From the NCBI RefSeq assembly GCF_003814555.1, contig NZ_RKQN01000002.1:434001-498000 (forward strand): 64,000 bases of DNA. The letters are read 5' to 3'. Numbering within the stretch: position 1 is the first letter of the stretch; every line of letters begins with the position of its first letter. Both the position numbers and the translations under genes were made by a program. This DNA comes from Vulcaniibacterium tengchongense. Its GTDB lineage: Bacteria > Pseudomonadota > Gammaproteobacteria > Xanthomonadales > Xanthomonadaceae. The notes beneath the pieces are model-generated. The model ran no database searches, was not told where the DNA came from, and saw only the letters and a list, made by a program, of their open reading frames with translations. Shown in pieces: positions 1 through 64,000 of the stretch.

Positions 1-292
1 CGCGACTGCGGCCGGGCCGCATCCGATGTCGGCCGCTGGCGCCGGGTCGCGGCGGCCGGCTATCTTAGCGCGCCGATCCGCCCGCCCGGTTTGCGCAGCG
101 TGCCGGCGCAGGCCCCGCGCCTGGCTCGTGGCGCAGGCCGGGCCGGAGCGGCAGCGGCGCGGGCGGCGCCCGCGGGTGCGCCGCGGCACCGAAGAACGGA
201 CCTTCGCCGCCTCGGGGAGAGGCGGCGCGGTTATCGCCGAGACACGGCACCCCGCGGGGACGCGGGAACGACGAGAGAGCCCGAGGTTCCCG
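1..292. other. 5' edge, no gene recognised
   Basis: No open frame in this stretch reads like a protein; the frames that cross it are low-complexity Arg/Ala-rich translations of GC-rich DNA. It may hold the promoter of the DUF3667 gene that starts at 293, but I see no convincing -10 or -35. Confidence 0.4.
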
Positions 293-1771
293 ATGAGCGC
301 CCACGCCGACCCCGCCGCCCCCCGCCATTGCGAGAACTGCGGCACCGCCTTGCAGGGCCGCTACTGCCACGCCTGCGGGCAATCGATCGTCAACCCGATC
401 CGCCACACCGCGCATGCGATCGAGGAAGTGTTCGAGGCGTTCTGGCACCTGGACGGGCGGGTGTTCCGCACCCTGCGCGACCTGCTCGTGCCGGGCAGGG
501 TCGCGATCAACTACCTGCTCGGCCAGCGCGCGCGCTACATCGCGCCGCTGCGCCTGTTCGTGGTGCTGAGCGTGCTGACCTTCTTCGTCGGCCAGATGGC
601 GATCCACGTCGAGCGGCCGCGCGCGAACGAGGCGGCCGCGGCCCGGCCCGGCGGGGAGGCCGGGCCGGGCGACGACGACGTCGAGCTGTTCGCCCGCGCC
701 GACGATATCGCCGACGTGGAGCGCCGCCGCTACAAGCGGCTGCGCGAACTGGCCGAGGCGCGCGCGGCGATCCCGTCGGTGGTGACCGTCGCCCGCGCCG
801 GCATCGACCGGCAGATCGCCGCGGTCGAACGCGCCGCCGATGCGCGCATCGAACAGCTGCGCGTCGAGCGCGGCCTGAGCGCCGAGCAGGTGGCCGCGGC
901 CCGCGCCGAAGCGGCGCGCGCGAACGCGGCCAAGGCGCCGCCCGGCGACGCGCTGCGCCAGGCGCGCAGCCTGGCCGAGGTCGAGCGCCTGCGCGACCAG
1001 CGCCTGGCGCCGCTGCACGCCCGGCTGGCCGACGCGGCCGACGCCGCCGCGCGCCGCGCGCGCCTGCACGAGATCCGCCAGACCAATCGCGCCGCCGGCT
1101 GCCGCGCCGCGCAGCTGCAGATCGACCACGCCGCGGTCAGCGAACGCGGCCTGCGCCGCGACCCGACCCGCGACGCGGCGGTGTACGGCGATCCGGAATG
1201 CGACGACGTCGACCTGTCCTTCGACGGCGAGCCCTGGGATCCGGTCGACCACCCGCTGCGGGTGGAATGGGCGCCGGAGTTCTTCAACCGCTGGCTCAAC
1301 CGCCAGATCGGCCACGGCCGGGAGAACCTGGCGCGCGCGCAGAAGGACCCGGGCCTGTACGTGCGCGCGCTGCTGGGCGCGGTGCCGTCGGCGCTGTTCC
1401 TGCTGGTGCCGGTGTTCGCGCTGCTGCTCAAGCTCGCCTACCTCGGTTCCGGCCGGCTGTACCTGGAGCACCTGGCGGTGGCGCTGTACAGCCACGCCTT
1501 CCTGTGCCTGGCGCTGCTGGCGATGTTCCTGCTGGCGGCGCTGAGCGGCGCGATCGCGCCGCACTGGGCGCCGTTCGGCTGGATCTCGGGCCTGCTGCAG
1601 GGCCTGCTCTGGCTGTGGCTGCCGGTCTACCTGCTGCTGATGCAGAAGCGCGTGTACCGCAACGGCTGGCCGCTGACCCTGCTGCGCTACTTCGTGGTCG
1701 GCCACCTGTACTTCGTGCTGCTCAGCTTCGCGGCGGCGTTCCTGGCCCTGGCCAGCCTGGTGCGGATGTAG
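293..1771 (+). CDS. DUF3667 family membrane protein with N-terminal zinc-ribbon
   Basis: This 492-residue protein has a four-cysteine ribbon near the N terminus (C13, C16, C25, C28), followed by the segment typical of DUF3667 (a conserved region ending in RARYIAPLRLF) and a first membrane span at about 80-105. A long Ala/Arg/Glu-rich, probably coiled-coil stretch follows (about 130-290). Four hydrophobic spans make up the C terminus. I start at ATG 293, because the frame upstream is low-complexity and the ribbon begins right after this Met. No function is established for the family; it acts in the inner membrane. The family call rests on recognition of the ribbon plus membrane pattern, and the neighbours give no functional hint. 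Confidence 0.75.
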   Translation: MSAHADPAAPRHCENCGTALQGRYCHACGQSIVNPIRHTAHAIEEVFEAFWHLDGRVFRTLRDLLVPGRVAINYLLGQRARYIAPLRLFVVLSVLTFFVGQMAIHVERPRANEAAAARPGGEAGPGDDDVELFARADDIADVERRRYKRLRELAEARAAIPSVVTVARAGIDRQIAAVERAADARIEQLRVERGLSAEQVAAARAEAARANAAKAPPGDALRQARSLAEVERLRDQRLAPLHARLADAADAAARRARLHEIRQTNRAAGCRAAQLQIDHAAVSERGLRRDPTRDAAVYGDPECDDVDLSFDGEPWDPVDHPLRVEWAPEFFNRWLNRQIGHGRENLARAQKDPGLYVRALLGAVPSALFLLVPVFALLLKLAYLGSGRLYLEHLAVALYSHAFLCLALLAMFLLAALSGAIAPHWAPFGWISGLLQGLLWLWLPVYLLLMQKRVYRNGWPLTLLRYFVVGHLYFVLLSFAAAFLALASLVRM

Positions 1772-1898
1772 CGCACGCTGCGCGGCGGCGTTCGCGCGCC
1801 GGCCGGTTGAACGCGCGCTGACGCCCCCCGGCCGCGCGCTTGCGCCGCGCGGCCTCGGCGGCGACCATCGCGGTGGTGTTCCGGGACGACGTACGACG

Positions 1899-2738
1899 AT
1901 GTTGCGTTCGCTGTTCGGCGCGCTGCTCGCGCTGATGGTGGTGCCGCCCGCCGCCGCCGGGGACGGCGCGACGCCGGAGTTCACCCTGGTCACGCTCAAT
2001 CTGTACCACGACCGCGACGACTGGCCGCGCCGGCGCGAGCGGATCGTGCGCGAGCTGCGCGCGCTGCGCCCGGATGCGATCGCGCTGCAGGAAGTGCTGC
2101 AGGACGCGGCGCTGCCGAACCAGGCGCAGTGGCTGGCGCAGCAGCTCGGCTACGACTGGCACTTCGCCAGCGCCGACCCGCCCGGGCGCGCGCGCCGCTT
2201 CGGCAACGCCTTGCTGACCCGGCACCGCGTGCTCGCCCGCGGCGAGTCCCGGCTGCGGCCGTACGACAACCATCGCGTCGCCGGCTGGCTGTGCGTCGAG
2301 TTCCACGGCCGCCCGCTGAACCTCTACGTCACCCACCTGCACCACGAGCAAGACGGCGGGCCGGTGCGCGCGCGCCAGATCGGCGACCTGCTCGGCTACG
2401 TCGAGGCCACCGCCGGGCAGGCGCCGAGCCTGATCGCCGGCGACTTCAACGCCGCCGCCGACCGGCCCGAACTGCGTGCGCTGGCGCCGCGCTTCGCCGA
2501 CGCCTACGCGGCCTTGCACCGCGACGCGGACGGCGCGGCGCACGGCACGCTCAACCCGCACTACTTCGAATCGCGCCGGGAACGCATCGACTACGTCTGG
2601 TACCAGCGCGACCGCTTCGTGCCCGTGGCGGCGCGGATCCTGTTCCGCGAGCCCGACGCGCAGGGCGTGTGGGCCTCGGACCACTTCGGGGTGCTGGCGA
2701 CGTTGCGCGTGCGGCCCGGGCGGCCGGAACGACGCTAG
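1899..2738 (+). CDS. Exported endonuclease/exonuclease/phosphatase family hydrolase
   Basis: The 279-residue product begins with a Sec signal (MLRSLFGALLALMVV, likely cleaved after the PPAAA run near residue 20). It carries the EEP superfamily signature in order: N34 in TLNLYHD, metal-binding E65 in ALQEV, the THLHHEQ block, GDFNA, and the C-terminal SDHFG that supplies the catalytic Asp-His. The family cleaves phosphodiester or phosphomonoester bonds in nucleic acids, phosphoinositides or sphingomyelin; the substrate cannot be told from sequence. The signal peptide places it in the periplasm or outside the cell. It lies alone, 127 bp after the DUF3667 gene, with no visible SD. Confidence 0.85.
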   Translation: MLRSLFGALLALMVVPPAAAGDGATPEFTLVTLNLYHDRDDWPRRRERIVRELRALRPDAIALQEVLQDAALPNQAQWLAQQLGYDWHFASADPPGRARRFGNALLTRHRVLARGESRLRPYDNHRVAGWLCVEFHGRPLNLYVTHLHHEQDGGPVRARQIGDLLGYVEATAGQAPSLIAGDFNAAADRPELRALAPRFADAYAALHRDADGAAHGTLNPHYFESRRERIDYVWYQRDRFVPVAARILFREPDAQGVWASDHFGVLATLRVRPGRPERR

Positions 2739-2988
2739 CGCCGGCAGGCGCGCGCGAGTAGCCGCGGCGCGGGCCGGCCATTCCCGCATGGGCGGCGGAG
2801 GCAGGCGCGCGCGAACGCATGGCTCCGTGCGCGGCGCGGATCCGGCATGCCGCTCGAGAGCAGGCGCGAGGCCGGGAAGGCGGAGGCGCGGGGGATAGCG
2901 CCCGGACGCCCTGCGCGCGGCTGTCGGTTCCGCGCTTGCGGCGCCTCCCGGCCGGGCGCTCGCGCCGATCGCGGCGGAGCCTCCCGTT

Positions 2989-3636
2989 TCAGCGCTGCAA
3001 TCGCCCGGCGAGCCATGCGCCGCGCCGGTCCGCCGGCGTCGCCAGCAGTTCGCGGCGCAGCGCATCGCGCTGGTGCGGCGGCGTGCGCTGGGCCAGCACC
3101 GCCAGCTGCGCGCGCTGCGCCGGCGTCAGCGCGCGCAACGCCTGCAGCAGCGGCCGATGCTGCGGTTCCGGCACCTGCGCCAGCAGCGGCTGCAGCGCGG
3201 CATAGTCGGCGCCGAGCGCCGGGCCGAGCAGCCAGCCGCGGCGTTCGCTGCCGTCCAGCGCCTCGAAGCGGGCACGCCAGGCCTGCTGCAGTTGCGGCGG
3301 CATCGCGGCATGGCGCGCGGCGGCGTCGCGCACCTGGGCGCGCTCGGCCGCGGGCAGCGCCTGCCAGGCGGCGTAGCGTTCGCGGCGCTGCGCGCGTTCG
3401 GCCGCGGGCAGCGCATCCCAGGCGGCGGCGCGGCGCGCATAGGCTTCGCGTTCGGCCGGGCTCCAGCCGCGCCAGATGTCCCAGCGCTGCTGCAGCCGGG
3501 CGCGCTGCGGCTCCGGCAGCACGGCGGACAACCGCGCCAGCCAGTCCGGCGGCGCGGCCGCGGCGCCCAGCGCCAGCAGCGCCAGCGCGAGGCCGGCGGC
3601 GACGCGACCCGGCCCCGGGGCGCGGTCACGGCGCAT
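2989..3636 (-). CDS. DUF3106 domain exported protein
   Basis: This 215-residue protein has a signal peptide (Ala/Leu-rich core ending LGAAAA near residue 25). The rest is a helical Arg/Ala/Gln-rich body with repeated Trp-spaced motifs (W..LP..ER.Q.R.RY..W), the pattern of DUF3106. Function is unknown. The start at 3636 is chosen because it precedes the signal peptide and overlaps the 3' end of the upstream gene by 11 nt, so the two are probably translationally coupled. Similar pairs of a sigma/anti-sigma-like membrane protein and DUF3106 occur in related genera, from my general knowledge. Confidence 0.75.
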   Translation of the reverse strand: MRRDRAPGPGRVAAGLALALLALGAAAAPPDWLARLSAVLPEPQRARLQQRWDIWRGWSPAEREAYARRAAAWDALPAAERAQRRERYAAWQALPAAERAQVRDAAARHAAMPPQLQQAWRARFEALDGSERRGWLLGPALGADYAALQPLLAQVPEPQHRPLLQALRALTPAQRAQLAVLAQRTPPHQRDALRRELLATPADRRGAWLAGRLQR

Positions 3637-4588
3637 CGAGGGTCTCCGCGCCGCCGTCCGGTCCGGCGGCGGCGGTCGCCGGCGTCGCCGCGCCCGGTTC
3701 GACCGGCAACGGCGGCGGCGCCACCGCACCGGCGGCGTGCTGGGCGGCCAGCCAGCTGAAGAACGCCAGGTCGGCGCTGCCGGCCTCGCCGGCCGGATCG
3801 GCGAGCAGGTCGAAGTCGCGATGGGTCAGCAGCGCCGATTCCGCGGCGTAGCCCGCCGCCGGCGGCTCCTCGGGCAGGCGCTGCAGGCGCACGGCGGCAT
3901 CGCCGCCCGCATCCGCCGGGCGGGGCGGCCGGACGAACGTCGCCGCCAGCGCCAACGCGCACAACGCCAGCAGCGCCCACAGCAGCGGCAGCAGCCAGCG
4001 CGGGCGGCGCGGCCCCGGCGCGGCGTCCGCCACAGGGCCCGGCGCGACCGCCTCGCCGCGCAGCAGCGCCTCGCGGGCGCGGCCCAGCCGCAGCAGGCGC
4101 GGCGGAGGCAGGGTCTTGATCCGGCGGTGGATCTGCTCGCGCAGCCGCTGCCAGGCCTCCGGGTCGGCGCGGCCGTCGGCCTGGCGCGGCAACGCGCGCT
4201 GCAGCGCCAGGCGGTAGCTGGCCGGCGTCACGCCCAGCGCGGCGGCGGCCTCGCCGTCGTCCAGTCCGGCCGCCAGCCGCAGCAGCAGCGCCGCGCGCGG
4301 GCCGGCGCCGAGCTCGGCCAGGCGGTCGGTCGGGTCCAGCGCCAGCGCGACCGGCGTGCGCCGGCGCAGCCCGGGCTCGGCCAGCAGGCGGGCCCAGAAG
4401 CGCTGCGGCCATGCGCTCATCGGCAGCGCCTCGGCCTCGGCGCGAAAGCCGGTCATCGCCGCGACCAGGGCGGCGTCACCGGCCTCGGCGTCGCCGGTCT
4501 GCAGCTCGGCCAGGACCGCGCCGCGCCGTTCGACGCCGCGCAGGAACGCCGACAACGCGGCAGGCGGGGAAACGGACGGCGGATTCAT
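3626..4588 (-). CDS. Membrane protein with sigma-70 region-4-like helix-turn-helix
   Basis: The 320-residue product has an N-terminal helical domain whose segment LGVTPASYRLALQRAL resembles the recognition helices of sigma-70 region 4 (an ALG..ASYR..LQRAL pattern). After a basic linker comes one membrane span at about residues 190-212 (LLPLLWALLALCALALAA). A Pro/Ala-rich C-terminal part of about 105 residues follows, presumably periplasmic. I see no region 2, so this is not a complete sigma factor; it may be a membrane-anchored regulator or a degenerate sigma/anti-sigma fusion. Start ATG 4588 is preferred over a frame reaching 4732, whose extra residues are Arg-rich and unlike the rest. Confidence 0.6.
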   Translation of the reverse strand: MNPPSVSPPAALSAFLRGVERRGAVLAELQTGDAEAGDAALVAAMTGFRAEAEALPMSAWPQRFWARLLAEPGLRRRTPVALALDPTDRLAELGAGPRAALLLRLAAGLDDGEAAAALGVTPASYRLALQRALPRQADGRADPEAWQRLREQIHRRIKTLPPPRLLRLGRAREALLRGEAVAPGPVADAAPGPRRPRWLLPLLWALLALCALALAATFVRPPRPADAGGDAAVRLQRLPEEPPAAGYAAESALLTHRDFDLLADPAGEAGSADLAFFSWLAAQHAAGAVAPPPLPVEPGAATPATAAAGPDGGAETLDAP

Positions 4589-4894
4589 CGCGGCGGCATC
4601 GGCATGCGCCGCATCATAGCGACGGCGCCGCCGCGGCGGACCCGCTTGACAAGCGGGCAAATCGCGCTCCGCCAGGCGCGGCGCGGGTTCGCCGCCGAAA
4701 GCGGTTGTGCACAGCAGTAATCGAACCGTCATCGGCGCCCCGTCTTCACGCCGCGCGCCCCGGGTGACAGCACTGTTTCACGCCCAAGCCCTTGATTCTC
4801 AAGAACATATCGGCGTTGGCACTTTTTTCACCAACCTGGCTGAAGGGCTTGAATTGACGGCATCGCGCACGCCTGCCGACACGGCATGCACAGA

Positions 4895-4919
4895 CTTATC
4901 CACACACGGTGTGGATAAG
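4895..4919. promoter_or_regulatory. Head-to-head pair of consensus DnaA boxes (palindrome)
   Basis: CTTATCCACAC (4895-4905) and GTGTGGATAAG (4909-4919) are exact reverse complements separated by ACG. Each arm contains TTATCCACA, the strict DnaA-box consensus, one on each strand (4896-4904 and 4910-4918). It lies about 125 bp upstream of the priA promoter. It could regulate priA or the divergent gene, or titrate DnaA; binding is inferred. Confidence 0.7.
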
Positions 4920-5044
4920 GGCGAAAACGCTTTGCCGGCCGCGACTTGCGTCACCTTTGTCGAGCCGGCGCCAGCTATCGCGCGCAAGCTCGCCCCGGGC
5001 GGCCCTTCCACCCGGACGCGCGGCCGGCCGCCCGGCGGTTGACC

Positions 5045-5056
5045 TAGACTGGGCCG
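5045..5056 (+). promoter_or_regulatory. priA leaderless-type promoter (-10 TAGACT)
   Basis: TAGACT at 5045-5050 is followed by six bases and then the ATG of priA, with no SD. Transcription starting 7 nt after the -10 would begin at the A of ATG. No convincing -35 is visible. Confidence 0.5.
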
Positions 5057-7360
5057 ATGTCCGACGCCCCCCCGGCGGTCTGGCGGGTGGCCCTGCCGCT
5101 GCCGCTGCCGCGCCTGTTCGACTACCGCCCGCCCGCCGACGCGGCCGCCGACCCGGCGGACGTGGGGGTGCGCGTGCGGGTGCCGTTCGGCAGCCGCGAA
5201 CTGGTCGGGGTGGTGGCCGGGGTCGGCGCGCCCGAACCGGACGCGCCGGAGCCCAAGGCGGCGCTGGCGCGCCTCGACCCTACCCCGCTGCTGCACGGCG
5301 AACTGCTCGAGTCCCTGCATTGGCTGGCCCGCTACACCCATGCGCCGCTCGGCGAGGTGCTGGCGACCGCGCTGCCGGCGCCGCTGCGCCGCGGCGAGCC
5401 GGTGCCGGACCTGCGCGCCCGGGCCTGGCGCCTGACCGAGGCCGGCGCGACCGCGCTGCCCCGGCTGCGCCCCGGCCGGCCGCGCCGCCTGGCCGAGCGC
5501 CTGGCCGCCGGCCCCGCCGCCGAGGACGCGCTCGACCTCGACCTGGACGGCTGGCGCGAGCCGGCCCGCGCGTTGGCCCGGCGCGGCCTGGCCGAGCGCA
5601 TCGCCCTCGACCCCGCCGCGGTCGCCGCGCCGGCGCCGCGCCCGGCTCCGATCCGGCTCAACCCGGAGCAGCAGGCGGCCGCGCAGGCGGTGCGCGCCGC
5701 CGCGGGCGGCTTCGCGGCGATGCTGCTGGACGGCGTCACCGGCAGCGGCAAGACCGAGGTCTACCTGGACGCGATCGCCGACTGCCTGGCGCGCGGCCGC
5801 CAGGCGCTGGTGCTGGTGCCGGAGATCGGCCTGACCCCGCAGACCCTCGCCCGCTTCCGCGCCCGCCTCGGCGTGCCGGTGCATGCCTTGCACTCCGGCC
5901 TGGCCGACGGCGAGCGCGCCCGCACTTGGGCGGCGTTCGCCTCGGGGCAGGCGCGGGTCGCGGTCGGCACCCGCTCGGCCGCGTTCCTGCCGCTGCCGCG
6001 GGCCGGGTTGATCGTGGTCGACGAGGAGCACGACGCCAGCTTCAAGCAGCTCGACGGCATCCGCTACCACGCCCGCGACTTCCTGCTGGTGCGCGGCAAG
6101 GCCCTGGGCGTGCCGGTGCTGCTGGGCAGCGCGACGCCGTCGCTGGAATCGCTGCGCAACGCGCAGGTCGGCCGCTACGCGCACCTGCGCCTGCGCGCGC
6201 GCGCGGGCGAGGCGCGGCCGCCGCAGGTGCGGGTGCTCGACGTGCGCAAGCGCCCACTCGAGGCCGGGCTGTCGCCGGAACTGCTGCAGCTGATCGAGCG
6301 CGCCCTGGCGGAAGGCGGCCAGGCACTGGTGTTCAGGAATCGCCGCGGCTACGCCCCGGTGCTGCTGTGCCACGACTGCGGCTGGAGCGCGCATTGCCAC
6401 CGCTGCAGCACCCCGCTCAAGCCCACGGCGATGACCGTGCACGGCGGCGGCCGCCGCCTGCAGTGCCACCACTGCGGCGCGCGCCGGCCGGTGCCCGACG
6501 CCTGCCCGGACTGCGGCGGCCTGGCGCTGCAGGCGCAGGGCGCCGGCACCGAGCGCATCGAGGAGGCGCTGGCGGCGCGCTTCCCCGGGTTCCCGGTGCT
6601 GCGGATCGACCGCGGCACCACCCAGCGCCGCGACGCACTCGAGCAGGCGCTGGCGAAGTTCGGCGACCGCCCCGGCATCCTCGTCGGCACGCAGATGCTG
6701 GCGAAGGGCCACGACCTGCCGAACCTGACCCTGGTGGCGGTGGTCGGCATCGACGAAGGCCTGTTCTCGGCCGACTTCCGCGCGCCGGAGCGGCTCGCCC
6801 AGTTGCTGATCCAGGTCGCCGGCCGCGCCGGCCGCGCGCAGCGCCCCGGCGAGGTGCTGCTGCAGACCCACCACCCCGGGCATCCCCTGCTCGCCACGCT
6901 GCTCGCCGGCGGCTACCACGCCTTCGCCGAGAACGAGCTGGCGCTGCGCGAGGCCGCCGGCTTCCCGCCGTTCGCGCACCTGGCCCTGCTGCGCGCCGAG
7001 GCCAAGCGCGCCGAGGCCGCGGACGCGTTCCTGCACGCGGCCAAGGCGCAGCTCGAAGCGGCGGCCTCTCCCTCCGGCTTGCGCGGCGAAGCCGTGCGCA
7101 TGCGCGCGGCCGGCGCGTGGCGCGAGAACCGGGACGAAGGCCTTCCCGCGGGCGGGCGCGGCGCGCTCGCGCTGCACGGCCCGCTGCCGGCGCCGATGCC
7201 GCGCCGGGCCGGCTTCCAACGCGCGCAGCTGCTGCTGTCCGCGCCGGAACGCCGCGCGCTGCACGCCGCGCTCGACGCCGCGCTGCCGGCGATCCACGCC
7301 CTGCCGGAAGCGCGCCGGGTGCGCTGGTCGCTGGACGTCGATCCGGTGGACCTGTACTGA
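5057..7360 (+). CDS. priA: Primosomal protein N' (replication restart helicase PriA)
   Basis: PriA is a 3'-5' superfamily 2 helicase that recognises abandoned forks and reloads DnaB. The 767-residue product shows the N-terminal DNA-binding domain, Walker A GVTGSGKT (226-233), the DEEH box (322-325), and an eight-cysteine zinc region between C438 and C486 with paired CxxC motifs. The helicase C-terminal motifs (GTQMLAKGHD, QVAGRAGR) follow. The length fits the family (about 730-770). The start is supported by the conserved N terminus and the -10 just upstream. It is a single gene; the next gene is convergent. Confidence 0.97.
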   Translation: MSDAPPAVWRVALPLPLPRLFDYRPPADAAADPADVGVRVRVPFGSRELVGVVAGVGAPEPDAPEPKAALARLDPTPLLHGELLESLHWLARYTHAPLGEVLATALPAPLRRGEPVPDLRARAWRLTEAGATALPRLRPGRPRRLAERLAAGPAAEDALDLDLDGWREPARALARRGLAERIALDPAAVAAPAPRPAPIRLNPEQQAAAQAVRAAAGGFAAMLLDGVTGSGKTEVYLDAIADCLARGRQALVLVPEIGLTPQTLARFRARLGVPVHALHSGLADGERARTWAAFASGQARVAVGTRSAAFLPLPRAGLIVVDEEHDASFKQLDGIRYHARDFLLVRGKALGVPVLLGSATPSLESLRNAQVGRYAHLRLRARAGEARPPQVRVLDVRKRPLEAGLSPELLQLIERALAEGGQALVFRNRRGYAPVLLCHDCGWSAHCHRCSTPLKPTAMTVHGGGRRLQCHHCGARRPVPDACPDCGGLALQAQGAGTERIEEALAARFPGFPVLRIDRGTTQRRDALEQALAKFGDRPGILVGTQMLAKGHDLPNLTLVAVVGIDEGLFSADFRAPERLAQLLIQVAGRAGRAQRPGEVLLQTHHPGHPLLATLLAGGYHAFAENELALREAAGFPPFAHLALLRAEAKRAEAADAFLHAAKAQLEAAASPSGLRGEAVRMRAAGAWRENRDEGLPAGGRGALALHGPLPAPMPRRAGFQRAQLLLSAPERRALHAALDAALPAIHALPEARRVRWSLDVDPVDLY

Positions 7361-7397
7361 CCGCGCGCGGGAGGGGCCGGCGTGAACGCACGCCGGA

Positions 7398-9857
7398 TCA
7401 CCCGGCCCGCGCCGGCGTCCGCTCCGCGCGCCACGCCCACGCCGCGAGCAGATACAGCGCCAGCGCGACCAGCAGCGTCGCGCGCAGGCCGAACGCCATC
7501 GCCAGCAGCAGCGCGGCGATCGCCGCCAGCACCGAGGCGCAGCCGTTCAGTCCCCAGGCCCAGGGCACGAACGCCGGCGCGCGCCGCGCCAGCCGCGCCA
7601 GCCCGAGCGGGAACGGCCGGCCCATCGCGAACGCCAGCGGCGCGATCCCGGCCAGCCCGCACAGCGCGCGCGCCCACAGCGGCCACGCCGCGCCGGCATG
7701 CGAGGCGAGCGCGAACACGGCGAACTGCCAGGCCAGGCCGAGGCCGATCGCCGCCACCGCGCGCCGCGCCCGCGCCGCCAACGCCGCGTCCGCAGCGCCG
7801 GCGGCGCCGCGCTGCGCCTCCAGGCTGCCGAGGCCCGCGCACAGCAGGAACGCGGCCAGGCCGAGTCCGGCGGCGAGCAGCGGATGCCCGACCAGCAGGG
7901 TCAGGCGCGACAGCGTCGCGATCTCGATCAGCATGAAGCCCGCGCCGAGCGCGAGGAAGTACAGTCCGGCGCGGGCGCGCGGCAGGGCCGCGTCCGTGGG
8001 CGAAGGCAGCGCGCGCAACGGCAGCAGCACCAGCAGCAGCGCCAGCGGCGCGGCCTGCAGCAGCGCGGCGAGCAGCAGCAGGTAGCCCGAGTCCAGCAGC
8101 ACCGCGCCGCCTTCCGCGCGCAGCCGCCACAGCTCGGGCAGGCTGCGCCAGCGGAAGAAGTGGCCGAAGTACGGGCGGTCGTCGGTGGCCGGCGCGATCG
8201 CGAACTTGTAGTCGCGCACGAACGCGTCCGCGCGCGGCGACAGCAGCGCGGCCACGCCCTGGTACAGCGTCGGCGGGTCCAGCGCGTGCAGGCGCTCGCC
8301 GGGGCCGGCGCGCCAGCCCGGCACGTGCACCGGGTCGAAGCCGCGCGCCTGGGCGAAACGACGCAGCGCGGCGCGCTCGCCGGCGTCGAACGGCGCGTTC
8401 GCCAGCAACCAGGTGCTCGCGTCCCAGTTGCGGATCGCCGCCAGCTGCCGCCCCGGCGCGGCGACGCCGTCGGCGCGCAACGCGGCGACCAGGCCGGCGA
8501 ACAGCTTCAGCTCGTCGCGCGGCGGCTGCTTGCTCCAGCGGGTGACCGCCAGCCATCCGCGCGGCGCGAGCCGCGCGCGGTAGTCGCGCAACGCCTCGAC
8601 CGTGAGCGCGTACTGTTCCGACGCTGCCAGCGCGCCGGCGCCGGACGCGGCGAAGGAATCGGCGCCGGCGAGCACGATCAGGTCGTAGCGTGCGCGGGCG
8701 GCGCGCACGAAGGCGCGCGGCTCGGCGACGAAGCTGCGCACGCGCCGGTCGCGGTAGAGGCCGCCGGCGTAGCGCGCGTAGTCGCGCCGCACCAGGTCCA
8801 GCTTGCGCGCATCGAGCTCGACCGCGTCCACCGCGCGCGCACCCAGCGCCAGCGCCCGCAGCACCTCCATGCCACCGCCGGCGCCGAGCACCAGCACCCG
8901 CCGCGGCGCACGCACCGCGTACGGCAACGCCGCGGTGGTCGCGCCCAACCAGGGCTGCCGGCGGGCGCCGTCGTCGCGCACGATCGCGTCCGGGCCGTCG
9001 CCGTCGACGTACAGGCCGAGCTGCGGCGGCAATTCCCCGGCGTGGTCCAGGCTCAAGCCCGGCGCATGGCGCAGCGGCACCCGCGGGCTGTCCAGCACCG
9101 CCAGCCAGCCGTACGGCCCGTAACGCTCGGCGAGCACCCGCGCACCGGGCAGCAGCAGGGCCTTGCTCAGGCTCTTGAACTCGTTCGGCACCGGCGCCAG
9201 CGCCCGCCCCGGCAGCGCCAGCAAGGCCGCGGCGAGCGCGACCGCGAACGCCCGCGGCGCGCCGCGCGCGACCAGCGCCGCCGCGCACGGCCCGCACAAC
9301 GCCGCCAGCCGCAGCCCGTGCTGCAGCGGCAGCGCCGCCAGCGCCAGCGCCGCCGCCGCGCCCAGGCCGGCGCCGAGCAGGTCGGCGCCGTACAGCCGCG
9401 GGATGCGCCCGCCGTGGCGGGCGAAGGCGAGGCCGAAGCACGCCGCGGCGAAGAAGAACGGCACCGCCAGCAGCAGGTACAGCGCGCTCAGCCACGCCAG
9501 CTGGCGCGCGTCCCACGCCAGTTCCAGGCCGTTGAACGGAATCGCCCGCGCGAGCGCGACCGCGAGCGCCGCGCTGCCCGCGAACGCCAGCGCGCAGGTC
9601 GCGAACGCGGCCTCGAAGCGCGCCTGCAGCCACTGCGGCGGCCGCGCCCGCAGCCACAGGCACAGCCAGGTGCCGCTGGCGCCATGGCCGAGCAGGGCCA
9701 GGCTGATGATCATCGCCGCGAACGGATGCCAGTGCGCGATCGCCAGCCAGCGCATCAGCAGCAGCTGGTAGGCCAGCGCCGCGGCCGACACCAGCGCCAC
9801 CGCGAGGCCGAGGCGGAACCCGGCGGCCGGCGTCCCGGTGCGCGCCATCGCCGCCAT
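7398..9857 (-). CDS. Polytopic membrane protein with spermidine-synthase-like domain
   Basis: This 819-residue protein is a sandwich: about seven to eight membrane spans (1-260), a soluble methyltransferase/spermidine-synthase-like Rossmann domain (RVLVLGAGGGMEVLRAL at about 310, acidic VELDARKL, later DLIVLAGAD), and a further set of spans from about 590 to the end. Such TM-SpdS-TM proteins are annotated as spermidine synthases or fused transporters, but the substrate is generally unknown. The gene begins 13 nt after the pcm stop and is probably co-transcribed with it. ATG 9857 or 9848 (three codons apart) could be the start. It is convergent with priA, 37 bp away. Confidence 0.8.
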   Translation of the reverse strand: MAAMARTGTPAAGFRLGLAVALVSAAALAYQLLLMRWLAIAHWHPFAAMIISLALLGHGASGTWLCLWLRARPPQWLQARFEAAFATCALAFAGSAALAVALARAIPFNGLELAWDARQLAWLSALYLLLAVPFFFAAACFGLAFARHGGRIPRLYGADLLGAGLGAAAALALAALPLQHGLRLAALCGPCAAALVARGAPRAFAVALAAALLALPGRALAPVPNEFKSLSKALLLPGARVLAERYGPYGWLAVLDSPRVPLRHAPGLSLDHAGELPPQLGLYVDGDGPDAIVRDDGARRQPWLGATTAALPYAVRAPRRVLVLGAGGGMEVLRALALGARAVDAVELDARKLDLVRRDYARYAGGLYRDRRVRSFVAEPRAFVRAARARYDLIVLAGADSFAASGAGALAASEQYALTVEALRDYRARLAPRGWLAVTRWSKQPPRDELKLFAGLVAALRADGVAAPGRQLAAIRNWDASTWLLANAPFDAGERAALRRFAQARGFDPVHVPGWRAGPGERLHALDPPTLYQGVAALLSPRADAFVRDYKFAIAPATDDRPYFGHFFRWRSLPELWRLRAEGGAVLLDSGYLLLLAALLQAAPLALLLVLLPLRALPSPTDAALPRARAGLYFLALGAGFMLIEIATLSRLTLLVGHPLLAAGLGLAAFLLCAGLGSLEAQRGAAGAADAALAARARRAVAAIGLGLAWQFAVFALASHAGAAWPLWARALCGLAGIAPLAFAMGRPFPLGLARLARRAPAFVPWAWGLNGCASVLAAIAALLLAMAFGLRATLLVALALYLLAAWAWRAERTPARAG

Positions 9858-9870
9858 CCCCGGGCCGCCG

Positions 9871-10620
9871 CTAGCGCCCGCCGGTCAGCGGCACGAAGCG
9901 CACCGGCAGCACCTGCCGCGTGCGCACGCGCCCGGCCGCGTCCTTGCTCACCCGCATCAGCGTCTGGGCGTGGAAGCTGCTGCCGACCGGGATCACCATG
10001 CGCCCGCCGGGCTTGAGCTGCGCCAGCAACGGCGGCGGGATCGACGACGCGGCCGCGGTGACCACGATCGCGTCGAACGGCGCCGCCTCCTGCCAGCCGT
10101 AGTAGCCGTCGCCCATCCGGGTCTCGACGTTGCGGTAGCGGCGCAGCCGCTGCCGCGCCTGCGCGGCCAGCGGCGCGACGATCTCGATCGTGTACACCCG
10201 CGCGCCGGACTCGGCCAGCACCGCGGCCTGGTAGCCCGAGCCGGTGCCGACCTCGAGGATCTTCTGCCCCGGCTTCGGCTGCGCCAGCGAGGTCATCAGC
10301 GCGACGATATAGGGCTGCGAGATGGTCTGGCCGTAGCCGATCGCCAGCGGCCGGTTGGCGTAGGCGTGGGCGCGCTGCGCCGCCGGCACGTAGGCGTGGC
10401 GCGGCACGCGCGCGAGCAGTTCGAGCGCGGCCGGGTCGATGCGCGCCTCGCCGGCGCCATCGCGCGCTTGCCGGCGCAGTTCGGCGAGCAGCGCGCGGCG
10501 CGGCTGCGCGTACGGGTCCCCGGCGGCAGCCGGGGGCTGCGCCCAGGCGCACGCGCCGCCCAGGGCCCATCCCAGCACGACGCCGCGCGCGACCCCGGCG
10601 ATGGCGCCAGCGCTCCGCAT
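9871..10620 (-). CDS. pcm: Protein-L-isoaspartate O-methyltransferase, predicted exported
   Basis: Pcm methylates L-isoaspartyl residues in damaged proteins using S-adenosylmethionine. In the 249-residue product the family motifs are clear: GYGQTISQPYIVALM, SAM-binding LEVGTGSGYQAAVLAE, and the terminal LPVRFVPLTGG. Unlike the cytosolic enzyme it has a hydrophobic N-terminal segment (GVARGVVLGWALGGACAWAQ) that looks like a signal peptide, so it may act in the periplasm, where the source of SAM is unclear. A downstream membrane protein with a SAM-type fold starts 13 nt after this gene. Confidence 0.9.
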   Translation of the reverse strand: MRSAGAIAGVARGVVLGWALGGACAWAQPPAAAGDPYAQPRRALLAELRRQARDGAGEARIDPAALELLARVPRHAYVPAAQRAHAYANRPLAIGYGQTISQPYIVALMTSLAQPKPGQKILEVGTGSGYQAAVLAESGARVYTIEIVAPLAAQARQRLRRYRNVETRMGDGYYGWQEAAPFDAIVVTAAASSIPPPLLAQLKPGGRMVIPVGSSFHAQTLMRVSKDAAGRVRTRQVLPVRFVPLTGGR

Positions 10621-10632
10621 GGCGCGAGCCTA
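10621..10632 (-). promoter_or_regulatory. pcm leaderless-type promoter (-10 TAGGCT)
   Basis: On the minus strand TAGGCT (10632-10627) is followed by six bases and the pcm ATG at 10620; no SD is present. Spacing is identical to polA, uvrD and priA. Confidence 0.4.
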
Positions 10633-10669
10633 GGCGGGCCGGCGTGAGGCGCCCGTCGAAGCGACCCGG

Positions 10670-11431
10670 TCAGGCCGGCGCGGCCTGCGCCGCCTTTCCC
10701 GCGCGCCGCTTCGGCCGCTCGCGGATCCAGACGATCTGGTTGTCGCGCCGCAGCTCGAACAGCTCGCTCGCCTCGATCAGGTCGCTGAGCTTGCGGTAGC
10801 CGTAGTTGCGCGGGTCGAACGAGGCCTGGTTGCCGATCTGGTGCCCGACCAGGCCGAGGTTGGCCCAGCCGTCGTCGCCGGCCGCGGAATCCACCGCGCG
10901 CCGCAGCATCTGCACCAGGCGCTTGTCGCCGCGCAGTTCCTTCGCGTTCCTCGGCCGCGCCGGCGCGGTGCCGGGCTCCGCGTCCGCGTGCGCGGCGCCC
11001 AGCGCTTCCAGGTAGATGAACTGCGAGCAGGCGTTGACGAACGGCGCCGGCGTCTTGCGCTCGCCGAAGCCGTACACCTTCAGCCCGTCGGTGAGCAGGC
11101 GCATCACCAGCGGGGTGAAGTCGGCGTCGCTGGAGACGATCGCGAACGCATCGAGGTTGCGCGCGTACAGCAGGTCCATTGCGTCGATCACCATCGCCAT
11201 GTCGGAGGCGTTCTTGCCGCTGGAATAGGCGAACTGCTGGATCGGGCGGATCGCGTATTCGTGCAGCACCGCCTCCCAGCCCTTCAGGTGCGGGCTCTTC
11301 CAGTTGCCGTAGGCCCGCCGCACGTTCGCCGCGCCGTGGCGCGCGACCTCGGCCAGGATCACGTCGATCTTCGCCGCGGGCGCGTTGTCGGCGTCGATCA
11401 GCAGGGCGATGCGGCGTTCGGGCTCGGGCAT
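10670..11431 (-). CDS. NYN domain protein with C-terminal LOTUS/OST-HTH-like domain
   Basis: The 253-residue product starts with the NYN (PIN-like) nuclease core: [13 protein letters not shown] with the first acidic pair, [13 protein letters not shown], and [17 protein letters not shown]. The C-terminal about 70 residues ([13 protein letters not shown]...[13 protein letters not shown]...FELRR) match the OST-HTH/LOTUS pattern that often follows NYN domains and may bind RNA. The likely role is RNA processing or decay; the target is unknown. ATG 11431 is chosen because GAGGAG lies 9 nt upstream and the sequence before it is low-complexity. A -10-like TACCCT sits about 30 nt upstream. Confidence 0.85.
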
Positions 11432-11544
11432 GGCGGCGCGGCTCCTCGGGAATTGCCGGCGAGGGTAGCGCAGCGGGCGTGCGCGCCGTTCGCGGCCCGG
11501 GCGGCCCCGGCTCCCGTCCGCGAGCAAGCGCCGGCAAAACCGGC

Positions 11545-11556
11545 GACAATGGCCCC
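11545..11556 (+). promoter_or_regulatory. tal leaderless-type promoter (-10 GACAAT)
   Basis: GACAAT (11545-11550) lies six bases before ATG 11557 with no SD between them. This favours 11557 over the internal ATG 11578 as the start of tal. Confidence 0.35.
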
Positions 11557-12531
11557 ATGAACCGCGCCACCGAACCGATGACCAGCCAGCTCGAACAACT
11601 CCGCGCCCTGTCGGCCGTGGTCGCCGACACCGGCGACATCGACGCCATCGCCCGCTTCCGCCCGCTCGACGCCACCACCAACCCGTCGCTGCTGCTCAAG
11701 GCCGCGGCGCTGCCGGCCTATGCGCCGCTGATCGACGCCGCGCTGGCCCAGGCCCGCGGCGGCGACCTGCAGGCGCGCGCCGCCGACGCCGGCGACCGCC
11801 TGGCGGTGGCGATCGGCGGCGAGATCCTCAAGCTGATCCCCGGCCGCGTGTCCACCGAGGTCGACGCGCGGCTGAGCTTCGACACCGAGGCGACCCTGGC
11901 GCAGGCGCGCAAGCTGGTCGGCCTGTACGAGGACGCCGGCATCGGCCGCGACCGCCTGCTGATCAAGATCGCCTCGACCTGGGAAGGCATCCGCGCCGCC
12001 GAGCGGCTGGAGCGCGAGGGCATCCACTGCAACCTCACCCTGCTGTTCTCGTTCGCCCAGGCGGTGGCCTGCGCCGAGGCCGGCGTGTTCCTGATCTCGC
12101 CGTTCGTCGGCCGCATCCTCGACTGGCACCTGGCCAACGGCATGGCCAAGCCGGCCGCGCCGCAGGACGACCCGGGCGTGCAGTCGGTCACCCGCATCTG
12201 GCGCTACTACAAGCGCCACGGCTACCGGACGGTGGTGATGGGCGCGAGCTTCCGCAACACCGGCCAGGTGCTGGCGCTGGCCGGCTGCGACCGGCTGACG
12301 ATCTCGCCCGAGCTGCTGGCGGAACTGGCCGCGGCGCCGGGCGAGGTGCCGCGCGCGCTGGTCGACGACGGCGAGCGCGCCGCGCCGCCGGCGGCGCTGA
12401 CGGAGGCCGCGTTCCGCTGGCAGCACAACGAGGACGCGATGGCGAACGACAAGCTCGCCGACGGCATCCGCCGCTTCGCCGCCGACCAGGTCAAGCTCGA
12501 GGCGATGCTGGCGCAGCGGCTGCAGTCCTGA
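11557..12531 (+). CDS. tal: Transaldolase
   Basis: Transaldolase moves a dihydroxyacetone unit between sugar phosphates in the non-oxidative pentose phosphate pathway, in the cytosol. The protein has VVADTGDID and [12 protein letters not shown] at the N terminus, the Schiff-base lysine in [13 protein letters not shown] (about K137), and [18 protein letters not shown], all diagnostic of the TalA/B type. From ATG 11557 it has 324 residues; from ATG 11578 it has 317, the same as E. coli TalB. No SD precedes either ATG. It is divergent from the NYN gene across 125 bp. Confidence 0.95.
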
Positions 12532-12715
12532 CCGCCGTGCCGGGTCGACGCCGCGCACGCCCCTTCGCCGTTCCGGCCCCGGCCGGGACCTGCGCCGCCC
12601 TCCCGGCGGATCCGCGCGCTTTCGCGAGCGCACGCCGGCCCGGCGCCCGGTCGAACCGCACGCCGGGCGGGCCGCCGGCTTGTGCCGCCCCGGCGCACGC
12701 ACCGCAGGCATCGCC

Positions 12716-13996
12716 ATGACCGAGCCGGACGCCCGCCCGCACGTCGTGATCGTCGGCGGCGGCTTCGCCGGCCTGTGGGCCACGCGCGCGCTGGCCGACG
12801 CCCCGGTGCGCGTCACCCTGGTCGACCGCCGCAACCACCACCTGTTCCAGCCGCTGCTTTACCAGGTCGCCACCGCCGGCCTGTCGGCGCCGGACATCGC
12901 CGCGCCGCTGCGGCACATCCTGCGCAAGCAGCGCAACGTCGAAGTGCGGCTGGGCGAGGTGGTCGGCCTCGACCCGGGGGCGCGCACGGCGACGCTCGCC
13001 GACGGCGAGGCGCTGCGCTACGACTACCTGCTGCTCGCCAGCGGCGCGACCCACGCCTACTTCGGCCACGACGAGTGGGCCGGCGACGCGCCGGGGCTGA
13101 AGACGCTCGACGACGCGCTGGCGATCCGCCGCCGCCTGCTGCTCGCGTTCGAGCGCGCCGAGGCCTGCGACGACCCGGACGAACGCGCCGCCTGGCTCAA
13201 CTTCGCCGTGGTCGGCGGCGGCCCCACCGGCGTCGAACTCGCCGGCACCCTGGCCGAGATCGCCCGCCACACCCTGCGGCGCGAGTTCCGCAACATCGAT
13301 CCGGCCCAGGCCCGGGTGCGCCTGATCGAGGCCGGCCCGCGCGTGCTCGCCTCGTTTCCCGAATCGCTGTCGCGCAAGGCGCGGTGGCAGCTGGAAAGGC
13401 TCGGCGTCGAGGTCGTGACCGGCACGCCGGTCACCGCGATCGACGCGCACGGCTACCGCCTGGGCGAGGCCTTCGAAGCGGCGCGCACCGTGCTGTGGGC
13501 GGCCGGCGTCGCCGCTTCGCCGCTGGGCGCGCTGCTGGAGGCCGAACGCGACCGCGCCGGCCGCGTCCGGGTCGCGCCCGACCTGAGCGTCCCGCACCAT
13601 CCGGAGATCTTCGTCGCCGGCGACCTGGCCAGCGTGCAGCAGGACGGCAAGCCGGTGCCCGGCGTCGCCCCCGCGGCCAAGCAGATGGGCGCGCACGTCG
13701 CCCGCGCGATCCGCGCCCGCCTCGCCGGCCGCACGGCGCCGGCGTTCCGCTACCGCGACTACGGCAACCTCGCCACGATCGGCCGCATGGCCGCGGTGGT
13801 CGACCTGCACGGCCTCAAGCTGTCCGGCGCGCTCGCCTGGTGGTTCTGGCTGGCCGCGCACGTGTTCTTCCTGATCGGCTTCCGCAACCGGATCATCGTG
13901 CTGGTCAACTGGGCCTGGGCGTACTGGAGCTACCAGCGCCACGCGCGGATCATCCTCGGCGGCGCCGATGCGGAGGCGCCGCGCGACGACCGGTGA
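12716..13996 (+). CDS. ndh: Type II NADH dehydrogenase (NAD(P)/FAD oxidoreductase)
   Basis: NDH-2 passes electrons from NADH to quinone without pumping protons. The 426-residue protein has an FAD-binding GGGFAGL (14-20), a second dinucleotide fold VVGGGPTGVELAG for NADH, the PGVAPAAKQMG segment near the flavin, and a hydrophobic C terminus (WWFWLAAHVFFLIGF...) that anchors it to the inner membrane. Length and motif order fit the family. The start at 12716 sits directly before the FAD motif. It is followed closely by the TRIC gene on the same strand (51 bp). Confidence 0.92.
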   Translation: MTEPDARPHVVIVGGGFAGLWATRALADAPVRVTLVDRRNHHLFQPLLYQVATAGLSAPDIAAPLRHILRKQRNVEVRLGEVVGLDPGARTATLADGEALRYDYLLLASGATHAYFGHDEWAGDAPGLKTLDDALAIRRRLLLAFERAEACDDPDERAAWLNFAVVGGGPTGVELAGTLAEIARHTLRREFRNIDPAQARVRLIEAGPRVLASFPESLSRKARWQLERLGVEVVTGTPVTAIDAHGYRLGEAFEAARTVLWAAGVAASPLGALLEAERDRAGRVRVAPDLSVPHHPEIFVAGDLASVQQDGKPVPGVAPAAKQMGAHVARAIRARLAGRTAPAFRYRDYGNLATIGRMAAVVDLHGLKLSGALAWWFWLAAHVFFLIGFRNRIIVLVNWAWAYWSYQRHARIILGGADAEAPRDDR

Positions 13997-14047
13997 CAGC
14001 GCGGCGGCCCGTTGCGATGCTACGCGGCCCGACCCGACCGCCCGGCC

Positions 14048-14665
14048 ATGGCGACGTTCCTGCTGCTGCTCGACCTGCTCGGCACCTTCGTGTTCGCCCT
14101 CAGCGGCGCCATGCTCGCGGTGCGCCACCGCCTGGACCTGTTCGGCGTGCTGGTGCTGGCCTGCGCCGCCGCAGTGTCCGGCGGCATCGTGCGCGACGTG
14201 CTGATCGGGGCGACGCCGCCGGCGGCGCTGACCCACGCGCGCTACCTGGTCGTCGCCTGCGCGGCCGGCCTCGCCGGCTTCCGCTGGCATGCGCTGGTGG
14301 AGCGGCTGCGCAATCCGGTGCAGATCCTCGACGCCGCCGGGCTGGCGCTGTTCGCCGCGTCCGGCACCGGCAAGGCGCTCGACTACGGCCTCGGCCCGCT
14401 CAGCGCGACGCTGCTGGGCATGCTCAGCGGCATCGGCGGCGGCATCGCCCGCGACCTGCTGGTGGCGCGCACGCCGGTCGTGCTGCAGGCGGAGCTGTAT
14501 GCGGTCGCCGCGCTGGCCGGCGGCGGACTGGTCGCGCTGGGGCGCCTGGCCGGCGTGCCGGATCCGTGGCCGCTCGCCGCCGGCGCCGCGGCCTGTTTCG
14601 GCCTGCGTTTCATGGCGATCCGCCACGGCTGGCAGTTGCCGGTGGCGCGGCCGCCCGGGCCATAG
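14048..14665 (+). CDS. TRIC-type cation channel (UPF0126/YicG family) membrane protein
   Basis: This 205-residue hydrophobic protein is an internal duplication: two halves of three spans, each with a GG-x-x-RD motif (GGIVRD at 45-50, GGIARD at 131-136). Prokaryotic homologues form trimeric monovalent-cation channels; the physiological role in bacteria is not settled. The start at 14048 is chosen because residues encoded upstream are not hydrophobic and homologues begin at this helix. It ends just before the rpoH terminator hairpin, which is convergent. Confidence 0.88.
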   Translation: MATFLLLLDLLGTFVFALSGAMLAVRHRLDLFGVLVLACAAAVSGGIVRDVLIGATPPAALTHARYLVVACAAGLAGFRWHALVERLRNPVQILDAAGLALFAASGTGKALDYGLGPLSATLLGMLSGIGGGIARDLLVARTPVVLQAELYAVAALAGGGLVALGRLAGVPDPWPLAAGAAACFGLRFMAIRHGWQLPVARPPGP

Positions 14666-14690
14666 CCGGCCCACCGGCCGCGAAAACGAA

Positions 14691-14713
14691 ACGGCCCGGC
14701 GATGCCGGGCCGT
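14691..14713 (-). terminator. Intrinsic terminator of rpoH
   Basis: ACGGCCCGGC (14691-14700) and GCCGGGCCGT (14704-14713) pair perfectly with a 3-nt loop. On the minus strand the stem is followed by a T-rich run (TTTCGTTTTC), as expected for termination of rpoH, whose stop lies 28 nt before it. Confidence 0.85.
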
Positions 14714-14740
14714 CTGCGCGAGGGGTTCTTCGACCCGCGA

Positions 14741-15625
<885 letters not shown>

Positions 15626-15626
15626 C

Positions 15627-15669
15627 TTAGCAGTCGCTTCCTGTGACTGCTAAAGGCGGGAAAAGTTCC
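15627..15669 (-). promoter_or_regulatory. rpoH leader: sigma-E-like promoter and SD-bearing hairpin
   Basis: On the minus strand GGAACTT (15669-15663) is followed after 15 nt by GTCACA (15647-15642), a plausible RpoE-type promoter. An overlapping perfect inverted repeat, TTAGCAGTC / GACTGCTAA (15653-15645 and 15635-15627), has the AGGAAG SD in its 9-nt loop and ends one base before ATG 15625. Both readings are inference. Confidence 0.45.
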
Positions 15670-15731
15670 GGAGCGTTCCGCGGACGGAACGATCTACGGG
15701 ACGGGGAAGCCGAATGATGCCAAATCGGCTG

Positions 15732-16451
15732 TTAATGGCCGGTCAACCGCGCCCGCGGCGGCAACGACCAGTCGATCGGGGCCTGGCCGCGGCGGACCAG
15801 GTACTCGTTGGCGGCCGAGAAGTGGCCGCAGCCGATGAAGCCGCGGTAAGCGGACAGCGGCGAGGGGTGCGGGGCCTTGAGCACCTTGTGCCGCCGGGGG
15901 TCGATGACCTTGCCCTTGGCCTGGGCGTAGCTGCCCCAGAGCATGAACACCAGGCCCTCGCGCTCGCGGTCCAGGACCTCGACGATGCGGTCGGTGAAGC
16001 CCTCCCAGCCCTTGCCCTGGTGCGCGCCGGCGCGCCCCTCCTCGACGGTCAGCACAGCGTTGAGCAGCAGCACGCCCTGCTCGGCCCAGTGCTGCAGGCA
16101 GCCGTGGTCCGGCCGCGGGAGGCCGAGGTCGCGCTCCAGCTCCTTGAAGATGTTCTCCAGCGACGGCGGCACCGCGGTGCCGGGCTGCACCGAGAAGCAC
16201 AGCCCGTGCGCCTGGCCGAAGCCGTGGTACGGGTCCTGGCCGAGGATCACCACCTTGACCCGGTCGAACGGCGTGGCGTCCAGCGCGGCGAAGATCTGCG
16301 GCCCGGGCGGGAAGATGCGCGCGCCGGCCGCCTTGCGCTCGCGCAGGAACGCCGACAGCGCCCGCATCTCCGGGCGCAGCAGGTAGTCGCCGACGCGCGC
16401 CTTCCACGACGGCTCGAGGCGGATGCGGTCGGCGGTGGCGGCGTCGTTCAT
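15732..16451 (-). CDS. ung: Uracil-DNA glycosylase
   Basis: Ung removes uracil from DNA to start base-excision repair. The 239-residue protein has the catalytic GQDPYHG (D73 activates water), the [12 protein letters not shown] block, and the [11 protein letters not shown] loop (195-205) that inserts into the helix. Length matches the family 1 enzyme (about 220-240). It lies 106 bp upstream of rpoH on the same strand. A -10-like AACAAT lies some 35 nt before the ATG on the minus strand. Confidence 0.96.
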
Positions 16452-16643
16452 GCGCTCGGAAACGGAGAAGCTGCGGAAAGCCCCATTGTTGCGGAAAGCC
16501 GGCGGGCTGTCCGCCCGCGCCAGGGCCGGCGCACGCGCCGCGAGAGGCCCGGCGGCGCCCGGCCAGGCGCCGCATCCGCGCCACGCCGCTCCTCGCCCGA
16601 CCGTGCGCGGAACCGCGCGGCCGGCCGCGCGGCGACGTGCCGG

Positions 16644-17492
16644 TCAGGCGTCGAACGCGCGCTGCTCCGGCTGGCGCGCCAGGCGCAGCTGGAACAGCGC
16701 CTTGGTCACCAGCAGCCGTTCCTCGATCGGCTTGAGCACCAGGTCGTTGGCGCCGGCGCGCAGCAGCGCGCTCTGGTTGTCGGGATTGGCGTCGCCGGTC
16801 ATCACCAGCACCGGCAGGCGGCGCTTGCCGTAGCCGAAGTCGCCGCGCAGCCGGGCGAGCAGGTCGTTGCCGTCCAGCGCGCCCTTCAGGTAGACGTCGG
16901 TGAGCACCAGGTCGGCGCCGGGGTCGTCCCGGCCGCGGTGCGTCTCCAGGTAATCGAGCGCTTCCTCGACGCCGATGAAGTGCAGCACGCTCAGGCCGTG
17001 GCGCTCGAGCATGCGCTTGGTCGCCAGCGCCACGACCTTGCTGTCCTCGACGTAGAGCACGCGCGCACCGGGGATCGGCTGCGGCTGCACGTAGCCGCGC
17101 ACGAACGCGGCCAGCGCGTGGTGGCCGAGCGCCTTGTCGAAATAGTCGGTCACGTCCTCGGTGAAGCGGCGCGCCTCCAGGTGCGCCTGGGCGTCGCCGG
17201 AGACCACGACCACCGGCACGTAGGCCTGGCCGGCCGCTTCGCGCACCGCGCGGGCGAGGGCGATGCCGTCGCCGTCGGGCAGCACCAACGCGGTGGTGAC
17301 CAGGTCGACCGCGCCCTCGGCCAGTGCCGCGCGCGCCTCGGCCACGCCGCCGCAGGGCACCACCCGCGCCTCCGGCAGCTCGCGCGCGAGCACGTCGCCG
17401 ATCAACTTGCGCACCAGCCTGGAACCGTCCACGACCATGATCCGCGGCGCGGCGCTGTGCAGGTGGCGGAGCTCGCGCGCGTCCGCGCTCAT
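16644..17492 (-). CDS. Response regulator with two receiver domains, first degenerate
   Basis: This 282-residue protein consists of two tandem receiver domains and no output domain. The second is complete: acidic pair E149-D150, phosphoacceptor D199 in VLTDVYL, T/S in VMTGD, and K254 in LKP. In the first, the acceptor position is Ala (A68 in TTALVLPDGDG) and one of the acidic pair is Val (VVDGS), although K120 remains, so it should not be phosphorylated. The start overlaps the ftsX stop as ATGA, so translation is coupled to ftsX. It may relay phosphate or bind a partner in division control. The cognate kinase is not in the window. Confidence 0.85.
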   Translation of the reverse strand: MSADARELRHLHSAAPRIMVVDGSRLVRKLIGDVLARELPEARVVPCGGVAEARAALAEGAVDLVTTALVLPDGDGIALARAVREAAGQAYVPVVVVSGDAQAHLEARRFTEDVTDYFDKALGHHALAAFVRGYVQPQPIPGARVLYVEDSKVVALATKRMLERHGLSVLHFIGVEEALDYLETHRGRDDPGADLVLTDVYLKGALDGNDLLARLRGDFGYGKRRLPVLVMTGDANPDNQSALLRAGANDLVLKPIEERLLVTKALFQLRLARQPEQRAFDA

Positions 17493-18421
17493 CGCGCGTC
17501 CGCCCGGCTCTGGCGCAGGAAATGGCCGGCGACCAGGCCGGCGCCGAGCCAGCCGAGCAGGCCCGCGGCCAGCACCACCGCGCCGGCCTGCAGCGGCGCG
17601 AAGCCTTGCAGGGCGAAGCGGCTGCCGTAGCTGCGCGCCAGTTCGGCCAGCGGTTCGCGCAGGGCCAGCTCGGCCGCGCTCAGCAGGGCCAGCGCGAGCG
17701 CGCCGGCAAGCAGCCCGTAGCAGGCGCCCAGATAGAGGAACGGCCGGCGGATGAAGCCGTCGCTGGCGCCGAGCAGCTGCAGCACCCCGATCTCCTCGCG
17801 GCGCGCCTGGATGTCCAGGCGCACGGTGTTGCCGACCACCAGCAACGCGCCCAGGCCGAGCAGCGCCGCCAGTACCCAGGCGAGGCGGCCGCCGAAGCGC
17901 AGCCAGGTATCCAGGCGCCGGCGCCAGGCGGCGTCGTGCTGCACCAGATCGGCCTCGGGCAGGGCCTTCAGCGATTCGGCGAGCAGGGCCTCGTCGCCGC
18001 GCGGCGTCACCCGCAGCAGGCTCGGCAGCGGGTTCTCGCCGACCGCGTCCAGCGCCTCGCCGAAGCCGCCGGCCTGGCGCAGCTCGGCCAGGCCCTGCTC
18101 CGGCGTGCGCAACTCGACCGCGGCCACGTCGGCGCGGCCGCGCAGTTCGTCGGCGAGCGCGCGGGCGCGCCCGGGCGCGATCTCCGGCTTGAGGAACACG
18201 CCGACCTGGCGCGACTGCTGCACCGTGCCGGCGAGACGTTCGACGTTGGACAGCGCCGCCCACAGCCCCAGCGGCAGCGCGATCGCCACCGCCATCACCC
18301 CGACCGTGAGCAGGCTCGCCCATGGCTTGCGCAGCAACCGGCCGAGGCTGGCGACCAGGCTGTAGGCGTGGTGGTCCAGCCACATCGCCAGGCGCGACTG
18401 CGACTTCGCTTCGGCGCTCAT
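17489..18421 (-). CDS. ftsX: Cell division protein FtsX
   Basis: FtsX is the membrane subunit that, with the FtsE ATPase, activates septal peptidoglycan hydrolases. The 310-residue product has a cytoplasmic N terminus, a first span (LTVGVMAVAIALPLGLWAAL), a periplasmic domain of about 110 residues, and three C-terminal spans including the conserved DIQARREEIGVLQLLGASDGFIRRPFLYLG. It overlaps ftsE by ATGA upstream and the response regulator gene by ATGA downstream, so the three form one coupled operon. Confidence 0.95.
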   Translation of the reverse strand: MSAEAKSQSRLAMWLDHHAYSLVASLGRLLRKPWASLLTVGVMAVAIALPLGLWAALSNVERLAGTVQQSRQVGVFLKPEIAPGRARALADELRGRADVAAVELRTPEQGLAELRQAGGFGEALDAVGENPLPSLLRVTPRGDEALLAESLKALPEADLVQHDAAWRRRLDTWLRFGGRLAWVLAALLGLGALLVVGNTVRLDIQARREEIGVLQLLGASDGFIRRPFLYLGACYGLLAGALALALLSAAELALREPLAELARSYGSRFALQGFAPLQAGAVVLAAGLLGWLGAGLVAGHFLRQSRADAR

Positions 18422-19110
18422 TCGGCCAAGTCCTCCGGCGCGATGTCGTCGACCAGCCGCCCCTGGTTGAGCACCAGCACGCGCTTCTTCATGCGCTTGA
18501 CCAGCGCCAGGTCGTGACTGGCGACCAGCACGCTGGTGCCGCGCCCGGGCAGCGATTCGAACAGCGCCATGATCTCCGCCGACAGCGTGGGGTCGAGGTT
18601 GCCGGTGGGCTCGTCGGCGAGCAGCAGCCGCGGCTCGGCGACGATCGCGCGGGCGATGCCGACGCGCTGCTGCTCGCCGGCCGACAGCTGCGCCGGCAGC
18701 GCGTTCGCGCGCGCGCCCAACCCCACCCTGTCCAGCACGCTGCGCACGCGCTTGCCGATCTCGCCGCGGCGCAGGCCGCGCAGGATCAGCGGCAGGGCCA
18801 CGTTGTCGGCGACGCTGCGGTCGGCGAGCAGGCGATGGTCCTGGTAGACCACGCCGATCTCGCGCCGATGCAGCGCGATGCGGCGGCCGCGCACCTTGAG
18901 CAGATTCTTCTCGCCGAACAGCACCGCGCCGCGGCTGGGGCGCTCGGCGAGGTGGATCAGCCGGAGCAGGGTGCTCTTGCCGGCCCCGGAATGGCCGGTG
19001 ACGAACAGCATCTCGCCGGCCGCGACCTCGAAGCTGACCTCGCTCAACGCCTCGCGGCCGTCGCCGTAGCGTTTGCTGACGTGGTCGAAGCGCAGGACGG
19101 GCGTCGGCAT
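18418..19110 (-). CDS. ftsE: Cell division ATP-binding protein FtsE
   Basis: FtsE is the ABC-type ATPase partner of FtsX at the division septum. The 230-residue sequence has Walker A GHSGAGKST (39-47), Q-loop VVYQDHRLL, signature LSAGEQQRV and Walker B LLLADEPTGNLD. I start at ATG 19110 (MPTPVLRFDHVSKRY), which aligns with the family N terminus. In E. coli ftsE-ftsX directly precede rpoH; here a response regulator and ung lie between. Confidence 0.96.
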   Translation of the reverse strand: MPTPVLRFDHVSKRYGDGREALSEVSFEVAAGEMLFVTGHSGAGKSTLLRLIHLAERPSRGAVLFGEKNLLKVRGRRIALHRREIGVVYQDHRLLADRSVADNVALPLILRGLRRGEIGKRVRSVLDRVGLGARANALPAQLSAGEQQRVGIARAIVAEPRLLLADEPTGNLDPTLSAEIMALFESLPGRGTSVLVASHDLALVKRMKKRVLVLNQGRLVDDIAPEDLAE

Positions 19111-19484
19111 GGCGGCACTCGGGGCGGATGCCGAAGTATGGCAAGGCGGCGATTGCAGCGGCAATGGCGGACTGCGCCGCGGGCGGCCGGCGCCGGATGC
19201 CGAGCCCAGCCGTTCTTTCCCAGCGCGTGCGTCAGCGAAGGTCCGGACGACGGCCGGCGTCCCCGCGCAAAGCGCGGATCCGGCGGTGCCGCCCCCGCCG
19301 GACGACGGCCGTGGCCCGGACTTCTCGCTGGTCCGGGCGAGGCCGGCGTCCGCCGACGTTGCGCGTTGCCGTCCCGGCGCAGCGGGTCGTCCATTTCACC
19401 GCCCGCACGCCGAAAGAAACGAGCGTCGCGTCCGCGCGCCGGTCCTCCCGGCGCTTGTTCCCGCGCTCTTGCCGCCGGCGGCGC
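19111..19484. other. Gap between ftsE and rhlB, no gene
   Basis: No frame here looks coding. Besides the ftsE promoter candidate it contains a 13-bp direct repeat CCGGACGACGGCC at 19243-19255 and 19298-19310, and short GC palindromes after the rhlB stop. No U-tract terminator is visible. Confidence 0.5.
19135..19164 (-). promoter_or_regulatory. Candidate ftsE operon promoter
   Basis: On the minus strand TTGCCG (19164-19159), an 18-nt spacer and CATACT (19140-19135) make a sigma-70-like promoter whose start would lie about 18 nt before the ftsE ATG. Confidence 0.45.
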
Positions 19485-21206
<1,722 letters not shown>

Positions 21207-21401
21207 TGGCTGCTTGGCTGTGCGCGCGGAACGCTGAGTCGGCGCCGTGCGCTTGCGTGGGTGGCGTCCGCATCGCAGACTGCCGGGGCCGGTTCCGGCG
21301 GGCGCCAGCTCTCGGATTCGGGCGTCGCGGCGGCCTTGAGGCCGTCCGGAAACGCCCCAGTTTACCGTAACGCCCCGGCCATGCCCCGAATTCGGCAAAC
21401 C

Positions 21402-21430
21402 GGCACGCCCGCGCCCGCCGCGGGCGTGCC
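21402..21430 (+). promoter_or_regulatory. GC-rich stem-loop in the trxA leader
   Basis: GGCACGCCCGCG (21402-21413) and CGCGGGCGTGCC (21419-21430) are exact reverse complements with a 5-nt loop, ending 35 nt before the trxA GTG. It may protect or regulate the mRNA. There is no U-tract. Confidence 0.5.
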
Positions 21431-21465
21431 GCCCGGCCATCCGTTTGATTCCGCAGGAGAACCCC

Positions 21466-21795
21466 GTGAGCGAGAAAATTTTGCACGTCGGCGATGCCGA
21501 TTTCGACAGCGCCGTACTGCAGTCGTCCGAGCCCGTGCTGGTCGATTTCTGGGCCGAATGGTGCGGCCCGTGCAAGATGATCGCCCCGGCCCTGGACGAG
21601 CTCGCCGAGGCCTACGACGGCAAGGCCAAGATCGTGAAGGTCAACGTCGACCACAGCCGCGCCACCGCGATGAAGTACCACGTGCGTTCGATCCCGATGC
21701 TGCTGCTGTTCAAGAACGGCCAGGTCCAGGCCACCCAGATCGGCGCGGTCGGCAAGGCGCAGATCGGCAAGATGATCGAGAGCGCGCTGAACTGA
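21466..21795 (+). CDS. trxA: Thioredoxin 1
   Basis: Cytosolic thiol-disulfide reductant that serves ribonucleotide reductase, peroxiredoxins and methionine sulfoxide reductases. The 109-residue protein has the invariant WCGPC motif (C33, C36), the buried D27 and the cis-proline loop SIPML. GTG 21466 is the start: AGGAG lies 7 nt upstream, and the seven in-frame codons before it read back only to a TTG. It lies upstream of rho, with the divergent rhlB on its other side. Confidence 0.96.
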
Positions 21796-21802
21796 AGTCC
21801 CC

Positions 21803-21830
21803 GCGGCCTGCGCCCGCCGACGCAGGCCGC
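21803..21830 (+). terminator. Stem-loop after trxA, no U-tract
   Basis: GCGGCCTGCG (21803-21812) pairs perfectly with CGCAGGCCGC (21821-21830) over an 8-nt loop, 7 nt after the trxA stop. Without a U-run it may act as an mRNA 3' end stabiliser or weak terminator. Confidence 0.45.
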
Positions 21831-21914
21831 CCCCCGCCGGCGCCGCCTCCGGCGCATGAACGGCGGCCCGCGCGAGGCTTGCCGCGGCGCCTGCGCGGTG
21901 CTAGTTTCGTCCTA

Positions 21915-22010
21915 CCCGGCGGCCGGCCGTCCCTTTCCGGCGCCGCACCCCACTCCCGAACCTTTCGTTCCCGAACAGTCCCCGCTCGCCGTCTGCGAGC
22001 GCTCGCCGCT
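21915..22010 (+). promoter_or_regulatory. Pyrimidine-rich rho leader, candidate rut site
   Basis: The segment upstream of rho is rich in C and poor in G compared with the rest of the window (for example CCCCACTCCCGAACCTTTCG and the run after it). Rho autoregulates at such sites in other bacteria. AGCGAGGAA at 22012-22020 provides an SD for the TTG start. Confidence 0.4.
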
Positions 22011-22027
22011 TAGCGAGGAAACCCCGC

Positions 22028-23734
22028 TTGTCCGATACCACCCCCGACGCTGGCGATACCGCCGAGAAGCGCGTGCGCAAGACGCGCGTCAGCAAGGCCG
22101 AAACGGCCGCTCCCGCCCTCCAGGCCGAACTGCCGGTGAGCGCCCCGGCCCCCGCCGAAGCCGCGGCGCCCGCGCCGCGCGCTCCCGAGGCGTCGCCGCC
22201 GGCGCCCGAGGCGCGCGCCGAATCCGCTGCCGGCCCGGCGCCCGCGGCGGCCGAGAACGCTTCCGGCGACAACGGCAACGCCCCGGCCGCGCGTGAAGGC
22301 CGCGACAACAACTACGAAGGCGGCGGCCGCAATCGCCGCGACCGCTTCCGCAACCGCCGCGAGCGCAACCGCGAGCGCTTCCGCGACCGCGAGGGCGGGG
22401 CGCAGGACGAAGGCGGCAACGGCGAGGGCTTCGTGCCGCGCCCGCACCCGCAGGTGCCGGAGGGCTTCCCGCAGTACTCGCTGGGCGACCTCAAGCGCAT
22501 GCCGACGCCGAAGCTGCTGGAGATCGCCGAGCAGCTGCAGATCCACGACGGCGTCGCCCGCGCGCGCAAGCAGGACGTGATCTTCGCGGTGCTGAAGGTG
22601 CTGACCCGGCACGGCGAGGGCGTGGCCGCCGACGGCGTGCTCGAGATCCTGCCGGACGGCTACGGCTTCCTGCGCAGCGCCGAGGCCAGCTACCTCGCCG
22701 GCCCGGACGACGTCTACATCAGCCCCAGCCAGATCCGCCGCTTCAACCTGCGCACCGGCGACCACCTGTCCGGGCGCATCCGCTGGCCCAAGGACGGCGA
22801 GCGCTACTTCGCCCTGTCGATCGTCGATACGATCAACGGCGAGCCGCTGGAGGCGAGCAAGAACAAGGTCCTGTTCGAGAACCTGACCCCGCTGTTCCCG
22901 CGCAAGCGCTTCCGCCTGGAGCGCGGCGACGGCTCGACCGAGGACATCACCGGCCGCATCCTCGACCTGATGGCGCCGCAGGGCAAGGGCCAGCGCGCGC
23001 TGATCGTCTCGCCGCCGAAGGCCGGCAAGACCATGATGATGCAGCAGGTGGCGACCGCGATCACCACCAACCATCCGGACGTGCACCTGATCGTGCTGCT
23101 GATCGACGAGCGCCCGGAGGAAGTGACCGAGATGCAGCGCACCGTGCGCGGCGAGGTCATCAGCTCGACCTTCGACGAGCCGGCCGCGCGCCACGTGCAG
23201 GTGGCCGAGATGGTGATCGAGCGCGCCAAGCGCCTGGTCGAGCACAAGAAGGACGTGGTGATCCTGCTCGACTCGATCACCCGCCTGGCCCGCGCCTACA
23301 ACAACGTGGTGCCGAGCTCGGGCAAGGTGCTGACCGGCGGCGTCGACGCCAACGCCCTGCACCGCCCGAAGCGCTTCTTCGGCGCCGCGCGCAACGTCGA
23401 GGAAGGCGGCTCGCTGACCATCATCGCCACCGCGCTGATCGACACCGGCAGCAAGATGGACGAGGTGATCTACGAGGAGTTCAAGGGCACCGGCAACTCC
23501 GAGGTGCACCTGAGCCGCTCGATCGCCGAGAAGCGCGTGTACCCGGCGATCAACATCAACCGCTCGGGCACCCGCCGCGAGGACCTGCTGATCGAGCCGG
23601 AGCTGCTGCAGAAGATCTGGATCCTGCGCAAGCTGCTGCACGGCATGGACGAGATCGCGGCGATGGAGTTCCTGCTGGACAAGATGAAGAACACCAAGTC
23701 GAACGACGAGTTCTTCAGCTCGATGAAGCGCTGA
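22028..23734 (+). CDS. rho: Transcription termination factor Rho
   Basis: Rho is the hexameric RNA translocase that ends transcription at rut sites. The 568-residue protein is longer than the E. coli one (419) because of an N-terminal extension of about 145 residues: an Ala/Pro/Glu-rich part, then a basic [18 protein letters not shown] tract. Next come the Rho N-terminal domain ([13 protein letters not shown]), the RNA-binding OSB fold ([13 protein letters not shown]), Walker [10 protein letters not shown] (K334), Walker [16 protein letters not shown] and the R-loop. The start is TTG 22028 (MSDTTPDAG) with AGGAA 8 nt upstream. It probably shares a promoter with trxA or uses the leader. Confidence 0.96.
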
Positions 23735-23768
23735 GCGCCGCCCGCGCGCGGCGCGGCGCGCGCCCGGG

Positions 23769-23791
23769 CCGGCCGCGCGGGAAGCGGCCGG
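23769..23791. terminator. Hairpin between convergent rho and iron-permease genes
   Basis: CCGGCCGC (23769-23776) and GCGGCCGG (23784-23791) form a perfect 8-bp stem. No U-tract on either strand, so termination is uncertain. Confidence 0.3.
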
Positions 23792-23850
23792 ATCCGGCAT
23801 GGCGCGCACCGCACGCCGGGCCGTCCCGATGCCCCTGGCCGGCGCGCGGC

Positions 23851-24282
23851 TCAGCGCGGCGCGTGGTCGTCGGGCGCTTCGCGTTGGCCCTGCGCGTGCG
23901 CGCCCGGCCCGCCGCCGCTCTCGCGCGCCCGCGCGCGCCGCGCGATCTCCTCGTACTGCTTGCGGATCCGCTGCAGCGCCTCCTCGTCCATCTCCTCCAG
24001 GTCGAGCAGGGCGTTGTGCGCGGCCTTGGTCGCGCGGATCAGCTCGTCGAGCTTGATGTGCATCGCCTCGGTGTCGCGGTTCTGGGTGTTCTGGATCAGG
24101 AACACCATCAGAAAGGTGACGATGGTGGTGCCGGTGTTGATGATCAGCTGCCAGGTGTCGCTGAAGCCGAACAGCGGCCCGGAGACCAGCCACGCCAGGA
24201 CGACGCCCACGGCGAGGCCGAAGCACAGCGGCTGCCCGGTGAAACGCGACGCTTCCTTGGCCAGTTTGGTGAAGCCTTTCAT
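23851..24282 (-). CDS. Low-affinity iron permease-like small membrane protein
   Basis: This 143-residue protein has two membrane spans (LCFGLAVGVVLAWLVSGPLFGF and IINTGTTIVTFLMVFLIQNTQ) followed by the highly conserved NTQNRDTEAMHIKLDELIRA and an acidic/basic helical tail. This is the signature of the family named low-affinity iron permease after fungal Fet4; bacterial members probably are not established iron transporters. It is divergent from ku. Its place next to Ku and other stress genes suggests a stress-linked role (inference). Confidence 0.85.
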   Translation of the reverse strand: MKGFTKLAKEASRFTGQPLCFGLAVGVVLAWLVSGPLFGFSDTWQLIINTGTTIVTFLMVFLIQNTQNRDTEAMHIKLDELIRATKAAHNALLDLEEMDEEALQRIRKQYEEIARRARARESGGGPGAHAQGQREAPDDHAPR

Positions 24283-24444
24283 GACGCTCTCGCGGCGGAT
24301 CGATTGAGCCGACGAATACCCCGGCGTACGTGCAGCAGCGGTGACGGCCGCCCGAACGCGGCATTAACGGCGCTTTTTTCACCGACCGACGACGCCGCCG
24401 GGACGACATTCGAGGGCAATTCCGAGGTTTTCTCGAGAGCCGCC

Positions 24445-25347
24445 ATGGCGCGCCCGATCTGGACCGGAACGTTGTCGTTCGGTCTGCTCAACATCCCGAT
24501 CAAGCTGATGACCGGCGAACGCCGGGTCGACCTGCACTTCCGCATGCTCGACAGCCGCAACAACGCGCCGATCCGTTACGAGCGCGTCAACGCCGAGACC
24601 GGCGAGGAAGTGCCGTGGAAGGAGATCGTCAAGGCCTTCGAGTACGACAAGGGCAGCTACGTCGTGCTGGAAGAGGGCGACATCCAGGCCGCCTCGCCGG
24701 ACCACAAGGAGACGGTCGACATCGACACCTTCGTCGACGCCGACGCGATCGGCCCGGAGTTCTACGAGAAGCCGTACGTGCTCGAGCCCGGCAAGAAGGC
24801 GGAGAAGGGCTACGTGCTGCTGCGCGAGGTGCTCAAGCGCACCCGGAAGGTCGGCATCGGACGGGTGGTGATCCGCACCCGCGAGTACCTGGCGGCGGTG
24901 ATGCCGCGCGGCGACGCGCTGCAGCTGGTGATCCTGCGCTTCGCCCAGGAACTGGTCGATCCCGAGGAGTACAAGCTGCCCGAGGGCAAGCTGGACAAGT
25001 GGAAGATCAGCGCGCGCGAACTGGAGATGGCCCAGCAGCTGATCGAGTCGATGAGCTCGGAGTGGAAGCCGGACGCCTACCAGGACGATTTCCGCGAGCG
25101 CCTGCAGAAGGTGATCGAGAAGCGGATCCGCGGCAAGCAGACCGTGCGCACGCCGGCCGCCGAGGAGGAGGGCCTGCCGGAGAACGCGGCGACCAACGTC
25201 ATCGACTTCGGTGAGCTGCTCAAGCGCAGCCTGGAGAAGAAGGGCGCCAAGCCGGCGGCGAAGACACCGGCGCGGCCGCCGGCGAAACGCGCCGCGCGCA
25301 AGGGCCCGGCCAAGAAGCGCGGCAGCCGCAGCAGCAGCGCCTCATGA
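24445..25347 (+). CDS. ku: Ku protein for non-homologous end joining
   Basis: Bacterial Ku forms a homodimeric ring that binds DNA double-strand ends and recruits LigD activities. The 300-residue protein starts with MARPIWTGTLSFGLLNIPIKL, the standard Ku N terminus, carries the full bridge-barrel core, and ends in a Lys/Ala/Pro-rich basic tail (after residue 270) typical of ends that contact DNA. Its stop overlaps the start of the LigD-type polymerase gene as ATGA, so the two proteins are translationally coupled. No ligase gene follows. Confidence 0.95.
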   Translation: MARPIWTGTLSFGLLNIPIKLMTGERRVDLHFRMLDSRNNAPIRYERVNAETGEEVPWKEIVKAFEYDKGSYVVLEEGDIQAASPDHKETVDIDTFVDADAIGPEFYEKPYVLEPGKKAEKGYVLLREVLKRTRKVGIGRVVIRTREYLAAVMPRGDALQLVILRFAQELVDPEEYKLPEGKLDKWKISARELEMAQQLIESMSSEWKPDAYQDDFRERLQKVIEKRIRGKQTVRTPAAEEEGLPENAATNVIDFGELLKRSLEKKGAKPAAKTPARPPAKRAARKGPAKKRGSRSSSAS

Positions 25348-26276
25348 GAACCACCGCCACGGCCCCCGACGCAGCGCGTTCCGGCGCCGCCGATGCGGTG
25401 CGGCCGGGGCGCCCCGGCGCGCGCCGCCTGACCAGCGCCGAGCGGGTGGTCTACCCGGAGCTCGGCGTGACCAAGGGCGAGGTCGCCGCCTACTACCGGC
25501 AGATCGCGCGCTGGCTGTTGCCGGAGCTGATCGAGCGGCCGCTGTCGCTGCTGCGCTGCCCGGACGGCGTCGAGGGCGATTGCTTCTTCCAGAAGCATCA
25601 CGCCGACGCCTTCGGGCCGCACGTGCACGCGGTCGAGTTGCGGGAGAAGCGCGGCCGCGACGACTACTTCTACGTGCGCGACATCGACGGCGTGCTCGCG
25701 CTGGTGCAGATGAACGCGATCGAGTTCCACGTCTGGGCCGCGCGCCACGATGCCCCGGAGCAACCCGACCGGGTGGTGTTCGACCTCGATCCCGGCGAAG
25801 GCGTGCCCTGGGACCAGGTGCGGGACGCCGCGCGCGAGGTGCGCGACGCGCTGGCCGGGCTCGGCCTGCGCAGCTGGCTGCGCCTGTCCGGCGGCAAGGG
25901 CCTGCACGTGGTGGTGCCGCTCCGGCCCGGCCCGAGCTGGACCGAGGTCAAGGCGTTCAGCGAGGCCTTCGCCGGGCGCCTGGCCGAGCAGGCGCCGGAG
26001 CGCTATCTCGCCAGCGCGAGCAAGGCCGAACGCGCCGGGCGGATCTTCGTCGACTGGCTGCGCAACACCCGCGGCGCCACAAGCGTCGCCAGCTGGTCGC
26101 TGCGCGCGCGCCCGGGCGCGCCGGTGGCGATGCCGCTGCGCTGGGAGGAACTGGCGCGCACGTCGGGTGCCGCCGCCTACGACCTGCGCCGCGCGCTGCG
26201 CCGCGCGCGCGGCCTGCGGCGCGACCCCTGGGCCGGGTTCGCGCGCACGCGGCAGACGCTGCCGACCCTGTCCTGA
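25344..26276 (+). CDS. Stand-alone LigD-type polymerase/primase (PolDom)
   Basis: This 310-residue archaeo-eukaryotic primase-type enzyme corresponds to the polymerase domain of LigD, which fills gaps and adds ribonucleotides at broken ends. Visible motifs are the metal-binding FDLDPGEG, SGGKGLHVVVPL and DWLRNTRGATSVASWSLRARPGAPVAMPL. It begins with RRLTSAERVVYPELGVTKGEVAAYY, as PolDom units do. There is no phosphoesterase or ATP ligase domain, so end sealing must come from another gene. It overlaps ku by four bases. Confidence 0.9.
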   Translation: MRTTATAPDAARSGAADAVRPGRPGARRLTSAERVVYPELGVTKGEVAAYYRQIARWLLPELIERPLSLLRCPDGVEGDCFFQKHHADAFGPHVHAVELREKRGRDDYFYVRDIDGVLALVQMNAIEFHVWAARHDAPEQPDRVVFDLDPGEGVPWDQVRDAAREVRDALAGLGLRSWLRLSGGKGLHVVVPLRPGPSWTEVKAFSEAFAGRLAEQAPERYLASASKAERAGRIFVDWLRNTRGATSVASWSLRARPGAPVAMPLRWEELARTSGAAAYDLRRALRRARGLRRDPWAGFARTRQTLPTLS

Positions 26277-26493
26277 GCGCCGCGCCGCGGCGTACTCCGC
26301 CCGAAGCGGCCGCGCGCGCGGCGGCAGAGTCGTGCCTCGCCGCGCTGGACCGGCGGGCCCTTGCCTGCCCGCGCCGCGCACCGGCTCGGCTTCGCGCCGC
26401 CTCGCGGGCGCAGGCCCGGGGAACGCGCCGCGCATCCCGCACCCGCGCAGGACGCGCCCGCGCACATCCATCCACACGGCGCGGCGCGGAGCT

Positions 26494-27162
26494 TCAGGCA
26501 CCGGTCTGGCTGTGCGGCGCCTCCACCGGCTTGGATTGCGGCGAGTCGTGCTGGCGCAGCACGATCGAGAGCATCACCAGCGCGAACACCGCGAGGAATT
26601 CGCTCTGCCAGTTCTGGAACGACTCGAACCAGAACTGCGGGTCAGCCAGATAGGCGAGATGGCTCGGCACCGCCTCGCCGTTGCGGCGCATCTCCTCGGC
26701 GTTCTGCTCCCAGCTGCCCAGCCAGTGGCCCACGAAGGCGCAGGCGAACAGGCCGAGCAGCGCGATGGACAGCGAGTTCTCGTAGAGCTTGCGCACCCAG
26801 CCGCCGACTTTCACCGGCCAGGGCGTCGGCCCCGGCTCGATCTCCGGCGGCGGCTCCTTGCCGAACGGCCGCGACTCCGCCGAACCCCACTGCCGCAGCC
26901 AGACCGTCAGCAGCACGTAGACGCCCATCTGCAGGAATTCGCTCTCCCAGTTCTCGAACGTGGCCGAGACGAACTGGCCCTCGCCGAAATACTGCAGCCA
27001 GCCGACCGGCGGCTCGCCCTCGGCCAGGCGCTCGCGGTTGAGCACCATGCGGCCGCTGATCGCCTGGCCGGCGAAGCTGGCCAGGAACAGCGCCAGCAGC
27101 ACCAGCGACAGCCCGTTGCGGCGCACGAAGCCCGGCGCCTCGGACACGCTCTCACCCTCCAT
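26494..27162 (-). CDS. DUF6766 family membrane protein
   Basis: The 222-residue product has an N-terminal span (LSLVLLALFLASFAGQAISG) and a repeated architecture: two copies of a W..F...NW.SEFL block (FVSATFENWESEFLQMG and FWFESFQNWQSEFLAVF), each followed by a membrane helix and an LRQ motif. This fits DUF6766, a membrane family often found with stress genes. Function is unknown. It is 20 nt downstream of the ferritin-like gene on the same strand and presumably co-transcribed. The start is the first Met before the conserved part. Confidence 0.8.
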   Translation of the reverse strand: MEGESVSEAPGFVRRNGLSLVLLALFLASFAGQAISGRMVLNRERLAEGEPPVGWLQYFGEGQFVSATFENWESEFLQMGVYVLLTVWLRQWGSAESRPFGKEPPPEIEPGPTPWPVKVGGWVRKLYENSLSIALLGLFACAFVGHWLGSWEQNAEEMRRNGEAVPSHLAYLADPQFWFESFQNWQSEFLAVFALVMLSIVLRQHDSPQSKPVEAPHSQTGA

Positions 27163-27182
27163 CCTGGCCTCCGCGCCGCCGC

Positions 27183-27803
27183 TCAGTGGCGCTTCTTCAG
27201 CAGCGACTCGCGCTGCTGCTGGGCGCGGATCGCGTCCACCACGGTGTCCGCGTGCTTGACCTCCTCGGGCGGCGGCAGCACCGCGGGCACGCCGAGCGAC
27301 TGCAGCCACAGTTCGCGGCTCCAGCCGGCGGTGTGGTAGAGGTGGTGGTTCTCGTCGGGCACGACCTCCTCGTACGCGGCGAGCAGGGTCTTGCCCTCGG
27401 CGCCGCCGAGATGCTCGGCCAGGCGGCCGATCAGGCTCCAGTTCTGGTGGTCCTTGGTCTCGGCCAGGACCACGCATTCGCTGGCGACCAGCTCCGCCGC
27501 GGCCGGATCGCCGGCTTCGCGCGCCATCCGCATCGCCTCGACCAGCGACTCGCCCAGGTGCGCGACCACCTCGCGCCCGGGCGTCTTCCGCGCCGGGTCC
27601 AGGCCGAGTTCGTCGAACACGCCCAGCAGGATGTCGCGATGGCGGCGGGTCTCCTCCAGGTATTCCTGCCACTCCTCGCGCAGGTCCTGGTTCACGGCGC
27701 ATTCGATCGCCGTCTCGTAGACGCGGATTCCGCCGAGCTCGGTTTCGAGCGCCTGGTAGAGCAGCTCCTGCACCTGCGCGGGATCGTGGGACTTGCGGGC
27801 CAT
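27183..27803 (-). CDS. Ferritin-like / rubrerythrin-type helical protein
   Basis: This 206-residue soluble protein looks like a four-helix ferritin-like fold: LLYQALETELGGIRVYETAIE, then LREEWQEYLEETRRHRDIL, and later LAETKDHQNWSLIGRLAE and DENHHLYHTAGW. These give spaced Glu/His positions that could bind two metals. Similar proteins occur in general-stress clusters. ATG 27803 is preferred over 27809: the AAGGAG is 7 nt from the former but abuts the latter. Substrate and metal are unknown. Confidence 0.75.
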   Translation of the reverse strand: MARKSHDPAQVQELLYQALETELGGIRVYETAIECAVNQDLREEWQEYLEETRRHRDILLGVFDELGLDPARKTPGREVVAHLGESLVEAMRMAREAGDPAAAELVASECVVLAETKDHQNWSLIGRLAEHLGGAEGKTLLAAYEEVVPDENHHLYHTAGWSRELWLQSLGVPAVLPPPEEVKHADTVVDAIRAQQQRESLLKKRH

Positions 27804-27832
27804 ATGCATTCTCCTTCGTGGATACGTCGTGA

Positions 27833-28168
<336 letters not shown>

Positions 28169-28206
28169 CGGCGCAGGCCGGGCGCACGGTCCGGGGAGGC
28201 AACGCC

Positions 28207-29349
28207 GTGGCGCACGGGCGTGCGACGGACGCGCGCGGCCTGGTCGTGGAATTGCAGACGCTGGCGCGGCCGCCGGATTCGCACGAGGCCGCCACGTTGC
28301 GCTGGATCGCCCGGCGCCTGGCCGCGCTGCTCGGCTACGACTACGCCGGCGCGCACGCGGCCGGGGCGCGCTACGACGTGCCGCCGTACTTCGTGCCGGA
28401 CGCCACCCTGACCTGGACCGAAGCGCAGCGGCTGGGCATCTTCGCCGAGCGCCAGCTGTTCGGCGGCGTGGTGCCGCATGCGTTCGTAGCCGCCAAGACC
28501 GTCGGCCACCGGCTGCTCGAGGACGCCGAGGCGGTGCCGCCGGGCTGGGCGCCGCGGGCGGCCGCGGCGCTCGCGGGCGCCACGTTGACCGGCTACGCCG
28601 CGTTCTCGCCGGCCGACGCGCGCCGCGCCTGCGCGCGGCTGGCCGCCGCCGGCCACCGCGTGCGCTTCAAGCCCGGCGGCGGACTCGGCGGGCACGGCCA
28701 GCGCCGGATCGCGTCGGCCGACGCACTCGACGCCGCATTGGCCGAACTGGGGCCGTCGCTGCTGCAGCGCTACGGCGTGGTGCTCGAGCAGGACCTGGAC
28801 GAGGTGCTGACCTACAGCGTCGGCCGGGTGGCGGTGGGCGAGCTGCGCATCGCCTATTGCGGCACGCAGCGTCAGGCGCCCGGGGCGGACGGGCGCACCG
28901 TCTACGGCGGCTCCACGCTGCTGTGCGTGCGCGGCGAGCTGCACGACCTGCTCGACGCGGACCTGCCGCTGCCGGACGAGCGCCGGCGCGCGGTCGAGCT
29001 GGCGCTGCGCTACGACGCCGCGCTGCAACGCGCCTACCCGGCCGTGTTCGCTTCGCGGCGCAACTACGACGTCGCTTTCGGCCGCACCCCGGACGGCGCG
29101 CCGCGCTGCGGCGTGCTCGAGCAGTCCTGGCGCGTCGGCGGCGCCACCCCGGCCGAGCTGCTCGCGCTGGAGGCCCTGCGCGACGCGCCGCATCGCCGTT
29201 GGGTCCGCGCGCGCTGCCACGAGATCCCGCAACTGATCGAGCCGCCGGCGCGGGCGGCGGTGTCGTTCCGCGGCATCGACGCGACAGCGGGGCCGCTGAC
29301 CAAGTACGCGATCGTGGACACCGATGGAGATCCGACTCGAGACGATTGA
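28207..29349 (+). CDS. DUF3182 family protein (ATP-grasp-like)
   Basis: I recognise this 380-residue protein as DUF3182. It shows [17 protein letters not shown], the [11 protein letters not shown] block, [15 protein letters not shown], which resembles the nucleotide-binding loop of ATP-grasp enzymes, [16 protein letters not shown], and [10 protein letters not shown] near the end. No substrate is known. GTG 28207 has GGGGAGG about 7 nt upstream and is chosen; GTG 28165, overlapping the preceding stop as GTGA, is an alternative. It overlaps the next gene by 26 bp. The context is a stress-gene operon. Confidence 0.8.
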
Positions 29350-30115
29350 ACTGGCGGTCGAGGACGAACGCATCTGCGGCACCGTGCTCGCGCCCGCCAC
29401 CGAGATGCCCGGCGTGCTGTTCGTGCACGGCTGGGGCGGCAGCCAGGAACACGACCTGGCGCGCGCGCGCGAGGCCGCGGGCCTGGGCTGCGTCTGCCTG
29501 ACCTTCGACCTGCGCGGCCACGAGCGCACCGCGCAGGCGCGCGAGCGCATCACCCGGCCGCAGAACCTCGCCGACCTCACCGCCGCCTACGACTGGCTCG
29601 CGGCGCAACCGCAGGTCGATGCGCGGTCGATCGCGGTGGTCGGCATCAGCTACGGCGGCTACCTGGCCGCGCTGCTGAGCGCGCAGCGGCCGGTACGCTG
29701 GCTCGCCCTGCGCTCGCCGGCGCTGTACCGGGACGAGGGCTGGGAACTGCCCAAGCGCCAGCTGCACAAGGCGCAGGATCTGCGCGCCTACCGCCGCAGC
29801 CGCATCCGCTGGCAGGACAACCTGGCGCTGCGGGCCTGCGCGGAGTACCGCGGCGACGTGCTGCTGGTCGAGGCCGAGCACGACGAGACCGTGCCGCACC
29901 GGGTGATCGAGAACTACGCCGCGGCGTTCCACCGGGCCCGCTCGCTGACCCGGCGCATGATCGGCGGCGCCGACCACGGCTTCACCGACAAGCCGGCGCA
30001 GAAGGCCTACACCGCGGTGCTGATCAACTGGCTGACCGAAATGGTGGTCGGCGCGCGCGAGGACGCCGCGCAGTCGCGGCTGAGCGAGCGCAAGCGGGCC
30101 AATACGGGCGGATAG
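29324..30115 (+). CDS. Alpha/beta hydrolase
   Basis: A 263-residue serine hydrolase fold with a complete triad: S109 in the nucleophile elbow GISYGG, D187 in [10 protein letters not shown], and H218 in GADHGF. The oxyanion strand is [10 protein letters not shown]. The pattern is that of dienelactone-hydrolase/acyl-peptidase-like esterases; the substrate is unknown and there is no signal peptide. The start overlaps the DUF3182 gene by 26 bp, so the two are coupled. The C terminus ends in a short basic tail. Confidence 0.85.
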
Positions 30116-30467
30116 GGGCTTCGCGGCTCCGCGCGGAGGGACGCGGCTCGGCCGGAAGCGCCCCCCCGTCCGTGTTGCCCATCGCCGGCGCTGCCCGGCT
30201 CGCGGACGCGGCACCCTTGGCCCGCCATCCCCGCGGAAGCGAGGGGCCGCTGAAGGGCGGCGCCATCCCGTCTTTCGCGCAGGCCTGACCCGACCGGCAC
30301 CCCGGCAAGCGCCGGCATGACGCCGCTCTCCCGTCGCCCATGGCCGGCGATGCGGCGGGGGCGATCGGGCGGTTGCGCAGATCGAACGTGGCGCAAGACG
30401 CTGGATTTCCGCTTTCGCGGGAATGACGGCCGCCCGGCCGCGGGAACGACGACGTGGCGTGGTGCGC
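30116..30467. repeat. Intergenic repeat-like region between hydrolase and SDR genes
   Basis: No gene. The segment holds hairpin-forming pieces such as CCCCGCGGAAGCGAGGGG near 30225 and TTCCGCTTTCGCGGGAA at 30407-30423 followed by TGACGG. This last pattern resembles the dispersed intergenic repeats common in this family. It lies between two convergent genes and may also serve as a terminator. Confidence 0.45.
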
Positions 30468-31499
30468 TCAGCCGTACGGCCCGCCCATCACCGGCAGCAC
30501 GATGCCGTTGATGTAGCTGGCGCACACCGGCGAGGCCAGGAACACGTAGGCCGGGGCGAGCTCCTCCGGTTGCGCCGGCCGCGCCATGTCGCTGGACTGG
30601 CCGAACTTCGCGGTCTCCTCCGGCGGGCGGTCGGCCGGGTTCAGCGGCGTCCACACCGGCCCCGGGGCGACGGCGTTCACGCGGATGCCGCGTTCGAGCA
30701 GGTTGCTCGCCAGCGACTTGGTGAAGGCGTGGATCGCGCCCTTGGTGGCCGAGTAGTCGAGCAGCTGCTTGTTGCCGAACAGGCCGGTCTCCGAGCCGGT
30801 ATTGATGATCGAGGCGCCGCGCTCCAGGTGCGGCAGCGCCGCCCGGGCCATGTGGAAGTAGCCGCCGATGTTGGTCAGCAGGGTCTCCCGCAGCTGCTCG
30901 TCGCTGAGGTCCTCCAGGTCGGTGACGTGCTGCTGGAACGCGGCGTTGTTGACCAGCACGTCGAGGCGGCCGAACGCCTCCACCGTGCGCGCGACCGCCT
31001 CCGCGCAGAACGCCGGGTCCTTGACGTCGCCGGCGATGGCCAGGCAGCGCCGGCCTTCGGCCTCGACGTGCTCGGCGGTGACGCGCGCGTCCTCGTGCTC
31101 GTCCAGGTAGACGATGGCCACGTCCGCGCCCTCACGCGCGAACAGCACCGCGACCGCGCGGCCGATACCGGAGTCGCCGCCGGTGATCAGCGCGGCCATG
31201 CCCTCGAGCTTGCCGCTGCCGCGGTAGTCCGGGGCCTCGAAGCGCGGCGCCAGCGCCAGCTCGTGCTCGTTGCCCGGCTTGCGCAGGTGCTGCGCCGGCA
31301 TCGGGTTTTCCGGCTGTTCGCGCGCGCCGGCCTGCACCGGCTTCTTCTTCGCGGCCTGCTTGGCGGGCGCCTTTTTCTTCTCGCGCTCGTCGGCCTGGCG
31401 CTGGAGTTCGCGCTGGCGCTGGGCGGTGCGCGAGGCGCCCTGGGCGGGACGGGCGGCGCCCCGGGATGCGGTCTTGTTCTTGCTGGCTTTGGTGGCCAC
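30468..31499 (-). CDS. SDR family oxidoreductase with Lys-rich N-terminal extension
   Basis: The 343-residue protein has an N-terminal basic extension of about 60 residues (Lys/Ala/Arg/Gln-rich) followed by a classical short-chain dehydrogenase: cofactor loop ITGGDSGIGRAVA, NNAA, catalytic S in NTGSETG, and YSATK. It belongs to the YhdF/YghA-like group, often stress-induced; the substrate is unknown. GAGGAGCC precedes the ATG. It is the last gene of the stress-type island, convergent with the hydrolase operon. Confidence 0.88.
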   Translation of the reverse strand: MATKASKNKTASRGAARPAQGASRTAQRQRELQRQADEREKKKAPAKQAAKKKPVQAGAREQPENPMPAQHLRKPGNEHELALAPRFEAPDYRGSGKLEGMAALITGGDSGIGRAVAVLFAREGADVAIVYLDEHEDARVTAEHVEAEGRRCLAIAGDVKDPAFCAEAVARTVEAFGRLDVLVNNAAFQQHVTDLEDLSDEQLRETLLTNIGGYFHMARAALPHLERGASIINTGSETGLFGNKQLLDYSATKGAIHAFTKSLASNLLERGIRVNAVAPGPVWTPLNPADRPPEETAKFGQSSDMARPAQPEELAPAYVFLASPVCASYINGIVLPVMGGPYG

Positions 31500-32013
31500 G
31501 GCGGCTCCTCGTGCGTTGCGTCCGATTCGTGACGCCCGAGCCTCGCATCGCGGCCGCTAAACCCGCGTCAATCACCGCCGTGCGCGCGGCGGCGAACAGC
31601 GCCGGCTCAGCATGGTGAAAGCGGGATGAGCCCGCTCGATCCGCCGCGTCGCGTCGACCTTCCGCCGGAGGCACGAACGGACTGTCGAGCGCAATCGGGT
31701 CGCTACTGCCTTCCCGGTCTCTCGCAGCGCCGCTTGGCAAGCCTCCTGGGCGCGCATCAACGCCTGCCTCATCCGCCGGCGCTTTCGACGGGCTTCGCCG
31801 AAGCCCATGGAACGCGCCTGCGCGGCGACGGATTGGGCCCGTGGCCGCCGCCGGGTTGCGCCTGGCGCCGGCGACACCTCGGGCCTGAGGCCGTTGCAGG
31901 CGAACCGCTCGTCCGCTTCGGTCTTCGCGCACCGGTTCCGAGCGGTCGTTGGCGCCACCGCTGCAAGAGCCCGCGCCCGGGGCGGCATAATCGCGGCAGA
32001 CTCGGAGGTGGCG
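31500..32013. other. Long divergent gap before the antiporter gene
   Basis: No convincing gene in 514 bp. Frames across it are Arg-rich and lack domains. It contains the hairpin GGGCTTC/GAAGCCC at 31790-31806 and, near its end, a -10-like CATAAT (31986-31991) with GGAGG at 32004-32008 for the antiporter. The 5' part presumably holds the SDR promoter. Confidence 0.5.
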
Positions 32014-33837
32014 ATGCACGGCGGCGGTCTCGAATTGGCGTTGGTGTTCCTGTTGGCCGCGGTGATCGCGGTGCCGGTGTTCCGGCGCTTCGGGCTGGGC
32101 GCGGTGCTGGGCTATCTCGCCGCCGGCGTGGCGCTGGGGCCGTACGGGCTCAAGCTGGTGCCCAACGCCGACAAGGTGCTGGCCGCGTCCGAGATCGGCG
32201 TGGTGATGATGCTGTTCGTGATCGGCCTGGAGCTGTCGCCGGCGCGGTTGCGGGTGATGCGCAAGCCGGTGTTCGGCGCCGGCGGCGCGCAGGTGGCGCT
32301 GTCCGGGCTGGCGCTGGGCGCGGCGGCGATGTTCCTCGGCCTGGGCTGGAAGACCGCGCTGGTGATCGGCCTCGGCCTGGCGCTGTCGTCGACCGCGGTG
32401 GGGTTGCAGCTGCTGTCCGAGCGCAAGGCGCTGACCGCGGACTACGGCCGGCTTGCGTTCGCGATCCTGCTGTTCCAGGACCTGGCCGCGATCCCGCTGC
32501 TGGCGGCGATCCCGCTGCTCGGCCTGGCGCAGGCGCCGGACGCCGGGATGGACTGGCGGGTCGCGGCCAAGGCGGTGCTGGCGATCGCGCTGGTGGCGTT
32601 GGGCGGGCGCGTGCTGCTGCGCTACCTGTTCCGCGCGGTGGCGCGCACGCAGATGCCGGAGGTGTTCACCGGCGCGGCGCTGCTGACCGTGCTCGGCACC
32701 GCCTGGCTGATGCAGAGCGCCGGGCTGTCGGCGGGCCTGGGCGCGTTCCTGGCCGGGGTGCTGCTGGCCGACTCGCAGTACCGGCACGAGCTGGAAGCGC
32801 AGCTCGACCCGTTCAAGGGCCTGCTGCTGGGCCTGTTCTTCATGGCGGTCGGCATGACCATCGACCTGCGCCTGGTCGCGGCCGAGCCGCTGCCGATGTG
32901 CGCGCTGGTGCTGGGACTGATGGCGGTCAAGTTCGCGCTGCTGTACGCGGTCGGGCTGCGCCCGGGCGGGCTCGACCGCCGCGAGGCGCTGCAGCTGGGC
33001 GCGGTGCTGGCGCTGGGCGGCGAATTCGCGTTCGTGGTGTTCAACGAAGCGCTCAAGGCCGGGCTGATCGACGCCGCGCTGCGCGCGCGGCTGGTCGCCG
33101 CGGTCGGCCTGTCGATGGCGCTCACCCCGCCGCTGCTGTCGCTGGTGACGCGCGCGATCGAACGCGGCGCGGGCAAGGCGCCGCCGCGCGCCTACGATGC
33201 GATCCCCGACCACCAGCCGCAGGTGCTGATCGCCGGCTTCGGCCGTTTCGGCCAGATCGTCGCGCGCCTGCTGGTGGCGCAGAAGATCCGCTTCATCGGC
33301 ATCGAGCACAGCGCCGACCAGGTCGACTTCGTGCGCCGCTTCGGCAACCCGGTGTACTACGGCGATCCGGCGCGCGCCGAGCTGCTGCGCTCGGCCGGCG
33401 CGGCGGAGGTCAAGGTGTTCGTGGTCGCGATCGACAACGTCGCCGACAACGTGCGCACGGTGCGGGCGATCCGCCGCCTGTACCCGCGCGCGAAGGTGCT
33501 GGCGCGGGCGCGCGACCGCCGCCATGCCTGGGAGCTGATGGACCTGGGCGCGCACGCGGTCCGCGAGACCTTCCATTCCAGCCTGCGGATCGGCGAGCAG
33601 GTGCTGGTCGAACTGGGCCTGCCCGAGGACGTCGCCCACGACCACGCCAAGCGCTTCCGCGAGCACGACGAACGCCTGCTCAACGCGCAGTACCTGATCC
33701 ACGACGACGAGACCGCGCTGGCGCAGTCCGCGGCCGAGGCGCGGCGCGAGCTGGAGCAGCTGTTCGACGCCGACCGCGGCGAGGGCCTGCTGGGCGAGAT
33801 CGCGCGCGAGGAGCGGGAGGCGAAGAGCGAGAGCTGA
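32014..33837 (+). CDS. Monovalent cation:proton antiporter, KefB/KefC type (CPA2)
   Basis: The 607-residue product has twelve or so membrane spans typical of CPA2 antiporters (GYLAAGVALGPYGL, VIGLELSP, STAVGLQLLSER, LLFQDLAAIPLL), then a cytosolic RCK/TrkA-N domain beginning QVLIAGFGRFGQIVARLL with acidic E in GIEHS. This arrangement is that of glutathione-gated K+ efflux proteins, which protect against electrophiles; gating cannot be read from sequence. ATG 32014 follows GGAGG at 5 nt. No KefF/KefG partner is adjacent. Confidence 0.92.
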   Translation: MHGGGLELALVFLLAAVIAVPVFRRFGLGAVLGYLAAGVALGPYGLKLVPNADKVLAASEIGVVMMLFVIGLELSPARLRVMRKPVFGAGGAQVALSGLALGAAAMFLGLGWKTALVIGLGLALSSTAVGLQLLSERKALTADYGRLAFAILLFQDLAAIPLLAAIPLLGLAQAPDAGMDWRVAAKAVLAIALVALGGRVLLRYLFRAVARTQMPEVFTGAALLTVLGTAWLMQSAGLSAGLGAFLAGVLLADSQYRHELEAQLDPFKGLLLGLFFMAVGMTIDLRLVAAEPLPMCALVLGLMAVKFALLYAVGLRPGGLDRREALQLGAVLALGGEFAFVVFNEALKAGLIDAALRARLVAAVGLSMALTPPLLSLVTRAIERGAGKAPPRAYDAIPDHQPQVLIAGFGRFGQIVARLLVAQKIRFIGIEHSADQVDFVRRFGNPVYYGDPARAELLRSAGAAEVKVFVVAIDNVADNVRTVRAIRRLYPRAKVLARARDRRHAWELMDLGAHAVRETFHSSLRIGEQVLVELGLPEDVAHDHAKRFREHDERLLNAQYLIHDDETALAQSAAEARRELEQLFDADRGEGLLGEIAREEREAKSES

Positions 33838-33918
33838 GAAACGGGAGGCGGGGAACGGGACGCAGGCGCCGCCGCGCCCGCGTTCCCCACCCTGGCGCCT
33901 GTTTCCTGATCGCCCGCT

Positions 33919-36900
33919 TCAGCGCGGTTCGCGCAGGAAGCGCGCCATCGACACGCCCTGCTCCGGTGCCGGCGGCGCGAATTCGGCGGCGATGTCGACG
34001 AAGCCGCGCATCACCGCGATCTCGCGCGGGGTGCGGTTGAGGGTGTCGCGGCGATCCGGGTCGGCGCCGGCGCGCAGCAGGAACTGCACCGTCCGCAGCA
34101 GGCCGTGCAGCGCGGCCAGGTGCAGCGGGCCGAAGCCGCGCGGGTCCTGCGCGTCGAGCGAGGCGTCGTTGTCGATCAGCAGCTGCAGGCCGGCGATCAG
34201 CACCTCCTCGTCGGCGGCGGTGCCGGGCTCGGCGCGCGCGCCCAGCAGCAGCAGCAGCGGCGTGGCGCCGCCGGCGGCGCGGTCCGGCTCGGCGCCGGCC
34301 AGCAGCAGGGTGTCGAACAGCGCGACCAGGCGCGAGCGCTCGCGCGCGCCGAAGCCGTACATCGCCGCGCAGTGCAGCGCCTGGCGGCCCTGCGCGTCGC
34401 AGGCGTGGATGTCGGCGCCGGCGGCGAGCAGGCGCGCGGCCAGGTCGGTCAGGCCGAGCGCGCTGGCGACCATCAGCACGGTCAGGCCGCCGGGCAGGCG
34501 CTGCTCCAGCGGCGCGCCGGCGGCGAGCAGGCGATCGACGATCTCGACGTGGCGCATGCTCACCGCCGCCGACAGCGGCGTGGCGCCGGACGCGGCGGCG
34601 CGGGTCGGGTCGGCGCCGCGCGCGAGCAGCAGGTCGACCACGGCGCGGTGGCCGCCGCCGGCCGCGCGCAGCAGCGCGGTGCAGCCCTGCGCGTCGGTGG
34701 CGTCGACCGGCAGGCCGAGCTCGAGCAGGCGGCGCACCGCGTCGGCGTCGCCGACGATCGCCGCCGCGGGCACGTCGGGCTCGCGCAGCGGACGGCGCGG
34801 CAGCGGCCAGCCGCGCCAGTCGAGCCAGTCGGCCAGGTCGCGCCGGCCGGAGGCCAGGGCCACGCCCAGCGGCGTCTGCCCGTCGGCGGCGCGCAGGTCC
34901 GGCGCCGCGCCCGCGGCGACCAGACGCCGGAGCATGCCGTCGCGGCCGAGCGCCGCGGCCAGGTGCAGCGCGCTCATGCCGTGGCCGTCGCGCACGTCCG
35001 GGTCGGCGCCGGCGGCGAGCAGGCGTTCGAACAGGCGCGCCCAGCCCAGCCGCACCGCCAGGGTCAGCGGCGGGTCGCCGGCCGGCGACGGCGCGAACGG
35101 GTCGGCGCCGCGCTCGAGCAGCTCCAGCGCCACCGGCTCCAGTTCGCGCGCGGCGGCACCGCCGGTGCAGCAGGCGCCGAGGAAGCGGGCCAGGCCACCG
35201 GCGCCGGCGGGCGACAGGCCGCGCCGCAGCAAGGCCTGCAGCGCGGGCAACGCCGGCCGGCCGCGGCCGAGCAGGGCGAACAGCGGGGTGTCGCCGGCGG
35301 CGTCGCGCGCCTCGGCATCGGCGCCCTGCGCCAGCAGCCAGTCGATCCGCGCCGGCGCCGCGAGCGCGTCCGCCTCGTGCAGCAGCGCGCCGAGCTCGGC
35401 CGGCGACAGCAGCCGGGCGAGGCCGCGCAGCTCCTCGCCGCGGCCGTCGCGCAGGCCCTCGCGCAGCAGCTCGGCTGGGGCGCGGTCGGGCAGCGGCGCG
35501 TCGAGGTCCGCGGCGTCGCCGAATTCGTCGGTCAGCGCCGCGGGCAGCGGGTAGGCGCGATCGAGCGCGCTCACCAGCGCCCAGCGCCCGGCCTCGGCGG
35601 CGCGGTCGACCGCGCGCTTGCCTTCGGCGTCGCGCCGTTCCGGATCGACGCCGAGCGCGAGCAGCTTCTGCACCAGCGCCGGGCTCGCGCGCTCGCCCTG
35701 GCAGGCCAGCAGCAGGGCGCTGCGGCCGCGCGCATCGACCGCGGCGGCGGCATCGGCGCCGCCGCGCGGCAGGTGTTCGAGCAGGCGTTCGAGCACCGCC
35801 AGGTGGCCGCCGTGCGCCGCCTCCAGCAGCGGCGTGCGGCCTTCGCCGTCGCGCGCATCGGCGTCGGCGCCGGCGGCGAGCAGGGCGGCGGCGATCTCCG
35901 CGTGCCCGGCATGGGCGGCCTCGTGCAGGGCGCTGCGGCCGCGCGCGTCGCGGGCATCGACCTTGGCCCGGAACTTGAGCAGCAGGTTGACGCCGGCCGG
36001 GTCGTCCTCCTCGCCGCCGGCCGCGGCGAGCAGTGCCGGCTGGCCGCCCGCCGGTTCCGGCTTGGCGCCGCGCTCGAGCAGGAACTTGGCCAGGCGCCAG
36101 TTGCCGACCGAACAGGCCACGCCCAGCGGCGACAGGCCGTCGCGGTTGAGCGGATCGAGCTCGGCCGCGGCGTCGCGCAGCAGCGCGGCCACGCCGGGGT
36201 CGGTGCTGCGCGCCGCATGATGCAACGGGGTGTTGCCCTCGGCATCGGTCAGGCGCGGGTCGGCGCCGTTGGCGAGCAGGGTCATCACCGCCTCGGGCCG
36301 GCCGTGCCAGCTGTCGCGGGTCGCGGCCAGCAGCGGGGTCATGCCGGCGTGGGCGGCGTTGAGGTCGACGCCGCGGGCGATCAGCGCGCGCAGCAGGCGC
36401 AGGTCCGGCAGCACCGCGGCGAGCACGGCGAGGCTGCGCTGGTCGCGGTCCTCGGCCGGCGGCGGCGCGTCCACGTCGGCGCCGAGTTCGATCAGTTCCA
36501 GCGCGCGGTCGACCCGGCCGGCGCGCGCGGCGGCGTAGAGCGCGGGTTCCAGCGGCTCGTCGAGGCCGGGCGGCGGCGCGTCGATCGCGGAGTCGGCGGC
36601 GTCGAGCGCGGCGAAGCCCGGCAGCGGTTCGGCCGGCGCGACCCGCTGCAGCCACAGGTGCAGCGCCGGCGCGAGCAGCGCCAGCGCCGCGGCCAGGGCC
36701 CATCGCACGCCGCCCGCGAGCAGGCCCGGCCAGGCCAGCAGCACGATCGCCGCGGCGGGCGCCAGCACCGCCGCCGCCACGCCGAGCCCGCGCCACGCGC
36801 CCAGGTCCAACGCCGGCAGCGCCTGCCAATGTTCGCGCAACGGCCCGCCCTCGCGTTCCAACCCGCGCCACAGCGGCCACAGCCGCCACAGCGCGAGCAG

Positions 36901-37248
36901 GGCCAGGCCGACCGCCGCGCTCAGGCCGAGCGCGGCGCCGAGCGAGCCGGTGCGCAGCAACGCCGCCAGCGGCCAGGCCGCGGCCAGGCCGAAGCCGGCC
37001 ACCGCCGCCGCCCACAGCCCGGCCAGCGCCAAGCCGTCGCGGCGCCAGGCGGCGTGCCCCGTCGCGTCGCGGTCGCGCAGCCCGCGCAGCGCCAGCGCAT
37101 AGGCCGGCTGCGCCAGGGTGCCGGCGAGCGCGGCCACGGCACCGCCGAACCCGGCGAGCAGGCTCAGCAACAGGCCGGCGGCGGCCGCCAGCCCGGCCCA
37201 GGGCAGCGCGCGAGCGGCGGCGGCGCGCGGACGCGTCGGCTCAGGCAT
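33919..37248 (-). CDS. Large membrane-anchored ankyrin repeat protein
   Basis: This 1109-residue protein starts with about five hydrophobic segments (residues 14-215) and then carries a long array of ankyrin repeats (GxTPLxxAxxxGxxxxxxxLLxxGAD) to the end, interrupted near residues 520-640 by a less regular stretch. The repeats are likely cytosolic and bind proteins; no enzymatic domain is seen. It overlaps the preceding ycgL-type gene by 8 bp. The high GC and the repeats create many long false frames on the other strand. Confidence 0.9.
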
Positions 37249-37510
37249 CGGGGCCCCAGTCCTCGGTCAACGGATCGTGCGCGGTCGGCGGGAACTGCAG
37301 ATGGAAGCCGCGCGCGGCCAGGTTCGCGCGCACCACCGCCGCGTCCTCGCGGGCGAGCTTGCGCTCGGGCGTCAGCGCCACTTCGAGCACGAACTGCAGC
37401 CGGCCCAGTTGCGTGCGCAGTGGCTCGGGCAGGCGCGCGAAGTCGTCGCGCGCGGCGAGATAGACGTAGGTGTCGGCCTTGCGGAGGCTCTTGTAGACGT
37501 AGGCTTGCAT
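37241..37510 (-). CDS. YcgL domain protein
   Basis: An 89-residue protein that starts [19 protein letters not shown] and contains [18 protein letters not shown] and [24 protein letters not shown], the full YcgL domain. No biochemical role is firmly known to me. Its end overlaps the ankyrin gene start, suggesting coupling. A -10-like TATGCT lies on the minus strand at 37564-37559. Confidence 0.85.
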
Positions 37511-37751
37511 CGCTCGGGGCAGCGCGCCCGGGGGAAGGCGCGGCGTGATCTCGCGCACAGCATACCCGCGGCGATCCGGGATTGGGCGGCGGGAAGCTGA
37601 AGCTGGACGGCGCGGGCGCCGGCGTCACCGCGGGAGGAACCGGAGGGGGGGAACCTGGAACGGGAGGGCGGCGCGGCGACTTCCTCTCGCGTTCCTCGCC
37701 GCTTCCCGCTTCTCGTTTGGCTACCCGTTCCTTCCCCCCGCGCTTCCCCGC

Positions 37752-38765
37752 TCAATGCCGGTAGCCGGCATCCGCGACCTTGCCGCGGAACACCCGGTAC
37801 GACCAGTAGGTGTAGCCGAGGATCGCCGGCAGCAGCACGACCACCCCGACCAGGACGAAGCCCTGCGAGACCGCGGGCGATGCCGCCTCCCAGATGGTCA
37901 GGCCCGGCGGCACGATGTACGGCCAGAGGCCCAGCACCAGGCCGACGAAGCCGAGGAAGAAGAAGCTCAGGGTGAGCAGGAACGGCGCCATGTCGCGGCC
38001 CTCCCGGCACGCCGCGCGCCACAGCGCGAACGCGTTGAGCAGCGCCAGCAGCGGCACCGGCGCCAGCCACCAGAAATTCCCGCCTTCGAACCAGCGCGCC
38101 ATGATCCGCGAGTCCAGGAACGGCAGCCAGGCGCTGACCAGGCCCATGAACGCGACCACCACCAGCACCAGCGGCCGCGCCAGGGTGCGCGCGATCTGCT
38201 GCAGCCGCCCCTCGGTCTTCAGGATCAGCCAGGTCGAGCCGAGCAGCGCGTAGCCGAACATCAGCGCGACGCCGGTCAGCATCGAGAACGGGCTGAACCA
38301 GCCGAACGCGCCGGCCACGTACTTGCCCTCGCGCAGCGGCATGCCCTCGACCAGCGCGCCGAGGATCACGCCTTGGGCGAACGCGGTCAGCATCGAGCCC
38401 AGGGCGAAGGCGGCGCCCCAGGCCGGCTTGCTGCGCTGGGCCTTGAAGCGGAACTCGAAGGCGACGCCGCGGAACACCAGCGCGATCACCATCAGCAGCA
38501 CCGGCAGGTAGAGGCCCGACAGCACCACCGCATAGGCCTTCGGGAACGCCGCCAGCAACCCGGCGCCGCCGAGCACCAGCCAGGTCTCGTTGCCGTCCCA
38601 GATCGGCGCGGCGGTGTTCATCATCTGGTCGAGCTGGCGCTCGTTCTCGGAGAACGGCGCCAGGATGCCCAGGCCGAGGACGAAGCCGTCCAGCAGCACG
38701 TACATCAGCACGCCGAAGCCGATCACGCCGAACCACACCACCGGCAGCGCGGTCTGCAGGTCCAT
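37752..38765 (-). CDS. cydB: Cytochrome bd-type quinol oxidase subunit II
   Basis: CydB is the second core subunit of the bd-type quinol oxidase. The 337-residue sequence shows the usual start (VVWFGVIGFGVLMYVLLDGFVLGLGIL), WDGNETWLVLGG and eight or so spans. It starts at ATG 38765, overlapping the cydA stop by one base (TGATG). No small CydX or DUF2474 gene is seen in the 241 bp downstream, which are low-complexity GC-rich repeats. Confidence 0.95.
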   Translation of the reverse strand: MDLQTALPVVWFGVIGFGVLMYVLLDGFVLGLGILAPFSENERQLDQMMNTAAPIWDGNETWLVLGGAGLLAAFPKAYAVVLSGLYLPVLLMVIALVFRGVAFEFRFKAQRSKPAWGAAFALGSMLTAFAQGVILGALVEGMPLREGKYVAGAFGWFSPFSMLTGVALMFGYALLGSTWLILKTEGRLQQIARTLARPLVLVVVAFMGLVSAWLPFLDSRIMARWFEGGNFWWLAPVPLLALLNAFALWRAACREGRDMAPFLLTLSFFFLGFVGLVLGLWPYIVPPGLTIWEAASPAVSQGFVLVGVVVLLPAILGYTYWSYRVFRGKVADAGYRH

Positions 38766-40186
38766 CACGCGCCCTCCCGCGCCGCAGCCTCGTCTTCGAG
38801 GCTTTCCTCCGGCGCCGACAGCGGCCGCGCCGGGGTGCGCTCGCCGTGCTCGCTGCGCGGCGGCGGCTCGTGCGGCACCGGCCCCTTGCGCACCAGCCGC
38901 CGCAGGTACCAGGTGCCGGCGCCGAACACCACCGCGTACACCAGCACGTAGACGATCAGCGAGGCCAGCACGCTGGGGGCGCGCAGGATCGGGCTGACCG
39001 CGTCGGCGGTGCGCAGCAGGCCGTAGACCACGTACGGCTGGCGGCCGATCTCGACCACGTACCAGCCGGCGAGGATCGCGACGAAGCCCGACAGCGTCAT
39101 CCAGCGCCAGCCCTGCAGCACCGCGCGCGATTCGAACAGGCGCCCGCGCCGCCACGCCCACAGCGACGCCAGCGCCAGCGCCAGCATCGCCAGGCCGAGC
39201 CCGACCATCACCCGGAACGCGTAGAACACCGGCGCCACCGGCGGCCGCTCGCCTGGCGGCACCGCCTTCAGCGGCGGGATCTCGCCATCGAGGCTGTGCG
39301 TGAGGATCAGGCTGCCCAGCCGCGGGATCGCGATCTCGTGGTCGTTGCGTTCCCCGGCCTCGTTGGGCACGGCGAACAGCACCAGCGGCACGCCTTCGCC
39401 CTTGGGCTTGTGCTCCCAGTGCGCCTCCATCGCCGCGAGCTTGACCGGCTGGTAGTCGCGCACCTTCAGCCCGTGCAGGTCGCCGACCACGACCTGCGCC
39501 GGCACCGCGATCGCGGCGAACAGCACCGAGGCCTTGAGCATGCGCCGCGCCGCGTCCAGGTGGGCGCCGCGCAGCAGGTACGAGGCCGACACGCCGCCGA
39601 TCACGAAGCAGGTGGTGATGAACGCCGCCAGCACCATGTGCGCCAGCCGGTACGGGAACGACGGGTTGAACACGATCGCCCACCAGTCGACCGGGTGGAA
39701 CACGCCGTCGACGATCGCGTGCCCCTGCGGCGTCTGCATCCAGCTGTTGGCGGAGAGGATCCAGAACGCCGAGATCAGCGTGCCCAGCGCGACCATGCAG
39801 GTGGCGAGGAAATGCAGCTTCTCGCTGACCCGGTTCCAGCCGAACAGCATCACGCCGAGGAAGGTCGCCTCCAGGAAGAACGCGGTCAGCACCTCGTAGC
39901 TGAGCAGCGGCCCGAGCACGTTGCCGGCGCGTTCGCTGAGCACCGCCCAGTTGGTGCCGAACTGGAAGCTCATCACGATGCCGGAGACCACGCCCATGCC
40001 GAAGGACACGGCGAAGATCTTGGTCCAGAAGAAGAACAGGTCGCGCCACAGGGGGTCGCGGGTGCGCAGCCAGCGCCATTCGACGAAGGCCAGCCAGCTC
40101 GCCAGGCCGATGGTGAAGGCCGGGAACAGGATGTGGAACGACACCACGAAGCCGAACTGGATCCGCGACAACAGCAATGCATCCAC
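38765..40186 (-). CDS. cydA: Cytochrome bd-type quinol oxidase subunit I (short, Cio-like)
   Basis: CydA binds hemes b558, b595 and d and oxidises quinol while reducing oxygen in the inner membrane. The 473-residue sequence has an N-terminal heme-ligand His (H18 in VVSFHILFPAF), the GWYVVEIGRQP motif and about nine spans. It lacks the C-terminal Q-loop insert of the 520-residue E. coli form, so it resembles the cyanide-insensitive CioA type. The start is GTG 40186 with GGGAG 9 nt upstream. A TATAGG element lies about 30 nt further upstream. Confidence 0.93.
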   Translation of the reverse strand: MDALLLSRIQFGFVVSFHILFPAFTIGLASWLAFVEWRWLRTRDPLWRDLFFFWTKIFAVSFGMGVVSGIVMSFQFGTNWAVLSERAGNVLGPLLSYEVLTAFFLEATFLGVMLFGWNRVSEKLHFLATCMVALGTLISAFWILSANSWMQTPQGHAIVDGVFHPVDWWAIVFNPSFPYRLAHMVLAAFITTCFVIGGVSASYLLRGAHLDAARRMLKASVLFAAIAVPAQVVVGDLHGLKVRDYQPVKLAAMEAHWEHKPKGEGVPLVLFAVPNEAGERNDHEIAIPRLGSLILTHSLDGEIPPLKAVPPGERPPVAPVFYAFRVMVGLGLAMLALALASLWAWRRGRLFESRAVLQGWRWMTLSGFVAILAGWYVVEIGRQPYVVYGLLRTADAVSPILRAPSVLASLIVYVLVYAVVFGAGTWYLRRLVRKGPVPHEPPPRSEHGERTPARPLSAPEESLEDEAAAREGA

Positions 40187-40466
40187 GGTCGATGCTCCCG
40201 ATTCGCCGGCGGCAGCCTATAGCCTGCGCCGCGGCGCGTTAATTGGACAAAACGACCACCGGGCATGACCGATAGCCCAAGCCGATGGCGCCGCGCCCTG
40301 CTACCCTGCGCCGGCTTTCGCTCCCTCCCGGCGCAGCGGGGAGGGCCGGAGGGTGAAGCGCACATCGGCGATCCGACGCGCGATCGCGGCGATCCACTTC
40401 GCCTCTCCCGGCGTCCCTGCGAGCCAGGGAAGAGCGGGCGTCCCTTCCGCAATCCATCGTCCCTCC

Positions 40467-42824
40467 ATGCGCCCAACCACGCTTGCCCTCGCCTTCGCCC
40501 TCCTCGCTCCCGCCGCGCACGCGCAGACGCCGATCACGCTGGACCAGACCATGGCCGATCCCGATTGGATCGGCCCGCCCGTGGAGCGGGCGTGGTGGGC
40601 CTGGGACGGCCGCCGCGTGCAGTACGCGCTCAAGCGCGCCGGCAGCAACATCCGCGACACCTGGCAGCAGCCGGTCGACGGCGGCGCCGCCGCGGTGGTC
40701 GACGGCGCCGCGCGCGCCGACCTCGACGCGGCCGCGCCGGCCTACGACGCGCAGCGCGCGCGCATGGCCTTCGTGCGCAACGGCGACGTGTTCGTGCGCG
40801 ACCTGCGCAGCGGCGCGCTGACCCAGGTGACGCGCACCGACGCCGCCGAGTCGCGCCCGCAGTGGAGCCTCTACGGCGACCTGGTGTTCCGCGCCGGCAA
40901 CGACTGGTACCGGTGGCGCGCCGGCCAGGGCGTGGCCCAGGCCGCGCTGGTCAAGGCGGAGAAGGACCCGGCCGCGCCGCCGAAGGCGGACGACCTGCGC
41001 GAGCGCCAGCTGGCGATGATCGCCACCCTGCGCGGCGAGCGCGAGCGCCGCGAGGCGCTGCGCGCGCAGGAGGAACAGTGGCGCCGCGCCGACCCGACCC
41101 GCGCCCCGGCGCCGGTCTACCTCGGCGACGAGGTCAAGATCGTCGACAGCGCGCTCTCGCCCGACGGCGCCTGGCTGCTGGTGGTGACCGAGCCGAAGAA
41201 CGGCGACGCCGGCCAAGGCGGCAAGATGCCCAAGTACGTCACCGAATCGGGCTACGAGGAGTTCGAGGAAGTGCGCACGCGGGTCGGGCGCAACCCGCCG
41301 CTGCCGCACAAGCTGTGGCTGGTCGACGTGGCGAACGGCAAGACCAGCGAGCTGAAGTTCGACGCGCTGCCCGGGATCGGCGACGACCCGCTCGCGGCGC
41401 TGCGCAAGGCGGCCAAGCAGGAGCCGCTCGAGGGCGAGCGCCCGGTGCGGATCGAGACCGACGGCGACGGCACCGGCCCGGCGATCCACTGGAGCATGGA
41501 CGGCCGCAACGTCGCCGTGCTGGTGCGCGCGATCGACAACAAGGACCGCTGGATCGCCGGCGTCGACCTGGCCAAGGGGCGCCTGGTGCCGCGCGACCGC
41601 CTCACCGACGCGGCCTGGATCAACTGGAACTTCAACGACTTCGGCTGGACCCCCGACGGCGCGCTGTGGTTCCTGTCCGAGCGCAGCGGCTGGTCGCACC
41701 TGTACCTCAACGAGAACGGCCGCACCCGCGCGCTGACCTCCGGCAAGTGGGAGGTGTCGGCGCCGCAGCTCGGCGCCGACGGCCGCACCTTCTACTTCGT
41801 CTGCAACCGCAGCTGGCCGGGCGACTACGAGGTCTGCGCGGTCGACCGCGACGGCGGCGCGGTGCGCGAGGTGACCGCGCTCGACGGGGTCGAGGACTTC
41901 GCCCTGTCGCCCGACGGCGGCAAGCTGCTGGTGCGCCATTCCGACAGCTACCTGCCGCCGCAGCTGGCGGTGCTGAACGCCGACGGCAGCGGCCTGGTCC
42001 AACTGACCGACACCCGCACGCCGCAGTTCAAGGCGCGCGAGTGGATCGAGCCCGAGTACGTGCAGGTGCCGAGCAAGCACGGCGCCGGCACGATCTGGGG
42101 CAAGTTCTACGGCCCGAAGAACCCGGAGCCGGGCCGCAAGTACCCGGTCGTGATGTTCGTGCACGGCGCCGGCTACCTGCAGAACGTCAGCGACCGCTAT
42201 CCGAACTACTTCCGCGAGCAGATGTTCCACAACCTGCTGGTGCAGCAGGGTTACATCGTGCTCGACCTCGACTACCGCGCCAGCGAGGGCTACGGCCGCG
42301 ACTGGCGCACCGCGATCTACCGGCAGATGGGCCACCCGGAGCTGGAGGACTACCTGGACGGCCTGGACTGGCTGGCCGCGAACAAGCAGGGCGACCGCGA
42401 CCGCGCCGGCATCTACGGCGGCTCCTACGGCGGCTTCATGACGTTCATGGCGCTGTTCCGCGCGCCCGGCACGTTCAAGGCCGGCGCCGCGCTGCGGCCG
42501 GTGACCGACTGGTCGCAGTACAACCACGAGTACACCAGCAACATCCTCAACACGCCGACGCTGGACCCGGAGGCGTACAAGCGCTCCTCGCCGATCGAGT
42601 ACGCCGACAGGCTGCAGGACCACCTGCTGATCGCCCACGGCATGATCGACGACAACGTGTTCTTCAAGGACTCGGTGATGCTGGCGCAGCGCCTGATCGA
42701 GCTGCGCAAGGACAAGTGGGAGCTCGCGCCCTACCCGATGGAGCGGCACTCCTTCGTCCACCCGGACAGCTGGTACGACGAGTACCGCCGCATCTACGAG
42801 CTGTTCGAGCGCACCTTGAAGTGA
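40467..42824 (+). CDS. Secreted S9 family prolyl oligopeptidase-like peptidase
   Basis: The 785-residue product has a signal peptide (LALAFALLAPAAHAQ), a beta-propeller region of WD40/PD40-like repeats to about residue 540, and a C-terminal alpha/beta-hydrolase with the S9 triad: S653 in GGSYGGF, Asp in HGMIDDN (about 728), and H761 in ERHSF. It probably cleaves proline-containing peptides outside the cytoplasm. The long variable propeller and lack of a clear DEEM motif distinguish it from the second S9 enzyme in this window. A terminator follows 46 nt after its stop. Confidence 0.9.
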   Translation: MRPTTLALAFALLAPAAHAQTPITLDQTMADPDWIGPPVERAWWAWDGRRVQYALKRAGSNIRDTWQQPVDGGAAAVVDGAARADLDAAAPAYDAQRARMAFVRNGDVFVRDLRSGALTQVTRTDAAESRPQWSLYGDLVFRAGNDWYRWRAGQGVAQAALVKAEKDPAAPPKADDLRERQLAMIATLRGERERREALRAQEEQWRRADPTRAPAPVYLGDEVKIVDSALSPDGAWLLVVTEPKNGDAGQGGKMPKYVTESGYEEFEEVRTRVGRNPPLPHKLWLVDVANGKTSELKFDALPGIGDDPLAALRKAAKQEPLEGERPVRIETDGDGTGPAIHWSMDGRNVAVLVRAIDNKDRWIAGVDLAKGRLVPRDRLTDAAWINWNFNDFGWTPDGALWFLSERSGWSHLYLNENGRTRALTSGKWEVSAPQLGADGRTFYFVCNRSWPGDYEVCAVDRDGGAVREVTALDGVEDFALSPDGGKLLVRHSDSYLPPQLAVLNADGSGLVQLTDTRTPQFKAREWIEPEYVQVPSKHGAGTIWGKFYGPKNPEPGRKYPVVMFVHGAGYLQNVSDRYPNYFREQMFHNLLVQQGYIVLDLDYRASEGYGRDWRTAIYRQMGHPELEDYLDGLDWLAANKQGDRDRAGIYGGSYGGFMTFMALFRAPGTFKAGAALRPVTDWSQYNHEYTSNILNTPTLDPEAYKRSSPIEYADRLQDHLLIAHGMIDDNVFFKDSVMLAQRLIELRKDKWELAPYPMERHSFVHPDSWYDEYRRIYELFERTLK

Positions 42825-42856
42825 TGGCGCGCCGGCGCGGCCAACGCGCGCCGGAT

Positions 42857-42865
42857 TGCTAGAAT
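42857..42865 (+). promoter_or_regulatory. Extended -10 (TGCTAGAAT) just before a terminator hairpin
   Basis: TGC TAGAAT is a good extended -10. A start 7 nt later would fall inside the left arm of the terminator at 42870-42892. It could drive the Cys-rich gene at 42932 with an attenuator-like leader, or be coincidental. Confidence 0.35.
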
Positions 42866-42869
42866 GCAG

Positions 42870-42899
42870 GCGCCGGGCCGCTCGCCCGGCGCTTTTTTT
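42870..42899 (+). terminator. Intrinsic terminator after the S9 peptidase gene
   Basis: GCGCCGGGC (42870-42878) pairs perfectly with GCCCGGCGC (42884-42892) and is followed by seven T (42893-42899). Confidence 0.9.
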
Positions 42900-42931
42900 A
42901 TCGGAACCCCACTCGCTACCCGGACGACGAC

Positions 42932-44497
42932 ATGGATGCATTGGACAGGCTCTTCCTCGCCCTCGGCGGCGCGCTCGCGCTCGGCTTCGCCGCGCAGGCG
43001 CACGCCGCCGCGCCGCTGGCCTGCGGCGAATACCGCAGCACCGACGCGGACGACCAGCGCACGCTGGTCGTGCTCAACGAACAACAGGCGCTGGTGCGCG
43101 CACCCGAACGGGCGCCGCAGCGCTACCTCTACCAGGCCCGGGGCAAGCGCCTGTATCTGTACGATCTCGACGACGGCCACGCCAGCGAGTACAAGCTCGA
43201 ACGCGGCGGCAAGCAGCTGCGCGCGCAGGAGGGCATGGACGGCAGCTACCGCCTCGCCGAGGCCGCGGCCTGCCAGCCGGTGCGGCTGCCGCCGCCGGGC
43301 GAGTGCCGCGCCGACCTCGCCGCCTGCTTCGAGCGCGACGACGCCGATGCCGACGCCCTGCGCGGCTGGTGCGAGGAGGGCATGTCGTTCGCCTGCGTGC
43401 GGATGATCGACGGTTGGGCTCCGTCCGGAGACGAGGCGAGGAAGCGCTCCTACGAGGCGGAGTTCCCGGAACCGGCGGTGTGCAAGGAAGGCACCCGCCA
43501 GTTCGATGCGCAGGCCTGCGAGCAGGCGGCCAAGGAGGCGTTCGGCCAGATCATGGCGAAGGAGCTGGCCGACATCGCCGGCGAGCTCAACTCCGATCCC
43601 AAGCCGCTGCCGGCGGCGCGGCTGGACGCGCTGCCGGCGCTGTGCGCGCGCGACGGCTCGGCCGCGGTCTGCAACAAGGCGGCCGAGGCGCTGTGGGACG
43701 GCGGCCGCTACCTGCCGGCGCGCGACGCGCTGCAGGTCGCCTGCGAACGCGGCGGCGATCCGCAGGCCTGCGAGCTGGCCGCGCCGCTGGCCGGCCTGGA
43801 CGCCGCCGCGCTCGCCGCCAAGCCGGCCAAGGCCCTGCCCTGCGGCGCCTATGCCGGCAACGGCCTGATCGGCGACCTCAATTTCGGCGATCGCGGCCTG
43901 GTCGAAGCCGGCGCCGCGACGGTACTGCGCGCGCGGATCGAGAACGGCGACATCCGCATCCGCCACGACAAGGGCGGCGACTTCGTGCTGAAGCCGGTGG
44001 CGGGCGGGCGCCTGCTCGGCGTCGACAGCTGGAACCGGTTCGCCGTGTACGAGGCGCAGGGCAAGGCCGGCCGCTGCGCGCCGCCGGTGGCCTACAAGGA
44101 AAAGCCGCTGGCGCTGGACTGCCCGGTGCTGAAGGAAGGCGACGCCGAGGCCTGCTGCCAGCGCGGCAACCTGCACGGCTGCAACAGCCTCGGCAACCAG
44201 CTGGCGCTGGACGGCGACTGGGCCGGGGCCAAGGCCCAGTACCTGAAGCTGTGCCGGCAGGGCGTGCGCGTCGGCTGCGAGAACCTGCGCCAGGTCTATT
44301 CCGAAGGCGGCGACGAGAGCGTGCCGGAGGACCTGCACAAGCTCTGCGCCAAGGACGCGCGCCACGTCGCCTGCGACGTGCTCGAAACCACCCAGTGGGA
44401 GCTGCTCGGCTTCGCCAACGCGCTGCGCCAGGCCGCCGAGGAGCTGGAAGCGCAGGAAGCCGGCGGCGACGGCGAGGAAGACGCCGGCATGGAGTGA
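42932..44497 (+). CDS. Cys-rich secreted protein with Sel1-like helical repeats, unknown
   Basis: This 521-residue protein begins with a signal peptide ([19 protein letters not shown]). The mature part has two similar C-G-Y/A-Y...LR domains ([12 protein letters not shown] and [12 protein letters not shown]) alternating with Cys-spaced helical pairs of the form CE.G....C......G ([57 protein letters not shown]). These recall Sel1-like, Hcp-type secreted cysteine-rich proteins with disulfide-linked helical hairpins. The C terminus is acidic. I do not know a function; it presumably folds in the periplasm by disulfides. Confidence 0.75.
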
Positions 44498-44530
44498 GCG
44501 GCGGCTGCCGCACGCCGGCGAGTCGCAACC

Positions 44531-44550
44531 GGGGCGCCTGCGGGCGCCCC
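44531..44550 (+). terminator. Stem-loop before hemF, no U-tract
   Basis: GGGGCGCC (44531-44538) and GGCGCCCC (44543-44550) form a perfect 8-bp stem with a 4-nt loop after the Cys-rich gene. It lacks a U-run. Confidence 0.4.
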
Positions 44551-44566
44551 GAGCGTGTGCGCGCCG

Positions 44567-44579
44567 TAGAATGCGCGCC
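44567..44579 (+). promoter_or_regulatory. hemF leaderless-type promoter (-10 TAGAAT)
   Basis: TAGAAT (44567-44572) is followed by seven bases and the ATG of hemF at 44580; no SD. Confidence 0.5.
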
Positions 44580-45512
44580 ATGAACGCCGCCGCACCCGCC
44601 GCCGATTTCGACGCCGTCCACCACTATCTCGTTTCCCTGCAGGACCGCATCTGCGCCGCGATCGAGCGGGCCGACGGCGCCGCGCGCTTCCGCGAGGACG
44701 CCTGGACCCGCGCCGAGGGCGGCGGCGGCCGCACCCGCGTGCTGCGCGAGGGCGCGGTGTTCGAGCAGGCCGGGATCGGCTTCTCCGACGTGTCCGGCAG
44801 CACGCTGCCGCCGTCGGCGAGCGCGGCGCGGCCGGAGCTGGCCGGCGCGGCGTGGCGCGCGGTCGGCGTGTCGCTGGTGTTCCATCCGCGCAATCCGTAT
44901 CTGCCGAGCACCCACGCCAACGTCCGCCACTTCCGCGCCATGCGCGACGGCGAAACCGTCGCGTGGTGGTTCGGCGGCGGCTTCGACCTGACCCCGTTCT
45001 ATCCGTTCGACGAGGACGTGCTGCACTGGCACCGCACCGCGCGCGCGCTGTGCGAACCGTTCGGCGGGCAGGCGCGCTACGACGCGCACAAGCGCTGGTG
45101 CGACGAGTACTTCTTCCTCCGGCATCGCGGCGAGACGCGCGGCGTCGGCGGGCTGTTCTTCGACGACCTGCACGAGGACTTCGAGCGCGACTTCGCCTAC
45201 CTGCGCGCGGTCGGCGACGGCTTCCTCGACGCCTACCTGCCGATCGTCGAACGCCGCAAGCACGCCCCGTACGGCGAGCGCGAACGCCGGTTCCAGCTGT
45301 ACCGGCGCGGCCGCTACGTCGAGTTCAACCTGGTGTTCGACCGCGGCACCCTGTTCGGCCTGCAGTCCGGCGGCCGCACCGAGTCGATCCTGATGAGCCT
45401 GCCGCCGCTGGTGCGCTGGGAGTACGGCTACGCGCCCGAACCCGGCAGCGCGGAGGCGCGCCTGGCCGACTACCTGCGCCCGCGCGACTGGCTGCGGGAG
45501 GCGGGCGGCTGA
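44580..45512 (+). CDS. hemF: Oxygen-dependent coproporphyrinogen III oxidase
   Basis: HemF oxidatively decarboxylates coproporphyrinogen III to protoporphyrinogen IX in heme synthesis, in the cytosol. The 310-residue protein shows the conserved blocks [74 protein letters not shown] and WEYGY. The length fits (about 300). ATG 44580 is chosen over ATG 44571 because the latter lies inside the -10. It is a single-gene unit following a hairpin. Confidence 0.97.
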
Positions 45513-45726
45513 TCCAGTCGCGGTACTCCCGCGCCGTGGCCGAGGCCGGCGCGAGCGGGCACGGGATCCGGCGGCCGCCCCGGCCTGGCAACGCCGCCGG
45601 GTGGAAGCCGAATGCGCACCCGGCCGCCGCCGCACGGCACGCGCAGCCGGCCTGCGAGGCGCGCGGCGGCGCCCGCCGCACGCTCCAACCGGCGGTGCGC
45701 GGCGCGGCGTGGCGCGTGCCGCCCGG

Positions 45727-46233
45727 TCAGGCGGACGCGTCGAACGCCGGGTGGTAGGCCACCGTGCCGGCGCAGCCCGTCGCCGCGAAGCGGATCGCCT
45801 GGAAGTACCGGGCGGGGACGCCGGGCAGCACCAGGTCCGGATCGGCGCGGAAGCCGAAGCGCCCGTAGTAGTCCGGTTCGCCGAGCACGACGCAGCCGGC
45901 GGCGCCGCATTCGCGCAGCGACGCCAGCGCCCGCTCGACCAGGCGCGCGCCGATCCCGCGCCGCTGCCTCTCGGGCGCGACCGCGATCGGCCCGAGCCCG
46001 TGCCAGCCGCCGGCGCCGCCGGAGACGACCACCGCCGAGGCGGCGAGGTAGCCGGCGATGGCGCCCTCGTCCTCCGCCACCAGCGACAGGCTCAACGCCC
46101 CGGCCCGGCGCAGCCCGGCGACGATCGCCGCCTCGGTCCCGCTGCTGTACGGCGCGAGCGCGAACGCGCGGCCGATCAGCGTCGCGATCGCGTCGGCCTC
46201 GCCGGGCCGTTCGGCGCGGATCGGCAGGCTCAC
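45727..46233 (-). CDS. GNAT family N-acetyltransferase
   Basis: A 168-residue acetyltransferase with the acetyl-CoA loop VAPERQRRGIGARLVERAL and GYYGRFGF-like ending (GEPDYYGRFGF), a pattern of the YhbS-type GNATs. The substrate is unknown. GTG 46233 is chosen as the start: GGAGG lies 7 nt upstream and the residues before it are not conserved-looking. It is convergent with hemF across 214 bp in which I see no gene. Confidence 0.85.
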   Translation of the reverse strand: MSLPIRAERPGEADAIATLIGRAFALAPYSSGTEAAIVAGLRRAGALSLSLVAEDEGAIAGYLAASAVVVSGGAGGWHGLGPIAVAPERQRRGIGARLVERALASLRECGAAGCVVLGEPDYYGRFGFRADPDLVLPGVPARYFQAIRFAATGCAGTVAYHPAFDASA

Positions 46234-46366
46234 GGCGCGCCCTCCGCGGGGCGGCCGGGGACGGCGCGCGGGCGTTCGTGCGGCGCGGCGGGAGCCGCGC
46301 GGAGCCGGTCCGCCGCGCGCGCGGCGGGGCGCGGCAGGGCGCGGGTGGGAATCGTCGGGAACCGGA

Positions 46367-46984
46367 TCATCGGGCGTCCTTCGGCGAGGGAATGGGTTTG
46401 CGATACGCCGCGCCCTGCAGGAAGAACTCGAGCGCGTGCGCGAACTCCGCCTGCAGCGAAGCGTCGGCGTCGCCGAGCCATGCCAGCAGCGCGGACAGGT
46501 AGAGGAAGTGCAGGTAGCGGGCGAGGCGAACGGGGGGGACATCGTCGCGGATCTCGCGGCTGCGCTGCGCCGCGTCGATCAGACCGGCGTACGCCGCGAC
46601 CAGGTCCGACCCGTCGTGGCCGCCGGCGCCGTCGCGCACCGCCTGGAAGCGGAAGCGGAGGTAAGGCGCGGCGTACTGGCGGTGGTCCTCCCACCATTGC
46701 GCCGAGGCTTCGAGCACGGTCGCGACCCGCGCGGCGAACGACGGCTTCGCCAGGGCCTGCGCCATCAACGGCGCCAGGTCCTGGGCCAGGCGCGCGTGCA
46801 TCCATTCGGCCAGCACGGCCTCCTTGACCGCGAAGTGGTTGTACAGCGTGCCGCGGGCGACCCCGGCCTCGGCGGCGATCTGCTCCATCGTCACCGCCTC
46901 GTAGCCGTAGCGTTCGAACAGCGCCGCGGCCGCGTCGGCGATCTGCGTACGGGTGCGCTGGCGCTTGCGTGACAGGGCGGTCAT
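46367..46984 (-). CDS. TetR family transcriptional regulator
   Basis: The 205-residue protein has the TetR DNA-binding domain: ALFERYGYEAVTMEQIAAEAGVARGTLYNHFAVKE (about residues 20-55), with the HTH at EQIAAEAGVARGTLYNHF. The variable C-terminal domain binds an unknown ligand. It is divergent from a CrtI-like oxidoreductase gene, and a large inverted repeat in the 73-bp gap is the likely operator. It would repress itself and the oxidoreductase operon (inference). Confidence 0.9.
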   Translation of the reverse strand: MTALSRKRQRTRTQIADAAAALFERYGYEAVTMEQIAAEAGVARGTLYNHFAVKEAVLAEWMHARLAQDLAPLMAQALAKPSFAARVATVLEASAQWWEDHRQYAAPYLRFRFQAVRDGAGGHDGSDLVAAYAGLIDAAQRSREIRDDVPPVRLARYLHFLYLSALLAWLGDADASLQAEFAHALEFFLQGAAYRKPIPSPKDAR

Positions 46985-46998
46985 GGCTTGTCCGGGAA

Positions 46999-47032
46999 AT
47001 TGAACAATGTTAAATTTTGCACATTGTCCAAT
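46999..47032. promoter_or_regulatory. Probable TetR operator in the divergent promoter region
   Basis: ATTGAACAATGT (46999-47010) and ACATTGTCCAAT (47021-47032) form an inverted repeat with one mismatch in 12 and a 10-nt AT-rich spacer. It is the most AT-rich spot in this part of the window and overlaps -35/-10-like elements for both genes. Confidence 0.7.
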
Positions 47033-47057
47033 TATTGTCGAGCAGGAGCAAGCCGCG

Positions 47058-48536
47058 ATGGCGAGGCCGGCGGTGGTGGTGATCGGGGCCGGGCTGTCCG
47101 GCCTGGCGGCGAGCGTGGCGCTGCGCCGCGAGAGCGGCGCGGACGTGGTGCTGGTGGAGGCGGGCGAGGCGGCCGGCGGCTGCTGTTCCACGGTCGAGGT
47201 GCGCGGCTACACCTTCAACAACGGCGCGGTGTACGTCGCCGTGCCCTCGCTGCTGCGGTCCGCGTTCGCTCGCCTCGGCCTGGACTTCGATGCGGACGTC
47301 GCGCTGGCGCGCATCGCCCGCCCGCACGCGACCTTCCTCGACGACGGCACGGTCGTGCGGCTGGGCGGCGCCGGGGATTCGCAGGTGGAAGGCGCGGATG
47401 CGCAGGCCCGCACCGCGATGCTGCAGGACGGCCTGTCCGCGCTGCAGCGCCGCTGGGCGCCGATCTATCGCACGCTCGTCGAGCAGGTGCTGCCGGCCGA
47501 GCCGTCGGCGCTGCGCACGCTCGCGCGCCTGTGGCGCCACCTGCCGCGCATGGCCGGCACGGTCGATCGCCTGATCGCCCGCCACTTCCGCGATCCCGGC
47601 CTGCAGGCCGCGGTCGCCTCCACCCTGCTGTACACCGGCATGGCGCCGGAGCGCATCCCGGCGACGCAGATCGTCGGCCTGGTCGCGCTGCTGGAGGAGG
47701 GCTTCCACCTGCCGCGCGGCGGCATGGGCGCGATCAGCCAGGCGCTGCTGCGCGCGGCGCGGCGGGCGCAGGTCGACGTCCGCTGCGGCCGCGCGGTCGA
47801 GCGCATCGAGCTCGGCCGCGACGGCGTATCCGGCGTGATCCTCGCCGACGGCGAACGCCTGCGCTGCGACGGGGTGGTCGCCACGTGCGCCGGTTTCGCC
47901 GCGGTCGAACGCCTGCTGCCCGCCGACGCGGTGCCGCGGGCGCTGGCGCGGCGGGCGCGACGGGCGCCGCTGTCGCATCGCGCGGTCGCGATCCAGCTCG
48001 GCGGCGCCGGCGGCGCACGGGCCGAGGCCTTCATCGTCAACCACGTGCCATCGATGCGCGAGCAAGGGCGCCTGCATCAGGGCGGCGCCGAAACGCCGCG
48101 CTGGCTGGCGTACACCTGCCCGACCTTGGTGCTGCCCGAACTGGCGCCGCCGGGCCGCACGATCGTCGAACTGCACGCGCCGGCGAGCGGCATCGCTTCG
48201 GCGGGGCAATGGACGCGCGAGATGACCCGCGCGACGGTGGCGCGCTACACGGCCGCGGTGCGCGCGCGCCTGCCCGGGCTCGAGGTCGAGGCGATGCGCG
48301 TGCTCGATCCCGTCGATTTCGCCCGCGACCGGCATCTGCACGAAGGCGCGCTGTACGGTATCGCCCCGGGCGCGTCGCCGGGCCGCTTCTTCCCGCATCG
48401 CACCCCGCTGCCCGGGCTGTACCTGGCCGGCCAGACCACCTTTCCCGGCTACGGGGTTCCGTCGGCGATCCTCTCCGGCATCCAGGCCGCGGCGGCCGCC
48501 GCGCAGGACTTGGCGCGCCCGCGGGCGCGCGCATGA
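47058..48536 (+). CDS. Phytoene desaturase (CrtI)-like FAD oxidoreductase
   Basis: The 492-residue sequence opens with the FAD dinucleotide fold VVVIGAGLSGLAASVALRR and an acidic VEAGE, then GYTFNNGAVYVAVP. It ends with GLYLAGQTTFPGYGVPSAILSGIQAA, the usual C-terminal FAD segment of CrtI/amine-oxidase-type enzymes. Such enzymes desaturate or isomerise carotenoids or related polyenes, but no other carotenoid gene is next to it, so the substrate is open. ATG 47058 has AGGAG 9 nt upstream. It overlaps the next gene by ATGA. Confidence 0.85.
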   Translation: MARPAVVVIGAGLSGLAASVALRRESGADVVLVEAGEAAGGCCSTVEVRGYTFNNGAVYVAVPSLLRSAFARLGLDFDADVALARIARPHATFLDDGTVVRLGGAGDSQVEGADAQARTAMLQDGLSALQRRWAPIYRTLVEQVLPAEPSALRTLARLWRHLPRMAGTVDRLIARHFRDPGLQAAVASTLLYTGMAPERIPATQIVGLVALLEEGFHLPRGGMGAISQALLRAARRAQVDVRCGRAVERIELGRDGVSGVILADGERLRCDGVVATCAGFAAVERLLPADAVPRALARRARRAPLSHRAVAIQLGGAGGARAEAFIVNHVPSMREQGRLHQGGAETPRWLAYTCPTLVLPELAPPGRTIVELHAPASGIASAGQWTREMTRATVARYTAAVRARLPGLEVEAMRVLDPVDFARDRHLHEGALYGIAPGASPGRFFPHRTPLPGLYLAGQTTFPGYGVPSAILSGIQAAAAAAQDLARPRARA

Positions 48537-48895
48537 GGCGCTGGGTCGGCCGCAGCCTCGTCGCGGTGGGCGTGCTGCACGTCGGATACGGCCTGTTCGC
48601 CTACCGCGCGGCGGTCATGGCGGTGGTGGGCGACGGCGTGGTCGGCGCGGTCGATGCGGATCCGGAACGCGCGCGGATGTTCTGGTTCCTCGTCGCCGGG
48701 CTGTTGACCGCGCTGTTCGGCGCCATGACCGACTGGCTGGAACGGCGAGGCACGCCGCCGCCGCGGGCGCCCAGCCTCGGCTTCGCGCTGCTGGCCCTGG
48801 CCAGCATCGCGGCGCTGCCGGAAAGCGGCGCGTGGTTGCTCGCGCCGCCGGCGGCGGCGCTGCTCGCCCGGGCCTGGAGCCGGCACCGCGGCTGA
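48533..48895 (+). CDS. DUF6463-like small membrane protein
   Basis: A 120-residue protein with three to four hydrophobic helices (GRSLVAVGVLHVGYGLFAYR, MFWFLVAGLLTALFGAMTDW, SLGFALLALASIAALPES). The pattern, including GVLHVGYG and FWFLVAGL, resembles the DUF6463 family. The start overlaps the CrtI-like stop as ATGA, so it is coupled and presumably works with, or under the same TetR control as, that enzyme. Function unknown. Confidence 0.75.
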   Translation: MRRWVGRSLVAVGVLHVGYGLFAYRAAVMAVVGDGVVGAVDADPERARMFWFLVAGLLTALFGAMTDWLERRGTPPPRAPSLGFALLALASIAALPESGAWLLAPPAAALLARAWSRHRG

Positions 48896-48903
48896 GCGGC
48901 GGC

Positions 48904-49482
48904 TCAGCGCGCGACGCCTCCTCGTCGCAGCCACGCGGCGATCGCGGCCCCGGCCAGGCCCCAGCCGACCGTCTGCTCGATCAACGCGGCGACGGTGAAC
49001 TCGGTCGGAAAGCGGTACCAGGTCCAGTACGGCAGATTCACCGCCAGCCAGGCGAACAGCCCGGCGCCGGCGCCGAGCAAGGCGCGCGCCGCGAAGCCGC
49101 CGCCGACGCGCGCCAGCACCCAGGCCAGCAGCAACCCGCCGACCAGGTTGGCGGCCAGCTGGCAGACCAGGCTGGGCGCCATGTCCGCCGCGTTCGGATT
49201 GCCCTCAGGGCGGTAGACCACGAATGCGTACGGGCTGCCCGCGTACTTCTCGACGAACGCTTGGCGCGCCGCGTCGTCGGCCCACTGCTCCGGCGTCATG
49301 CCCGGCAGCAGGTACACGCCGGCGCCCTGGTTGGCGCTCGCGGTGGCGATCTCGGCCAGCGCCGCGTCCTGGCCGTTGGCCACCTTCACGCCCATCCCGC
49401 CCAGCGGCAGCGCCGTGTGCGCCAGCGCGCTCCAGACGAACATCACCAGCCCGCCGATCACACCGGCGATCACCCATCGCAT
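48904..49482 (-). CDS. Uncharacterised integral membrane protein
   Basis: I do not recognise this 192-residue protein. It has an N-terminal span (VIAGVIGGLVMFVWSALAH), a soluble loop of about 80 residues with GVYLLPGM and AFVVYRPEGN, and three further spans (LVCQLAANLVGGLLLAWVLA, ARALLGAGAGLFAWLAVNL, IEQTVGWGLAGAAIAAWL). ATG 49482 is preceded by AAGGGGAG at about 5 nt. It is convergent with the DUF6463-like gene, 8 bp away. Confidence 0.75.
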   Translation of the reverse strand: MRWVIAGVIGGLVMFVWSALAHTALPLGGMGVKVANGQDAALAEIATASANQGAGVYLLPGMTPEQWADDAARQAFVEKYAGSPYAFVVYRPEGNPNAADMAPSLVCQLAANLVGGLLLAWVLARVGGGFAARALLGAGAGLFAWLAVNLPYWTWYRFPTEFTVAALIEQTVGWGLAGAAIAAWLRRGGVAR

Positions 49483-49610
49483 GTCGCGCTCCCCTTCCCG
49501 GCGGCTCCCTGCCGCGCGCAGAGCATGCGCCGATGCGGACCGGGCCGCATGCTGCAGCGCCACAGAATCGTGCCGGGCTCCCGCCGTAACGAACGCGTAA
49601 CGCGCGGACA

Positions 49611-49738
49611 ATAAAAAGCCCCGCAGGCAGGGGGGGCCGGCGGGGCTGGTGGAGCGGGGCCTGGGGAGGGGCTGACCGCTCCGGGGGATCACTCCAGGGG
49701 AGGGAGAGATCTCGCGACGGGCGTTGCACCCGTCGCGG
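49611..49738 (-). ncRNA. C-rich small RNA downstream of polA, sX13-like
   Basis: This element lies in the 447-bp gap after polA. On the minus strand it begins with a perfect hairpin GCGACGGG/CCCGTCGC (49714-49736). It then has several single-strand C-rich motifs: TCCCTCCCC (49705-49697), CCCCC (49687-49683), CCCCTCCCC (49671-49663) and GGCCCCGC. It ends in an intrinsic terminator AGCCCCGC/GCGGGGCT (49647-49617) followed by TTTTTAT. A TATAGA -10 candidate is at 49744-49739. Size (about 120 nt), C-rich loops and position match what I recall of sX13 of Xanthomonas; E. coli Spot 42 and Pseudomonas ErsA also lie next to polA. The exact 5' end is uncertain by several nt. Confidence 0.75.
49617..49647 (-). 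terminator. Intrinsic terminator of the sRNA candidate
   Basis: On the minus strand AGCCCCGC (49647-49640) pairs with GCGGGGCT (49624-49617), followed by TTTTTAT. The 15-nt apical part is C-rich. Confidence 0.85.
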
Positions 49739-49929
49739 TCTATATGACCATTCCGAACATGCACGGTTCGTGAAGATTCCCGTTAATTATTTGTAGGGTT
49801 CAGGGGCGATTCATTGCCTCGGCGCGCACGCGCTCACGGCGATTCCCCGCCTTCTGCGACGCCATCGCGCGCGCGTGTCCACCGGCACAGGGCACCGCGC
49901 ACGGCCACTCCGGCGCGCGCACGGGCGCC

Positions 49930-52752
49930 TCAGTGCGCCTGGTCCCAGTTGTCGCCGACGCCGCTGTCGATCACCAGCGGCACCCGCAGCTCGGCGGCCG
50001 CGGCCATGCGCGCGGTGGCCTGCGCGATCAGTTCGTCGACGAAGTCGGCGTCGGCCTCGAACACCAGTTCGTCGTGCACCTGCAGCACCATCAGCGCGCG
50101 CTCGCGGCGCTCGGCCAGCCAGGCGTCGATCGACACCATCGCCCGCTTGATGATGTCCGCGGCGGTGCCCTGCATCGGCGCGTTGATCGCGGCGCGCTCG
50201 GCGCCGGCGCGCAGTCCGGCGTTGCGGGCGTGGATGTTCTCCAGGTACAGGCGGCGGCCGAACACGGTCTCCACGTAGCCGCGCTCGCGCGCCTGCTGGC
50301 GGGTGCGCTCCATGAAGTCGCGCACGCCCGGGTAGCGGCTGAAGTACAGCGCGATGTAGTCCTGCGCCTCGCCGCGGCCGATGCCGAGATTGCGCGCCAG
50401 GCCGAACGCGCCCATGCCGTACATCAGGCCGAAGTTGATCGCCTTCGCGGCGCGGCGCTCGTTGGCGCTGACCTGGTCCATCGCCTTGCCGAACACCTCG
50501 GCGGCGGTGGCGCGGTGGATGTCGGCGCCGGATTCGAACGCGCGCAGCAGGCCCTCGTCCTCCGACAGGTGGGCCATGATCCGCAATTCGATCTGCGAAT
50601 AGTCGCAGGACACGATCCTGCGCCCGGGCGGGGCGACGAAGGCCTGGCGGATGCGGCGGCCGTCGTCGGTGCGGATCGGGATGTTCTGCAAATTCGGGTC
50701 GTTCGAGGCCAACCGCCCGGTGGCGGCGCCGGCCTGGTGGTAGCTGGTGTGCACGCGGCCGGTGTGCGGATTGATCATCTCCGGCAGCTTGTCGGTGTAG
50801 GTGCTGCGCAGCTTGGCCAGGCCGCGGTATTCGAGGATCACCCGCGGCAGCTCGTGCAGCTCCGCGATCGCCTCCAGCGCCTCCTCGTTCGCGCTGGGCT
50901 GGCCGGTCGGCGTCTTCACCAGCGCCGGCAGCTTCAGCTCCTCGTACAGCAGCGCGCACACCTGCTTGGGCGAGTCCAGGTTGAAGCTGCGCCCGGCCAG
51001 CTCGGTGGCCTTCTGCTGCGCCGCGAGCATGCGCTTGTTCAGGTCGGCCGACTGCCGGCGCAGCTCCTCGGCGTCGATCATCACGCCATTGGCCTCGACC
51101 CGTTCGAGCACCTGCACCAGCGGCATCTCGATCTCGCGGTAGACCCGCTCCAGCGCCGGCTCGGCGGCCAGCTTCGGCCCCAGCGCGCGGTGCAGGCGCA
51201 GGGTCACGTCGGCGTCCTCGGCGGCGTAGCGGGTGGCGTCCTCCAGCGCGACCTGCGAGAACGCGATCTGCTTGGCGCCCTTGCCCGCGACCTGCTCGTA
51301 CTTCACCGTGTCGTAGCCGAGGTAGCGCTTGGCCAGCGAATCCATGTCGTGGCGCGTGGCGGTGGCGTTGTAGACGAAGCTTTCCAGCATGGTGTCGTCG
51401 GCGTAGCCGGCGACCTCGACGCCATGGCGGCGCAGCACGTGCAGGTCGAACTTGCCGTGCTGCCCGATCTTGCGCAGGCCCGGATCGGCGAACAGCGGCC
51501 GCAGCGCGGCCAGCGCGGCGTCGAGGTCGAGCTGCGCCGGCGCGCCCGGGTAGTCGTGGCCGAGCGGCAGGTAGGCGGCGCGGCCCGGCTCGGCGGCCAG
51601 GCTCACGCCGACCAGGCGCGCCTGCAGCGGATCCAGGCCGTCGGTCTCGGTGTCGAACGCGAACGCGCCGGCCTGGCGCAGGCGCGCGACCCAGGCCTCG
51701 AGCTGTTCGCGGGTCAGCACGGTCTCGTACTCGCCCGGCGCGGCCAGCGCCGGATCCAGGCCGTCGAGCGGTTTCGCCGCGCCGCGGGCGTGGCCGGCCT
51801 CGGTGCCGCGCATCGAGACGCGGCCGTCGCCCGCGGCGGCCGGCGCGTCCGCCGCCGCGCCGCCGTCGAGCTCGCGCAGCGCCTGCTTGAAGCCGTAGCG
51901 GGCGTACAGCGCCCGCAAGGCCTCGACGTGGCGCTCGCGCAGCGCCAGATCGGCCGGCCCCTGCTCCAGCGCGACCTCGGTGTTGATCGTCACCAGGGCG
52001 CGGTTGAGCGGCAGCCGCGGCAGCGCCGCGCGCAGGTTGTCGCCGATCTTGCCCTTGACCGCGTCGGCATGGGCGATCACGCCATCGAGCGAGCCGTACT
52101 CGTTCAACCACTTGGCCGCGGTCTTCGGCCCGCACTTGTCGACGCCCGGGATGTTGTCGATCGCATCGCCCATCAGCGCGAGCAGGTCCACCACGCGCCC
52201 GGGCGGCACGCCGAACTTCTCGACCACGCTCGCCTCCGAGTCGAGGCGGCTGCCGCTCATGGTGTTGACCAGGGCGATGCCGCCACCGCCGTCGCCGCCG
52301 CTGCGCACCAGCTGGGCGAAGTCCTTGTCGCCGGTGGAGATGGTGACGTCGATGCCGTCGCGCGCGGCGCGCAGCGCCAGCGTGCCGATCACGTCGTCGG
52401 CCTCCACCCCGGGCACGCGCAGGATGGTGATGCCCAGCGCCTCGACGATCTCGCACATCGGCTGCACCTGCGCGCGCAGGTCGTCCGGCATCGGCGGGCG
52501 GTTGGCCTTGTATTGCGGGTACATCTCGTCGCGGAACGTGGGGCCCGGCGCGTCGACCACGAAGGCGACGTAGTCGGGCTTCTCGTTCAAGGTCGCGCGC
52601 AGCATGTTGACCACGCCGAACAGCGCCCCGGTCGGCTCGCCGGCCTCGTTGCTCAGCGGCGGCAGGGCGTGGAAGGCGCGGTAGAGATAGCTGGAGCCGT
52701 CGATCAGGACCAAACGGCGCCGGGCGGGCGCGGGCGTGGGGGATGCGTTCAT
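49930..52752 (-). CDS. polA: DNA polymerase I
   Basis: Pol I fills repair gaps and removes Okazaki primers. The 940-residue protein has all three domains: 5'-3' exonuclease (LIDGSSYLYRAFHALPPL at the N terminus, residues 1 to about 300), a 3'-5' exonuclease with intact FDTETDGLD (about 365), so proofreading is probably active, and the polymerase with motif A DYSQIELR (about 714), motif B KAINFGLMYGMG and motif C VHDELVFE (about 893). The length is near the E. coli 928. The start is supported by a -10 six bases upstream. Confidence 0.98.
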   Translation of the reverse strand: MNASPTPAPARRRLVLIDGSSYLYRAFHALPPLSNEAGEPTGALFGVVNMLRATLNEKPDYVAFVVDAPGPTFRDEMYPQYKANRPPMPDDLRAQVQPMCEIVEALGITILRVPGVEADDVIGTLALRAARDGIDVTISTGDKDFAQLVRSGGDGGGGIALVNTMSGSRLDSEASVVEKFGVPPGRVVDLLALMGDAIDNIPGVDKCGPKTAAKWLNEYGSLDGVIAHADAVKGKIGDNLRAALPRLPLNRALVTINTEVALEQGPADLALRERHVEALRALYARYGFKQALRELDGGAAADAPAAAGDGRVSMRGTEAGHARGAAKPLDGLDPALAAPGEYETVLTREQLEAWVARLRQAGAFAFDTETDGLDPLQARLVGVSLAAEPGRAAYLPLGHDYPGAPAQLDLDAALAALRPLFADPGLRKIGQHGKFDLHVLRRHGVEVAGYADDTMLESFVYNATATRHDMDSLAKRYLGYDTVKYEQVAGKGAKQIAFSQVALEDATRYAAEDADVTLRLHRALGPKLAAEPALERVYREIEMPLVQVLERVEANGVMIDAEELRRQSADLNKRMLAAQQKATELAGRSFNLDSPKQVCALLYEELKLPALVKTPTGQPSANEEALEAIAELHELPRVILEYRGLAKLRSTYTDKLPEMINPHTGRVHTSYHQAGAATGRLASNDPNLQNIPIRTDDGRRIRQAFVAPPGRRIVSCDYSQIELRIMAHLSEDEGLLRAFESGADIHRATAAEVFGKAMDQVSANERRAAKAINFGLMYGMGAFGLARNLGIGRGEAQDYIALYFSRYPGVRDFMERTRQQARERGYVETVFGRRLYLENIHARNAGLRAGAERAAINAPMQGTAADIIKRAMVSIDAWLAERRERALMVLQVHDELVFEADADFVDELIAQATARMAAAAELRVPLVIDSGVGDNWDQAH

Positions 52753-52764
52753 GCGGCGATTCTA
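52753..52764 (-). promoter_or_regulatory. polA leaderless-type promoter (-10 TAGAAT)
   Basis: On the minus strand TAGAAT (52764-52759), six bases, then the polA ATG at 52752. There is no SD. Spacing predicts transcription from the start codon itself. Confidence 0.55.
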
Positions 52765-52940
52765 CTCGGCGCCGGCGGACCGCCCCGCGGCTCCTCGCCC
52801 CGCTTCCCTCGGAGGCAAGCGCCGGCCCGGTGTGCCGCCTTCGCCCGGCGGCGCGGGACCGCCGCGCGTTCTCCGCGCCCGTCACCGCCGCCTGCGCCGC
52901 GACGCCGTATGCTGTGCGCGTCCACTTCCGGAGAACCGCC

Positions 52941-53243
52941 ATGCGCCTCGCCCTGCCCGCCCTGCTGACGCTCATGCTGGCCGGCACCGGCTGCGCGACG
53001 ATGGGCGCGGCCGAAGACGATCCCACCGCCGCGCTGCAGGGAGCGGAGGTCCGCACGCGCACGGCCGGCGGCGGCGACACCATCGAGGAGTACTACGTCG
53101 CCGGCCAGCTGCGGGTGGTCAAGATCACCCCGCTGCGCGGGCCGACCTACTACCTGGTGGACGAGAACGGCGACGGCGTGCTGGACAGCAGCAAGGGCGA
53201 AGGGCCGATCACCCCGGTGCAGTACAAGCTGCTGAGCTGGTAG
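52941..53243 (+). CDS. DUF2782 exported protein (possible lipoprotein)
   Basis: A 100-residue protein with a signal peptide ending LMLAGTGCATMG; the Cys could be lipidated, although the lipobox is not ideal. The mature domain (VRTRTAGGGDTIEEYYVAGQLRVVKITP...GPTYYLVDENGDGVLD) matches DUF2782, which is commonly next to polA in this group. Function unknown. GGAG lies 8 nt before the ATG and a -10-like TATGCT is at 52908-52913. It is divergent from polA. Confidence 0.82.
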   Translation: MRLALPALLTLMLAGTGCATMGAAEDDPTAALQGAEVRTRTAGGGDTIEEYYVAGQLRVVKITPLRGPTYYLVDENGDGVLDSSKGEGPITPVQYKLLSW

Positions 53244-53473
53244 CGGCGACGTACGCCCGCTGTCGCCCGGCGCGACGTCCGCGCCCGTCCATCGCCGCCT
53301 TCGACCGCGTCGGCGCGAGCGCCACGGCGGCGCGCCGTTCCCGCACGCGCGCAAGGTGGTGCGCGACCGCGAAAAGCCCCGTCGAACGAGCCCGGCGCGG
53401 CATTCATCCGGCGCCGCCCTCTTGCGCGGCGCGTGCCCGGCCGCTCCTGTCACGCGGCAAGCCGCACCCACGC

Positions 53474-53503
53474 TTGACAAGGCGAATGATTAGGAGTCCT
53501 AAT
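53474..53503 (+). promoter_or_regulatory. MarR-type promoter with perfect operator palindrome
   Basis: TTGACA (53474-53479) and CCTAAT (53498-53503) with an 18-nt spacer form a promoter. ATTAGGA G TCCTAAT (53489-53503) is a perfect palindrome covering the spacer and the -10, the classical form of a MarR operator. The ATG at 53510 is six bases after the -10. Confidence 0.75.
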
Positions 53504-53509
53504 TTGTTC

Positions 53510-54145
53510 ATGGACGATGCGCGCCGGCAGGCCCAACTCGGTATCGAACGCTTGGCCGCGCTGCTGCGCATGCGCGCCTGGGGCGAGGACGGCACACCGC
53601 CGTTGCACCCGGCGCAACGCGCCCTGCTGCTCGCGCTCGCCGGGCGCAGCGGCGGCCTGCGCGGCGGCGAGCTGGCGGCGCAACTGGGCGTGTCCGCGGC
53701 CAGCGTCAGCGATTCGCTGCGCGCGCTGGAGGCCAAGGGTTGGCTGCGCCGTCGACCCGATCCCGACGACGGCCGCGCCAGCCGCGCGGTGCTGACGGCG
53801 GCGGGCGCGGCGCTGGTGCGCCGCCTGCAACACCCGGCAGCCGGCCTGGGCCCGCTGCTGCAGGCGCTGCCGGAACAGGATCTCGGCCACCTGCTGCGGG
53901 CGCTGCAGCTGATGATCCTCGAGGCGCAGCGGCTCGGCCTGGCCGACGGCCCGCGCACCTGCCTGGGCTGCGAATTCTTCCGCCCGCACGCCTCGACCGA
54001 TGCCGCCGAGCCGCACTGGTGCGACTACGTCGGCGCGGCGTTCGGCGACGCCGCGCTGCGCGTGGATTGCCCCGAGCAGCGCCCCCGCTCCCGGGAGGCG
54101 CTGGACGCGACCGTCCGGCGCTTCCGCGAGGCCGCGCCTTCCTAG
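53510..54145 (+). CDS. MarR family regulator with C-terminal Cys/His cluster
   Basis: The 211-residue protein has a MarR winged helix (about 30-110: GGELAAQLGVSAASVSDSLRALEAKGWLRRRPDPDDGRASRAVLT) and then an unusual tail with C151, C154, H160, H169, C171 and C187 (CLGCEFF...HWCDY...DCPE). This tail could bind a metal or Fe-S cluster or form disulfides. A perfect operator overlaps its own promoter, so it is probably autoregulated. Three redox-type genes follow on the same strand, which suggests a redox or electrophile sensor (inference). Confidence 0.85.
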   Translation: MDDARRQAQLGIERLAALLRMRAWGEDGTPPLHPAQRALLLALAGRSGGLRGGELAAQLGVSAASVSDSLRALEAKGWLRRRPDPDDGRASRAVLTAAGAALVRRLQHPAAGLGPLLQALPEQDLGHLLRALQLMILEAQRLGLADGPRTCLGCEFFRPHASTDAAEPHWCDYVGAAFGDAALRVDCPEQRPRSREALDATVRRFREAAPS

Positions 54146-54232
54146 GCCGGCGACAGGAGGGCGGCGCCCGACTGCCATCGGGCGCCGCCGTGTCCCTCCA
54201 CCCGCTACCCGCGAACAGAAGGAGTGTCGAGT

Positions 54233-54469
54233 ATGAAGCAGAAGGCCGTGTTCTATCACGCCGGTTGCCCGGTCTGCGTCGATGCCGAGCGCCAACTCGC
54301 GCACGCGCTCGACCCGGCCCGCTACGACGTCGAAGTCGTCCACCTGGGCCAGGCGCGCGAGCGGCTGGACGAGGCCGAGCGGGCCGGCGTGCGCTCGGTG
54401 CCGGCCCTGGTGCTGGCCGGCGCGCCGCTGCACATCAACTTCGGCGCGGCGCTGCAGGACCTGCGCTGA
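54233..54469 (+). CDS. Small thioredoxin/glutaredoxin-like protein (CPVC)
   Basis: A 78-residue thioredoxin-fold protein with the active-site motif CPVC (GCPVCVDAERQL) near residue 12, the cis-proline segment SVPALVL, and only the core of the fold. ATG 54233 has AAGGAG 9 nt upstream. It lies 87 bp after the MarR gene and 52 bp before the redoxin gene, and may be the reductant of that redoxin. Confidence 0.8.
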   Translation: MKQKAVFYHAGCPVCVDAERQLAHALDPARYDVEVVHLGQARERLDEAERAGVRSVPALVLAGAPLHINFGAALQDLR

Positions 54470-54521
54470 CGCCGCCCACGGCGCCCGCGCGCGTCGCGGG
54501 CGCCGACACCGCGAGGCTTCC

Positions 54522-55070
54522 ATGACCGTGCTCCCTCCCCCGGCCCCGGAGTGGGCCGTCGTGCAGTGGTTCAACACGCCCGACCCGCTGACCCTGCAGG
54601 CACTGCGCGGACGCGCGGTCGCGCTGCTGTCGTTCCAGATGCTGTGTCCCGGTTGCGTCGCGTCCGCGCTGCCGCAGGCGGCGCGGCTGCACGCGCTGTT
54701 CCCGCGCGAGCGCCTCGCCGTGGTCGGCCTGCACACCGTGTTCGAGCACCACGAGGCGATGACGCCGGCCGCGCTGCGCGCGTTCCTGCACGAGTACCGG
54801 ATTCCGTTCCCCGTGGGCGTCGACCGCCACGACGGCGCCTCGCCGCTGCCGCGCACGATGCGCGCCTATGCGATGCGCGGCACCCCGACCTGGACCCTGA
54901 TCGACCGCGAGGGGCGACTGCGCGCGCAGCATTTCGGCGAGATCGACGACCTGCACCTGGGCGCGGAGGTGGCGGCGCTGACGCTCGGCGCCGACCTGCG
55001 CGCGCCTCGCGCGCGCGGCGACGCGCCCGGCTGCGCCGACGGCGCGTGCGCGGCGGCCGCCGATGGCTGA
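54522..55070 (+). CDS. Peroxiredoxin/TlpA-like redoxin
   Basis: This 182-residue thioredoxin-fold protein resembles AhpC/TSA or TlpA-type redoxins: LLSFQMLCPGCVASALPQAARL holds the CPGC active site, followed by VVGLHTVFEHHEAM, GTPTWTLIDREG and a C-terminal tail with a further pair in GCADGACA. No signal peptide, so cytosolic. Substrate (peroxide, disulfide) is not clear. It overlaps the MOSC gene by 8 bp. Confidence 0.8.
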   Translation: MTVLPPPAPEWAVVQWFNTPDPLTLQALRGRAVALLSFQMLCPGCVASALPQAARLHALFPRERLAVVGLHTVFEHHEAMTPAALRAFLHEYRIPFPVGVDRHDGASPLPRTMRAYAMRGTPTWTLIDREGRLRAQHFGEIDDLHLGAEVAALTLGADLRAPRARGDAPGCADGACAAAADG

Positions 55071-55749
55071 GCGCCTCCTGGACGCGGTGCTGACGGGCCG
55101 CGCCCGCCCGTACACCCGCCCCGGCAGCGCCAGCGCGATCGACAAGCGCCCGGTCGAAGGCCCGGTGCGGGTCGGCGCTCTCGGCCTGGCCGGCGACGAA
55201 CAGGGCGACCGCCGCGTGCACGGCGGGCCCGACAAGGCCGTGCACCACTACCCGTTCGAGCACTACCGCGCCTGGCGCGAGGAGCTGGGCGACCTGGAAC
55301 CGCTGCGGGCGCCCGGCGGCTTCGGCGAAAACCTGAGCGGGCGCGGCTGGACCGAGGACGCGGTATGCCTCGGCGACCGCTACCGCATCGGCGGCGTCCT
55401 GCTCGAGGTGAGCCAGGGCCGGCAGCCGTGCTGGAAGCTCAACGACCGCTTCGGCGTCGCCGACATGGCGCGGCGCGTGCAGGCCAGCGGCCGCACCGGC
55501 TGGTACTACCGGGTGCTCGAACCCGGCCTGCTGCAGGCCGGCGCGGCGATCGAGCTGATGGAGCGCCCGCATCCGCAGTGGCCGCTGCGGCGCCTGGGCG
55601 CGCTGCTGTTCGAGCGCCGCCTCGACCCCGGCGAACTGCGCCAGGCGCTGGAACTGCCGTTGGTGCCGTCCTGGCGCAGGCTGTTCGAGGCGCGCCTGCA
55701 ACGCGGCGAGATCGAGGACTGGAGCCGCCGCATCGACGGCCCGCGCTGA
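55063..55749 (+). CDS. MOSC domain protein (YiiM-like)
   Basis: The 228-residue protein has the MOSC core with GDEQGDRRVHGGPDKAVHHYP, GFGENLSGRGW and the presumptive molybdenum-ligand Cys in SQGRQPCWKLNDRFG, plus a C-terminal 3-alpha domain. YiiM-type proteins are molybdoenzymes that reduce N-hydroxylated compounds (established for E. coli YiiM). Coupled to the redoxin gene by overlap, it fits a reductive detoxification operon. Confidence 0.88.
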   Translation: MAERLLDAVLTGRARPYTRPGSASAIDKRPVEGPVRVGALGLAGDEQGDRRVHGGPDKAVHHYPFEHYRAWREELGDLEPLRAPGGFGENLSGRGWTEDAVCLGDRYRIGGVLLEVSQGRQPCWKLNDRFGVADMARRVQASGRTGWYYRVLEPGLLQAGAAIELMERPHPQWPLRRLGALLFERRLDPGELRQALELPLVPSWRRLFEARLQRGEIEDWSRRIDGPR

Positions 55750-55776
55750 GGAAACAAACCCCGCCCCGGAACCCCC

Positions 55777-56073
55777 ATGCCGCAATACCGACTGGAAGTG
55801 TGGCGCGACGAGCGCCTGTGGTGCCGCATCGAAGCCGACGCCGCGCACGCGCGCGAAGCCGTCGCCGACCTCGCCGCGCGCCTGCCGTCCGCCGAAGGCT
55901 ATCGCCTGGCCCTGTCCGTCGCCGACGCCGAACGGCGCCTGCTCCGCGCCGAGGACGGGCGCATCGAGGTGCTCGCGCGCGAGCCGCTGTGGCGGCCGAT
56001 GCCGCTGGAAGCGCTGGACGGCCCGGCTGAGCGCCGCGGCGGCGGCCGCTACGCCGGCTGCAGGTTGGCGTAG
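55777..56073 (+). CDS. Small uncharacterised protein (98 aa)
   Basis: I do not recognise this protein. It is soluble and starts MPQYRLEVWRDERLWCRIEADAAHAREAVADLAARLP, which reads as a beta-strand pair and a helix, with an Arg-rich end. Base composition at codon positions looks coding. It begins 27 nt after the MOSC stop, so is probably the last gene of the redox operon, and its 3' end overlaps the convergent uvrD by 25 bp. Confidence 0.55.
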   Translation: MPQYRLEVWRDERLWCRIEADAAHAREAVADLAARLPSAEGYRLALSVADAERRLLRAEDGRIEVLAREPLWRPMPLEALDGPAERRGGGRYAGCRLA

Positions 56074-58226
56074 GCCAGCACCAGCCACTTGCTGCCGGCC
56101 TCGTCGAAGTTGACCTGCACGCGGGCGTGCGCGCCGCTGCCCTCGTAGTCGGTGACGGTACCGACGCCGAAGGTCGGATGGCGCACCTGCGCGCCGAGCT
56201 TGACCGGCGGGCCTTCGACCGGCGCGTGGCCGTGGTCGCGCCGCGCCGCGCCGTACATCGGCCGCGCCACCTGCACCTTCGGCCGCACCTCGTTGATCAG
56301 CGGCGGCGGGATCTCGCGCAGGAAGCGCGAGGGCACGCCGTACATGTCCATGCCGTGGATGCGCCGGGTCTCGGCGTAGGTCAGCACCAGCTTCTGCCGC
56401 GCGCGGGTGATGCCGACGTAGGCCAGGCGCCGTTCCTCCTCGATGCGGCCGGCCTCCTCGCTGGAGCGGCCGCTGGGGAAGATGCCTTCCTCCATGCCGG
56501 CCAGGAACACCAGCGGGAACTCCAGGCCCTTGGCGCTGTGCAGGGTCATCAGCTGCACGCCGTCCTCGCCCGCCTGGGCCTGGCCCTCGCCGGCCTCGAG
56601 CGCGGCGTAGCTGAGGAAGGCGACCAGTTCCGGCATCGCCGCGGCGTCCTCGTCGTCGCCGCGGACGAAGCGCGAGGCCACCGAGACCAGCTCGTCGAGG
56701 TTGTCCACGCGCGAATCGAGCTGGCCGCGCGATTCGTTGAAGTAGTGCTCGCGCAGGCCGGAGCGGATCAGCACGTGGTCGATCTTCTCCGGCAGGGTCA
56801 TGGCCGCGATCTCGTTGTCGAGATCGTCGACCAGCGCGAGGAAGCCGGCCAGCGCGTTGCGCGAGCGCGCGGCCAGCGCGTTCTCCGCCACCAGCCGCCG
56901 CGCCGCCTCCCACAGCGCGACCGCGTCGGCGCGGGCGCGCCGGCGCACCTCGTCGACGGTGCGTTCGCCGATGCCGCGCGCGGGCGTGTTGACCGCGCGC
57001 TCGAACGCGGCGTCGTCGCTGCGCGCGGCGATCAGGCGCAGGTAGGCCAGGGTGTCCTTGATCTCGGCGCGCTCGAAGAAACGCAGGCCGCCGTAGACGC
57101 GGTAGGGGATCTGCCCGGCCAGCAGCGCCTCCTCGAACGCGCGCGACTGCGCGTTGCTGCGGTAGAGCACCGCGACCTCGCCGTAGCTGCCGCCTTCGCG
57201 CACCCACTGGCGCAGGCGCTCGACCACGTAGCGGGCCTCGTCCATCTCGTTGTAGGCCGCGTACAGGTCGATCGGCTCGCCGCTGCCGCTGTCGGTCCAC
57301 AGCTTCTTGCCCAGGCGGTCCGGGTTGTGCGCGATCACCGCGTTGGCGGCGTCGAGGATGTTGGCGCTGGAGCGGTAGTTCTGCTCCAGGCGGACGGTCT
57401 GCGCGCCGGGGAAGTCCTTGAGGAAGCGCTGCATGTTCTCGACCTTGGCGCCGCGCCAGCCGTAGATCGACTGGTCGTCGTCGCCGACCACGAACACGCG
57501 CCCGGAGTCGCCGGCGAGCACGCGCACGAAGGCGTACTGGATCGCGTTGGTGTCCTGGAACTCGTCCACCAGGATCTCGCCGAAGCGCTGGCGGTAGTGC
57601 GCCAGCAACGCCGGGTTGTCGCGCAGCAGCTCGTGCGCGCGCAGCAGCAGTTCGGCGAAATCGACCAGGCCGGCGCGCTCGCAGCGCTCCTGGTAGGCGG
57701 CGTAGGCCTTGAGCAGGGTTTCCGTCCACAGGTCGCCGCCGGCCGCCTGGATGTGCTGCGGGCGGCGGCCCTCGTCCTTCTGCGCGTTGATCCACCAGGC
57801 GATCTGCCGCGGCGGGAAGCGCGCCTCGTCGATCTCCAGCGCCTGCGCCACGCGCTTGACCAGGCGCAGCTGGTCGTCCGAGTCGAGCACCTGGAACCCT
57901 TCCGGCAGCCTGGCCTCCTGCCAATGCAGGCGCAGTAGGCGGTGGGCGAGGCCGTGGAAGGTGCCGATCCACATGCCGCGCGCGCCGTGGCGCAACTGCG
58001 CTTCGACGCGCGCGCGCATCTCGCCGGCGGCCTTGTTGGTGAAGGTGACCGCGAACACGGCGTGGGTCGGCACGCCAAACACTTCGTGGAGCCAGGCGAT
58101 GCGGTGGGTCAGCACGCGGGTCTTGCCGGAACCGGCGCCGGCCAGCACCAGGTAGTGGCCGGGCGGGGCGCTGACGGCCTCGCGCTGCGCCGGGTTCAGC
58201 GCGTCGAGCAGGTGGGAGACATCCAT
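56049..58226 (-). CDS. uvrD: DNA helicase II (UvrD)
   Basis: UvrD is the superfamily 1 3'-5' helicase of nucleotide-excision and mismatch repair. The 725-residue protein starts MDVSHLLDALNPAQREAVSAPPGHYLVLAGAGSGKT and has DEFQDTN, GDDDQSIYGWRGA, QNYRSS, LMTLHSAKGLEFPLVFLAGMEEGIFP, and ERRLAYVGITRARQKLVL. The end has the tail domain with GAQVRHPTFGVGTV. Length and motifs are standard. A leaderless-type promoter precedes it. Confidence 0.97.
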   Translation of the reverse strand: MDVSHLLDALNPAQREAVSAPPGHYLVLAGAGSGKTRVLTHRIAWLHEVFGVPTHAVFAVTFTNKAAGEMRARVEAQLRHGARGMWIGTFHGLAHRLLRLHWQEARLPEGFQVLDSDDQLRLVKRVAQALEIDEARFPPRQIAWWINAQKDEGRRPQHIQAAGGDLWTETLLKAYAAYQERCERAGLVDFAELLLRAHELLRDNPALLAHYRQRFGEILVDEFQDTNAIQYAFVRVLAGDSGRVFVVGDDDQSIYGWRGAKVENMQRFLKDFPGAQTVRLEQNYRSSANILDAANAVIAHNPDRLGKKLWTDSGSGEPIDLYAAYNEMDEARYVVERLRQWVREGGSYGEVAVLYRSNAQSRAFEEALLAGQIPYRVYGGLRFFERAEIKDTLAYLRLIAARSDDAAFERAVNTPARGIGERTVDEVRRRARADAVALWEAARRLVAENALAARSRNALAGFLALVDDLDNEIAAMTLPEKIDHVLIRSGLREHYFNESRGQLDSRVDNLDELVSVASRFVRGDDEDAAAMPELVAFLSYAALEAGEGQAQAGEDGVQLMTLHSAKGLEFPLVFLAGMEEGIFPSGRSSEEAGRIEEERRLAYVGITRARQKLVLTYAETRRIHGMDMYGVPSRFLREIPPPLINEVRPKVQVARPMYGAARRDHGHAPVEGPPVKLGAQVRHPTFGVGTVTDYEGSGAHARVQVNFDEAGSKWLVLAYANLQPA

Positions 58227-58238
58227 CGCGCCATTCTA
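58227..58238 (-). promoter_or_regulatory. uvrD leaderless-type promoter (-10 TAGAAT)
   Basis: On the minus strand TAGAAT (58238-58233), six bases, then ATG at 58226; no SD. Confidence 0.55.
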
Positions 58239-58314
58239 CCGGCCCGCGTCCACGCGCCTGCGATGGGGCGCGATGCGCGAACGCGGGTGCGCAGCGTTCA
58301 TCCGGGCCGAGATT

Positions 58315-61464
<3,150 letters not shown>

Positions 61465-61470
61465 GCCGAA

Positions 61471-61491
61471 GCGCCCGGCGGGGCCGGGCGC
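61471..61491. terminator. Hairpin between convergent DPP IV and oxygenase genes
   Basis: GCGCCCGGC (61471-61479) and GCCGGGCGC (61483-61491) pair perfectly around GGG, 6 nt after the DPP IV stop. No U-run, so a weak terminator at most. Confidence 0.45.
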
Positions 61492-61538
61492 TCCGCGGAC
61501 GAAACCGGGAGCGCCGTCGCGCCCGGGCCGGCTGCGGC

Positions 61539-62462
61539 CTAGCGGCGCATGCGCACGTACAGCCGCTTGGCCAGGTACAGCAGCTTGCCGGAGAAGCCGC
61601 GGTCCTGCGCCTGCAGCAGGCGGGCGATTTCCTCGTGCTGGTTGCGGATGTAGCAGTCGCGCTGGCGCAGCAGCGAGTGCAGCTCGGCGACGTCGCCGGC
61701 GTCCAGCGTGTAGCCCGCCTCGAACCGTTCCGGCAGCTGGCGATGCACGTAATGCGTGGTGTGGCGGCCGGCGGTCTGCTCGACCGGACGCTCGCGGCTG
61801 TAGAAGTACAGCGCGATCGACTTGCGGCTGCGCCCGCGCTCTTCTTCCGGCAGGCGGATCGGGTCGAAGCCGTGCCAGCTGTGCTCGGTGGTCTCGAAGA
61901 TCACGCAGCGGTTGAACGCCGGCACCACCGACACCGCCGGCTTGCGGTCGGCGTAGGGATCGCGGAACAGCTCCAGGTTGCCGCCCCACTCGGCCCGCCA
62001 GCCGGGGTTGAGGTAGACGATCAGGTTGAGCCGGCGATGCCAGCGCTCGCTCGGGTGGTAGTTGAAGTCGATGTGCGGATCGAGCGCCGCGCCGTGGCGG
62101 TTCTCGTGGGTGCCGCCGCCGAGATAGAACGGGTCGTACAGCAGCTCCGGGATGCCGGTGATGCGGCCGACCAGGTCGAGGAAGGCCGGCGCCCGGATGG
62201 TCTCGTCCAGCGCCGCGTAGTCCGGCCCCAGCGCGCGGATGCGGTCGAGGGTGGATTTGCCGCCGGGCTTGCCGTCGTCGCCGATGTAGTTGCCGCGCTC
62301 GAACGGCGGGAACGCGCGCAGCAGGGCTTCGGCGCGCTCGGGCGCGAAGAAGCCGTCGATCACCACGTGCCGGAACGGCGCGGCATTCAAGAAGCGCTCG
62401 CGCCAGGCCTCGACGCGGTCGATCACGTGCGGACTCAGCAGGCTCAGGTTGGCGGCGGACAT
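61539..62462 (-). CDS. 2-oxoglutarate/Fe(II) oxygenase (prolyl-hydroxylase-like)
   Basis: The 307-residue protein contains the facial triad H130-x-D132 (DPHIDFNYH) and a distal His in TEHSWHGF (194 or 197), with Arg in RSRKSIALYF as 2-oxoglutarate ligand. The surroundings (RRLNLIVYLNPGW.AEWGGNLELF) resemble the EGL-9/P4H group. Likely hydroxylates a protein or small molecule. ATG 62462 has AAGGA 8 nt upstream; a TTG at 62480 is the alternative. Confidence 0.85.
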   Translation of the reverse strand: MSAANLSLLSPHVIDRVEAWRERFLNAAPFRHVVIDGFFAPERAEALLRAFPPFERGNYIGDDGKPGGKSTLDRIRALGPDYAALDETIRAPAFLDLVGRITGIPELLYDPFYLGGGTHENRHGAALDPHIDFNYHPSERWHRRLNLIVYLNPGWRAEWGGNLELFRDPYADRKPAVSVVPAFNRCVIFETTEHSWHGFDPIRLPEEERGRSRKSIALYFYSRERPVEQTAGRHTTHYVHRQLPERFEAGYTLDAGDVAELHSLLRQRDCYIRNQHEEIARLLQAQDRGFSGKLLYLAKRLYVRMRR

Positions 62463-62581
62463 CGGCTCATCCTTGGGCAAGGACGCCCATTATGCCGCCC
62501 GCGCCCCGCCATGACCTTCGGCGCTTGGTCCTCCGCCGCGGCGCTGGGATGCTGGGCCGTCTTCCTTCCGCGACGAACGCC

Positions 62582-64000
62582 ATGACCAAGCCGCTCGCTC
62601 TCGCCATCGCCCTGACCCTCGCCGCGGCAGCGCCCGCGCTCGCCCGGGACGCCGCGCCCGCGGCCAAGCCCGCCGCGGCGGCGCCGGCGCAGCCGGCCTG
62701 GGTCGCCAAGAGCAACGCATACGCGCAGATCCTGCTCGCCGCGCAGGCCGAGTTCGCGCCCGAGCAGATGTCGTTCTTCGGCGTACCCGGCTACGACGAC
62801 CGCGTCGCCGACCTCGGCCCGGACAACGGCCGCCGCTTCCGCGCGGCGCTGGCCAAGGCCAGGTCCGAGTTGCAGGCCAGGCTGGCGGGCGAGCGCGATG
62901 CGAACGTGCGCCAGGACCTGGAGATCATGATCCGCGCCGCGGACGAGAACATCGCCAGCAGCGAACTGGGCGAGCGCCTGACCCTGCCCTGGACCGACGC
63001 GCCGCAGCTGGTGTTCAACGGCCTGCGCGGCCTGCTGTCCGACCAGACCCCGCCCGAACGCCGCGCGCGTGCGCTCGACCGGCTCAAGGCCTACGCCGGC
63101 CAGGCCCCGGGCACGCGCCCGATCGCCGAACTGGCGCGGCAGCGCTACGAGGAACGCGCCGGCAACGCCAGGCTGCTGCGTCCCACCCGGCTCGAGGTCG
63201 AACAGGCCCTCGCCAACGTCGACACGTACCTGGCCGGCATCGACCAATTGTTCGCCAAGTACAAGATCGACGGCGCCGCCCCCGCGCTGGCGGCGCTGAA
63301 GACCCAGCTGCGCGACTACGCCGCCTGGGCCCGCGCCGAGGTGCTGCCGCAGGCGCGCGCCGACACCAGGCTGCCGCCGGAGCTGTACGCCAACCAGCTC
63401 AAGCAGTACGGCATCGACATCGACCCGCAACTGCTGATCCGCCGCGCCCAGGTCGAGTTCATGGAAACCCGCGCGGCGATGCGGCAGCTGGCGCCGCTGG
63501 TGGCGAAGGAGAAGAACCTGCAGGTCGCCGACCCGCGCGACTACGTGGCGGTGATCGGCGCGCTCAAGCGCCAGAGCATGCCCAACGACCAGCTCGAGCG
63601 GCGCTACCGCGAGGTGATCGACGCGATCGATCCGATCATCCGCAAGGAGAAGATCGTCGACGTGCCGAACCGGCCGATGGTGATGCGCCTGGGCAGCGAG
63701 GCCGAGTCCGCGGCGCAGCCGGCGCCGCACTTCCTGCCCGCGCCGCTGATCGGCAACACCGGCCAGCAGGGACAGTTCGTGCTGCCGGTGGCGGTGCCCA
63801 CCGCCGACGGCAAGGCGCTGGCCTACGACGACTTCAACTTCGACGCGGTGCGCTGGACGCTGTCGGCGCACGAGGGCCGCCCGGGCCACGAGCTGCAGTT
63901 CACCGCCATGGTCGAGCGCGGCGTGTCGCTGGCGCGCACGATGTTCGCGTTCAACTCGGTCAACGTCGAGGGCTGGGCGCTGTACGCCGAGGCCGAAATG
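62582..64000 (+). CDS. DUF885 family secreted protein, 3' end missing
   Basis: The first 473 codons of a DUF885 protein run off the window. It has a signal peptide (LALAIALTLAAAAPALAR), an Ala/Pro linker and the metal-peptidase-like motif HEGRPGH (H430, E431, H436) inside WTLSAHEGRPGHELQF, followed by VNVEGWALYAEAE. The family is predicted to be zinc metallopeptidase-like. Usual length is about 600, so perhaps 100-130 residues are missing. Confidence 0.88.
   Translation, partial: MTKPLALAIALTLAAAAPALARDAAPAAKPAAAAPAQPAWVAKSNAYAQILLAAQAEFAPEQMSFFGVPGYDDRVADLGPDNGRRFRAALAKARSELQARLAGERDANVRQDLEIMIRAADENIASSELGERLTLPWTDAPQLVFNGLRGLLSDQTPPERRARALDRLKAYAGQAPGTRPIAELARQRYEERAGNARLLRPTRLEVEQALANVDTYLAGIDQLFAKYKIDGAAPALAALKTQLRDYAAWARAEVLPQARADTRLPPELYANQLKQYGIDIDPQLLIRRAQVEFMETRAAMRQLAPLVAKEKNLQVADPRDYVAVIGALKRQSMPNDQLERRYREVIDAIDPIIRKEKIVDVPNRPMVMRLGSEAESAAQPAPHFLPAPLIGNTGQQGQFVLPVAVPTADGKALAYDDFNFDAVRWTLSAHEGRPGHELQFTAMVERGVSLARTMFAFNSVNVEGWALYAEAEM

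Follow-up and report, generated by a model that had tools for sequence, protein, structure and literature searches.

We examined a 64,000-nt stretch of the Vulcaniibacterium tengchongense genome (the window, whose coordinates are used throughout), in which polA is followed on the minus strand by a short RNA element and then by the gene of a 192-aa protein (Table 1). The distance between the polA stop codon and the RNA (49736-49610, minus strand) is 193 nt. The 192-aa protein contains hydrophobic stretches and gave no Pfam match at E 0.001.

The results of a cmscan of the whole window showed that the Rfam sX13 model (RF02232) matches this element above its cut-off along the full model (positions 1-115), and sX13 was the sole Rfam family that reached its gathering threshold in the 64,000 nt. 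The V. tengchongense genome contains a single copy. Among 149 genomes of the family (own genome included), the model had a match at E<=0.001 in 142 and exceeded its cut-off in 112, and the V. tengchongense score lies near the cut-off, among the weaker passing copies.

A first-pass annotation of this DNA had described an sX13-like RNA on the minus strand of the gap downstream of polA and had proposed an Rfam/Infernal search and a comparison of the C-rich loops among relatives. Position and name were both borne out, the covariance model scoring above its cut-off and the loops being conserved in the alignment. Three other elements of that description were recovered, namely four C-rich unpaired motifs (loops 1 to 3 and the CCCC linker of the predicted fold), a perfect 8-bp first hairpin (49736-49714, minus strand) and a terminator with a T-run, here the U-tract TTTTTATT at 49617-49610. 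As to its statement that the stretch holds no gene, long open frames do cross the RNA; we read them as chance frames in G+C-rich DNA, because the pairs of the RNA covary and the probable start of the downstream gene (ATG 49482) lies outside the RNA.

Table 1. Features of the sX13 locus of V. tengchongense (window coordinates)
Feature	Position	Strand	Basis or remark
polA, DNA polymerase I, upstream neighbour	49930..52752	minus	Pfam DNA_pol_A, E 3.5e-155
Putative -35 GAACCG, ECF/sigma-E-type	49764..49769	minus	adjoins CTTCAC; motif class also upstream of relatives
Putative -10 GTCATA, 15-nt spacer to GAACCG	49743..49748	minus	overlaps TATAGA
5' hairpin GCGACGGG-TGCAACG-CCCGTCGC	49714..49736	minus	covariation, RNAalifold, lowest-energy fold
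Rfam RF02232 (sX13) stretch	49612..49725	minus	55.2 bits, cut-off 50
Stem-loop 1, C-rich loop CTCCCCT at 49702-49696	49687..49711	minus	fold and alignment
Linker CCCC, unpaired	49686-49683	minus	predicted fold
Stem-loop 2, C-rich loop CCTCCCCA at 49669-49662	49651..49682	minus	fold and alignment
Stem-loop 3 / intrinsic terminator, loop CCCCCCT at 49635-49629	49617..49647	minus	terminator scan, fold, alignment
U-tract TTTTTATT, probable 3' end of the RNA	49610..49617	minus	
192-aa protein gene, downstream neighbour, not in RNA	48904..49482	minus	ATG 49482 as probable start

Structure and identity of the RNA

The predicted fold of 49734-49610 consists of four hairpins with an energy of -64 kcal/mol (z -6.14), a value that none of 200 shuffles equalled, while folding from the Rfam start at 49725 gave -52.5 (z -5.27) and reduced the first hairpin to a 3-bp stem. 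The three stem-loops with 4C, 4C and 5C loop motifs by which sX13 is recognized were present in this fold and conserved in the alignment, which was composed of the window copy and 49 polA-linked relatives. Changes on both sides of a pair were observed in 23 of the 39 pairs, a count reached in 0 of 500 shuffles, and sliding the partners lowered the share of paired cells from 95.5% to no more than 45.4%; as the tested structure was taken from the window copy's own fold, it is somewhat favoured on the paired cells.

We conclude, with a probability of about 85%, that the minus-strand RNA is the sX13 regulator of a Lysobacteraceae/Xanthomonadaceae bacterium; judged from sequence, it would be a free-standing RNA of ~115-125 nt with its own promoter. 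It resembles sX13 of Xanthomonas in its location downstream of polA on the same strand, its three C-rich loops, its terminator and its length, and differs from it in a covarying 5' hairpin that is absent from the Rfam model. The RNA is also visible by RNA-seq in Xylella (PMC12189769). The V. tengchongense copy is an ordinary additional member of sX13. The window alone adds a further genome to those in which this known regulator is annotated, and the wider family is of more interest. New relative to published work are a 5' hairpin that the model lacks, a probable stress-type promoter and a broader family at polA-engB loci.

Transcript start and promoter

The 5' hairpin is perfect, with 8 bp (GCGACGGG/CCCGTCGC) and an additional possible C-G pair, and it was predicted by RNAalifold unprompted. 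Comparison of the relatives showed double changes in 7 of its 10 pairs, one pair being split between 25 AU and 25 GC, and the loop GCAA as its invariant part; one of five covariation measures (further pair types) was not above the shuffles, 156 of 500 reaching its value. The first bases of the Rfam model, AACGCC (49725), lie inside the loop of this hairpin, so the RNA may begin ~11 nt earlier. Its primary transcript start would then be near 49736, AACGCC would perhaps be a processed end, and the published sX13 model seems to be without its 5' hairpin. The mapping of the sX13 5' end was reportedly done in Schmidtke 2012. The published end lies 11 nt inside the proposed hairpin structure, which counts against a longer RNA. 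The Xanthomonas sX13 is given as 115 nt, the same length as the Rfam match, its 5' region is called unstructured, and its first 14 nt were dispensable for the plant phenotype (PMC3771888).

Two other readings of the locus were weighed against the transcript structure. The arms could form a DNA palindrome, as the site of a regulator, outside an RNA that starts at AACGCC as annotated; the annotated 5' end does fall inside the hairpin, and the arms would also change together under binding of a dimeric protein. We regard this as unlikely, since a protein site is expected to retain its letters, whereas here the arm letters vary while pairing is kept and it is the loop GCAA that is invariant; moreover, the hairpin begins where the +1 would be expected, ~6-7 nt after GTCATA. 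That the element is only a 5' leader or attenuator of the 192-aa gene, with no free RNA, is very improbable. This gene is on the same strand and starts ~130 nt past the U-tract, but the RNA and engB occur together at 23 class-level polA loci, and at 22 of these engB is on the opposite strand, so that a downstream gene on the strand of the RNA is not conserved; in addition, the terminator closes the RNA and sX13 is detected by Northern blots in Xanthomonas (PMC3771888).

Upstream of the hairpin, the minus strand carries CTTCACGAACCG (49775-49764), 15 nt and GTCATA (49748-49743). We compared this region with 54 distinct Xanthomonadaceae-like upstream regions (window included) and 23 other order-level regions (mostly Rhodanobacteraceae), separated by similarity rank and record title and containing no duplicates. 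The CTTCACGA columns were 85-94% conserved in the 54 regions, TTCAC was present in 53 of them and TTCACGAAC in 35, while many remoter relatives carried GAACTT-N15/16 followed by TCTAA or GTCATA. A sigma-E pattern, GAAC-N16..19-[GAT]TC[ATC], which was written after part of the upstream regions had been viewed, was present upstream in 29 of the 54 Xanthomonadaceae-like, 8 of the 23 other order-level and 17 of 27 class-level regions; the corresponding numbers were 2, 1 and 2 for downstream controls and averaged 1.2, 0.5 and 0.6 for 200 letter shuffles. It was also found in 11 of the 19 class-level rows unseen at the time of writing. The strict pattern was absent from 25 of the 54 and 15 of the 23 regions, the Xanthomonas element drifts to GATC and GGTGTTATAT, and a TATA is conserved, all of which speaks against sigma-E.

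V. tengchongense has one RpoE above the curated cut-off (TIGR02939, 334.4 bits). Its own rpoE gene is preceded by GAACTT-N15-GTCA, starting 68 nt before the probable ATG, with the spacing and the start of the -10 that are found at sX13. Because GAACCG-N15-GTCATA is laid out like this rpoE promoter, we infer sigma-E control, and we favour the reading that RpoE, the envelope-stress sigma factor, drives sX13 from this element. The sX13 RNA may thus be part of the response to envelope stress. This would be in keeping with its behaviour under salt and heat, as Xanthomonas was shown to contain more sX13 at high salt, at 37 C and when grown in minimal medium (PMC3771888). No connection between sX13 and RpoE was found in the limited collection of literature searched, where the two are mentioned together once, in unrelated contexts.

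The hexamer TATAGA, which the first-pass annotation had called promoter-like, is present at 49744-49739 (minus strand), but a sigma-70 promoter around it was rejected because a sigma-70 scan returned none for the RNA. A less likely alternative is that TATAGA nevertheless serves the housekeeping sigma-70 for transcription of the same sX13, a weak -35 being assisted by an activator on the conserved CTTCACGAAC, and that the resemblance to sigma-E promoters is ancestral or accidental. TATAGA could equally serve as a sigma-70 -10, the -10 retains its ATA across the 54 regions (columns 0.85/0.89/0.80), GAAC and GTCAT are lost in the Xanthomonas versions, and sX13 was termed constitutively expressed in Xanthomonas (PMC3771888). 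Besides the negative scan, this alternative is opposed by the GAACTT-N15/16-GTC or TCTAA elements of several other families and by the agreement of the own rpoE element in spacing and -10.

In the Xanthomonadaceae-like genomes, the CTTCAC block that precedes GAAC (49775-49770) was conserved as strongly as the promoter itself and could represent an extended -35 or the binding site of an activator.

C-rich loops and G-rich ribosome-binding sites

Rhodanobacteraceae have CACCTCCCTG as loop 1, which resembles the anti-Shine-Dalgarno end of 16S rRNA. Pairing with G-rich ribosome-binding sites, the mode of action put forward in the first-pass annotation, agrees with what was published for Xanthomonas: both GGGG motifs in the target mRNAs and C-rich sX13 loops were reported as requirements for repression, Hfq was described as not needed, and hfq itself is among the repressed genes (PMC3771888). 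The V. tengchongense hfq gene has GGGG at -12 to -9, the Shine-Dalgarno position, in agreement with this published mode. The hfq gene was obtained from 26 of the 28 family genomes searched, and GGGG was located within -40..+40 of its start in 18 of the 26 (own included), either before the ATG or in codons 3-4, and was absent from 8. As controls, GGGG was present at 12 of 56 polA starts (those with a usable ATG among 80 loci) and in 15% of 80-nt segments placed at random, counted on one strand.

The RNA probably acts by covering G-rich ribosome-binding sites with several of its loops. In such a scheme, sX13 would be transcribed from its own promoter downstream of polA, probably by RpoE; the transcript would start near 49736, its 5' end protected by a hairpin that closes on itself; three further stem-loops would display UCCCC-type loops; these would pair with GGGG in or beside ribosome-binding sites, that of hfq included, and block translation; and the terminator hairpin would end the RNA.

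Probably related RNAs at polA-engB loci

The 2013 description of sX13 gave it as restricted to Xanthomonadaceae and posed two questions, namely if sRNAs are encoded at other polA loci and if such RNAs have a similar action (PMC3771888). We searched with two models, R2, which includes the 5' hairpin and was built from the window and 36 Xanthomonadaceae-like loci, and R3, which is order-wide; they replaced R1, which was dropped for its poor RNAalifold structure (15 pairs) and loose alignment. R2 found the RNA downstream of polA and on its strand in 76 of 80 loci, these being the best 80 of 583 polA loci, most like that of the window and including unplaced MAGs. Without the 36 training loci the count was 40 of 44, with Rhodanobacter, Dyella, Luteibacter and Dokdonella represented. 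The match was missing at four loci (L078, L084, L098 and L109) and ran off the contig end at two (L045 and L064), and an extra chance match was seen in L092 (E 0.77). A search for engB gave no match in any of the 80 polA loci (L032-L111).

The order and class searches were run under stricter filters. R2 found the RNA in 48 of 121 order genomes at E<=0.001, and several of the 18 order loci examined had no PolA within 1.5 kb. R3 gave matches in 31 of 369 class genomes at E<=0.01, 26 of them outside the order, and loci were available for 25 of the 26. PolA was upstream on the same strand in 17 of these loci, on the other strand in two and not found within reach in six, and PolA and/or EngB lay within ~1.5 kb in 24 of the 25. 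The exception, L155, had neither polA nor engB and was rejected as a repeat artefact. The matches with polA on the other strand (L151/L219, from one genome, and L156) are weaker and were retained.

We also started from polA itself. The gene was located in 87 of the 369 class genomes, of which 82 lie outside the order; the 60 highest-scoring loci were taken and 5 with <400 nt downstream were dropped. The locator query (window 49930-50500, minus strand) was out of frame, so that the sample is skewed to genomes whose polA resembles the query also in the wrong frame; it served as a locator only, and an in-frame PolA was subsequently identified at all 60 loci. R3 matched at E<=0.01 in 25 of the 55 other-family loci (11/28 and 14/27), six of the 25 genomes having been viewed earlier, and 24 of the 25 matches were on the polA strand, 47-514 nt downstream. 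The RNA was present in 23 of 24 loci with engB nearby and in 2 of 31 without it (Fisher p 3.6e-12; G+C of the two groups 0.615 and 0.634). Many other Gammaproteobacteria appear to have a similar RNA next to polA.

A known RNA at such a locus is ErsA, to which the first-pass annotation had linked the element; the polA position and the promoter support this link. In one Pseudomonas-like genome (G414), a 121-bit RF01719 (ErsA/Pseudomon-1) match lies downstream of polA on the same strand and is preceded by GAACTT-N16-GTCATA, with no engB within reach of the locus. The genome was recognized as Pseudomonas-like by the RsmY model (RF00195), which exceeded its cut-off in this genome only and was weak in the other 47. 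The polA-engB gap is the site of ersA in P. aeruginosa (PMC8575079), where ErsA is under sigma-22 control (PMC8395346, PMC5819304). ErsA was reported to require Hfq for algC and anr and not for amrZ, anr being bound by a U-rich unpaired region (PMC8395346, PMC5819304, PMC8575079). The window RNA is polA-linked as well and is preceded by GAACCG-N15-GTCATA, a putative promoter of the sigma-22/sigma-E type. RF01719 had no match at E<=0.001 in the V. tengchongense genome under the stricter filters. R3 gave the ErsA of G414 23.2 bits (E 0.0027 in 30 kb), a weak score alone. Of 13 loci fetched in all, 10 were scored with R3, namely this ErsA and nine further loci with sub-threshold RF01719 matches; five of the nine scored 31-45 bits, so that they bridge the RF01719 and R3 models, and the others 21.1, 17.1, 11.2 and 7.4 bits.

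With the anti-hemB model (RF02837, Burkholderia RNA 7), matches at E<=0.001 were obtained for 15 of the 20 class-level loci, of which L153 (57.9 bits) exceeded the cut-off; the model had no cut-off match in the window. None of the 20 class-level loci reached the cut-off of the Rfam sX13 model (best 48.3 bits). No Rfam clan is given for RF02232, RF01719, RF02344 or RF02837, and no paper naming two of sX13, ErsA, Pseudomon-1 and anti-hemB was found in the limited literature collection searched.

The relation to Spot 42, also drawn in the first-pass annotation, was supported by the shared polA locus and not by the sequence. The E. coli spf gene is located in the interval from polA to yihA/engB and on the polA strand, and the same interval was described for Vibrio and E. 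coli (PMC3295665). The Spot 42 Rfam model had no cut-off match in the window; as a sequence relative, Spot 42 was rejected because its 10.5 bits (E 1.5) are at the level of chance matches there. Spot 42 has its locus in common with sX13, and homology is unsupported by the sequence score. Spot 42 is Hfq-dependent and, according to the title of a reference, CRP-repressed (PMC3771888).

Taken over the class, sX13, ErsA and many RNAs below every Rfam cut-off probably form one old sRNA family of the Gammaproteobacteria (GTDB), driven by sigma-E, with a 5' hairpin, C-rich loops like an anti-Shine-Dalgarno sequence and a seat between polA and engB; the order of the window would have kept the polA neighbour and lost engB, and Spot 42 may be a rebuilt or replaced descendant. 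Since the search model has matches next to polA and engB in many families, it can be tested directly whether sX13 and ErsA go back to one ancestor, perhaps together with whatever occupies the Spot 42 slot.

Several gaps contained tandem copies of the RNA, with four in G422 (L137), three in G529 (L146) and two each in G022 (L126), G492 (L219) and G493 (L227). In G118, a degenerate second copy (L127, 1639-1729) follows an intact sX13 by ~85 nt, with its promoter and first stem worn. Copies without PolA within 1.5 kb were found at L123 (G207) and L128 (G002); each of these genomes has another copy, beside polA in G207, and the L123 copy keeps a sigma-E-like GAACTA...ATCTAA.

The out-of-frame polA translation matched 87 of 369 genomes at E<=1e-20 and lay at polA in all 60 loci checked. 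A wrong frame can thus give the impression of conservation and mislead gene calling in G+C-rich genomes.
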